Positions 1 to 38,082 of a stretch of 38,082 bases of DNA are shown here, one piece after another. The DNA lies in NCBI RefSeq assembly GCF_000686525.1, contig NZ_JMKT01000002.1:1-38082 (forward strand), written 5' to 3'. How positions within the stretch are numbered: position 1 is the stretch's first letter; each line of letters begins with the position of its first letter. Source of the DNA: Desulfonatronovibrio hydrogenovorans DSM 9292. Its GTDB lineage: Bacteria; Desulfobacterota; Desulfovibrionia; Desulfovibrionales; Desulfonatronovibrionaceae. Made by a program: the position numbers and the translations under genes. Under the pieces are notes generated by a model that was not told where the DNA came from, searched no databases, and worked only from the letters and a program-made list of their open reading frames with translations.

Positions 1-29
1 TCCGGTAAGTTTCAAGAAAGATGTCGCCT

Positions 30-1111
30 TTAGGCCGCAATTTTTTCTGTATTAGAGGTTCTTTTTTTATTCAGTGTGACTTCAGAAGGTGCAGACCATT
101 TCCTGATCTGACCTGACCACCGTTCCGGGTTTTTCATTTTTGCTCTTTGATAAACAACTCGTCGTCTGGCCAGGATTTCTTTGTCCCTGCCTGTGTGCCG
201 ATCATTGGGGGTTACATACGCCAGGCTGCTGTGACGATGCTCATGATTATACCACTGTACAAAACCCTCGACCCAGGTTCTGGCATCACTTAAGCTTTTA
301 AAAGGCTTTTGAGGATACCAGGGGCGATATTTCAGAGTCTTGTATAAGGCTTCTGAATGGGCATTGTCATTGCTTACGCCAGGCCTTGAGAAGGACGGCA
401 TTACACCCAGCTGCTGCAAAGTGGCCAGCATGGTTGCTCCCTTCATGGGAGCACCGTTGTCAGAGTGTAGGACCAGTTGGTCTCTGGTTATGTTTTCCAG
501 ATAGCATCCTTCGCTGATCAAGCCTCCGGCCAGAGTGGATCCTTCACGGGTGTGTATCTGCCAGGTGATGATCTTTCTGCTGTAGAGATCAATGATCATG
601 TACAGATAAAAGAACACTCCTCTAACCGGGCCCGGCAGATATGTAATGTCCCAGGTCCAGACCTGATTGGGCTCAGCAGCTGTCAGTTCTTCAGGCCTGT
701 TGTGTCTCTTAGGCTTTGAAGGCTGCCTGTGGGTGTTTTGACCTTCTTCCCGAAGGATGCGGTACATGGTTGCCTCGGACGCCAGGTATGTTTCCTGATC
801 AGCCAGATCCGCAACTATTTGATGCGGACTCAGGTTCCTGTATGCAGGACTGTTGATGGTCTTCAGAATCTTCTGTCGTTCCATTTCACTCAGTTTGTTG
901 GCTGGTGTTTGGCTTGACTCTTTACGTCTGTCTTCAAGTTTCTCAGGACTTCTCCACCTTTGGATGGTCCTGGGACTTAAGCCGGTAATGGCACAAGCTT
1001 TTTTCAGCCTGGCTCCTGAACTGCAGGCTTCGTCTATAAGTGTCAGGATGCGCTTTTTCTTCTGGGTCGGGATCAGTCGTCCCTGTTGCCCCCCCAGAGG
1101 GCATCCACTTT
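30..1111 (-). CDS. IS3 transposase OrfB (DDE catalytic part, made by frameshift)
   Basis: This is the rve/DDE integrase-like catalytic half of an IS3 transposase. The acidic residues sit in DITYLP, HSDNGAP and SEALYKTLK, the usual D-D-E order. An ATG-started frame covers 30-884 (284 aa), but the same frame is open upstream to a run of nine A on the minus strand (1117 to 1109). There a -1 slip from OrfA would give an OrfAB fusion. The stretch between 1109 and 884 includes KKACAITGLSPRTIQRW, a helix-turn-helix-like segment expected between the two halves, which supports the fused product. OrfB alone from 884 would lack this part. Confidence 0.88.
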
Positions 1112-1549
1112 TTTTTTGAGCACCAGAAGGGCCGTTGTTTCAGCTAAAGCCTTGTCCTTGCGGTTAAGCTCTTTTTGAAGATCTTTGACTTCTTTTTTAA
1201 GCTGACGGACATTATTGCCTTTGTTCCTTGATTGATCCTTGGAGAATTCTTTTTTCCATTTCTCCAGATGATGAGTATGTATTCCTTTTTGTCTGCACCA
1301 GGCTCCCAGCTGTTCGTCTGTAAGCTTGGCAGATTCAAGCAGGGCATCGAGCTTTTCTTTTGAGGACCAGTCCTGTGGACGTTTCTCATGTTTGGCCATA
1401 ATGGTATCTCCAGTGCTTTGTGCTTTTTTAAGCCAGTATCGCATGGTTGAACCTGGAACTCCCATGTCCTTGGCGATCTGGGCTTGAGAGTCAGTCCCTG
1501 TAAGTACCATTTTGACCACGTTTTCTTTAAATTGCAAAGGGTAAGACAT
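1073..1549 (-). CDS. IS3 transposase OrfA (DNA-binding part)
   Basis: A protein of 158 aa starting MSYPLQFKENVV, with an N-terminal helix-turn-helix of the IS3/IS911 OrfA type (QIAKDMGVPGSTMRYWLKKA). It ends in a lysine/leucine-rich coiled-coil-like segment that would serve dimerisation. The frame is open further upstream to 1669, but ATG 1549 has AGGAG nine bases before it and is the natural start; the upstream part would read through the IS hairpin. Near its end it crosses the A9 run (1117-1109), the probable -1 frameshift site for making OrfAB. Confidence 0.85.
   Translation of the reverse strand: MSYPLQFKENVVKMVLTGTDSQAQIAKDMGVPGSTMRYWLKKAQSTGDTIMAKHEKRPQDWSSKEKLDALLESAKLTDEQLGAWCRQKGIHTHHLEKWKKEFSKDQSRNKGNNVRQLKKEVKDLQKELNRKDKALAETTALLVLKKKVDALWGGNRDD
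1109..1117 (-). other. A9 slippery run for -1 programmed frameshift
   Basis: Nine consecutive A on the minus strand inside orfA. Reading in the orfA frame gives three AAA codons, then GTG GAT. Slipping back one base gives AGT GGA TGC and enters the orfB frame, which is open from here to its stop at 30. This is the layout by which IS3 elements make their OrfAB transposase. No stimulatory structure was worked out. Confidence 0.75.
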
Positions 1550-1608
1550 TATAACCAGCTCCTGCCCCTTGTTATGTTGAACATGATAGGATGAAAGGGA
1601 TTTTTGTT

Positions 1609-1639
1609 CCAAGAGGAGCCCCCCGGGGGCTCCTCTTGG
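1609..1639. other. Perfect 15-bp hairpin in the IS leader
   Basis: Bases 1609-1623 and 1625-1639 are exact reverse complements (arm starts CCAAGAGGAGCCCCC) with a single central base. The hairpin lies inside the IS right end, 60 bases before the orfA start and between terminal repeat and RBS. Known IS elements use such hairpins to stop outside transcripts from translating the transposase; that role here is inference. No T-run follows on the minus strand, so it is not a standard terminator. Confidence 0.8.
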
Positions 1640-1653
1640 CCCTCCCTCAAATT

Positions 1654-3282
1654 TCATCCAAGACGACATCTATCCTGACACATGGGGGTTCTGACCGGGT
1701 ATTCGAATCGGTAGCCGCCGCTAGTACTGGTCGGAAAACGCACGAAGACCGGCCTCGTCCGATACCTGCGCGAAGTCCATTCAGCCTTTAGCAAGAGGTT
1801 GGCGTTGTCGGGTCCTGGATTCTCCAGATTCCTGAGTACTGCATCATAGCGAAACAGCTTGATCCAGACGTATTTAGCCCGACGGAACGAAAGACCGAAA
1901 CCGCCAATGTCTACAGAACGAATCGGACATCTTCGAATGCGCCGGATCGCCTGTCGTGCTATCCGATAAAGGTCTTCCTCTGCGGGGTCTTCGCCAGAGT
2001 TGAGGACTACAATGGCATCGACTCTCCTTAGACTTCCTGCGCTGGTGTTCTTCCGATTCCGAATGTAGTAGCGGAAGCACAGAGGAGTGGTGCCAGTCTC
2101 GCTCCAGCGCTTGCGTATCTCGACCCCCTGATGTGCAAGGCTGAGACGGAGTGCAAGGCGAACAGTCGAAAGCCGCCTCCGAACATTGGAACTATTGTGC
2201 CAAAGGAGGCTCGATTCCATGACCTCACTCAATGATTCTAAGGGTTCATCTTCTCGACGTGCAAGCGCGAGGCGCGCTGCGTCCAAGAAGATTGATCCGC
2301 TCACTGAGTGACCGGTATCGAAAGTGATCGCGATTCGATCGAAGTCATCTCCTCCGAAGTCTTGAGCCCTCGCAGCAAGATGTAGCGCATCAAACGTCTG
2401 CAGCGTGCGGGAGGGCATGGGCGTCGCGCATACGATCCCTAGCTGGTTCTTACCATGTAGTACCTCCGTTGGGATCAGTCGCTCAACCGACAGAGCGCGA
2501 TACGACCCGGCTCCTCGAAGGGCCATAAGGGTAGCTCCAAGAGGAATCGCGTTTCCTCGGATGTACGTCGGATTGCGAAGGATGAAGAGAAGAATGGATG
2601 CGGCGACTGCGTTACTGGTAGCAATGATTCGGTCAAACAGCCGAAGGAAATCGCCAGGTGTCAGTTCAACGGTTCCGGATCGGTCAACGAACCGGATATC
2701 GGCAATGCCATACTCGGTGCTTCCGTGGGAGATCGCGTTTCGCACGGGGCCAAGAAAGCCGTTTCCAAGCTTTGAAAAACCTAGTCCGGGCAAAAGACTC
2801 ACCCGATTTGTGAGCGTTTGGTTGCAGTACTGTTTGCCGCGCACACGCTCGAGAACGCCCAAAGGCAGGTTAATCAGATGATTGAAGGCGTGCTCCGTGT
2901 ACCTCTGGTATTCGGGGAACCAGATGCACTCGAACTCTCCGTAGTCAGCCGGAGAAGACAGTGACGGCAGATGTTCGCGTCCCCAACTCGAGCCCTGGGA
3001 TACGAGCGAGTGGATCGCATGGCTAAGCTCGCGTGCCTGTACTCGCAGGGTCTCAGCGGTCTCTGCCGGGTGGACCTCAAGAAGATCGATTAAAACTTCA
3101 ATGTCATCGTCGTAGACGTACTTGAGAGGTCGCTTGTCCGCAAAATCGAAGAGCGACAGCGCCCAAGGTTCGCCCTGATGAGCAGCAACCCATCGGGCAA
3201 ATCGAAGCACAACAGCTCGTTGCCTGGAAGCGGTTTCCAGGCGGACCATCGGGTGCGATGCGAGAAATGCGTTCAGGCTCAT
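1654..3282 (-). pseudogene. Cassette gene of unknown function, 3' end cut off by IS
   Basis: An open frame of 542 codons of which only those upstream of base 1680 are original; the last nine residues (MCQDRCRLG) and the stop are IS sequence. I do not recognise the family. Residues 181-186 read RNAISH, within LGPVRNAISHG. This matches the R-x4-H motif of HEPN-fold proteins, and the surrounding segment could be a helical HEPN-like domain, though this is only a motif match. The C-terminal half is arginine-rich without clear motifs. The ATG start is about 30 bases after the attC core at 3313-3319, as expected for the next gene in a cassette array. Base usage (more CGN arginine codons) differs from the nif region, suggesting transfer. 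Confidence 0.6.
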
Positions 3283-3312
3283 TCAGGTATTGCCCTGTTA
3301 CTCTCTGGTGCC

Positions 3313-3378
3313 GTCTAACGCCAAGCTCAGCCGAGGAGGCGCGTTAGCGCCGACGTCGGCTGTAGCGCCGTGTTAGGG
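3313..3378 (-). other. attC recombination site of an integron cassette
   Basis: Read on the minus strand, this 66-nt site follows the TGA stop of the 228-aa gene directly. It starts with CCCTAAC (R''-like, first base off consensus) and ends with GTTAGAC, which fits GTTRRRY. The arms pair imperfectly: CTAAC, then GCT, then CAGCCGA on both sides with an extra unpaired A, as in attC L boxes. A central GGCGC/GCGCC stem with a GTTA loop is present. Position after a stop codon, length and folded shape are all typical of attC. Confidence 0.85.
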
Positions 3379-4065
3379 TCATCTACTGAAGAATGCATCT
3401 GGTAATACCTTGCATGACCCAAAATCAAACTGAGTGAGGAACTTCATGGACGGTGCTTTAGCCGTCGATTCGTTAACGATCTTTGAAACGGCTTCAATTT
3501 GCGTTCCATCGAGACGTTCATAGCGTTGAATTCTTACGACGAGGGAATTCACATTATCGGTGATATGGTCTCCTGTCTCGGTAAATGCATGGGGGCGCTC
3601 ACCGTGTATGTACTCCGGAACAGCACTCGCCATGACTTGGGTATAAGCTTGCCCGGTTGTTCCCGATAGCGCTTGTTTGACATTTGGGTTTGATTGGAAC
3701 AGCGCTGCCATGGTTCTTTCTATCCGAAATGCAACGTCTCCGCATAACCGCGAAATCTTGTCATGATCATCATGTGTGCTGTATTGATGTAACAGGACCA
3801 ATTGCCAAAGACACTCGTAGTATGCACGCAACTCCGCATAAATCGCTCCAATCTGAGGCGCGATCCTTGGGGCCGCATGTAGGATATTGTGCGCTGCGTG
3901 AGTTGTGTTGATCAGCGTGAAACAAACCAGCAGGTCTGGCGACGACTTGTCTCTAGCAAGCACATCATCACCCATTCTCAGAAACGCTTCGGTCATGTTC
4001 GCCAACCAATCGGACAGTTGCAGCGCGTCTGGCGTTCGCTTGAATAGACTCCCAAAGAGGCTCAT
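3379..4065 (-). CDS. Integron cassette protein of unknown function (228 aa)
   Basis: I do not recognise this protein. It is largely helical in appearance, without signal peptide or membrane segment, and has a His/Ala-rich stretch near residues 55-70. The start ATG has AAGGAG nine bases upstream and lies 23 bases after the GTTAGGC core at 4088-4094. The stop TGA abuts the attC at 3313-3378. The gene plus that attC therefore form a complete cassette of about 780 bp. No integron promoter is visible close by. The neighbours give no functional hint, since cassette genes are usually unrelated. Confidence 0.8.
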   Translation of the reverse strand: MSLFGSLFKRTPDALQLSDWLANMTEAFLRMGDDVLARDKSSPDLLVCFTLINTTHAAHNILHAAPRIAPQIGAIYAELRAYYECLWQLVLLHQYSTHDDHDKISRLCGDVAFRIERTMAALFQSNPNVKQALSGTTGQAYTQVMASAVPEYIHGERPHAFTETGDHITDNVNSLVVRIQRYERLDGTQIEAVSKIVNESTAKAPSMKFLTQFDFGSCKVLPDAFFSR

Positions 4066-4087
4066 GTATCAATCTCCTTTTCCCCTG

Positions 4088-4165
4088 GCCTAACGCTTGA
4101 GGCGGCGGCCGCTATTGTGCCAGCGGCGATGAATATCGTGGGTGGGATTTGCTCAAACATTTCCT
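4088..4165 (-). other. Degenerate attC-like site without its own gene
   Basis: On the minus strand this ends in CTCAAGC followed by the core GTTAGGC (4094 to 4088), a perfect GTTRRRY. A matching GTTTGAG lies at 4158-4152, and in between GCCGCT and AGCGGC form a hairpin stem. The R'' box expected beside GTTTGAG is not recognisable (AGGAAAT). A second GTTAGGC lies at 4177-4171. The roughly 83 bp between the two cores thus look like an attC-only mini-cassette or a worn site. Confidence 0.6.
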
Positions 4166-4183
4166 GTGTTGCCTAACAATGTT

Positions 4184-4313
4184 ATTATACGGAATTCAAG
4201 AAAACACTTCTCCATATTTCCCCAAAAATTGGTAGCAATTTCTTAAATCTATTGTCAATTCAGCACCTTTCAAAAATCATACTTTCCAACATATTAGTCT
4301 GCCTGGGCCGTTT
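4184..4313. repeat. 130-bp direct repeat, copy 1
   Basis: About 130 bp that recur at 5711-5842 in the same orientation with roughly 90% identity by eye. Both copies lie just upstream (minus strand) of a cassette-type core: GTTAGGC at 4177-4171 here, GTTGTGC at 5706-5700 for copy 2. In this copy the minus strand contains a TATAAT hexamer shortly before the core, but no good -35 at normal spacing. Near the two ends of this copy CTAA and TGTT segments are inverted, so it could be a long attC. Copy 2 does not keep that symmetry. Confidence 0.8.
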
Positions 4314-4348
4314 ACCCCTCAGGCCAAAAGCCTTCAGGGTTTTGGCCT

Positions 4349-4377
4349 GGTCAGGGCCTCACTCTCATTGGCACAGA
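4349..4377 (-). mobile_element. Relic IS end matching the IS at the right edge of the window
   Basis: These 29 bases match the reverse complement of 37754-37782 at 26 of 29 positions, including 20 identical bases in a row (4358-4377). At 37754 the same sequence is the end of an IS that interrupts an antiporter gene. Here no transposase is attached, so this is a solo terminal repeat or remnant. It sits downstream of the cupin gene beside a 10-bp stem hairpin (CAGGCCAAAA and its complement, 4319-4348) that may belong to the remnant or act as a terminator. Confidence 0.7.
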
Positions 4378-4426
4378 AGGCTGTCTGAAAGATTATGGAT
4401 AAATGAGATTTGGTAAAATTCAGGCA

Positions 4427-4771
4427 TCAGTATAATGGTGGGCTGTGATGGACAAACAGCCTCAAAGGACTGGTTCCAGTGTTGCGGATGCCATGCTCCG
4501 TTCCGGGCAGCACAAGGATATGATCGCCCGGACCCACAGCAGTCCAGTCCTGGTTGACCAGGGCCTCTCCCTGGCCTGATACTATGTAGATGGAATCAGC
4601 CTGAATTTCGTGGGTGTGGACCGGCACAGCCACCCCAGGGTCAATGACCAGTTCGGATACACTGACCAGATCTGACTTGCCCTGGGCCACCAGCATGGCC
4701 ATCCCCACCCCGGCAAATTTGGGATGATCCTGGTATTTCCTTGATTCTGCAGGAGAAAATATGGTTTGCAT
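4427..4771 (-). CDS. Small cupin-domain protein (114 aa)
   Basis: A single cupin_2 barrel. Cupin motif 1 is visible as VPVHTHEIQADSIYIVSGQGE around residues 49-69, with both histidines and a potential metal-binding set. Motif 2 is PGDHILVLPGTEHGIRN around residues 81-97. Stand-alone cupins of this size often bind a metal and a small ligand, but the substrate cannot be deduced. The start has AAGGAGA at good spacing. The gene lies between the attC ending at 4827-4833 and the repeat/core at 4171-4313, so it is probably a cassette gene. Its base composition and codon use are closer to the host genes than those of the other cassettes. Confidence 0.85.
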   Translation of the reverse strand: MQTIFSPAESRKYQDHPKFAGVGMAMLVAQGKSDLVSVSELVIDPGVAVPVHTHEIQADSIYIVSGQGEALVNQDWTAVGPGDHILVLPGTEHGIRNTGTSPLRLFVHHSPPLY

Positions 4772-4826
4772 GGACTGTCTCCTTTATCCTGGCTGCTGAG
4801 GCAGTGTTCTAGGGCAGGGTGTTTCA

Positions 4827-4901
4827 GTTCAACGCTCGGCTTAACCCGACGACTTCGGAGGGCCTGCGAAAAATCCGGTCAGGTTCAAGCCATCTTTAAA
4901 C
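4827..4901 (-). other. attC-like recombination site after the 260-aa gene
   Basis: On the minus strand the TGA stop of the preceding gene is followed at once by GTTTAAA (close to RYYYAAC). Then come GAT, an arm GGCTT-g-AACC-t-GAC, a loop region, the matching arm GTC-g-GGTTAAGCC, a GAGC spacer and the core GTTGAAC (4833 to 4827), a perfect GTTRRRY. The 75-nt length, unpaired bases in one arm and position directly after a stop codon match attC sites. R'' departs from consensus in its last base. Confidence 0.68.
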
Positions 4902-5684
4902 TCAATCACAAGGGCCAAGCCACCACATGATTACTTGCCACAAGATCCCTGCAAAACCAACAAGGAAAACAGCGGCCGCGATAATGTTGCCAACCCGAGC
5001 TGTTCTTACGTTGTCGAAGTGCTTCAGTTCATCTTTCGCATAGTCGGACAACGTGACCAGAGCTTTCGGGGTCACTTCGTAGTAGTTACCATCCATCATC
5101 TTAAGATCACCGGTCTCCACTAGGGAATCCATGACCATCCGCAGATGAGCCTTGTGCTCTTCGTGACCTGGATGGTGAAACCACCATCGCGAGTGCAGCT
5201 CCGCGCCTAATAAAAGCGGATGGAACAAAGAGCCTGGCTTCGCTATAGCTTGCTCCGTCAGCATTCTAAGAATGTCCATCCTCTCGCTTCTCACCAGTTG
5301 CCGGCGATTGTACAGCTCCTGCGAGAAGCGGTCCTTCCATAACGTTAACCAGTGCCTTCCGAAAACAGTGGCGAGAAGAAAGGAGAAAGAGCTTTCGTAA
5401 TTGAACTGATAGCCCCGGTAATAGTGCTCAATCCGGAGACGATGGGGTAATGCGGCGAGCGCGCTCATCAGCAACGTCGCATTCCAACCAGCTCGCTGAT
5501 CTTTCCAGAGAATCCCTGCGTAGCCCCTGAGCTCCTCCTCCTTCACAAGGAACTTCCAGTTGAGGGATGGGATCTCTAAGTAGGTAGCGTAGAAGTCATT
5601 TTTCCTAGCACTCTCGCCTGACAGCGGAATCGACCCCGGAGTCGGCCGCCTGAGAGCTTTTCTAATTGCATGACGAAGTAGCAT
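4902..5684 (-). CDS. Cassette protein with C-terminal membrane anchor (260 aa, unknown)
   Basis: Unknown family. The body is soluble and rich in Arg, Trp and His. Residues around 185-220 (LRMVMDSLVETGDLKMMDG, then YYEVTPKALVTL) resemble a winged-helix fold. The C-terminus is one hydrophobic helix (IIAAAVFLVGFAGILWQVI), so it is probably a tail-anchored inner-membrane protein facing the cytoplasm. The frame extends to a TTG at 5705, but that would lie in the cassette core GTTGTGC (5706-5700). ATG 5684 is the better start, although no strong RBS is seen. The stop abuts the attC at 4827-4901. Confidence 0.7.
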   Translation of the reverse strand: MLLRHAIRKALRRPTPGSIPLSGESARKNDFYATYLEIPSLNWKFLVKEEELRGYAGILWKDQRAGWNATLLMSALAALPHRLRIEHYYRGYQFNYESSFSFLLATVFGRHWLTLWKDRFSQELYNRRQLVRSERMDILRMLTEQAIAKPGSLFHPLLLGAELHSRWWFHHPGHEEHKAHLRMVMDSLVETGDLKMMDGNYYEVTPKALVTLSDYAKDELKHFDNVRTARVGNIIAAAVFLVGFAGILWQVIMWWLGPCD

Positions 5685-5710
5685 GATTATCCGTTTGTTG
5701 CACAACTGAA

Positions 5711-5842
5711 ATTATCCTGAATTCAAAAAAACACTTCTCCATATTCCCCCAAAAATTGGGTAGCAATTTCTTAAATCTATTGTCAACTCAGCACTTTTCA
5801 AAAATCATACTTCCCAACATATTAGTCTGCCTGGGCCCTTTA
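5711..5842. repeat. 130-bp direct repeat, copy 2
   Basis: Second copy of the repeat at 4184-4313, in the same orientation, ending on the minus strand next to a core-like GTTGTGC (5706-5700) and the start of the 260-aa cassette gene. The two copies bracket exactly the 260-aa gene and the cupin gene. Differences are scattered substitutions and one-base indels. Function is not clear; attC, attI-like or promoter-bearing repeat are all possible. Confidence 0.8.
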
Positions 5843-5941
5843 GTTCAAGACCGAGAGGTCAGCTTTATCCAGCAGGCCCTGTGCTTTTCCTGTAATGGGG
5901 GACAGAAGCCACTTTTTGACACTTGGGAAAGAAGCTTAACA

Positions 5942-6083
5942 AACTGTTGAAAATCTCCCAATTGCTGCGTCGCTACAAAAAGTTCAAACTCTTACGTATT
6001 CTAAATACGCTTCGACCTTGAACTTTTTTTGCTTCTTGCACTTGGAATTTTTGAACAGTCTGCCGGTTAAGGACTTTTTCAAC
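5942..6083. repeat. Palindromic dispersed repeat, copy A
   Basis: An imperfect palindrome of about 120-140 bp. Outer arms begin CTGTTGAAAAT and end TTTTTGAACAG. Inner arms contain AAAAAGTTCAA near 5977 and TTGAACTTTTT near 6018, around a loop with CGTATT/AATACG. Copies occur at 8820-8960 and, split by a MITE, at 24249-24356 plus 24661-24710. It lies just after the stop of the flavodoxin-like gene and could act as a transcription end. Confidence 0.85.
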
Positions 6084-6088
6084 CCGCT

Positions 6089-6571
6089 CTACTGACCAAG
6101 CTTTCCAGCAATTTCTGCCACCCTGGCCCCCAGCTTGGCCCCGTTTTCCCTGGCCTTTTCATCGGGCTCGCCTTCGCAGGCCGTACCATAGTGGCCAGTG
6201 GCACTCATGGGATCACCCACAATGACCATGCCGTAGATCATCATGGCCTGGATAATGGAAAACATGGTGGTTTCCTTGCCACCGGTGGGGTCTCCTGAGG
6301 TGGCAAAGGCTGCTCCGACCTTGCCTTCCATCTTTTTTCTCAGGCTGACAAACTCGTCAAACACCCTTTTCAGATCAGCAGCCATGACCCCGAAATAGAC
6401 CGGAGACCCGGCAATGATCCCCTTGGCATTCTGAAAATCCTCCTTACTCACCTCAGCCGTACTCTTCAGGACAGCCTTGGCTCCATCTACAGTTTCCACT
6501 CCCTGGGCAATGGCCTGGGCCAGTTTTTTGGTGTTCCCGGACCTGGAATAGTATAAAACCAGGATCTGCAT
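6089..6571 (-). CDS. Flavodoxin-fold protein (NAD(P)H:quinone oxidoreductase/WrbA-like)
   Basis: A 160-aa single-domain flavodoxin fold. The N-terminal FMN phosphate loop is YYSRSGNTKKLAQAI (residues 7-21, S-x-x-G-N-T type). GIIAGSPVYFGVMAADLKRVFD (about 51-72) is the W/P-type flavin-contact loop of flavodoxin-like and WrbA-like proteins, and FATSGDPTGGKETT carries the third loop. It most likely binds FMN and passes electrons in the cytoplasm. Specific partner or substrate is unknown. WrbA proteins are usually about 190-200 aa, so this is a short member or a generic flavodoxin-family protein. The start ATG has GAGGA upstream. The gene stands alone, between two repeat-rich stretches. Confidence 0.85.
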   Translation of the reverse strand: MQILVLYYSRSGNTKKLAQAIAQGVETVDGAKAVLKSTAEVSKEDFQNAKGIIAGSPVYFGVMAADLKRVFDEFVSLRKKMEGKVGAAFATSGDPTGGKETTMFSIIQAMMIYGMVIVGDPMSATGHYGTACEGEPDEKARENGAKLGARVAEIAGKLGQ

Positions 6572-6679
6572 GCAGTTATCCTCCTTTTTTGATGTATCAG
6601 TCTTGGCATCCAGGATTGGAGATACAAAAGTATAACCCTGTTTTCAACCTGAAGCAGCCAGGTCTTTTTTTTGGCTCTT

Positions 6680-7031
6680 CCGGTTGAAGCGTACTTTTGA
6701 GAATTAAACTGCCTCATTTACATTAAGAAGAAGAATATTTCACGCCCGGCCTGAAGCAGGCCTTGAGACCACGGAGCAAGGCATGAGGAAGAGATATAAT
6801 ATTAATATCCCCCGAGTTGGGGGCTATGAATAACATGATCCCCGCCGGGGCGGATGGTCTTTTTCATTACTGCAACTCGCAGGAATGAAAAAATGCCTTC
6901 TCTCTTCTCCCAAGCTCTGCGCCTCTAGCGAGTCTTCGAAGCGGGCGAGAGACAAATATTTCTTATCTTTGGCACAAAGATGCGTTCCGCATGGCTTTGA
7001 GCCTTTTTCCGGCTACGTACGCTTGAACCGG
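6680..7031. repeat. Gene-free stretch bounded by an inverted repeat
   Basis: Bases 6680-6694 (CCGGTTGAAGCGTAC) recur inverted at 7017-7031 with 14 of 15 matches. A related end lies at 10620-10647 (GGTTCATCCGG, then TGAAGC, then TACTTTTG). Between the arms are small GC-rich hairpins (CCCCGAGTTGGGG near 6810) and no convincing gene; an ATG frame at 6885 lacks an RBS. It may be another small mobile or palindromic element, with the 10620 copy a solo end. Confidence 0.4.
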
Positions 7032-7149
7032 ATGAACCTTTTTCTGTCTGTAATGGCCTGTCTTACCAAAACGCACCAGAAAGCTCCAGGCATCACCTGC
7101 CTGTGACCCTGATCAGAGCTTACTTTGGGGTCAATTAATTCTTCTGTCC

Positions 7150-7190
7150 TTGACAAATTAGAACAGCTGTTCGAAACTAGCGTTCGAAAC
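7150..7190 (+). promoter_or_regulatory. Probable promoter/operator of the TetR-acoA operon
   Basis: A TTGACA hexamer at 7150-7155 is followed by a perfect 12-bp palindrome GAACAGCTGTTC (7161-7172). Two direct copies of GTTCGAAAC follow (7169-7177 and 7182-7190), 13 bp apart. A clear -10 box is not seen. This lies just upstream of the TTG start I favour for the TetR-family gene, where an autoregulatory operator would be expected. Confidence 0.5.
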
Positions 7191-7208
7191 AATAGCCAGG
7201 GACAAACA

Positions 7209-7874
7209 TTGAAAAATACCCAAAAACATAATGGAGACGTCAAAATCCGGCTGATTGAGGCGGCCGGCCAGATCTTTGCTGAATACGGCTACAAAGCCGC
7301 CACCATCAGGATGATCTGCACCAGGGCCGGAGCCCATGTGGGTGCAGTCAATTACCATTTCAGGGACAAACAGGGCCTTTTTGCTGCTGTGCTCCAGTAT
7401 GCCCACCAGTGGTCGGTCCGCAAATATCCCCCTGACCTGGGCCTTAAAGACAGGGCCACTCCGGAAGACCGGCTCAGGGCCTTTATCCGCTCTTTTTTGC
7501 TGCGCATCCTGGGTGATGGGGTTCCGGACTGGCACGGCCGGCTCATTACCCGGGAAATAATCCAGCATTCCGAGGCCCTGGACCCCATGGTTACAAACTC
7601 TATCCAGCCTTTATACATCTACCTCAAAGAAATCATGGACCAGCTTCTGGACAGCGATCCTGCTGACCAGAGCTGCCAGGAACAGGCCTTTCTCTGCGCC
7701 ATGAGTGTTCTGGGCCAGTGCCTGAACCACTTTACCGGCCAGAACATTGTTTCCAGAATAAAACCAGAGGGGTTCAACCAGCTGGATATTGAGGGCATTA
7801 CCGAGCATATAACCCGCTTTTCCCTGGGAGGCATCCAGGACATAAAAAGGAGGAAGAATGAACATATCCCGTAA
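7209..7874 (+). CDS. TetR/AcrR-family transcription regulator (CecR-like)
   Basis: The N-terminal TetR helix-turn-helix is clear: IRLIEAAGQIFAEYGYKAAT, then IRMICTRAGAHVGAVNYHF, then the typical RDKQGLFAAVL. The C-terminal half resembles the DUF1956 ligand domain of CecR/YbiH-type regulators. The frame is open to an ATG at 7125, but that start has no RBS and would place a promoter-like region inside the gene. TTG 7209, preceded by AGGGA at suitable distance, gives a 221-aa product and fits better. The gene overlaps the start of the E1-alpha gene by 17 bases, so the two are translationally coupled, and it probably controls that operon and itself. Confidence 0.85.
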   Translation: MKNTQKHNGDVKIRLIEAAGQIFAEYGYKAATIRMICTRAGAHVGAVNYHFRDKQGLFAAVLQYAHQWSVRKYPPDLGLKDRATPEDRLRAFIRSFLLRILGDGVPDWHGRLITREIIQHSEALDPMVTNSIQPLYIYLKEIMDQLLDSDPADQSCQEQAFLCAMSVLGQCLNHFTGQNIVSRIKPEGFNQLDIEGITEHITRFSLGGIQDIKRRKNEHIP

Positions 7875-8820
7875 AAAGCAGCAGGAAATGCTCTGGACCA
7901 TGATCCTGTCCAGAAAGTTCTCTGACTCCCTGGTGGAGCTGTGCAGGATCGAGGGCAAGATTCCAGGGATGATGATCCTGTCCACCGGTCAGGAAGCTGT
8001 GGGCTCAGGGGTCTGTGCCGCCCTGGAGCCAAGCGACGTGATCATCACCAACCACCGCAGCCACAACCACCTTCTGGCCAAGGGAGCCGACCCCAAGGGG
8101 CTGATGGCGGAAATTTTCTGCAAAAAAACCGGCTGCAATAAAGGCAAGAGCGGGACCCTGCATCTGGCTGTGCCTGAGGTTAATGCCCCCTGCACCACCA
8201 CTGTGGTCGGGGCAACCCTGCCCATTGCCGTGGGCCGGGCCTTTGCCCAGCAGTACCAACAGGAGCAGGCAGTAACTGTCTGCTTTTTCGGTGACGGTGC
8301 AGCAGATGAAGGCTCATTCCACGAAGCCCTGAACCTGGCTGCCCTGTGGCAGCTCCCGGTCATATTTGTCTGCGAAAACAACCTCTATGCCGGGGCCCAG
8401 CGTTATGAAGAACACACCAGGGTCAAGGACATGGCTGAACGGGCCAGGGCCTATGACATGCCCGGCATTATTGTTGACGGCAACGATGCCCTGGCTGTGT
8501 ACCAGGCCACCCTGGAAGCCAGGCAGCGGGCCCTGGACGGACAAGGCCCGACCCTTATGGAATGCAAGACCTACCGCTGCCGGGGCCACGGTGAAACCGA
8601 TCCCCAGCACTACCAGCCAAAGGATGAGATCAGGGCCTGGCAGGAAAAATGCCCTATTCCAAGGCTTGGTGACCTGCTCATCAAGTCCGGGGTGATCACT
8701 GCTGCTAAGCTGGAGGAAATGGAATCCATGGCCGGAAATATCGTGGAAGAGGCTGTTCATTTTGCTGAGGAAAGCCCGTATCCAGAGCCCCATGAAGCCC
8801 TGGAAGATGTTTATGTTTAG
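7858..8820 (+). CDS. acoA: TPP-dependent dehydrogenase E1 component, alpha subunit (AcoA/PdhA-like)
   Basis: A 320-aa alpha subunit of an alpha2beta2 E1 enzyme that decarboxylates a 2-oxo acid or cleaves acetoin, passing the acyl group to a lipoyl E2. The thiamine-diphosphate motif runs from GDGAADEG (145-152) to ENNLYA (173-178). The N-terminal substrate loop TNHRSHNHLLAKGAD and the late RGHGETDP segment are typical of AcoA. RBS GGAGG precedes ATG, which overlaps the regulator gene. Length and motifs favour acetoin dehydrogenase E1, but pyruvate or a branched 2-oxo acid cannot be excluded. The matching beta subunit begins 726 bp downstream, beyond three palindromic elements. No E2 or E3 gene is nearby. 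Confidence 0.88.
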   Translation: MNISRKKQQEMLWTMILSRKFSDSLVELCRIEGKIPGMMILSTGQEAVGSGVCAALEPSDVIITNHRSHNHLLAKGADPKGLMAEIFCKKTGCNKGKSGTLHLAVPEVNAPCTTTVVGATLPIAVGRAFAQQYQQEQAVTVCFFGDGAADEGSFHEALNLAALWQLPVIFVCENNLYAGAQRYEEHTRVKDMAERARAYDMPGIIVDGNDALAVYQATLEARQRALDGQGPTLMECKTYRCRGHGETDPQHYQPKDEIRAWQEKCPIPRLGDLLIKSGVITAAKLEEMESMAGNIVEEAVHFAEESPYPEPHEALEDVYV

Positions 8821-8960
8821 CAGGCTGTTGAAAATCTCCCAATTGGCTTGGTCGCTTCAAAAAGTTCAAACTCTTACGTATGGGTAAATACGCTGCGACC
8901 TTGAACTTTTTTTGTTTCTTGCACTTGGGATTTTTGAACAGCCTGCCTGATAAGGAGTTT
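8820..8960. repeat. Palindromic dispersed repeat, copy B
   Basis: Second copy of the palindrome at 5942-6083, starting at the very last base of the E1-alpha stop codon. The arms CAGGCTGTTGAAAAT (8820-8834) and ATTTTTGAACAGCCTG (8930-8945) pair around an inner AAAAAGTTCAA/TTGAACTTTTT stem. Its location after a stop codon suggests that it can end or weaken transcription toward the beta gene. Confidence 0.85.
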
Positions 8961-8984
8961 TACAACTTGCAGCTTGACTTAAAA

Positions 8985-9150
8985 GACCGGAGCCTGTCCG
9001 GATTTCGCAATGTTGCAATGTCTGACCGGCCACGGCTCTGTTGGTCAAAACCAGCCCTGACCTGGTTAAACCACAGCTTGAAAAGGTTTTGCCTTACAGA
9101 GCCGGGCCAGGGAGTTTGACAACATAAGAAATCCGGATTGGCTCCAGGAT
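8985..9150. repeat. Second, unrelated long palindrome (single copy in window)
   Basis: Arms at 8990-9008 (GGAGCC-tgt-CCGGATTTC) and 9127-9146 (GAAATCCGG-att-GGCTCC) are inverted, and the symmetry continues inward. CGGCTCTGT near 9033 faces ACAGAGCCG near 9098, and CAAAACC near 9046 faces GGTTTTG near 9084. The whole region can form one long interrupted hairpin. No second copy is in this window and it contains no gene. Confidence 0.65.
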
Positions 9151-9160
9151 AAAATAATGG

Positions 9161-9465
9161 GTTCCTCGACGTTTCATGTGGATTATTTTAAAGTAAGCTG
9201 CTCATCTATTTTTGTGAGCCAAGAGCGATAGGCTGGTGAGTTTTCTTGTGTACGCCAAAAGGGGGAAACCGGACCGCAATGCAGATTTGATTCCACATAT
9301 ATTTCAACTATTAACAAATATTCCCCAAACTTACTCAAACCAAATGGTTAAGAGTCCGGAGGGGGCAGATATCCCCCTTTGGCGGACATTAGAAAACTCC
9401 CAGCCGAAAGCGGGGCAAACAAAAATCGTGAGCAGCAATTCCACAACTAACAACGTCGAAGACTG
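9161..9465 (+). mobile_element. MITE-like palindromic element, copy A
   Basis: A 305-bp element with imperfect ends (GTTCCTCGACGTT at the left; AACGTCGAAGAC at the right) and a target duplication ATAATGG (9154-9160 and 9466-9472). Nearly the whole element is an imperfect inverted repeat: GCTGCTCATC near 9198 faces GTGAGCAGC near 9429, and CGCCAAAAGGGGG near 9254 faces the CCCCCTTTGGCG region near 9374. Copies B, C and D are at 10655, 24357 and 37042. It encodes no transposase, so it must be moved by an enzyme elsewhere. Confidence 0.9.
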
Positions 9466-9546
9466 ATAATGGTGAAAAGTTGTTATTGATTAAGATACAT
9501 CAGATGGCCAGGCAGATCCGGCCATAAATAAGCAAGGAAGCAAGCT

Positions 9547-10524
9547 ATGCAGAAATTAGGAATGGGACAGGCCGTAAACCAGGCCTTGAAAGAAGAAATG
9601 CACCGCGACCCCAATGTATTCATCGCCGGGGAAGGCGTTGGAGTGAGCATCCATGTCAACCCCATGTTTCCCACCCACGGCCTCCTGGAAGAGTTTGGAC
9701 CGGGCAGGGTCAAAGACACCCCTGTTTCCGAGGCAGCCATTGCCGGCCTGGCTGTGGGCGCAGCTGAAACAGGGCTCAGGCCTGTGGTGGAGATCATGTT
9801 CAATCCTTTTTTCACCCTGGCCTCGGATATGATCGTCAACCACGCAGCCAAGCTCAGATACCTGTCCGGGGGCAAATCATCCTTTCCCCTGGTGGTCCGG
9901 ATCAAAAGCGGAGCCGGATTCGGAGCCGGATGCCAGCATTCCCACAATTTAGAAGCCTGGGCTGCTCACTGCCCGGGGCTCAAAGTGGTCATGCCCGCAA
10001 CTGCGGCTGATGCCAAAGGCCTGTTAAAGTCGGCCATCCGGGATGACAATCCAGTGATCTTTATTGAACATATGGGACTTTATTTCGCACCCATGCCGGT
10101 ACCAGAACAGGACTACCTGACTCCTCTGGGCCAGGCCGATATCAAGCGGCCAGGCCAAGACCTGACCGTGGTCACCTGGTCCGGGATGCTGGGCGTGGCC
10201 ATGGGCGCAGCTGAAAAACTGAGCCAGGAAGGCATTGAAATGGAAATCGTTGACCTGCGCACCCTGACCCCGTTGGACCGGAAAACCATCCTGGCTTCAG
10301 TTGAAAAAACCGGCAGACTGATTGTCCTGCACGAAGCCACCCGGACCGGCGGTTTTGCCGGGGAAATCGCAGCCGTGGTCATGGAGGAGGGATTCAGGTA
10401 TCTCAAAGCCCCTTTAAGGCGGGTCACCGGACCGGACATCCCGGTCCCGGCCAGCCCTCCCCTGGAGAAATTCTACATCCCTGATCAAAACGACCTGATC
10501 CAGGCTGCCCGGGAGATCCTGTAA
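9547..10524 (+). CDS. acoB: TPP-dependent dehydrogenase E1 component, beta subunit (AcoB/PdhB-like)
   Basis: A 325-aa beta subunit with the usual order: an N-terminal pyrimidine-binding domain (GEGVGV near residue 29, DTPVSEAAIAGLAVGAA near 59-75, VEIMFNPFFTLASDMIVN near 82-99) and a C-terminal transketolase domain (DLTVVTWSGML, then EIVDLRTLTPLDRKTIL, then HEATRTGGFAGEIAA). It forms the E1 heterotetramer with the alpha gene at 7858. The start is supported by AAGGAAGC upstream. MITE A and two palindromes separate it from the alpha gene, and a terminator-like hairpin follows it. Whether it has its own promoter is not clear. Confidence 0.88.
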   Translation: MQKLGMGQAVNQALKEEMHRDPNVFIAGEGVGVSIHVNPMFPTHGLLEEFGPGRVKDTPVSEAAIAGLAVGAAETGLRPVVEIMFNPFFTLASDMIVNHAAKLRYLSGGKSSFPLVVRIKSGAGFGAGCQHSHNLEAWAAHCPGLKVVMPATAADAKGLLKSAIRDDNPVIFIEHMGLYFAPMPVPEQDYLTPLGQADIKRPGQDLTVVTWSGMLGVAMGAAEKLSQEGIEMEIVDLRTLTPLDRKTILASVEKTGRLIVLHEATRTGGFAGEIAAVVMEEGFRYLKAPLRRVTGPDIPVPASPPLEKFYIPDQNDLIQAAREIL

Positions 10525-10531
10525 CTGCTTT

Positions 10532-10558
10532 AAACACGAGCCCGAAAGGGGTGTTTTT
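10532..10558 (+). terminator. Rho-independent terminator after acoB
   Basis: AAACAC (10532-10537) pairs with GTGTTT, with an inner CCC-GAAA-GGG stem and a GAG bulge, followed by T5. It begins seven bases after the beta-subunit stop codon and is oriented for that gene. Confidence 0.65.
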
Positions 10559-10654
10559 CAAACACTTCTGTGGGGGAATATCCTGGCAATGATTCCAGAG
10601 AACTAAGCCGGGCATTACAGGGTTCATCCGGCTGAAGCATACTTTTGGAAATAT

Positions 10655-10956
10655 GGGGCTTCAACGTCAGGCCTGGAATTGCTGCTCATCTATTTTGGTT
10701 TGCCCCGCTTGCAGCTGGGAGTTTTCTAATGTCCGCCAAAGGGGGATATCTGCCCCCTCCGGACTCTTAATCATTTGGTTTGAATAAGCCTGGGCAATAG
10801 TCGTTACCAGCTTAAATACATGGGGAATAAATTCTGGATTGCGGTCCGGTTTCCCCCTTTTGGCGGGCACAAGAAAACTCACCAGCCTATCGCTCTTGCC
10901 TCACCAAAATAGATGAGCAGCTTACTTAAAAAATCCACATGAAACATCGAGGAACC
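10655..10956 (-). mobile_element. MITE-like palindromic element, copy B (inverted)
   Basis: A 302-bp copy of the 9161-9465 element in the opposite orientation, flanked by a perfect 8-bp duplication GGAAATAT (10647-10654 and 10957-10964). The outer inverted arms are well conserved while the central 60 bases differ from copy A at about a third of positions without length change. Copies A and B bracket the acoB-like gene. Confidence 0.92.
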
Positions 10957-10987
10957 GGAAATATTAAAGGGCAATCCAGTGCTGTGC

Positions 10988-11329
10988 TCAGCAGCTCAAA
11001 TGAAATCCGGCGGCCACATTACGGCCTTCTGCATAAAGCCGGTTGAACTCCTGGACTGCCCTGGCTGTACTCAGCTCAATCAACTGAGGGCCCTGCTCTT
11101 CAAGCTCAGACCTTAAGCCCGGATCAACCCGCAGCAGCCCTGGTCTGCCCCTGCCTATGACCAGATATTCCGGCTGAGCATCAAGGATGTCCTGGACATC
11201 TTCCACCAGGACCCTGTGCCCGTTCTGGCGCCACCATCCCGGAATGACCCGGCCCTTGATGATCTTCAAGTCATCGGTATAGTTTTGCCCCATGATCCGC
11301 ATCCTGCCAAAAGAATATTTTTCAATCAT
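10988..11329 (-). CDS. Mth938-like domain protein (DUF498 family, 113 aa)
   Basis: A small protein of the Mth938/NDUFAF3-like fold (formerly DUF498). The recognisable features are an N-terminal strand region ending WWRQNGHRVLVEDVQDIL and the central YLVIGRGRPGLLRVDPGLRSELEEQG, where the glycine-rich loop of the family sits. These are followed by a helix containing ARAVQEFNRLYAEGRNVAAGFHLSC. Bacterial members have no agreed biochemical role. The start has GGATGAG upstream. It is divergent from the large activase gene starting at 11571, and the roughly 240 bp between them presumably hold both promoters. Confidence 0.75.
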   Translation of the reverse strand: MIEKYSFGRMRIMGQNYTDDLKIIKGRVIPGWWRQNGHRVLVEDVQDILDAQPEYLVIGRGRPGLLRVDPGLRSELEEQGPQLIELSTARAVQEFNRLYAEGRNVAAGFHLSC

Positions 11330-11570
11330 TTCTCATCCTGCCGTCTGTATTCTGGTGCCAGCCTGCATCAGACTGTGACTTTCTGAAATCAAAACCTTCC
11401 AGAAAAACTTTTTTCTGTCCAGGGCACGGCGGACTTGTGGCTGTCTGAAATCCTGGACCCCCTTGCCAATTCCAAAAATGCTCCTTAGTTCATATACTTG
11501 AAAATTTTCTGACAGACCCATATACTGCAACACACTATTCAACCCTTTGCTGGAGCTCAAGACAATCCTG

Positions 11571-14500
11571 ATGAAATACGACATAGGCATAGATATCGGC
11601 TCTGTCAGTATAAATTGTGCGGTCCTGGACAGCCAGGGCCAGGTGGTTTCTGAAACCCCTTACAAACGTCATTTCGGTCTGATCCTGGAAGAAACCAGGT
11701 CTACCCTGGATGAAATTTTCGCCCGGTTCAGCCCTGCCCGGGTCCGGTCCATCTCTTTTACCGGCAGCCAGGGCCAGGCCATCAGCCAGCTGGTTGACGC
11801 TCCCTTTGAGGTGGAAACCATTGCCCAGGTCCTGGGCACCACCAGAGTCATGCCCGGGGTCCGGACCATCATCGCCATTGGCGGACAGGACGCAGCCCTT
11901 TTTCAGCTGGAGTACAACCAGGACAATGAATGGTATCTGGAGGCCTTTAACCTCAATTCACCCTGTGCCTCAGGCACTGGATCGTTCATTGATCAGCAGG
12001 CCGAACGCCTGGCCTTTGCCATGTACGGCAATGAATTTGAAATGGATCAGCATAAGCTGCAGGTAGTGCTCCAGGATTTTATCAAGCTGGGTCTGGAAAG
12101 CACCTACCCTGCTCCAGTGGCCTGCCGGTGCACGGTATTCACCAAGTCGGACATGATCCACCTCCAGAACAAGGGAGAATCCTTAAGCAATATTATTGCC
12201 GGGCTGCACCACGGCACAGCAGCCAATTATTTAAGTACCATTGTCTCCAACCGCAAACTTCATGAACCCATAGCCTTTATCGGGGGCATGGCCTCCAATG
12301 AACTCCAGGTCCGGGCCTTTAAAAACTACTATCCTGAACTCCGGGTTCCGCCTCATCACGCTTCTCTGGGGGCCATTGGCACCGCCCTCAGGAGTGCAAA
12401 ACAGAACATTACCAACTCCATTGACCCGGCAAGACTCAACCCGGCCGGAACCAGAGGGGGCTATACCTTTCCCAGGGCCAGGAAGCTGGATCTCAAGCTG
12501 TCCAGGTTTGATCCGGACAACAGCCTGCAGGAGTTTGAACCTGCAGGCAACGGCCCGGTACCGGCCTTTCTGGGCATAGACATTGGTTCGACTTCCACCA
12601 AGTACTGCCTGATTGATGACCAGCACAGGATCATCCACAAGCAGTATGTGGCCACCAAGGGCAAACCCATTGAAGTGGCCCAGGGCCTGCTCCAAAGCCT
12701 GGAAAAGGATCTGGGCCATAACATCGACCTGCTGGCTGTGGCCACCACCGGGTCCGGCCGCAATGTTGTGGGCGATTTCATTGATGCTGATCTGATCATT
12801 GACGAAATCACGGCCCATGCCAGGGGAGCGGTCCAGGTCAACCGGGACATTGAGACCATCTTTGAAATCGGAGGCCAGGATTCCAAGTATATCTCCATTA
12901 AGGATTCCCATCCGGTGGATTTTGTCATGAACAAGATCTGTGCTGCAGGCACAGGCAGTTTTCTGCACGAGCTGGCCAACAAGATGAAGATCAATATTGT
13001 CGGCCAGTTCCAGGACATTGCCCTGTCTGCTGAACACCCGGTCAACCTGGCTGAACGGTGCACAGTGTTCATGGAATCAGACCTGGTCGGCTACGCCCAG
13101 AAAGGAGCCCACAGGGATGATCTCATTGCCGGGCTGTGCTTTGCCATTGTCCGCAACTACCTGCACCGGGTCGTGGAAAACCGGCCCATTGGCAATAAAA
13201 TCATGTTCCTGGGCGGACCTTCTCTGAACAAGGGTATTGTGGCTGCCTTTGAACGGGTCACCGGCAAACCCATCATTGTGCCCAGGCACAGGGAGGTCAT
13301 GGGGGCCTTTGGTACTGCCCTGGCTGTCAAGGAACTGTACCAGTCCGGCGAAATCACCCCCAGGCCCAGGTCCCTGTCCGGGCTGGCCGATATTACCGTG
13401 AGCTTCAAAGAGTCTGTCTGCCGGGCCGACAAGAACTGCCACAATGAATGCAAACTGAAGATCTACAGATTCGGAGACCGGAAAAGCATCTGGGGAGGCG
13501 ACTGCGGAAGATACGAAAGCTCGGCCGGAAAAAACCAGACCACTGATAATTATTTTCTGGAACGAAAAAAAATCTTTACATCCTTTCTTCCCAAGGATGC
13601 CATGGTCAGTCCCCAAGACAACCTCAAACCCCGGCCCGGCAAACCTGTTGTGGGCATTCCCATGGCCCTCCATTTCCTGGAATGGGGGATTTTCTGGACC
13701 AATATCCTGGCTGATCTGGGCTTTAATATCAGACTCAGTCCGCCAACCAGTCAGGCCATTGCCTCAGCCGGAGTGGAATCCATGACTGCTGAAACCTGCT
13801 TTCCGGTCAAGGTCTTTCAAGGCCATGTCAAGCACCTGCTGGATAATGAAGTGGATTATCTTTTCCTGCCCAATCCCATCAACATCCCCACTCCTGAAGG
13901 CATGGAACAGGAAAAAGGCCTGCTCTGCCCCATGGTGGAGAGTTCCCAGTATATGGTCAAGGCTGCCCTCAAGATCCAGGACCGGATGATCATCAGGCCC
14001 ACTGTATTTTTGCGCGAAGGTCCGGAACAGGTGACTGATGCCCTGCTTGAGACCCTTCCCCCTGGTTTCAGACCGGGACAGAAAAAACTTCTGGCCATAA
14101 CTGCCTCTGCCTGGGACAACCAGCTGAAATTCAAACAAATGATGGCCTCCAGGGGGCAGGACATCCTGGACAGCCTGGCCTTGGACAGGCCGGTGTGGAT
14201 AGTTACAGGCCGGCCATACAACCTGTATGATGAACGGCTCAATTTAAGGCTTGGCCAGCAGCTGGCCAAACTGGGAATCCCTGCCCTGCCCATGGACTTC
14301 ATCTCCCAGGATGAGGTGGATCTGTCCGACTTTCCCAGGATGTACTGGGGACTGGGCGGAAGAATCCTCAGGACTGCCAGGCTGGTGGCAGACAATCCCA
14401 ACTGGTTTGCAGTGCATATGACCAACTTTTCCTGCGGGCCGGATTCTTTTCTGGAACACTTTTTCGAGTATATTTTAAAACATAAGCCGCCCCTGGTTCT

Positions 14501-14609
14501 GGAACTGGACGAACACAGTGCAGTAGCCGGGATGATCACCCGGATCGAAGCCTATGCCAACGTAGTCAGAAATATTATGAAAGAGCATGCCCAGGGCATT
14601 GAAGCCTGA
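11571..14609 (+). CDS. Double ASKHA acyl-CoA dehydratase activase-like protein with DUF2229 domain
   Basis: A 1012-aa protein with two BadF/BadG/BcrA/HgdC-type ATPase domains in a row. Domain 1 (about 1-290) has GIDIGSVSINCAV, IGGQDA, CASGTGSF, CRCTVF and FIGGMASN. Domain 2 (about 335-600) has LGIDIGSTSTKY, IGGQDSKY, CAAGTGSF, ERCTVF and FLGGPSLNKG. In HgdC the two cysteines of CAxGTGSF and xRCTVF bind a shared [4Fe-4S] cluster at the dimer interface; both domains keep them. A cysteine-rich link (CRADKNCHNECK, then GGDCGRY) follows, then a DUF2229 region with AETCFPVKVFQGH and a late FSCGPDSF. Such activases drive ATP-dependent one-electron transfer at very low potential. ATG 11571 is preferred to TTG 11547. 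The substrate is unknown. Confidence 0.85.
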   Translation: MKYDIGIDIGSVSINCAVLDSQGQVVSETPYKRHFGLILEETRSTLDEIFARFSPARVRSISFTGSQGQAISQLVDAPFEVETIAQVLGTTRVMPGVRTIIAIGGQDAALFQLEYNQDNEWYLEAFNLNSPCASGTGSFIDQQAERLAFAMYGNEFEMDQHKLQVVLQDFIKLGLESTYPAPVACRCTVFTKSDMIHLQNKGESLSNIIAGLHHGTAANYLSTIVSNRKLHEPIAFIGGMASNELQVRAFKNYYPELRVPPHHASLGAIGTALRSAKQNITNSIDPARLNPAGTRGGYTFPRARKLDLKLSRFDPDNSLQEFEPAGNGPVPAFLGIDIGSTSTKYCLIDDQHRIIHKQYVATKGKPIEVAQGLLQSLEKDLGHNIDLLAVATTGSGRNVVGDFIDADLIIDEITAHARGAVQVNRDIETIFEIGGQDSKYISIKDSHPVDFVMNKICAAGTGSFLHELANKMKINIVGQFQDIALSAEHPVNLAERCTVFMESDLVGYAQKGAHRDDLIAGLCFAIVRNYLHRVVENRPIGNKIMFLGGPSLNKGIVAAFERVTGKPIIVPRHREVMGAFGTALAVKELYQSGEITPRPRSLSGLADITVSFKESVCRADKNCHNECKLKIYRFGDRKSIWGGDCGRYESSAGKNQTTDNYFLERKKIFTSFLPKDAMVSPQDNLKPRPGKPVVGIPMALHFLEWGIFWTNILADLGFNIRLSPPTSQAIASAGVESMTAETCFPVKVFQGHVKHLLDNEVDYLFLPNPINIPTPEGMEQEKGLLCPMVESSQYMVKAALKIQDRMIIRPTVFLREGPEQVTDALLETLPPGFRPGQKKLLAITASAWDNQLKFKQMMASRGQDILDSLALDRPVWIVTGRPYNLYDERLNLRLGQQLAKLGIPALPMDFISQDEVDLSDFPRMYWGLGGRILRTARLVADNPNWFAVHMTNFSCGPDSFLEHFFEYILKHKPPLVLELDEHSAVAGMITRIEAYANVVRNIMKEHAQGIEA

Positions 14610-14724
14610 TCAGGGCCGGGAACATACTGCATCAATTGATGATTATCGAAAAAAACCGAATCTCAACCATTGCCCGGACCGGCTGAATACTCCGGACTTA
14701 TTGGCTCCGGGCAGCGGAAAAACC

Positions 14725-16086
14725 ATGAATAAAAAAACGCCTCCCAATTCAACATTTCAGGAAAGGCTGACCTCCAAGGTCGGTCAGTTTGATCTTTCAG
14801 GCAAGACACTGCTCATCCCGGACATGGCCCCTCTGGGCTCCAGGTTTCTGGCTGCCGGATTCAGGGCCTTTGGGGTCCCGGCCAGGGTCATGGAGACCTA
14901 CACCGGTCTGGACCTGGGCAAACAGTTCACCTCAGGCAAAGAGTGTTTTCCCTGCCAGGTGACCCTGGGAGATATTCTCTATTGCCTTGAGACTGAAAAA
15001 AAACGGCTGGGAGATGAATTTAATCCTTCTGATTATGTCTATTTCATGCCCGAGGCTGACGGACCCTGCCGGTTCGGCATGTACAACAAACTGCACCGCC
15101 TGGTCCTGGACAAGTTTCCTGAGTTCCAGGACGTGGCCATAACATATCTTTCCACAGCCGACGGATACCAGTCTTCAGCCATTCTCCCCCCTGAAAAATC
15201 CCGGCTGTTCCGACGGCTGGCCTACGTGGCCACCATTATCGCTGATGTCATGGACCGGGCCATCTGGAGAATCAGGCCCTATGAGCAGGAGCAGGGTCAG
15301 ACTGACCAGTTTTTTGCCCGGGCAGTAAAGGATATGGAAGAGGCCATTGAAGAATCCGGAGAAAGCAGGGATTTCAAATCCCTTTATTCCCTGCTGGCAG
15401 ATACTGTGCATCAGGGTAAAAAGATCATTGACCCGTCCAGGCCCCGCAAGCCCAGAATCGGTATTATCGGTGAAATCTATCTGCGCACCCATCCCCCTTC
15501 CAACCAGGACATCATCCGGGAAATCGAAGCCCATGGCGGGGAGGTGGTGGATGCTTCCCTGGGGGAATGGATCAATTTTGTCACCTACAGCAATCTCAGG
15601 GACACCCGCAGAAAATGGCGCCAGGCCTGGAAAAAACTGGATATGAAGGGTTTAATGGCGTCTTCACGCAAGTGGCTGGACAGCAAGATCGAGATAAAAT
15701 ATCAGCTCTGGCGGCAGCAGCAGGCCTATGACCAGGCATTGCAGCATCTGGACATCCAGGCAGATCACCCCATCAGGGACCTGGAAAAGCGTCTGGACAA
15801 TGACCGGCTGTTTAATTTTGACATCGGCACTGAAGCTGCCATCAGTATCGGGGGAGCCCTGGAATATGTGCATGAGGATTTTGACGGAGTGATCAATGTC
15901 TTTCCCTTTACCTGCATGCCCAGCACCATCTGCTCGGCCATCTTGAAGCCCCTGCTTCTGGAGAAAAAGGTGCCTTACCTGGATGCCCCGTATGACGGGT
16001 CTATTCAGCCCAACCGGGATATTGCCATCCGGACCTTCATGTATCAGGCTGCCCAGAAAAGGAATAAACCGGACCAGCCCGCCTGA
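14725..16086 (+). CDS. HgdB/DUF2229-like partner of the activase
   Basis: A 453-aa protein related to the acyl-CoA dehydratase D-subunit/DUF2229 group. The conserved cysteines that could hold an iron-sulfur cluster lie in GKECFPCQVTLGD, MPEADGPCRFGMYNK and FPFTCMPSTICSAI. IGIIGEIYLRTHPPSNQDI and DAPYDGSIQPNRDIAIRTF match the C-terminal part of HgdB-like proteins. The open frame begins at 14587, overlapping the activase gene, but the first 46 codons look non-coding and ATG 14725 starts the conserved part; its RBS is weak. It is co-directional with the activase and surely its partner. Whether it reduces a CoA ester or another hard substrate, as double-cubane proteins do, is open. Confidence 0.8.
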   Translation: MNKKTPPNSTFQERLTSKVGQFDLSGKTLLIPDMAPLGSRFLAAGFRAFGVPARVMETYTGLDLGKQFTSGKECFPCQVTLGDILYCLETEKKRLGDEFNPSDYVYFMPEADGPCRFGMYNKLHRLVLDKFPEFQDVAITYLSTADGYQSSAILPPEKSRLFRRLAYVATIIADVMDRAIWRIRPYEQEQGQTDQFFARAVKDMEEAIEESGESRDFKSLYSLLADTVHQGKKIIDPSRPRKPRIGIIGEIYLRTHPPSNQDIIREIEAHGGEVVDASLGEWINFVTYSNLRDTRRKWRQAWKKLDMKGLMASSRKWLDSKIEIKYQLWRQQQAYDQALQHLDIQADHPIRDLEKRLDNDRLFNFDIGTEAAISIGGALEYVHEDFDGVINVFPFTCMPSTICSAILKPLLLEKKVPYLDAPYDGSIQPNRDIAIRTFMYQAAQKRNKPDQPA

Positions 16087-16107
16087 GGAAAGCGGGCTGG
16101 TCCGGTT
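16067..16107. terminator. Strong hairpin between convergent genes
   Basis: A perfect 16-bp stem (16067-16082 against 16092-16107, arm AACCGGACCAGCCCGC) with a 9-base loop. The stop codon TGA of the HgdB-like gene lies in the loop and its last four codons in the left arm. It separates this gene from the convergent glnA. T-rich tails are poor on both strands, so it may act as a bidirectional terminator or mRNA-end stabiliser. Confidence 0.7.
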
Positions 16108-16141
16108 CATAAGGCTGCCAGACAGATAGGAGGGTCAATGC

Positions 16142-17488
16142 TTAAAGAAAAGGAAGGTACTTCTTGATTTCGTATTCAGTGATCTGAATGCGGTAGTTGT
16201 CCCATTCGATTTTCTTGTTATCGATGAATTTGTTGAAGATATGGTCGCCCAGAGCCTCCTTGATTATGGTGCTCTTGGAAAGTTCGCTCACTGCTTCAAA
16301 CAGGCTTCCAGGCAGACTTTCAATGCCATGATTTTCCCGTTCCTGGACATTCATTTCAAAGATGTCCTCTTCCACTGGAGCAGGAAGCTCATAACCGGCT
16401 TCAATACCCTTCAGACCTGCGGCCAGCATTGAAGCAAAGGCCAGATACAGGTTGCAGGCCGGATCCGGAGAACGCAGCTCCACTCTGGTGGCTGCTTCCT
16501 TGCCCGGCTTGTACATGGGCACTCGAACCAGGGAGGACCTGTTTCGCCTGGCCCAGGCCACATAAACCGGAGCTTCATATCCAGGGACCAGCCGCTTGTA
16601 GGAGTTGATCCACTGGTTGCATACTGCAGTCAGCTCCTTGGCATGGGTCAAGAGTCCGGCAATATACTGCTTGCCTTCAAGGCTCAAGCTGAAGTCGCCT
16701 TTGGAATCAAAGAATGCATTCTTGCCGTTTTTGAACAGGGACTGGTGGACGTGCATGCCGCTGCCGTTTTCACCAAACAGAGGCTTGGGCATAAAGGTGG
16801 CGTAGCAGCCGTGCTTGCGGGCGATTTCCTTGACCACGGCCCGGTAGGTAATGGCGTTGTCAGCCATTTTCAGGGCTTCCTGGTACCTGAGGTCTATTTC
16901 GTGCTGACTGGGGGCCACTTCATGATGGCTGTATTCAACATCAATACCCATCTTTTCCAGGGCAAAGATGATGTCCCTGCGGATATCATTGGCCAGGTCC
17001 AGGGGAGGGGCATCAAAATATCCGCCCACGTCCAGGATCTTGGGGGCACTGGAATCCTCGAACAGGAAGAACTCCAGCTCCGGACCGACATAAAATGTGT
17101 AGCCCTTTTCCGCTGCCTTGGCCAAAGCCCTTTTCAAGACATAGCGGCTGTCGCCTTCATAAGGTGTTCCGTCCGGGTTTTTGATGTCGCAGAACATCCT
17201 GGCCACGGGCTTGTCCGAAGGCCTGAAAGAAAGCATCTGAAAGGTGCTTGGATCAGGAAAGGCCACCATGTCACTTTCATGAATCCTGGAAAAGCCCTGG
17301 ATGGATGATCCGTCAAAGCCCATACCCTCTTCAAAGGCGCCCTCAAGCTCGCTGGGAGTAATCTGAAAACTCTTCAAAGTACCCAGGACATCTACAAACC
17401 AGAACTGGATAAAACTGACGTTGTACTCTTTGACCGCCTTGATCACGTCATCTGTGTTCTTGCAGTTGAATACCGGAAAGTCTGCCAT
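16142..17488 (-). CDS. glnA: Glutamine synthetase, type I (alpha-like)
   Basis: ATP-dependent synthesis of glutamine from glutamate and ammonium, the main ammonium-assimilation step, as a cytoplasmic dodecamer. Conserved segments: MGFDGSSIQGF (about 56-66), metal-site GPELEFFLF (about 129-137), HHEVAPSQHEIDLRY (about 187-201), latch-type NGSGMHVHQSL, and RRNRSSLVRVP with the catalytic arginines. At 448 aa it has no long insertion, and the NLYDLP-type adenylylation tyrosine of beta-type enzymes is absent (ELPAPVEEDIFEMN there). It should thus be controlled by feedback or protein partners, not by GlnE. RBS GGAGG precedes ATG. It follows glnD on the same strand after a 270-bp gap that contains a dyad. 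Confidence 0.97.
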   Translation of the reverse strand: MADFPVFNCKNTDDVIKAVKEYNVSFIQFWFVDVLGTLKSFQITPSELEGAFEEGMGFDGSSIQGFSRIHESDMVAFPDPSTFQMLSFRPSDKPVARMFCDIKNPDGTPYEGDSRYVLKRALAKAAEKGYTFYVGPELEFFLFEDSSAPKILDVGGYFDAPPLDLANDIRRDIIFALEKMGIDVEYSHHEVAPSQHEIDLRYQEALKMADNAITYRAVVKEIARKHGCYATFMPKPLFGENGSGMHVHQSLFKNGKNAFFDSKGDFSLSLEGKQYIAGLLTHAKELTAVCNQWINSYKRLVPGYEAPVYVAWARRNRSSLVRVPMYKPGKEAATRVELRSPDPACNLYLAFASMLAAGLKGIEAGYELPAPVEEDIFEMNVQERENHGIESLPGSLFEAVSELSKSTIIKEALGDHIFNKFIDNKKIEWDNYRIQITEYEIKKYLPFL

Positions 17489-17624
17489 ATTAAGCCTCCA
17501 TAGGTGTTAAAGATTGTTTGCCTTTATACTCTTCACTTTTTGGACCAAGACTTATTTTTATATCAATATCAAATAGATGTACGCCAAAGCCCTGAACTGG
17601 ACCTGCCTCCCCTGCTCTGTGTTT

Positions 17625-17681
17625 TACAAATATGTACAACTTATCCTGCCTCTCCAGGAGGCATCTTGACATATTTGTACA
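17625..17681 (-). promoter_or_regulatory. Nested dyad upstream of glnA
   Basis: Two near-palindromic 12-mers, TACAAATATGTA (17625-17636) and GACATATTTGTA (17668-17679), are inverted relative to each other. Between them is a small stem GCCTC-TCCAG-GAGGC (17648-17662). No T-run follows on the minus strand, so a regulator site or looped operator in the glnD-glnA gap, 137-193 bp before the glnA start, is more likely than a terminator. The regulator is unknown. Confidence 0.5.
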
Positions 17682-17759
17682 TTGTCCTGCCAAGGGCTGT
17701 TTTTTCGAAGCTGAATAAAGCCTGTCTCAGGTCAAAAAAAGCTATGCCGGCCAGATAGT

Positions 17760-20327
17760 TCAGAGAAAAAGGGATTTAATGGAGGAATAAAGGACAGCTC
17801 CCAGGGTTTTCCGGTCTTTGTCCAGCTTCATCCCGCTCTGGTCCCTGACATAAAAGACATGGGAGCTCTGATCCATGCTTGCCGCTATCAGGGCAAAGGA
17901 GATATCCACCCCCTGATCAGCCAGGCAGGCGCTCAAAAGCCAGGTCAGGCAGGGGTGATCAGGTGCGTCAACTTCAATCAGGGTGTAAAAGTCAGACGAG
18001 TCATTATCAACCTTGACCCGGTACCTGGAACCGGCAACAGCTGTCTTCCTGATCCGATCACAAAATTGTCTAACATCATCCTGCCCGGAAATCAGGCCTT
18101 TCAGATCCTGCCGGACCTCCTGCCAGGCCTGGACAGGGTAGAGAGGATCAGCTGGAGGACTGACCTTGAGCATGTCCACAACCAGGCCGTTGTCCCAGGT
18201 GAAGAGTCCGGCCGAGTAGATCTTTACCTGATTCATGGCCAGGGCCGCAGCGATCCTGGTCAATAGACCGGGTCTGTCCCTGGTGACCAGGGTCAGACTC
18301 CAGTAACCGTAACTGCCCGGGCCAGGTTTGTCCGTAAGCAGAATAAACCCGGGGTCATTTCCGGCTTGGTCCGGATTGGCGTTAATGGCTGTAAACTTTT
18401 CCACCACCCGGATATGCCTTATGATCTCCGGGATGGGGACCCTGAGCAGATATCTGTAGGGCATGGCCTGGAGCATTTCCTCCCAGAACTGATTGTAATC
18501 CCGGTCTGATCTGACCTTGTCCCTGACCACGGCCATTCTGTGCCCGGCATGGTGTCCGCCCAGGATGGTATGTTTCATGAGTCTGGCTGCCCTGAAATAA
18601 AGTGATCGAACCAGATTTTCCTGCCAGTTATTCCATACTCCCGGACCTGTGGCCCTGGCATCAGCATAACAAAGCAGAGTCAGCTGGCCCAGGCGGTCCA
18701 GGGAGCCCACCTCCTGGACAAAATCAGCCACCACTCCCTCTTCATCCAGATCCCGCTTCAAGGCTGTCCCCACCATGAGCAGATGGTTGCGGACCAGGAA
18801 AACCGTATCCTCCAGAACTTCCTCGGCTATGCCCCAGGCCTTGAGGACCTGTTCAGCCAGTCTGGCCCCGGTCTGACAGTGATCCCCCTCTCCCTTGCCC
18901 AGATCATGGACAAGAGCTGCCAGTCGCAGGGCAGGGAAAAAGGCATAACTATGGAGTTCTTCCTTTAAAAAGCCTTTTTTCCCGTCCAGACCGGCAATAT
19001 TGTCCAGGACATGCAGGGTGTGTTCACCCAGAGGATAGATATGGACCCCGTCGAACTGGACAAAAAACCATTTTTTCTCCAGTTCCGGCAGCACAAAACC
19101 CAAAAGTCCGCTCCTAAACATCAGGCGCAGCCACCGGCCTGGAGTGTCCTGCATGACTATTTCCAGAAAAACATCCTGAACAGCCCTTTTAATGACCGGA
19201 CTGAGTCCGGCTGTTTCCAGAAATCTTCTGATCCCAACCAGGGAAGGTCCGGATATATCCAGCCCGGTCTGGACACCGGACCGGAATATCTCCGGAATCA
19301 GCTCTGGATTCTTCTCCAGATCCGCCCTGCTGGAAAGCCACAGCTTGCTGTTCTGTTGCTGAATCAATTGTTGATCCTGGACCGGAAACAGCTTTTTCCT
19401 GTTTCGGCTGGAAGAGTGCCGGTCTTGCCGGGCCAGAATAAGATCCACAGCCACCTGGGCCTGCTCCATGATCCGGCTCTGCCTGGTGAATAACTCTTCC
19501 AGAAACACCTCCACCCCGGATTTGCCCCCCAGCTCGTGAAAACCCATTATCCGGGCTGCTTCAGGCTGCAGATCCAGGTAAAGCCGGTCATTCTTGGTCC
19601 TGTTCATTGAGTGGAGCCCACTGCGCAGGTCAAACAAAAAATCCACTGCCTGGTAAAAACTGCGGCTGTCTTTGCCCCAAAAGGGCAGGTCTGGTTCCGG
19701 CTGGATGTATTGAAAGATCTTTTCAGTCCAGACCACCAGATTGTAATCCCTTAATCCCCCGGGATCATCCTTGAGGTCCGGCTCCATAAAGTAGTCCGAT
19801 CCAAGAAGATGCCATCTGGAATCCTTTGACCTGGCCAGGCTGTGCAGCAGTCTGGTCCCTTCATCCCTGAACAAGGGCTTCAAGGCCCTGGACAGGGCAG
19901 CATAAAGGTTGCGATCTCCGCAGATATACCGGACATCCACCAGAGAGGTCAGCACATGATGATCCTGACAGGCCAGTTCCAGGCACTGACTTATGCTCCG
20001 TACGCCGTGTCCCAGGTCCAGCCCTGAATCCCACAAGGGGTGGAGAAGCCGGGCTACTGTCTGTTCAGCCTGCTGCTCATGGCTGGAATCAATAAGGATG
20101 AGCAGGTCAATGTCTGATTTTAAAAACTGTTCCTGCCGGCCGTATCCACCAACTGCAGCCAGGGTCAGGCCCTGGACCGAAGCCAGTTTGAGCTCATCAA
20201 GCCTGGAACAGAAATACTGATCTGTTATGCGGGATATTTTTTGCGCTGCAGACCTGCCCTGCCCAGGGAGGTAAAGCCTTGGATCGCTTCGGCGGGCAAG
20301 GAAGGTCTGCAGCGCTGAGGGGGTCAT
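17760..20327 (-). CDS. glnD: [Protein-PII] uridylyltransferase/uridylyl-removing enzyme
   Basis: The glutamine sensor that adds UMP to PII when glutamine is low and removes it when high. An 855-aa four-part layout is visible: nucleotidyltransferase with GGYGRQEQFLKSDIDLLIL (60-78, aspartates 72 and 74), a central helical part, an HD domain with ALVHDLGKGEGDH, and two C-terminal ACT domains starting near TRDRPGLLTRIAAALAMN and EVDAPDHPCLTWLLSACL. Typical GlnD is 850-900 aa, so it is complete. It starts 34 bp after the PII gene, and its target tyrosine is present there. glnA lies downstream. Confidence 0.95.
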   Translation of the reverse strand: MTPSALQTFLARRSDPRLYLPGQGRSAAQKISRITDQYFCSRLDELKLASVQGLTLAAVGGYGRQEQFLKSDIDLLILIDSSHEQQAEQTVARLLHPLWDSGLDLGHGVRSISQCLELACQDHHVLTSLVDVRYICGDRNLYAALSRALKPLFRDEGTRLLHSLARSKDSRWHLLGSDYFMEPDLKDDPGGLRDYNLVVWTEKIFQYIQPEPDLPFWGKDSRSFYQAVDFLFDLRSGLHSMNRTKNDRLYLDLQPEAARIMGFHELGGKSGVEVFLEELFTRQSRIMEQAQVAVDLILARQDRHSSSRNRKKLFPVQDQQLIQQQNSKLWLSSRADLEKNPELIPEIFRSGVQTGLDISGPSLVGIRRFLETAGLSPVIKRAVQDVFLEIVMQDTPGRWLRLMFRSGLLGFVLPELEKKWFFVQFDGVHIYPLGEHTLHVLDNIAGLDGKKGFLKEELHSYAFFPALRLAALVHDLGKGEGDHCQTGARLAEQVLKAWGIAEEVLEDTVFLVRNHLLMVGTALKRDLDEEGVVADFVQEVGSLDRLGQLTLLCYADARATGPGVWNNWQENLVRSLYFRAARLMKHTILGGHHAGHRMAVVRDKVRSDRDYNQFWEEMLQAMPYRYLLRVPIPEIIRHIRVVEKFTAINANPDQAGNDPGFILLTDKPGPGSYGYWSLTLVTRDRPGLLTRIAAALAMNQVKIYSAGLFTWDNGLVVDMLKVSPPADPLYPVQAWQEVRQDLKGLISGQDDVRQFCDRIRKTAVAGSRYRVKVDNDSSDFYTLIEVDAPDHPCLTWLLSACLADQGVDISFALIAASMDQSSHVFYVRDQSGMKLDKDRKTLGAVLYSSIKSLFL

Positions 20328-20360
20328 GCCGGGTTGTGATCAGGGTTGCCCCTGATCCCG

Positions 20361-20753
<393 letters not shown>

Positions 20754-22013
20754 CTATTTGGAGCCTTTGGAGCGGACGAATTCCGGATATGCTTCCATTC
20801 CGCATTCAGCCATATCCATGCCCTGGTATTCCATTTCCTCGTCAACCCTGATTCCCATGACCACTTTGATCAAAGCCCAGACAACCAGACTTGTTCCGAA
20901 CATCCAGCCGAAGATGACTGCTATGCCGGCCAGCTGACCGAACAGGGTGGCCTCAGGATGAGAAAAGAGAACCGCCAGAAGTCCCCACACACCAACCACA
21001 CCGTGGACTGAAATCGCACCCACTGGATCATCGATCTTCAGCTTGTCCAGGGCCACGATGGAGAAGACAACAATTATTCCGCCCAAAGCGCCGATAACGC
21101 AGGCCAGAGGCATGGACGGGAAACTGGGTTCAGCAGTAATGGCCACCAGCCCGGCCAGAGCACCATTTAAACCCATGGTCAGATCAGCCTTGCCGAACTT
21201 GATCTGGGAGGTAATCAGGGCAAAGACCATGCCCGAAGCTGCTGCCAGGTTGGTATTGGCAAAGACCATGGCCACGGCATTGGCTGATTCTACGTCAGAC
21301 ACCTTGAGCTCTGATCCTCCATTGAAACCGAACCAGCCCATCCACAGGATGAAAGTCCCCAGGGTGGCCAGGGGCATATTGGCTCCAGGAATGGCGTTTA
21401 TCTTCCCGTCCGGACCATACTTGCCTTTTCTGGCCCCCAGCAGGAGCACCCCGGCCAGGGCAGCTGAAGCACCAGCCATATGCACGATACCTGAACCGGC
21501 ATAATCAGCAAAACCCAGCTCATCCAGGAAACCCCCGCCCCAGGTCCAGTAACCATGCACCGGATAAAGCACACCAGTCATGACCACTGCAAACAAAAGA
21601 AATGCCCAGAGCTTCATCCGTTCAGCCACAGCCCCGGAAACTACGGACATGGCCGTGGCTACAAACACCACCTGGAAAAAGAAATCCGAAATATTTGAGT
21701 AATACGGAGCATCAGCTCCTCCAGCCACCACATCAGCCACGGTATTGTCCCCGCCCACAAAAAAGCTGATGCCCGGGATGATTGAACCGCCTTCCCCGTA
21801 CATGATATTGTACCCTACAATCATATACATGATGCAGGCAATGGAATAAAGACTTATGTTCTTGGTCAGGATTTCCACCGTGTTCTTGGATCTGACCAGG
21901 CCTGATTCCAGCATGGTAAACCCGGCCGCCATCCACATGACCAGCAGTCCTGAAATCAGGAAGTAAAATGTGTCCAATGCATAGCTGAGCTCAAGCAAGT
22001 GTTCCATCTTCAT
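20754..22013 (-). CDS. amtB: Ammonium transporter
   Basis: A 419-aa Amt/MEP/Rh channel in the cytoplasmic membrane that takes up ammonium. About eleven hydrophobic helices are visible. Family signatures include AGFTMLESGLVRSKN near residue 30, the DYAGSGIVHMAGASAALAG stretch, FILWMGWFGFNGGS, and VHGVVGVWGLLAVL with the second pore histidine (HMAGA and HGVVG). No signal peptide precedes the first helix. RBS AAGGAGG is strong. It is the first gene of amtB-glnK-glnD(-glnA), with a sigma-54 promoter candidate 195 bp upstream, consistent with induction under nitrogen limitation. Confidence 0.97.
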   Translation of the reverse strand: MKMEHLLELSYALDTFYFLISGLLVMWMAAGFTMLESGLVRSKNTVEILTKNISLYSIACIMYMIVGYNIMYGEGGSIIPGISFFVGGDNTVADVVAGGADAPYYSNISDFFFQVVFVATAMSVVSGAVAERMKLWAFLLFAVVMTGVLYPVHGYWTWGGGFLDELGFADYAGSGIVHMAGASAALAGVLLLGARKGKYGPDGKINAIPGANMPLATLGTFILWMGWFGFNGGSELKVSDVESANAVAMVFANTNLAAASGMVFALITSQIKFGKADLTMGLNGALAGLVAITAEPSFPSMPLACVIGALGGIIVVFSIVALDKLKIDDPVGAISVHGVVGVWGLLAVLFSHPEATLFGQLAGIAVIFGWMFGTSLVVWALIKVVMGIRVDEEMEYQGMDMAECGMEAYPEFVRSKGSK

Positions 22014-22208
22014 CTCCTCCTTAAAATGTTCATTTTTGTAAATTCAATCTATAAAAATCAAATCGGCGCCCTGGAATGGCTTCCAGCCAATCAGCCGGAC
22101 ATAAGCTGCTAACCTACCATATCAGCTGATATCTATTGACATAAATAAGAAAAGTATCCATGCCCAACCTCCTTGATTTATTTTTTCTAAACCCATGCCT
22201 CCCTAAAA

Positions 22209-22224
22209 AGCAATGATGATGCCA
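22209..22224 (-). promoter_or_regulatory. Sigma-54 promoter candidate for amtB-glnK-glnD
   Basis: On the minus strand TGGCAT-CATCA-TTGCT, one base off the -24 consensus TGGCAC and a good -12 TTGCT at the required five-base spacing. It lies 195 bp before the amtB ATG. In the 460-bp gap between amtB and the divergent EAL gene I see no other gene. Activation by NtrC or NifA is inferred from the pathway. Confidence 0.75.
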
Positions 22225-22475
22225 AAGAGGCAATATATTGAATTTTAAGACTTATCTTTCCCAGGCCCAAAATGACCTGACATTTTTGTAAAAAACATTG
22301 AAAGGGATGTGATGGTCCAGGCCGAGACTGCCATTCCAAAGCCACCCCCCGACCCCAGGGGCAAAGAGGGCCCAGCCCGGGAAAAGCCCTTGGCCCTACT
22401 GGACAATGGCCCGAACCTTGCTAGCCCCAAGCCTGAATCAGACAACCCTTATTTAACATTCAGGACTTCAGTATC

Positions 22476-23711
22476 ATGCCCACCACCCCAGACTTGAACC
22501 TTGATCTTATAATCCGGAAACAGAGCCTGATGACCCATTTCCAGCCTGTGGTATCCATAAAAAAGAAAAAAATAATCGGCCTGGAAGCCTTGAGCAGGGG
22601 CCTGGATCCCATATCCGGAAACCTCGTCCAGCCCTGTCTTCTTTTTGCTGCTGCAGAGCATTTTGACAAAACAGTAGAAACAGACAGGGCCTGCCGAAAG
22701 GCCGCATTGACTGCATTCAGGCCGGTTCACCAGCAGCATCCGGACCTGCTGCTGTTCATCAACTTTGACACCTCAATGGTTGACAAGGGAATAGTGGGGT
22801 CAGGGAATTTCTTAAGGATGGTCAGGGATCATGGAATCGATCCCAGGAACATCGTCATTGAGCTGGTGGAATCAAGGGTCAGGGATTTTTCCGAGCTGTG
22901 CAGGTTCATTTCCATGTACCGGGAGCACGGCTTTCTCATAGCCCTTGACGATTTCGGGGCCGGCCATTCCAATCTGGAAAGGGTCTCAATCATTAAACCG
23001 GATATCATCAAGATTGACCGCTCCCTGATCAAGGACATTCACTCCCAGTTCTACAAACAGGAAATCATCAAGGCCGTGGTCAAGCTGGCTGATCAGCTTG
23101 GAGTCATGGTCCTGGCCGAAGGAACTGAAAACCCCCGGGAGGTCCTGAAATCTCTGGAATTGGGGACCGACCTTTTTCAAGGCTATTTTTTCGCCAGACC
23201 CCAGAATATTCTCGATGTAGATTTTGACAAAATTGAAGATAAAATCAGAGAGACTGGAGATGGTTTTTTCAAATGCGTCATTAAGAGGATCAAGGCCAGG
23301 AAACAAAAATTCAGCAACTACCAGGCCTTAAGTTTTTCTATCCTTTCCGGGCTCAGCAGTGGCCAGGATATGGACTTGGAAAGCCAGCTCAAAAAAATGA
23401 TCAAGTCCAGTAAAGTGATTGAATGTGCCTATGTGCTGGATGAGTCAGGCAGGCAGGTTTCACCCACTGTAGTCAACAGGGGCTTTGTCCGGGAGCGAAA
23501 AAGCAGGTTTCTTTTCCGGCCGGCGGAAAAAGGGGACGATCACTGTCTGAAAGATTATTACGTCTACATCCAGGCCGGGCTGGACAGGTTCATAACTGAT
23601 CCCTATATATCCCTGGCCACCGGAACCCTGTGCCGGACCATATCCATGACCTTCAGCACCCGGAACGGACAGAAGCATATCCTGTGCCTGGACATGCGGG
23701 AAAAAGATTAG
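22476..23711 (+). CDS. EAL-domain c-di-GMP phosphodiesterase
   Basis: A 411-aa cytoplasmic protein with an N-terminal EAL domain (about 15-245) that should hydrolyse cyclic di-GMP to pGpG. Catalytic signatures are kept: EAL at 37-39, NFDTS, ELVESR at 129-134, DDFGAG at 158-163, lysine 179 in IIKIDRSL, AEGTEN at 214-219 and QGYFFARP. The C-terminal 150 residues form a sensor-like domain resembling the YkuI C-terminal (PAS/Cache-like) region, with CAYVLDESGRQVSP typical of such folds. There is no GGDEF domain and no membrane segment. It is divergent from amtB. The start has AGGA upstream. Confidence 0.9.
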   Translation: MPTTPDLNLDLIIRKQSLMTHFQPVVSIKKKKIIGLEALSRGLDPISGNLVQPCLLFAAAEHFDKTVETDRACRKAALTAFRPVHQQHPDLLLFINFDTSMVDKGIVGSGNFLRMVRDHGIDPRNIVIELVESRVRDFSELCRFISMYREHGFLIALDDFGAGHSNLERVSIIKPDIIKIDRSLIKDIHSQFYKQEIIKAVVKLADQLGVMVLAEGTENPREVLKSLELGTDLFQGYFFARPQNILDVDFDKIEDKIRETGDGFFKCVIKRIKARKQKFSNYQALSFSILSGLSSGQDMDLESQLKKMIKSSKVIECAYVLDESGRQVSPTVVNRGFVRERKSRFLFRPAEKGDDHCLKDYYVYIQAGLDRFITDPYISLATGTLCRTISMTFSTRNGQKHILCLDMREKD

Positions 23712-23753
23712 CCTGAAGATGAGTTCATCTTTCACCCTGGACCGGTGCTGAAC

Positions 23754-24158
23754 CTATTCTTCCTCTTTAAGGGCCTGATGTCCGGTTCGGCTGCAGCCAA
23801 GGCTGCTCTGAAGATAGTCCCCCCCGCTGACCAGCCTCCCCCTGGCTGTCGGGAAAAAATAGATCCAGGCCAGAATTACCTCTCCCATGTCCAGGCACAC
23901 CCGGATTTTTTCCCGCTTGTACCAGGCGGGATGGTTTTCCAGGATGTCCAGCCGGGCCAGTCCCTGGGTACTGACCTGATAGACCTCGCCCTTGACCCTG
24001 GACCGGGGCTGATCCTTGACCAGGTAGGGATAGTCGTCAACATATAGGGCGTACCTGTCCTTTGTCCTGGCGGTTCCCAGATATTTCTCATCCTTAAGCA
24101 GGCCATGATTGGAACAGCCCTGTCTCAAGGTCCCATAGACAAAGACCAGGTGGTTCAT
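23754..24158 (-). CDS. Gamma-glutamylcyclotransferase/AIG2-like protein
   Basis: A 134-aa protein of the GGCT/BtrG fold. The substrate loop VYGTLRQG is at residues 7-14, and the likely catalytic glutamate lies in LDILENHPAWY (about 71-81). The family releases 5-oxoproline from gamma-glutamyl compounds; the bacterial substrate is often unknown. RBS GGAG precedes ATG. It is convergent with the EAL gene, its stop lying about 40 bp from that gene's end. Nothing ties it to nitrogen fixation beyond proximity. Confidence 0.88.
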   Translation of the reverse strand: MNHLVFVYGTLRQGCSNHGLLKDEKYLGTARTKDRYALYVDDYPYLVKDQPRSRVKGEVYQVSTQGLARLDILENHPAWYKREKIRVCLDMGEVILAWIYFFPTARGRLVSGGDYLQSSLGCSRTGHQALKEEE

Positions 24159-24248
24159 GATATTCTCCGCTGCTCATCAGCCTGTCCCGGTCCTGGTTCA
24201 GGAGTGGACCGGCAAAAGCTGGTTATTATCTCCAACCGGTCTTAACAG

Positions 24249-24356
24249 TGTGAAAAAGTCCTTATCAGGCAGGCTGTTCAAAAATTCCAAGTGCAGGAAA
24301 CAAAAAAAGTTCAAGGTCGCAGCGTACTTATCCATACGTAAGAGTTTGAACTTTTT
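24249..24356. repeat. Palindromic dispersed repeat, copy C (left part)
   Basis: Third copy of the palindrome of 5942-6083, here in the orientation beginning GTCCTTATCAGGCAGGCTGTTC. It is interrupted by MITE copy C after ACTTTTT and continues at 24661. This fixes the order of events: palindrome first, MITE later. Confidence 0.85.
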
Positions 24357-24660
24357 AGGTTCCCCGACGTTTCATGTGGATTCTTTTAAAACAAGCTGCT
24401 CACTTTTTTTGTATGCCAAGAGCGTCAGGCTGGTGAGTTTTCTTAAATACGCCAAACAGGGGGAAACCGGACCGCAAAACAGGTTGGTTTCTCCATATAC
24501 TCTTACAATCAAAAAATATACGCATAACTCCTCAAACCAAATAGTTAAGAGTCCGGAGGGGGCAGATATCCCCCTTTGGCGGATATTAGAAAAATCCCGG
24601 CCAAAAGCGGGGCAAACAAAAAACAGTGAGCAGCAATTCCACGCCTAACGTCGAAGATCC
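24357..24660 (+). mobile_element. MITE-like palindromic element, copy C (nested)
   Basis: A 304-bp copy in the same orientation as copy A, inserted in the palindromic repeat. The duplication is ACTTTTT (24350-24356 and 24661-24667). The ends read GGTTCCCCGACGTT and, inverted, GGATCTTCGACGTT (11 of 14 identical). It lies about 180 bp downstream of the nifB stop codon. Confidence 0.92.
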
Positions 24661-24710
24661 ACTTTTTTTGAGCAACACAGCCATTGGGAGATTTTCAACA
24701 GTTTGTTAAG
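24661..24710. repeat. Palindromic dispersed repeat, copy C (right part)
   Basis: Continuation of the palindrome after the MITE: the end CATTGGGAGATTTTCAACAG corresponds to the start of copies A and B in inverse. It overlaps the end of a 34-codon frame that follows nifB. Confidence 0.8.
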
Positions 24711-24799
24711 CCCATCAGGATGCTGGTCCAGCCCAGGGCTATCCAGGCCAGGAGCCATTTTAACCGCAACTTTTTACAACCCCGGGCCTGGCAGGCCAT
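24695..24799 (-). CDS. Possible small membrane peptide after nifB (34 aa)
   Basis: A 34-codon frame starting 38 bp after nifB on the same strand: a short basic head with two cysteines (MACQARGCKKLRLK) and one hydrophobic helix (WLLAWIALGWTSILMGL). The stop codon lies inside the palindromic repeat. There is no strong RBS (AACCAGGCC before ATG). It has the shape of a small membrane protein, but a chance frame is about as likely. Confidence 0.25.
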   Translation of the reverse strand: MACQARGCKKLRLKWLLAWIALGWTSILMGLTNC

Positions 24800-24836
24800 T
24801 GGCCTGGTTCCTGGTGGATCCCTGTGACCACCTGTT

Positions 24837-26099
24837 CTACCCGCACCCTCCGAACAGGCCGCCGGTGCAGCATCCCTTGGCCCCGGCAGGTTTAAGCCTG
24901 GAAACATCCTTGCCCTGGTAAATCCATTCCAAAACTTCCTCCACCAGGCCATCTGTCTCCACCACCTGGACCCCCTGGGAGGAAAGGACCTGCCTGGGCG
25001 ATTCTCCCACTGCATTTACAAGCACTGCCCTGCAGTCTCCAAGGATCCGGGCCAGGTCACGCCATCTGCCTGGTCCTCCCCCAGGAGGCGAGGCCTGCCT
25101 TTTTTCAAGCAGCTCATAGGAACCTTCCTTCTGACCCCAGATATCAAAACTCCTGGCCTCGCCCAGGTGCTGGTTTACCAGCATGCCTTCCCTGGAGGCA
25201 GCTGCCACATATGGCCTTGACTGGTCCGGACAGGCAGCCTGGGAAGCAATCTTACGGACCAAAGGTGCCATTTCCAAAGACCTGTCCCTGTCCAGCAGCC
25301 CCACAGCATCAGCCCTGCATCTCTGGCAATGGGTCATCTGGGGCAGATACCTGCCGGCCGTTTCCCTCAGCGAATCAACCTCATGCCTGCCAGGCTCGGT
25401 TATGTTCTCAAACTTTGTGCCTGGATTGGGAAAAACCGGAATCAGATTGAAGAGATCAGCTCCCAGTGCGGCAACAGTACGGGCAATCTCCGGCATATGC
25501 CTGTCATTGATCCCGGGAACAAGTATGGAGTTGACCTTGACCTGCATTCCATTTTCCTTGAGCCTGGAAATGGCCTCCTGCTGCCTGGACCAGATCAGCC
25601 CGGCACCTTCCAGACCCCGGTAGACTACCTTGCGGTCCCTGACCCAGGCATAGATTTTTTTCCCAACTTCCGGATCAACCGCACTCACAGTAATAGTTAC
25701 ATGGGTCAATCCCAGTCTTTTCAACTCCCGGACATGTTCAGGCAGGTGCAGACCGTTGGATGACAAACAAAGCAGCAGATCCGGAAAGGCCTTTCTGACC
25801 CTGGCCATGGTTTCCAGGGTTTTCGGAGCATTGGCCATGGGATCTCCTGGACCGGCAATGCCGGCCACAGTGATATTCCCCATCCTCTCCATGACCTTTT
25901 CCAGATATGTTACGGCCTGAACCGGGGAAAGTACGGCCGAGGCCACCCCGGGCCTTGACTCGTTCACACAGTCAAACTTGCGGTTGCAGAAATTGCACAG
26001 GACATTACATTTGGGGGCCACAGGCAGATGAACCCGGCCGCAGCCGCCTTTGACTTTCTCATTAAAACAGGGGTGGCTGGAATTATCCGGATTGCTCAT
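24837..26099 (-). CDS. nifB: FeMo-cofactor core synthase NifB with C-terminal NifX-like domain
   Basis: A radical SAM enzyme that fuses two [4Fe-4S] clusters with a carbide carbon into NifB-co, the precursor of FeMo-co. The SAM cluster motif is CNVLCNFCNRKFDC (about 35-48), with the upstream CFNEKVKGGCGRVHLPVAPKC region (cysteines for the K clusters). GIAGPGDPMAN is the SAM-binding GGE-like segment. Residues about 295-395 form the NifX/NafY-type dinitrogenase-iron-molybdenum cofactor domain (YVAAASREGMLVNQHLGEAR). At 420 aa it is complete. The C-terminus is Cys/Gly-rich (CCTGGLFGGCG). It begins 150 bp after nifN and has no sigma-54 box of its own, so it is likely read from nifH. Confidence 0.97.
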   Translation of the reverse strand: MSNPDNSSHPCFNEKVKGGCGRVHLPVAPKCNVLCNFCNRKFDCVNESRPGVASAVLSPVQAVTYLEKVMERMGNITVAGIAGPGDPMANAPKTLETMARVRKAFPDLLLCLSSNGLHLPEHVRELKRLGLTHVTITVSAVDPEVGKKIYAWVRDRKVVYRGLEGAGLIWSRQQEAISRLKENGMQVKVNSILVPGINDRHMPEIARTVAALGADLFNLIPVFPNPGTKFENITEPGRHEVDSLRETAGRYLPQMTHCQRCRADAVGLLDRDRSLEMAPLVRKIASQAACPDQSRPYVAAASREGMLVNQHLGEARSFDIWGQKEGSYELLEKRQASPPGGGPGRWRDLARILGDCRAVLVNAVGESPRQVLSSQGVQVVETDGLVEEVLEWIYQGKDVSRLKPAGAKGCCTGGLFGGCG

Positions 26100-26249
26100 T
26101 TTTTTTCTCCAGTATTTTTACTATGTTATTTACTGATAACCTGGCAGGCCTGAAACATCCGGGGCCGCCCTTGCAGCCTTGACTTCCGGGATCATCCCTG
26201 AAAATCATGGCCTGGACAGGACCGGGCAGCAGCCACTGCCATTCAGGCT

Positions 26250-27611
26250 CTACATGTAACCGTAGCCGATCTCTGATTCAGTCTGCTTTTTGTCCAAAAT
26301 GGCATTAACGATCCTCATCAGCAGCTCATGGGCTCCGGCATATCCCAGATGTCTGATCCTGGCAGCTCCGAACCGGTCATGAACAGGAAATCCCACCCTG
26401 ATCAGGGGAATATTCCACTCTCTGGAAGCCACCCGGTAACCTTTACTGTTGCCCACAACCAGATCGGGTTTGAGCTCCCGGGCCTGTTCCACAATCTGGT
26501 AAAAATCCACCCCGGAAAGGACCCTGGGAGGTTCAGGCAGTATTCCGGCACAAACTCTGGATACTTCCTGCTCCAGCTTTCCACTCCGGCCCCCGGAAGC
26601 AGCCAGCACCGGCCTGACCCCGATTTCAGCCAGCAGGGAAACCAGGCCCACCACCAGATCCTCTTCTCCATATACAAGACACTTTTTTCCAAATAGATAC
26701 TTGTGCCCGTCAACATAGGCATCAATGAGCCGTCCCCTTTCCAGGAAGTGTTTCCGGGGCACTGGTCTTTTGCTGACCTCTGCCAGGACATCCATGAACC
26801 GGTCCGTAGCCCTGAGTCCCAGGGGCATATCCAGCCTGTATGCCGGAACCTGGTGCTCTTTTTCCAGCCACAGGGCGGAACTGAGTTCATCTTTGATGCA
26901 GGCTCCAAACTCCAGGCTGGCCCGGCTTGAACCCATGGACTGGATATCCCGGACAGGGGTACCGCCGGAAGGAATCATTTCCAGATCCTCCTTGATGGGA
27001 CCGTCCATGGTCTCGGAAATATCCGGCAGAATTATGCCTCTAATCTCAAAATCATCAAGAATACCGGCTAAATGCCTGATATCAGCTGGTGATACAAATC
27101 CCGGAAATAAATTCACTCCGGAATGGTCCGGACACTCCCGGACCAGGTGGACAAGGGCCGCTTTGACTGCTGCATGGAAACCGTCCATGTGGGTACCTGC
27201 ATAGCTGGGGGTGGACACATGAATCAGCTGGGGCATGTCCGGCCGCGGGAATTCCTTTTTAAACTGGGACAGAATCATGGGCATATTGTCGCCGATGGTT
27301 TCAGTAAGACAGGTGGATGCAACTCCAATAACCCCGGGCTGGTATTTATCCATGACATTCAAAAGACCCTGCATCAGGTTGGGTCCTCCCCCGTAAATGG
27401 CTTCCCTCTCGCCCAGGGAGGAAGATGCTATGTCCACAGGCTCGCGGAAATGACTGATAATATATCTGCGCATGTATGTGGCGCACCCCTGGGAACCGTG
27501 CAGAAAAGGTACGCAGCCTTCTATTCCCCTGAAGGCAACCCCGGCTCCCAGGGGTGTACACAGCTTGCAGGCATTGGTGGTGGAAACATATGGAACTGAT
27601 CCTCCGCGCAT
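26250..27611 (-). CDS. nifN: Nitrogenase cofactor scaffold subunit NifN
   Basis: The beta-like subunit of the NifEN scaffold on which NifB-co matures to FeMo-co. The 453-aa product starts MRGGSVPYVSTTNACKLC; the frame is open to 27716, but ATG 27611 has GGGAGAG upstream and starts where NifN homology starts. Conserved cysteines occur in ACKLCTPLGA, GCVPFLHGSQGCATY and VASTCLTETIGDNM. The middle STPSYAGTHMDGFHAAV and the late VGNSKGYRVA/VGFPVHDRFGAARIRHLGYAGAHELL match the nitrogenase component 1 fold. The gene starts 47 bp after nifE. Confidence 0.95.
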   Translation of the reverse strand: MRGGSVPYVSTTNACKLCTPLGAGVAFRGIEGCVPFLHGSQGCATYMRRYIISHFREPVDIASSSLGEREAIYGGGPNLMQGLLNVMDKYQPGVIGVASTCLTETIGDNMPMILSQFKKEFPRPDMPQLIHVSTPSYAGTHMDGFHAAVKAALVHLVRECPDHSGVNLFPGFVSPADIRHLAGILDDFEIRGIILPDISETMDGPIKEDLEMIPSGGTPVRDIQSMGSSRASLEFGACIKDELSSALWLEKEHQVPAYRLDMPLGLRATDRFMDVLAEVSKRPVPRKHFLERGRLIDAYVDGHKYLFGKKCLVYGEEDLVVGLVSLLAEIGVRPVLAASGGRSGKLEQEVSRVCAGILPEPPRVLSGVDFYQIVEQARELKPDLVVGNSKGYRVASREWNIPLIRVGFPVHDRFGAARIRHLGYAGAHELLMRIVNAILDKKQTESEIGYGYM

Positions 27612-27658
27612 CTTTACTCTCCCTGGGTTGATTTTTTCTTTTCCTGTACCCCAAAAGG

Positions 27659-29035
27659 CTAGGTCTCTTGTCCGTCTCCGGCATACCTGGCAGCCCTCCT
27701 GGGCACAAAGCGCCATACCGGACTCATAACCGTGGAATGGACTTCTCTGGCAAAGTTGAGCATGCCCTGAAAACCTTCCAGAGCTTTTTTACGCTCATGA
27801 TTGTGATCACAGAACCCCACTCCCAGCTTGTAGGCTATGGGCCGTTCCTTGACCCCGCCCACAAAAATGTCCACGTCCCTCTCTTTGATGAAATGGGCCA
27901 GCTCAGACGGGTTGGAATCGTCAACAATCACTGTGCCCGGATCGCACATTCCGGCCATTTCCTGGTACTCCTCTTTGGTCCCTGTCTGGGAGCCCACCAG
28001 CTCCACCTTCATGCCCAGGTGCCGGAAGCACTTGATCAGGGAAAAGGCCTTGAATGCTCCGCCCACATATATGGCTGCTTTTTTGCCTTCCAGGTCCCTG
28101 CGGTACTCCTGGAGGGCGGGCTGAAGGATGGACAGCTCCTCCCGGACCAGATCCCTGGTCCGGGCCAGAATCCCGGAGTCATCCTGCTTGAAGAAGTCCG
28201 CTGTATCATAAAGGGCCTGGGCCATATCCTCTATTCCAAAGTAAGAGACCCTTTTATAAGGGATGGAGTACTTTTCCTGCATCATCCTGGCCAGCTCAAC
28301 AGTGGCCCCGGAACACTGGACCAGGTTCAGGGACGCGCCATGAGAACGCCTCAGTTCATCTACCCTGCCGTCTCCGGTGATACAGGCCACCACTTCCACC
28401 CCCATCCGCCGGTAATACTCCTTGATCATCCATATCTCCCCGGCCAGATTGAAATCTCCCAGGATATTCACACTGACCCGGGGTATGCCACTGGTTTCAC
28501 CAGTGCCCACCAGGCGGAACATGGCCCTGCAGGCAGCTGAATAACCGGCCCGCTTATTGCCTTTGAACCCTTCTGACTGGACAGGGATGACTGGGATGCC
28601 CTTTTTTGCTTCCACTTTTTTGCAGACCCCTTCCAGGTCATCTCCGATGATGCCCACGATACAGGTGGAATAGACAAAAGCCGCCTTTGGTCTGTGCCGG
28701 TCAATGAGCTCCACCAGGGCCTGGTGCAGTTTCTTTTCTCCCCCAAAGATGACGTCTTTTTCCTGCAGGTCGGTGGTAAAGCTCAGCCGATGCAGTTCCG
28801 GTCCGGAGGACAGGGCCCCCCGGATATCCCAGGTATAGGCTGCACAGCCCACAGGCCCGTGAACCAGGTGCAGGGCATCTGCTATGGGGTACAGGACCAC
28901 CCTGGACCCGCAAAAGACACAGGCCCTCTGGCTGACTGCTCCGGCCAGGCTGTTTTTGTTGCATTCCATGTCAAAGGCTGCTGAGCCTTTTTCATAAACC
29001 TGCTTTTTTCTTGTCTTCAGGATCCTGGCTTCCAT
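27659..29035 (-). CDS. nifE: Nitrogenase cofactor scaffold subunit NifE
   Basis: The alpha-like subunit of NifEN (458 aa), partner of NifN. The cluster cysteines are in RACVFCGSRVVL (about 38-49), VHGPVGCAAYTWD (about 58-70) and VYSTCIVGIIGDDL (about 120-133). SEGFKGNKRAGY is the segment equivalent to NifD's Q191/H195 loop, here with other residues, as usual for NifE. VQCSGATVELARMM stands where NifD has its cofactor cysteine. The start ATG has AGGAAG upstream and lies 87 bp after the nifK stop. It is followed closely by nifN. Confidence 0.95.
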   Translation of the reverse strand: MEARILKTRKKQVYEKGSAAFDMECNKNSLAGAVSQRACVFCGSRVVLYPIADALHLVHGPVGCAAYTWDIRGALSSGPELHRLSFTTDLQEKDVIFGGEKKLHQALVELIDRHRPKAAFVYSTCIVGIIGDDLEGVCKKVEAKKGIPVIPVQSEGFKGNKRAGYSAACRAMFRLVGTGETSGIPRVSVNILGDFNLAGEIWMIKEYYRRMGVEVVACITGDGRVDELRRSHGASLNLVQCSGATVELARMMQEKYSIPYKRVSYFGIEDMAQALYDTADFFKQDDSGILARTRDLVREELSILQPALQEYRRDLEGKKAAIYVGGAFKAFSLIKCFRHLGMKVELVGSQTGTKEEYQEMAGMCDPGTVIVDDSNPSELAHFIKERDVDIFVGGVKERPIAYKLGVGFCDHNHERKKALEGFQGMLNFAREVHSTVMSPVWRFVPRRAARYAGDGQET

Positions 29036-29122
29036 TTTGCTTCCTGTTGTTTTTGCTTGGTTACTGAATTCTTCTGGTCTACGGCTTTTCCAGGCTGCTC
29101 TATTTCATCCAGGCCGGCCCAT

Positions 29123-30499
29123 CTATAATACCAGCTCAAACCGCTCCTCAGGAGCGTCACGGTCCATGCGGTCCAGAATGGTGTTGACAATAGTGGACAG
29201 CAAATGCATTCCGCCCCGATATCCCACTGATGGGAAATAGCTGTGCCCGGCCCGGTCCAGGATGGGGAACCCGTAGCGCACAAACGGGATGTCCTCAGCC
29301 CTGGCAATGTATTTGCCGTAGGTATTGCCCATAAGCAGGTCCACTGGTTCATTCTTGATCAGCTGATGCAGGTAAAACAGATCCTGATTCTGGGCGATGA
29401 CCGGTTCAAAATTGCCGTCACTGGTGATTGAGGTCAGCCTCTTTTCAAAGACCTTGCCCGGGGTCCCTGTGACCAGGTAGACCGGCTTCATACCCATGCT
29501 CACCAGGAATTCAGCCAGACTTATGACCTGGTCGGGATCACCCCACAGGGCCACTTTTTTTCCATACAGGTAGTGCTGGTAGTCGGTCATCATGTCCACC
29601 AGCCTTCCCCGGTCATCCAGCATGGATCCGGTGGGTTCAGCCCCGGTGGCATCCATGATCCCCTGCAGAAACCTGTCTGTTGCCTTGACCCCGATGGGAA
29701 TGTCCACCAGGGTGAAGGGTACATTAGCCTTGTGATCCATATAGGAAGCCGCATCCAGCGAAGAAAACTGCCCCAGGGCCATGGTGTGCAGGCTGGAGCC
29801 GGTCTTCATCAGGTCCGGAACAGTTATTCCGCCTCTGGGATACATGTGGTATTCACCGGTCTTGGGTGTATCCAGGACATCCGAAGTGTCCGGGAAGACT
29901 AGCGGTTTCAGCCCCATCTCCGATACCATGCCCTTTATTTCGCGCATATCCGAAGGTTCAACATAACCGGGCAGGATATTGACCTGGTCCTTGTGTTTGA
30001 CTGACGACTCCCTGGTGAAATAGCTGGCCATCCCCTTGACCATGTTGGAAAAACCAGTCACATGCGATCCGACATAACTGGGGGTGCTGGCATGGATGAC
30101 CCACTTGCCTTCAGGCACGATGCCGTCGTCCGCGGCCTTTTTGACAATGGTGGGTATGTCGTCTCCAATGGTTTCCGACAGGCAGGTGGTATGCACGGCC
30201 ACCACATCGGGATCATAGACCTGAAAGATGGTCTTCAGGGACTGACGCAGGTTGGGGCTTCCGCCGAAGACCGAGGCACCCTCGGTAAAAGAACTGGTGG
30301 AGGCCATGACCGGCTCCTTGTAGTGTCTGGTCAGGTGGCTCCTGTGGTATGAACAGCACCCCTGGCTCCCGTGGCTGTGAGGCAGACACCGGTTGATGCC
30401 CAGGGCAGCATACATGGCCCCTATGGGCTGACAGGTCTTGGCCGGGTTGACTCTTAGAGCCTGCCTGGTGGTCATTTCCTTGGGTGTATGGCTTAACAC
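29123..30499 (-). CDS. nifK: Nitrogenase molybdenum-iron protein beta chain
   Basis: The beta subunit of dinitrogenase (458 aa). The P-cluster cysteines are in NPAKTCQPIGAM (about 18-29), HSHGSQGCCSYHRSHL (about 41-56) and VHTTCLSETIGDDI (about 101-114). The N-terminus is short: it lacks the roughly 50-residue extension of Azotobacter-type NifK, as in clostridial and Desulfovibrio enzymes. Translation starts at GTG 30499, seven bases after AAGGAG; an in-frame ATG eight codons later has no RBS. It follows nifD by 92 bp. Confidence 0.97.
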   Translation of the reverse strand: MLSHTPKEMTTRQALRVNPAKTCQPIGAMYAALGINRCLPHSHGSQGCCSYHRSHLTRHYKEPVMASTSSFTEGASVFGGSPNLRQSLKTIFQVYDPDVVAVHTTCLSETIGDDIPTIVKKAADDGIVPEGKWVIHASTPSYVGSHVTGFSNMVKGMASYFTRESSVKHKDQVNILPGYVEPSDMREIKGMVSEMGLKPLVFPDTSDVLDTPKTGEYHMYPRGGITVPDLMKTGSSLHTMALGQFSSLDAASYMDHKANVPFTLVDIPIGVKATDRFLQGIMDATGAEPTGSMLDDRGRLVDMMTDYQHYLYGKKVALWGDPDQVISLAEFLVSMGMKPVYLVTGTPGKVFEKRLTSITSDGNFEPVIAQNQDLFYLHQLIKNEPVDLLMGNTYGKYIARAEDIPFVRYGFPILDRAGHSYFPSVGYRGGMHLLSTIVNTILDRMDRDAPEERFELVL

Positions 30500-30591
30500 T
30501 TTCTTTCTCCTTGATACTCTGGTTTTAATAATATGACTAAGGAACAGGTTTCCTGCTCCTGGCCGGCCCTGGATAGGCCTTGATGGCTGCG

Positions 30592-32223
30592 TTACTGATC
30601 AGTACCCAGTCCGGCCTGGAGCAGGGGTTTTCTCTTGAACGGATTGGAAACCAGCTTCCAGGCCGGATTGTTGATCATCATGTCGATCTCCCCGGCAAAA
30701 TTGACCGCTCCCCTGTAGCCTGCAAAAGGCCCGGAATAATCATAGTTATGAAGCTGTTTGCTGGGGACTCCGAACTTTTCAATGATGTACTTGTCCTTAA
30801 TGCCCGACAAAAGCAGGTCCGGCTTTAAGGTCAGGATGAGCCGTTCCAGTTCTACATGGCTGATGTCGTCCACCACCAGAGTGCCCTGGGGCATATCCGG
30901 GAGCATGCCGTCATAGCTCTTCAGAACCTTGTCCTTTTCCAGCTGTTCCAGCTTTTCAGGTGAAAGCCTCGGTCGGTACCTGTCCGGATCTGGATTCACC
31001 TTGAGCTCTTCAATATTCCGGCTGTCCGCGTCCAGCTTGATGTCTTTGAGAGCCTGTCTTCCTTCATAATCGTCCCGGTGGGCGAATTCATATCCGGCAG
31101 CCACAGGAATCATGCCCAGATCCCTTAACAGGTCCTGGTAGTGGTGAGCCCTGGAGCCTCCCACAAACAGCATGGCAGTCTTGCCTTCAAGCCTGGCCCG
31201 GTACGGAGCAATGCCATCCAGGGCGAGCTTTTCCTCTTCTGCAATGACCTGTTCAATCCTGCTGGTGAGCTCCGGATCATCAAAAAAAGCAGCTATTTTG
31301 CGCAGGGACTTGGACATGGCCCTGATCCCGATAAAATTGACTTTGGCCCAGGGTATGCCGTACTTGGTCTCCATCATTTCAGCCAGATAGTTGATGGATC
31401 TGTGGCACATGACCAGGTTAAGGGAAGCCATGTGGGCATAGGTCATGGTTTCGTATTTGCCGTCTCCACTGAAGGTGGCTGCCACCTTTATGCCGCACTT
31501 TTCCAGGACCCGCTCTATCTCCCAGGCATCTCCGCCGATATTGTATTCCCCCAGGACATTGACTGAATAGCCTTCAACAGCCTGGTCCTTGGTCCCGACC
31601 ACGTCCGAAAAAAGCCTGTTATTGGCAATATGATGACCTGCCGACTGACTGACTCCCTTGTACCCCTCGCAGTTAAAGGCCAGGACCTTGACTCCCAGTT
31701 CCTTTTCCGCCTCCCTGGCCACAGCTGCAACATCATCGCCTATGAGCCCCACCGGACAGGTGGCATGGACGCTGATGGCATTGGGCCTGAAAGTCTCATA
31801 AGCTTCCCTGATGGCCTGTTTTAACTTCTTCTCTCCCCCGAATATGATGTCATGCTCCTGCATATCCGTGGAAAAGCAGTACTGGGAATAATTTTTCTTG
31901 TCCGGTCCCGGTCGGAACAGGTTACGCCTGGTCATCCAGGAGTAGAATCCGCATCCGACCGGACCATGGGTGATGTGGACCATGTCTCCGTAGGGACCTA
32001 TGACCACTCCTTTACACCCTGCATAGCAGCATCCTCGCTGGGTGATGATCCCGGGAACCGATCTTGCGTTGGCATTGATGGTCTGATTCAGACCTTCTTG
32101 GCCCCCGTCCCGGACCAGCATATGGCCCCGTCTTTTCTTGGCCACCTTGGCCGGATAAATACTGATTGTTTCTTCAATGAATTCGTCCAGGTCTACGCCC
32201 GGGCCAGTTTTCAAGTCGGACAT
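30592..32223 (-). CDS. nifD: Nitrogenase molybdenum-iron protein alpha chain
   Basis: The alpha subunit that holds FeMo-co and reduces N2. P-cluster cysteines are C65 (RGCCYAGCKGVV), C91 (GPVGCGFYS) and C156 (HATCPVGLIGDD). FeMo-co ligands are C273 (MCHRSINYL) and H492 (QLHNYDYSGPF). The Q/H pair in YKGVSQSAGHHIANN corresponds to Q191 and H195 of Azotobacter. These fit Mo-nitrogenase. At 543 aa it carries the insertion (about 390-445, with NPDPDRYRPRLSPEKLEQLE) seen in clostridial/Desulfovibrio NifD and matched by a short NifK. RBS GGAGG precedes ATG. It follows nifI2 by 148 bp. Confidence 0.98.
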   Translation of the reverse strand: MSDLKTGPGVDLDEFIEETISIYPAKVAKKRRGHMLVRDGGQEGLNQTINANARSVPGIITQRGCCYAGCKGVVIGPYGDMVHITHGPVGCGFYSWMTRRNLFRPGPDKKNYSQYCFSTDMQEHDIIFGGEKKLKQAIREAYETFRPNAISVHATCPVGLIGDDVAAVAREAEKELGVKVLAFNCEGYKGVSQSAGHHIANNRLFSDVVGTKDQAVEGYSVNVLGEYNIGGDAWEIERVLEKCGIKVAATFSGDGKYETMTYAHMASLNLVMCHRSINYLAEMMETKYGIPWAKVNFIGIRAMSKSLRKIAAFFDDPELTSRIEQVIAEEEKLALDGIAPYRARLEGKTAMLFVGGSRAHHYQDLLRDLGMIPVAAGYEFAHRDDYEGRQALKDIKLDADSRNIEELKVNPDPDRYRPRLSPEKLEQLEKDKVLKSYDGMLPDMPQGTLVVDDISHVELERLILTLKPDLLLSGIKDKYIIEKFGVPSKQLHNYDYSGPFAGYRGAVNFAGEIDMMINNPAWKLVSNPFKRKPLLQAGLGTDQ

Positions 32224-32371
32224 ACATCCTCCGGTTTTTCTGCCTTTCTGCCGGATCAGCAGGACAAAAGTTAGATAAATAAAAGGTCAGGAACTGGGGA
32301 AACACTTGAGCACCTGTTTGATATTCCGGTATGTTGTCAGCCCCAGCTGCAGGCAATGTCAGGTCTTGAGG

Positions 32372-32767
32372 TCATCCTTTCATTTCATCAATGGCATCAA
32401 GGCCTTCTTCCCTGGTCCTCACCCTGAATACGTCGCTCACCGGCAGGACAAACACCTTGCCGTCGCCGGGAGTTCCGGTCTGATTGGTCTTGATGATCAC
32501 CTCTACAATTTCCTTGACCCTCTCCTTGGGAACCACCATGCTCAGCATCCTTTTGGGAATGAGCCTGGCTCCCTGGGCCAGGCCGGGCAACACGTCCGTT
32601 CCCATGGACGGGTCCCGGTTCAAGGCCTCAAGGGTCTCAAAGTCCACCGGGCGTCTTCCCCGGCCCACACACCTGCTGCCGGTGAAGGAAGGCAGCCCGG
32701 CAGCCACCAAAGCTTCTTTGGTCTGATTGATCTTATTGGCCCGAACAATGGCCAGAACTTCTTTCAT
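32372..32767 (-). CDS. nifI2: Nitrogenase-specific PII-like protein NifI2
   Basis: One of two PII-family proteins encoded between nifH and nifD in anaerobes and archaea (131 aa). In methanogens and clostridia NifI1 and NifI2 form a complex that binds dinitrogenase and blocks it when ammonium is added; 2-oxoglutarate and ATP relieve this. It shows the PII B-loop (TGTPGDGKVFVLPVSDVFRVRT) and a long T-loop region (GRRPVDFETLEAL). It lacks the GlnD-type tyrosine-51 motif and is not expected to be uridylylated. RBS AAGGAGAGG precedes ATG; it lies 75 bp after nifI1. Confidence 0.95.
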   Translation of the reverse strand: MKEVLAIVRANKINQTKEALVAAGLPSFTGSRCVGRGRRPVDFETLEALNRDPSMGTDVLPGLAQGARLIPKRMLSMVVPKERVKEIVEVIIKTNQTGTPGDGKVFVLPVSDVFRVRTREEGLDAIDEMKG

Positions 32768-32842
32768 GATCCTCTCCTTATGCTCAGCCTGAACTGGGCA
32801 CCTGATGAATTTAATTTTCCTGTTTTTTTGGTTGCTGCCTGC

Positions 32843-33166
32843 TCAGGCTTCCTTGACCCCGGTGGAAACCGTGTACACCTCATCCACCGGAGAAACGAAG
32901 ATTTTTCCATCTCCAAAACTGCCTTCACCGGTGCGGGCGCTGTCCATGATGGCCCGGACTACAAACTCCTTGTCCGCATCCGGAACCACCATCATGATCA
33001 TTTCCTTGGGCAGTTCATCATACACCACCTGGCCCAGCTTCAGGCCCCGCTGCTTTCCCCGGCCGGCCACTTCGACCTTGGTCAGGGCGGGATAACCCGC
33101 ATCAAGGAGGGATTTCATAACTTCCGTGGTCTTTTCCGGCCTGACTATGGCTCTGATCATAAGCAT
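32843..33166 (-). CDS. nifI1: Nitrogenase-specific PII-like protein NifI1
   Basis: The first of the two nitrogenase PII proteins (107 aa), partner of NifI2. The N-terminal MLMIRAIVRPEKTTEVMKSL is typical PII; the T-loop contains GRGKQRGLKLGQVVYDELP, and the B-loop GEGSFGDGKIFVSPVDEVYTV. The T-loop has a tyrosine but not the RGAEY sequence recognised by GlnD. RBS AGAGGAG precedes ATG. It starts 195 bp after nifH, a gap in which I see no gene. Confidence 0.95.
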   Translation of the reverse strand: MLMIRAIVRPEKTTEVMKSLLDAGYPALTKVEVAGRGKQRGLKLGQVVYDELPKEMIMMVVPDADKEFVVRAIMDSARTGEGSFGDGKIFVSPVDEVYTVSTGVKEA

Positions 33167-33361
33167 CTTGATTCTCCTCTGTTTATCATCTTATCAGTGT
33201 GTTTCAGGGCAATGGATCATCTGAGCCGTTTGGATGCCCTGGGTTACTGTATTGGTTTATGTGCTTTCCAGGTCTTTTGACTGGATGTTCCGGTCATTGT
33301 TCACCACCCGGGTCAGAACTTCCGGCTGTCTTGCCCGGCTGACCCCATTAGCCGCCACTCC

Positions 33362-34273
<912 letters not shown>

Positions 34274-34619
34274 CTATCTTGTTTTTATTGTTTTTTTATC
34301 ATTATCTTCAAAACAGCTTCAGCCTCTGCCTCTATAAAAGACTTCAAAATTGTAGGTCAGACCGACAAAATAGAAGAGTCTGTGTAGTACTCTGGTCCAT
34401 CTGCTAAGGGCTGCTCAAAATACGGGGCTGCTTTGCTTAAGACTTGACAGAACCTGTAAATCAATGGATGAACCGGATCTTCGTCATGAGCGCCAGTTTG
34501 GGAACCAAGGCCCAGCAGATCAGGATGACCGGAAGATTGGAGGGCAATCAGACCGGATCCTGGAGCAGGAGCAGAAACCTGGACCGGAATCGCGGCACAA
34601 ATATTGCTTTAAGAAACTT

Positions 34620-35861
34620 ATGCTTATAGATACCACTTTAAGAGAAGGTGAACAGCGCTTCGGCCTGTACCTCGGCAATCAGGCCAGACTCAGGATCCTC
34701 AATCTGCTGATCAAGATGGGTGTGGATGAGGTGGAAGTGGGACTGGCCGGAGAAGACAGCCAGCTGCGGGAACTTATCAATTACACAGCCGCCTTTGATC
34801 TGAAGCCGGAGATAAGCGTGTGGGCCCCGTTCAGGGTAAAACACCTGATAATGGCTGATGCCCTTGGTCCGGATATCATCAATACTGCCCTGCCTGTTTC
34901 TGATTTACACATTGAAAAGAGACTGGGGCTGAACCGAAACACCCTTTTGCAGCGTCTTGAACAAACCCTGAGCCAGGCCGGAGAGATGACCGCCAGGATT
35001 TCCCTGGGGCTTGAGGATGTATCCAGGGCTGACCCCACCTTTGCCCTGGACACAGCCAGGATGGCCAGGGATCTGGGCGTATGGAGAATCAGACTCTCGG
35101 ACAGTGTGGGGCTGTTTGAGCCGACCAGTGCTGGCCGGATTATTGCCGGGTTCAAAAAATCCCTGAACATGCCCCTTGCCTTCCATGGACACAACGATTT
35201 TGGCATGGCAACAGCCAATGCCGTGTCAGCCCTTTCAGCTGGATGCGATTACTCAGATGTCAGTGTTCTGGGAATAGGAGAGAGATCAGGCATTGCCCGG
35301 CTGGAAGAGGTCTTGGCCTGGCTGGTTTTCAGGACAGACCACCAAAAATACGATTTGACCTGGCTGCCCGGCTTGAGCGATCTGGTGGCAGACCTGGCTG
35401 GAATCAGAATAGACGAGCACCGGCCCATTGTCGGTTCAAAGATATTTCACGTGGAAAGCGGGCTGCACGCAGACGCTCTGTACAAAAACCCTGAACTATT
35501 CGAACCTTTTGCCCCTGAACAGCTGGACTTGAAAAGAAAAATCCAGCTGGGGGCCAAAAGCGGAAAAAGTGCTGTCCAGGGCAAGCTCAAGGAGCTTTTC
35601 ATGGACTATGATCCGGGCCGGCTGGAAGCCCTGGTTTCTGTGGTCCGCCAGGAAGCAGGTCTGAGAAGAGCTCCTTTGTCCGACACTTCGTTCAAAAGGA
35701 TATGCAGGGAAGTTGAAAGACCGCCGGCCAAGGATTTAACCCTTAAAAATCCTTTGATAATACAGGATGTTCAAGCTGATGAGTCCGACCTGAATGCTTT
35801 TTCCTGCCCATCAGGAAAAAGCTGCAGAGCCCTGGCTGAAACCTCCAGGTCCAAGGCATGA
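34620..35861 (+). CDS. nifV: Homocitrate synthase NifV
   Basis: Condenses acetyl-CoA with 2-oxoglutarate to R-homocitrate, the organic ligand of FeMo-co. The 413-aa product shows the DRE-TIM metallolyase signatures: IDTTLREGEQRFG (3-15), metal/substrate site HGHNDFGMATANAVSAL, and HVESGLHADAL. The frame is open to ATG 34464, but the extra 52 residues are hydrophilic, unlike the family, and lack an RBS; ATG 34620 starts directly before the conserved core, though its RBS is weak as well. It is divergent from nifH. The C-terminus ends with a CPSGKSC pair of cysteines. Confidence 0.93.
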   Translation: MLIDTTLREGEQRFGLYLGNQARLRILNLLIKMGVDEVEVGLAGEDSQLRELINYTAAFDLKPEISVWAPFRVKHLIMADALGPDIINTALPVSDLHIEKRLGLNRNTLLQRLEQTLSQAGEMTARISLGLEDVSRADPTFALDTARMARDLGVWRIRLSDSVGLFEPTSAGRIIAGFKKSLNMPLAFHGHNDFGMATANAVSALSAGCDYSDVSVLGIGERSGIARLEEVLAWLVFRTDHQKYDLTWLPGLSDLVADLAGIRIDEHRPIVGSKIFHVESGLHADALYKNPELFEPFAPEQLDLKRKIQLGAKSGKSAVQGKLKELFMDYDPGRLEALVSVVRQEAGLRRAPLSDTSFKRICREVERPPAKDLTLKNPLIIQDVQADESDLNAFSCPSGKSCRALAETSRSKA

Positions 35862-35931
35862 ACTTGTCCCCCATCAATCAGACCGGGGCTGCCGGCCAGG
35901 TTGTCCTGGGCAGGTCCTGCTGCCTGAGATT

Positions 35932-36867
35932 TCATGGACATGGCTCCTGGACCATCCTGCACAGGCCGTGCCTCTGATAGACCTCCATGGCCTCTGCTGA
36001 CCCCAGAAACGAGATCAGTTTTCGGCCCCACAGACCCCCGCCATGGATCAGGCCCATATGGGTCCTGCTGATCACGTTTCCCGGCAGTGGGTCAGGTGAT
36101 TCAATACTCCCGCCCAGGGGAATCAGGGTGAATAGTTCCGGAAAGATGCGGATATATCTCAGCCCAAGGTGGTAAAAGACCACTGCTACATCAGCCACAC
36201 CGTCCACCAATGCCTGCGGGGCTTCCCGGTGGTGAATGCTTCTGCCCATGACCACCTGCCCGGACCTGACCCTGCTCTGGACAAAATCCGGGCCAGGTGC
36301 CAGGGCCTCCAGGGTCCGGGTGTAGGCCTGATAACTTGCCTGTTCCGTCCTGGGATTGGAAAGAAAAATCCTGACATCCTTTTGAGCCAGGTCCCTGACC
36401 CTGGTGATTTTTTTAGGGTTGCCCTTTCTGACCAGCAGGACATTGCCCTGATTGCGGACAAATGGTAAATGATCGGCCATCCAGCCCTGTTTGACCAGAT
36501 TATCCAGAACACCAGGGGGACTGATAAAGACATGGGGAGAGAACTTGAGCTGCAGGTTGCCCAGTTTGATGCTGCCTTTGCTTAGCAGCTTAAGAATGGG
36601 GCCTGGAGGAGTGGTCAGATAGAATATGCCTTCAAGCTCAGAGTTCTGTTCCTGAAACAGATCCAGACAGTCTTTAAGGGCCATATGATGGTTGCCGTCG
36701 GAAAAGACAACCAGGGATGCATCTGCAGGATTGCCGTGAAGATCCAGGCAGATGTTTGATCCAGGTTCTGACCAGGACAATACCTGCTGATCATTGTTCA
36801 ATGATTCCTCGGGCCAGTCCAGCCAGAAACGCGGCCGGCCCTGGCTGTTATGAAACATGCCCCTCAC
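35932..36867 (-). CDS. Solute-binding-fold protein without signal peptide (ModA/PBP-like)
   Basis: A 311-aa protein resembling bacterial molybdate/tungstate-type periplasmic binding proteins: ALKDCLDLFQEQ, KFSPHVFISPPGVLDNLVKQG, VRNQGNVLLVRKGNPKKI, FLSNPRTEQASYQAYTRTL and VADVAVVFYHLG follow the ModA-like order. It has no signal peptide or lipobox (starts MRGMFHNSQGRPRFWLDW) and no DNA-binding domain, so it is probably cytoplasmic. GTG 36867 with AAGGAG eight bases upstream is the likely start. It converges with nifV, the stops being 71 bp apart. A role in molybdate or tungstate binding for nitrogenase is inference from fold and place. Confidence 0.7.
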   Translation of the reverse strand: MRGMFHNSQGRPRFWLDWPEESLNNDQQVLSWSEPGSNICLDLHGNPADASLVVFSDGNHHMALKDCLDLFQEQNSELEGIFYLTTPPGPILKLLSKGSIKLGNLQLKFSPHVFISPPGVLDNLVKQGWMADHLPFVRNQGNVLLVRKGNPKKITRVRDLAQKDVRIFLSNPRTEQASYQAYTRTLEALAPGPDFVQSRVRSGQVVMGRSIHHREAPQALVDGVADVAVVFYHLGLRYIRIFPELFTLIPLGGSIESPDPLPGNVISRTHMGLIHGGGLWGRKLISFLGSAEAMEVYQRHGLCRMVQEPCP

Positions 36868-37041
36868 AGGTCAGACTCCTTAGTTTGCAGAAAAAATAAA
36901 AAAAATCTAAAAGTTCCCTGGGCATTGATTTAATGCTGATGCCAATATACCAGCTAACTGTTTTTGAGTAAAATTGTCACCACTTTCAGGGTACCGGCCA
37001 GCAGCTAAAACCGTGAACGCCCTTTTCCAGTGGACAATTAT

Positions 37042-37110
37042 GGTGCCCTGACATTTCTGATGGGGATTCTTTTAAAAGTAAGCAGTAATTCCACCTAGCA
37101 TCGAAGATCC
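37042..37110 (+). mobile_element. MITE copy D, internally deleted
   Basis: Only 69 bp remain: the left 40 bases (GGTGCCC, then TTTCTGATGG, ATTCTTTTAAAA) and the right 30 bases (AGCAGTAATTCCACC, then CGAAGATCC) of the 304-bp element. The flanking 8-bp duplication is perfect, ACAATTAT (37034-37041 and 37111-37118). It sits just upstream of the antiporter gene. Confidence 0.9.
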
Positions 37111-37139
37111 ACAATTATTTTTTGCAAGGACGGGCCTGA

Positions 37140-37766
37140 ATGGAGCATACTGAACACCTGTTTCTGCTCGGCGGGGCAATGCTCCTGCTGTTCTTCTTTG
37201 CCAGCTATATCTTTCAGCGCCTCAAGCTTCCTTCTCTTCTGGCCTATATCTTTCTCGGCGTTGTCCTGGCCGGCCTTCTTTCAGATTCTGAACTGAATAT
37301 TGTTGACCAGATTTCCAGGGTGGGCATCATCCTGCTCTTTTTTCTGCTGGGACTGCACTTTCCCCTGGCCAGGCTGATCAACATCTCCCGCAGGATCTGG
37401 AAAGTCGGAGTCATGGACATCGGGCTGAACTTCGGTGGAAGCTTTGTTATTGCCTGGCTTTTCGGCTTTGATCTCCTGGCAGCCCTGATCATCGGCGGAG
37501 TTGCATACGCCACCAGCTCTTCCATCACTGTCAAGATGCTCGAAGATACCGGGAGGATGAAGAGTCCGGAAGGGGAATTCAAACTGGCTCTGCTGATCTT
37601 TGAAGATCTGGCAGCACCGGTAATGGTCTCTTTTCTGGTGGGACTCAGCACCCATGGGGTCATCTCTGCCGGGGCCATAGGCATAATCTTCATCAAGGTG
37701 GTTCTGGTAACGGTCTTTTCCATCCTGATCGCCTACCACGGTTTTCGCAGCCCTCTGTGCCAATGA
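37140..37766 (+). pseudogene. Kef/CPA2-type cation:proton antiporter, truncated by IS
   Basis: The N-terminal half of a monovalent cation:proton antiporter-2 family membrane protein, with hydrophobic helices such as GGAMLLLFFFASYIF, LAYIFLGVVLAGLLS and VGIILLFFLLGLHF, and the family's ATSSSITVKMLED and ALLIFEDLAAPVMVSFLVG segments (the latter with the exchange-site aspartate). Family members have 380 or more residues with 12-13 helices; here the frame ends after 208, the last five or so residues (PLCQ and its flank) being read from the end of an IS starting near 37754. The rest must lie beyond the element. It is non-functional unless the IS excises. Confidence 0.85.
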
Positions 37767-37820
37767 GAGTGAGACACCGACCATTTGAGAATTTAAGCAA
37801 GGGCGGTTAAGGTGGCTCAC

Positions 37821-38082
37821 ATGATGCACAAGAAGAATGAACATGATGTTTTCAAGTTAACCCCTGGCAGCTGCCAGGGCAGTCCCACCCCCTTCCGGAA
37901 GGGGGTGGGAAACGGGAACCAAAACGATCCTGAGGTGGTTCCCAAGAAAAAAAGACGTTATTACACCGCCAACTACAAGCTTCGCATCCTCCAGGAGGCT
38001 GATGAGTGTACCAGCCAAGGCCAATTCGGAGCCCTGCTGCGCAGAGAAGGTCTTTATCACTCAAACATCAAGAGGTGGCGGG
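37821..38082 (+). CDS. Transposase OrfA, 5' part only
   Basis: 87 codons without stop to the window edge. Residues from VVPKKKRRYYTANYKLRI on form the HTH of an IS3/IS911-type OrfA, and QFGALLRREGLYHSNIKRW is the recognisable second half. The frame starts at ATG 37821, but the first 38 codons cross two perfect palindromes. GTG 37935 just before the conserved part is an alternative and perhaps better start. Confidence 0.75.
   Translation, partial: MMHKKNEHDVFKLTPGSCQGSPTPFRKGVGNGNQNDPEVVPKKKRRYYTANYKLRILQEADECTSQGQFGALLRREGLYHSNIKRWR
37862..37910. other. Two perfect palindromes in the IS leader
   Basis: CCCTGGCAG and its complement form an 18-bp palindrome (37862-37879). Bases 37883-37910 form a 28-bp one (half-site TCCCACCCCCTTCC). 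Both lie before the conserved OrfA segment, like the hairpin at 1609-1639 in the first IS, and probably limit translation of transposase from outside transcripts. Confidence 0.85.

Follow-up and report, generated by a model that had tools for sequence, protein, structure and literature searches.

Two attI copies and their gene cassettes without an adjoining integrase gene in Desulfonatronovibrio hydrogenovorans

The closest described relatives of the locus reported here are clusters of attC sites lacking integrase (CALINs), which consist of attC sites and cassettes with no integrase gene (intI) nearby and which, according to the available portion of PMC12444791, a functional IntI can mobilise in trans. 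Searches for CALINs do not seek attI sites. According to the accessible part of PMC9024848, IntegronFinder, the standard survey program, classifies integron remnants by means of intI and attC and leaves attI undetected outside class 1. The sedentary chromosomal integrons of Xanthomonas with a decayed integrase offer a second parallel, having a lost or broken intI, a short array, and arrays at other loci (PMC12444791, in part). A third is provided by the Delta-attI cassettes of class 1 and 2 integrons, in which attC, an ORF and attI follow one another. In the portion of PMC12901181 available, these are features of resistance arrays; of the eight types, one retains 244 nt of attI and the other seven 14-18 nt, and a complete attI1 also occurs. 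Finally, the insertion of cassettes into genomes at attG sites, which is mentioned in the accessible parts of PMC12444791 and PMC12901181, yields IntI-made arrays away from intI.

We analysed a 38,082-nucleotide stretch (the window) that begins at position 1 of contig C2 (NZ_JMKT01000002.1) of D. hydrogenovorans DSM 9292. It holds a real, integron-derived gene-capture array, with two landing sites and cassettes but no integrase gene adjoining them (Table 1). An earlier note on the sequence had called this a CALIN, and the name fits the formal definition because the array is integron-derived and no integrase is nearby. However, the window has its own recognisable attI copies, and thus comprises more than attC sites, namely two integron platforms that lack intI; the name also misses an intact intI elsewhere in the genome and an apparent tandem duplication. 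Xanthomonas-type integrons differ from the present arrangement, in which several attI platforms share a genome with one intact intI and a whole platform seems to have been duplicated in tandem. Unlike Delta-attI cassettes, the locus carries about 130 nt of a different attI next to an ordinary-looking chromosomal gene, and is more likely a product of duplication. Because attI itself is present, the locus can be explained without insertion at a random place in the genome. We recognised no report in which a single intI serves multiple attI copies in the literature searched, whose coverage leaves out most subscription journals, and the accessible part of PMC7923331 holds nothing on this lineage. 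We consider it likely that a chromosomal integron lost intI and, either earlier or later, was duplicated in tandem, that IntI then exchanged its cassettes, and that copy A is probably still usable in trans.

Table 1. Features of the integron-derived region and its border, in window coordinates
Feature	Position	Strand	Remarks
Insertion sequence, two ORFs (HTH_Tnp_1; rve), IS3-like layout	1..1687	-	family search and contig comparison
Array A cassette gene, 542 aa in the ORF list, interrupted by the insertion sequence	1688..3282	-	ORF list and phase
attC of array A	3313..3378	-	scan score 22; bottom-strand z -3.27
Array A cassette gene, 228 aa, orphan	3379..4065	-	no family
Stub without a gene, between attI A and the cassette that follows	4088..4165	-	core GTTAGGC 4088-4094; no attC hairpin
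attI copy A	4177..4314	-	crossover between 4177 and 4176; 21-nt core 4177-4197
Duplicated segment with cupin gene (4427-4771)	4381..4834	-	starts at attC R' core
attC of array B	4827..4901	-	scan score 26, above all control candidates
Array B cassette gene, listed as ORF of 267 aa	4902..5705	-	in-frame ATG start at 5684 likely
attI copy B, decayed core	5703..5842	-	90-93% identical to copy A

attC sites and cassette genes

Three attC-like sites had been proposed, and two of them were recovered with a home-made scanner that uses its own thresholds, applied to 79.5 kb of host control DNA and to 19.8 kb of array DNA selected once the attI copies were known. Scores of at least 18 were obtained for six matches in the array DNA and for one in the control; the six represent five places, with one counted on both strands and the match at L014 13118-13174 lying opposite to its genes. 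The best control candidate scored 21, a value that the attC of array A exceeds by one point only. Read in the sense orientation, this site has the R' core GTTAGAC (3313-3319) and the R'' core CCCTAAC, and the array B site has GTTGAAC (4827-4833) and GTTTAAA, each R'' agreeing with RYYYAAC at six of seven positions. At least two close attC sites are therefore present, as in a CALIN, by our own scanner rather than the IntegronFinder covariance model.

Folding of the bottom strand as DNA, a check that the earlier note had suggested, favours the array A site (3307-3384; z -3.27, with none of 200 shuffles equally stable), is neutral for that of array B (z -0.23, with 74 of 200 shuffles as stable) and does not support the third site. 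This last one, the gene-less stub, retains an intact R' core and was rejected as an attC (scan score 8; z -1.0 for the fold of 4087-4165). Standard aligners are reported to fail on palindromes (PMC9024848, in part), and an Rfam search over the whole window gave no matches.

As originally observed, the minus-strand ORFs 3379-4065 and 4902-5705 have stops that abut 3378 and 4901, respectively, and the ORF list and family searches bear out the statement that the four genes share a direction but no common family. The 267-aa and 228-aa proteins match no Pfam, NCBIfam or PADLOC family, and PADLOC returned nothing for the seven cassette proteins. Distant relatives of ORF267 occur in 28 plasmid records, the six listed being 27-30% identical over 92-95%. 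The 228-aa protein had no match in the plasmid search, and among 395 genomes sampled from the phylum it was found in its own only. Composition does not separate the cassette genes (GC 0.49-0.55) from their neighbours (0.53-0.57).

attI copies and a single intact integrase gene

The TIGR02249 model matched the genome seven times, never within the window, and exceeded its cut-off once, on contig C9 (C9:385383-386312; 365.7 bits, no stops). Compared with the Vibrio integrase of known structure, 2a3v, the protein encoded there reaches 207 bits. No IntI trace was found by tblastn in the window or in C11:1-14000, so that the region lacks a nearby intI as a CALIN does. The earlier description of the array as being without integrase therefore holds for the window and has to be limited to it, since the one full-length copy that the genome-wide search returned lies elsewhere.

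Two further cores had been noted at 4171-4177 and 5700-5706. Both are present, yet they are not stray elements. Each marks the crossover end of an attI copy, and the two copies match the ~130-nt region between the C9 intI and its first cassette. This repeat exists in six copies in the genome, the sixth of which (C9:377k, first spotted by eye) has lost its core. In four copies homology stops at the crossover position (AACATTG); of the remaining two, one is copy B, with a changed core, and the other is truncated. The crossover of copy A, AACATTG|TTAGGC, agrees with G|TTRRRY, which the decayed copy B lacks, and neither copy has the adjoining intI of a complete integron. The core of copy A is identical at 21 of 21 positions to that beside the intact C9 intI, compared with 82 of 115 (71%) in the distal flank (Fisher p 0.002, uncorrected, from one of six such tests), and the core of copy B agrees with it at 16 of 21. 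On the far side of attI B (~5843-5935), weak similarity to the C9 spacer between attI and intI continues with intI gone, and copy B reads as left over from a fuller integron. A tree of the attI copies places A and B with the copy on C12 (support 0.98) and not with the one beside the intact intI, so that the platform in the window was not copied recently from that on C9. Near the copy at C9:44k an intI relic can be recognised at the DNA level only, tblastn finding none there. Also on C9, a MATE-like gene is followed by an attI relic. The names MATE, RelBE, ABC transporter, GIY-YIG and C12 methyltransferase were assigned by reading ORFs.

Among 297 sampled genomes of the order, five carry the repeat. 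The profile R1 was built from seven copies, and its seven strong matches (six in the host genome and one in G010) follow from that construction, whereas those in G008, G037 and G049 are independent of model building. The repeat adjoins intI or an intI relic in three of the four genomes other than the host: G037, G049 (a 72-aa relic) and G010 (a relic seen in DNA but not by tblastn). It is 78-79% identical beside the intact intI of G037 and of a Desulfonatronum record; the attI copies of these two are identical and may come from one genome. This distribution, together with the end of homology at an integron crossover position, makes it highly improbable that the repeat is an unrelated dispersed element (a promoter or a small transposon-like unit, for instance) lying near cassettes by chance. 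Such an element would suit the presence of six copies in one genome and of other short repeats in the window, the weak copy in G008 with no IntI trace in the 16 kb compared, and the more distant integron integrase of G015 (44% identical) with no repeat beside it.

The cupin segment and a probable tandem duplication

The segment that holds the cupin gene is 95% identical to C11:3731-4182, and in both places the match starts one base before G|TTGAAC. The C11 copy sits behind a different attC, with the common sequence beginning at the same R' core, and is followed by an ABC-transporter gene rather than by attI. That all four genes are cassettes, as first proposed, is accordingly doubtful for the cupin gene, which is probably not a normal cassette. 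An ordinary cassette was rejected because no attC follows the gene, because it recurs on C11 beside the ABC-transporter gene, and because relatives 44-56% identical are found in the family (in five of 17 other genomes); base composition points neither way.

On the far side of the insertion sequence, array A most likely resumes on C11. Contigs C2, C3, C5 and C11 all start with an identical, full-length copy of the 1687-nt element, whose 2-bp flanks, a short match, agree only for C2-C11 (AC) and C3-C5 (CT). The reading phase of ORF542 fits across the element from C2 to a short open tail on C11, ending at a stop that overlaps an R''-like GTCTAAC. The two contigs are thus most likely joined through their common insertion sequence, beyond which C11 carries ORF169, a PIN-domain and a RelBE-type toxin-antitoxin pair, a last attC at C11:3681-3738, the second cupin and the ABC transporter. 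Given the C11 cupin copy and the probable join, tandem duplication is the best reading of the locus, the repeated unit comprising attI, cassettes, attC and cupin, although 66 nt between the cupin gene and attI A are unaccounted for by a clean event of this kind. In this scenario, a chromosomal integron would have lost its integrase gene, and the unit, ending in the last attC and the cupin gene, would have been duplicated before or after that loss. The minus-strand order would then run from attI B through ORF267 with its attC, cupin, attI A, the stub and ORF228 with its attC to the interrupted ORF542, and go on over C11 from ORF169 to the ABC transporter.

The order of R' core, cupin and attI A also has the layout of a Delta-attI cassette, with an ORF followed by attI in place of attC and crossovers at its limits. 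It could therefore be a mobile attC-ORF-attI unit that IntI put into array B, an origin that we regard as improbable. Its two boundaries fit, Delta-attI cassettes (attC-ORF-Delta-attI) are mobilised by IntI1 (PMC12901181, in part), and the MATE-like gene on C9 is likewise followed by an attI relic. However, the second cupin has no attI behind it, which means that excision from that place, as it is now arranged, could not have yielded the unit. Moreover, one tandem duplication accounts for both the attI and the cupin copies, which show similar divergence.

No empty site was found in the cupin neighbourhoods of G008 and G011 (two of five relatives with the gene), and comparisons by way of the ABC transporter (G010, G011 and G012; 1.45 kb upstream only in G010) or the flavodoxin (the neighbour list of G012, and G008 by tblastn) revealed no common neighbourhood, so that the ancestral state is unseen. 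The ABC-transporter stretches compared in G010, G011 and G012 contain neither cupin, flavodoxin nor ORF267. These stretches and the cupin neighbourhoods likewise do not show the ordinary operon that the earlier note had named as an outcome that would contradict it.

Proposed cassette exchange and possible service in trans

The flanks of attI and cupin in both units are 93-95% identical, and no DNA or translated similarity was detected between the cassettes of arrays A and B. The lack of cassette similarity suggests integrase-dependent turnover after duplication, for which the simplest mechanism would be an IntI that went on adding and removing cassettes at attI and attC sites. As judged from its fully kept core, attI A is probably still usable in trans by the C9 enzyme, the only full-length IntI found, and attI B looks dead. 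Alternatively, intI may have adjoined copy B during the cassette change, in which case nothing in trans is needed.

A plain decayed CALIN, in which intI was lost, no later activity occurred, and the arrays lost different cassettes by ordinary deletion, is a serious possibility, if less than an evenly balanced one. Decay is evident in the core of attI B, the degenerate third site, the interrupted ORF542 and the intI relics at other copies. Random deletion, however, is not expected to leave kept sequence that ends at crossovers, as it does towards attI in copy A and towards the cupin gene in both units, nor does decay predict a core in attI A that is fully kept while its flank drifted. Integrase-driven exchange after duplication remains our preferred reading. 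One intact integrase elsewhere could let a single enzyme serve several distant arrays. A broader proposal, which we find rather unlikely, is a dispersed integron, in which one IntI gene maintains several attI platforms across the chromosome, the intI-less copies keep exchanging cassettes via the trans-acting enzyme, and selection keeps the remote 21-nt core while the rest drifts.

With an attI profile specific to the lineage, what looked like a CALIN could be recast as a probable duplicated platform and tied to the intact integrase of a different contig. Should attI copies work in trans, part of the arrays now regarded as dead may still be active, and integrons contribute more to genome plasticity than is estimated. 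The diverged copies A, with its kept core, and B, with its decayed one, form a natural pair for testing such service. A consensus scan for a cassette promoter (Pc) also located weak promoter-like pairs on the minus strand of both copies (4273-4246 and 5801-5774), the region giving six pairs compared with 2.1 +/- 1.3 in shuffled sequences.

Two attI copies in a genome with one integron integrase

The cluster at window 3313-5706 had been read in an earlier note as a CALIN, a cluster of attC sites lacking an integrase. No integrase gene lies beside the window arrays, but the genome (2.94 Mb in 16 contigs; completeness 98.9%) does carry one integron integrase gene above the curated cut-off, on contig C9 (C9:385383-386312, 365.7 bits, no stops), and its product is the sole full-length IntI found. 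This protein aligns with the solved Vibrio integrase 2a3v across 299 residues and retains the active-site motifs in that alignment. The whole protein comprises 503 residues (C9:384849-386360; L007 967-2478), of which TIGR02249 spans residues 179-488 only; its N-terminal extension of about 175 residues is also aligned in a Desulfonatronum relative. To the left of the gene, the minus strand bears an array in which attC sites accompany a methyltransferase gene and one of PemK type; four further cassette proteins there matched no Pfam family.

Two additional cores reported in the window are not stray: they end two attI copies, A and B, which are direct repeats (4184-4314 and 5711-5842). The same ~130 nucleotides are present on C9 between intI and the first cassette, and further copies are found on C9 and C12 (see table). 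In a six-copy alignment, homology stops at AACATTG and the copies differ beyond; TTA follows in three copies of this genome and in that of G010, a genome of the same genus, TGC follows in the C12 copy, and the core of copy B is changed.

Coordinates of attI copies, attC sites and array genes (window positions unless a contig is named)
Feature	Position	Strand	Details
attI copy A	4177-4314	minus	
attI copy B	5703-5842	minus	
attI copy	C12:169690-169829		then RelBE-like pair and methyltransferase-like gene (names by reading ORFs)
attI copy	C9:44840-44972		adjoins relic of intI start (DNA level; tblastn finds none)
attI copy, truncated	C9:377011-377143		
attC	3313-3378	minus	R' GTTAGAC, directly after stop codon; scan score 22; fold z -3.27
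attC	4827-4901	minus	R' GTTGAAC, directly after stop codon; scan score 26; fold z -0.23
attC of C11 (last)	C11:3681-3738		after RelBE-type pair; scan score 20; fold z -1.91
ORF542	1688-3282	minus	
ORF228	3379-4065	minus	
ORF267	4902-5705	minus	

A sequence-only attI model built from seven copies and run across 297 sampled genomes of the order gave matches in five (the source genome, G010, G008, G037 and G049). The repeat again adjoins an intI relic in G010, at the DNA level and, as at C9:44k, undetected by tblastn. It precedes intI in a Desulfonatronum MAG (protein 78-79% identical to the C9 IntI) and lies beside an intact intI in G037, whose attI does not differ from the one in the Desulfonatronum record; the two may be the same genome. 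An intI relic adjoins the match in G049, and G008 holds a split attI relic with no IntI trace nearby. The repeat is absent beside a more distant integrase (44% identical) in G015. Such a distribution is what an attI linked to one IntI lineage should show.

Among the remaining loci, the cassette gene adjoining the C9:44k copy (C9:44144-44830; L030 8145-8831) encodes an AbiV-type HEPN protein (Pfam HEPN_AbiV). At C9:377011-378639 (L014 11012-12640), a MATE-like transporter gene (by reading), the truncated attI relic and a Pfam 2-thiour_desulf gene follow one another, a gene-then-attI order that echoes the cupin and attI A of the window. Behind the C12 attI lies a GIY-YIG-like gene (by reading) that shares 75% identity across 96 nt with the first gene past the attI of G010 (L022 11763-11858; L031 reverse 600-695). 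Contig L035 (CAMBQN010000043.1), filed under an Akkermansia MAG, possibly through mis-binning, carries cassette-like genes and an IntI 65% identical to that of C9.

Passages of published work describe CALINs and their mobilisation in trans as already known (PMC12444791), attI-type sites downstream of a gene as known, and mobile, in class 1 and 2 integrons (PMC12901181), and attI outside class 1 as undetected by the standard program (PMC9024848). Our searches of open-access papers turned up no account of a chromosome that combines several attI platforms with a single intI.

Candidate attC sites

The proposal that two window genes are each trailed by an attC-like site abutting the stop codon holds for both. 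The gene-less site at 4088-4165, also put forward as an attC, is unsupported (bottom-strand z -1.0), although its crossover core is intact. Our purpose-written scanner, which demands an exact R' and at least five of seven R'' positions and counts outer-stem pairs, returned six matches scoring at least 18 at five places in 19.8 kb of array DNA, with one C9 place counted on both strands and L014 13118-13174 opposite to its genes; 79.5 kb of host control DNA yielded one candidate (score 21). Eight sites were folded in all, and the bottom strands of the four on C9 gave z of -6.1, -3.16, 0.85 and -0.05.

Probable duplication, descent and cassette exchange

The cupin gene and its leader (window 4381-4834) share 95% identity with C11:3731-4182, and in both places the similarity sets in one base before G|TTGAAC. 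The sites upstream differ, being the attC after ORF267 in the window and a different attC after a RelBE-type pair on C11, where an ABC-transporter gene (by reading) comes after the cupin. Both C2, the contig of the window, and C11 start with an identical 1687-nt insertion sequence, in opposite orientation. This element also starts C3 and C5, such that at least two full physical copies are expected, and a 249-nt fragment lies on C10. Matching 2-bp flanks occur only for the pairings C2-C11 (AC/AC) and C3-C5 (CT/CT); C3 and C5 both bear glycosyltransferase-like genes (by reading ORFs), and an open tail on C11 is in phase with ORF542.

Copies A and B are 93% identical outside the core, about as diverged as the cupin copies, as one duplication event would give. 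Under a tandem duplication, with C2 probably joined to C11, the order would be attI B, ORF267, attC, cupin, then attI A, gene-less stub, ORF228, attC, ORF542, continuing past ORF542 and the insertion sequence with ORF169, PIN, RelBE, attC, cupin and ABC transporter. Searches with blastn and tblastx found no similarity common to arrays A and B. Since flanks that are alike up to the crossover points enclose unrelated cassettes, the best explanation of these sequences is that IntI-dependent exchange replaced cassettes after duplication. Base composition does not set the cassette genes apart from their neighbours, 66 nt between cupin and attI A lack a source, and the relatives examined via the cupin (G008, G011), ABC transporter (G010, G011, G012) or flavodoxin (G012, G008) showed no empty site.

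In a tree of attI copies, A and B cluster with C12 (support 0.98) and not with the copy next to the intact intI; the platform in the window is thus an older lineage rather than a fresh copy. Core-versus-rest Fisher tests, which take sites as independent, have uncorrected p values and were picked once the data were known, set the 21 nt leading up to the crossover against the other columns: copy A is identical to the C9 attI at 21/21 and 82/115 (p 0.002), copy B at 16/21 and 83/114 (p 1), A and B differ at 5/21 and 8/114 (p 0.03), and the remaining pairs gave p 0.20 (A and C12), 0.04 (C12 and C9) and 0.04 (C9:44k and C9). We infer that the C9 IntI serves copy A today. Copy B retains spacer-like sequence towards its lost intI, and an integrase may therefore have been in cis during part of the exchange period; the cupin segment bounds copy A, which bears no intI trace.

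Two repeat families also occur in the window. One of ~150 nt lies at 5936-6083, 8817-8966 and 24251-24356 (the third partial), and one copy occupies the place expected for the intI gene of platform B. The other, of ~300 nt, has three copies (9160-9462, 10659-10956 and 24358-24657) that are 78-90% identical and lie in two orientations.
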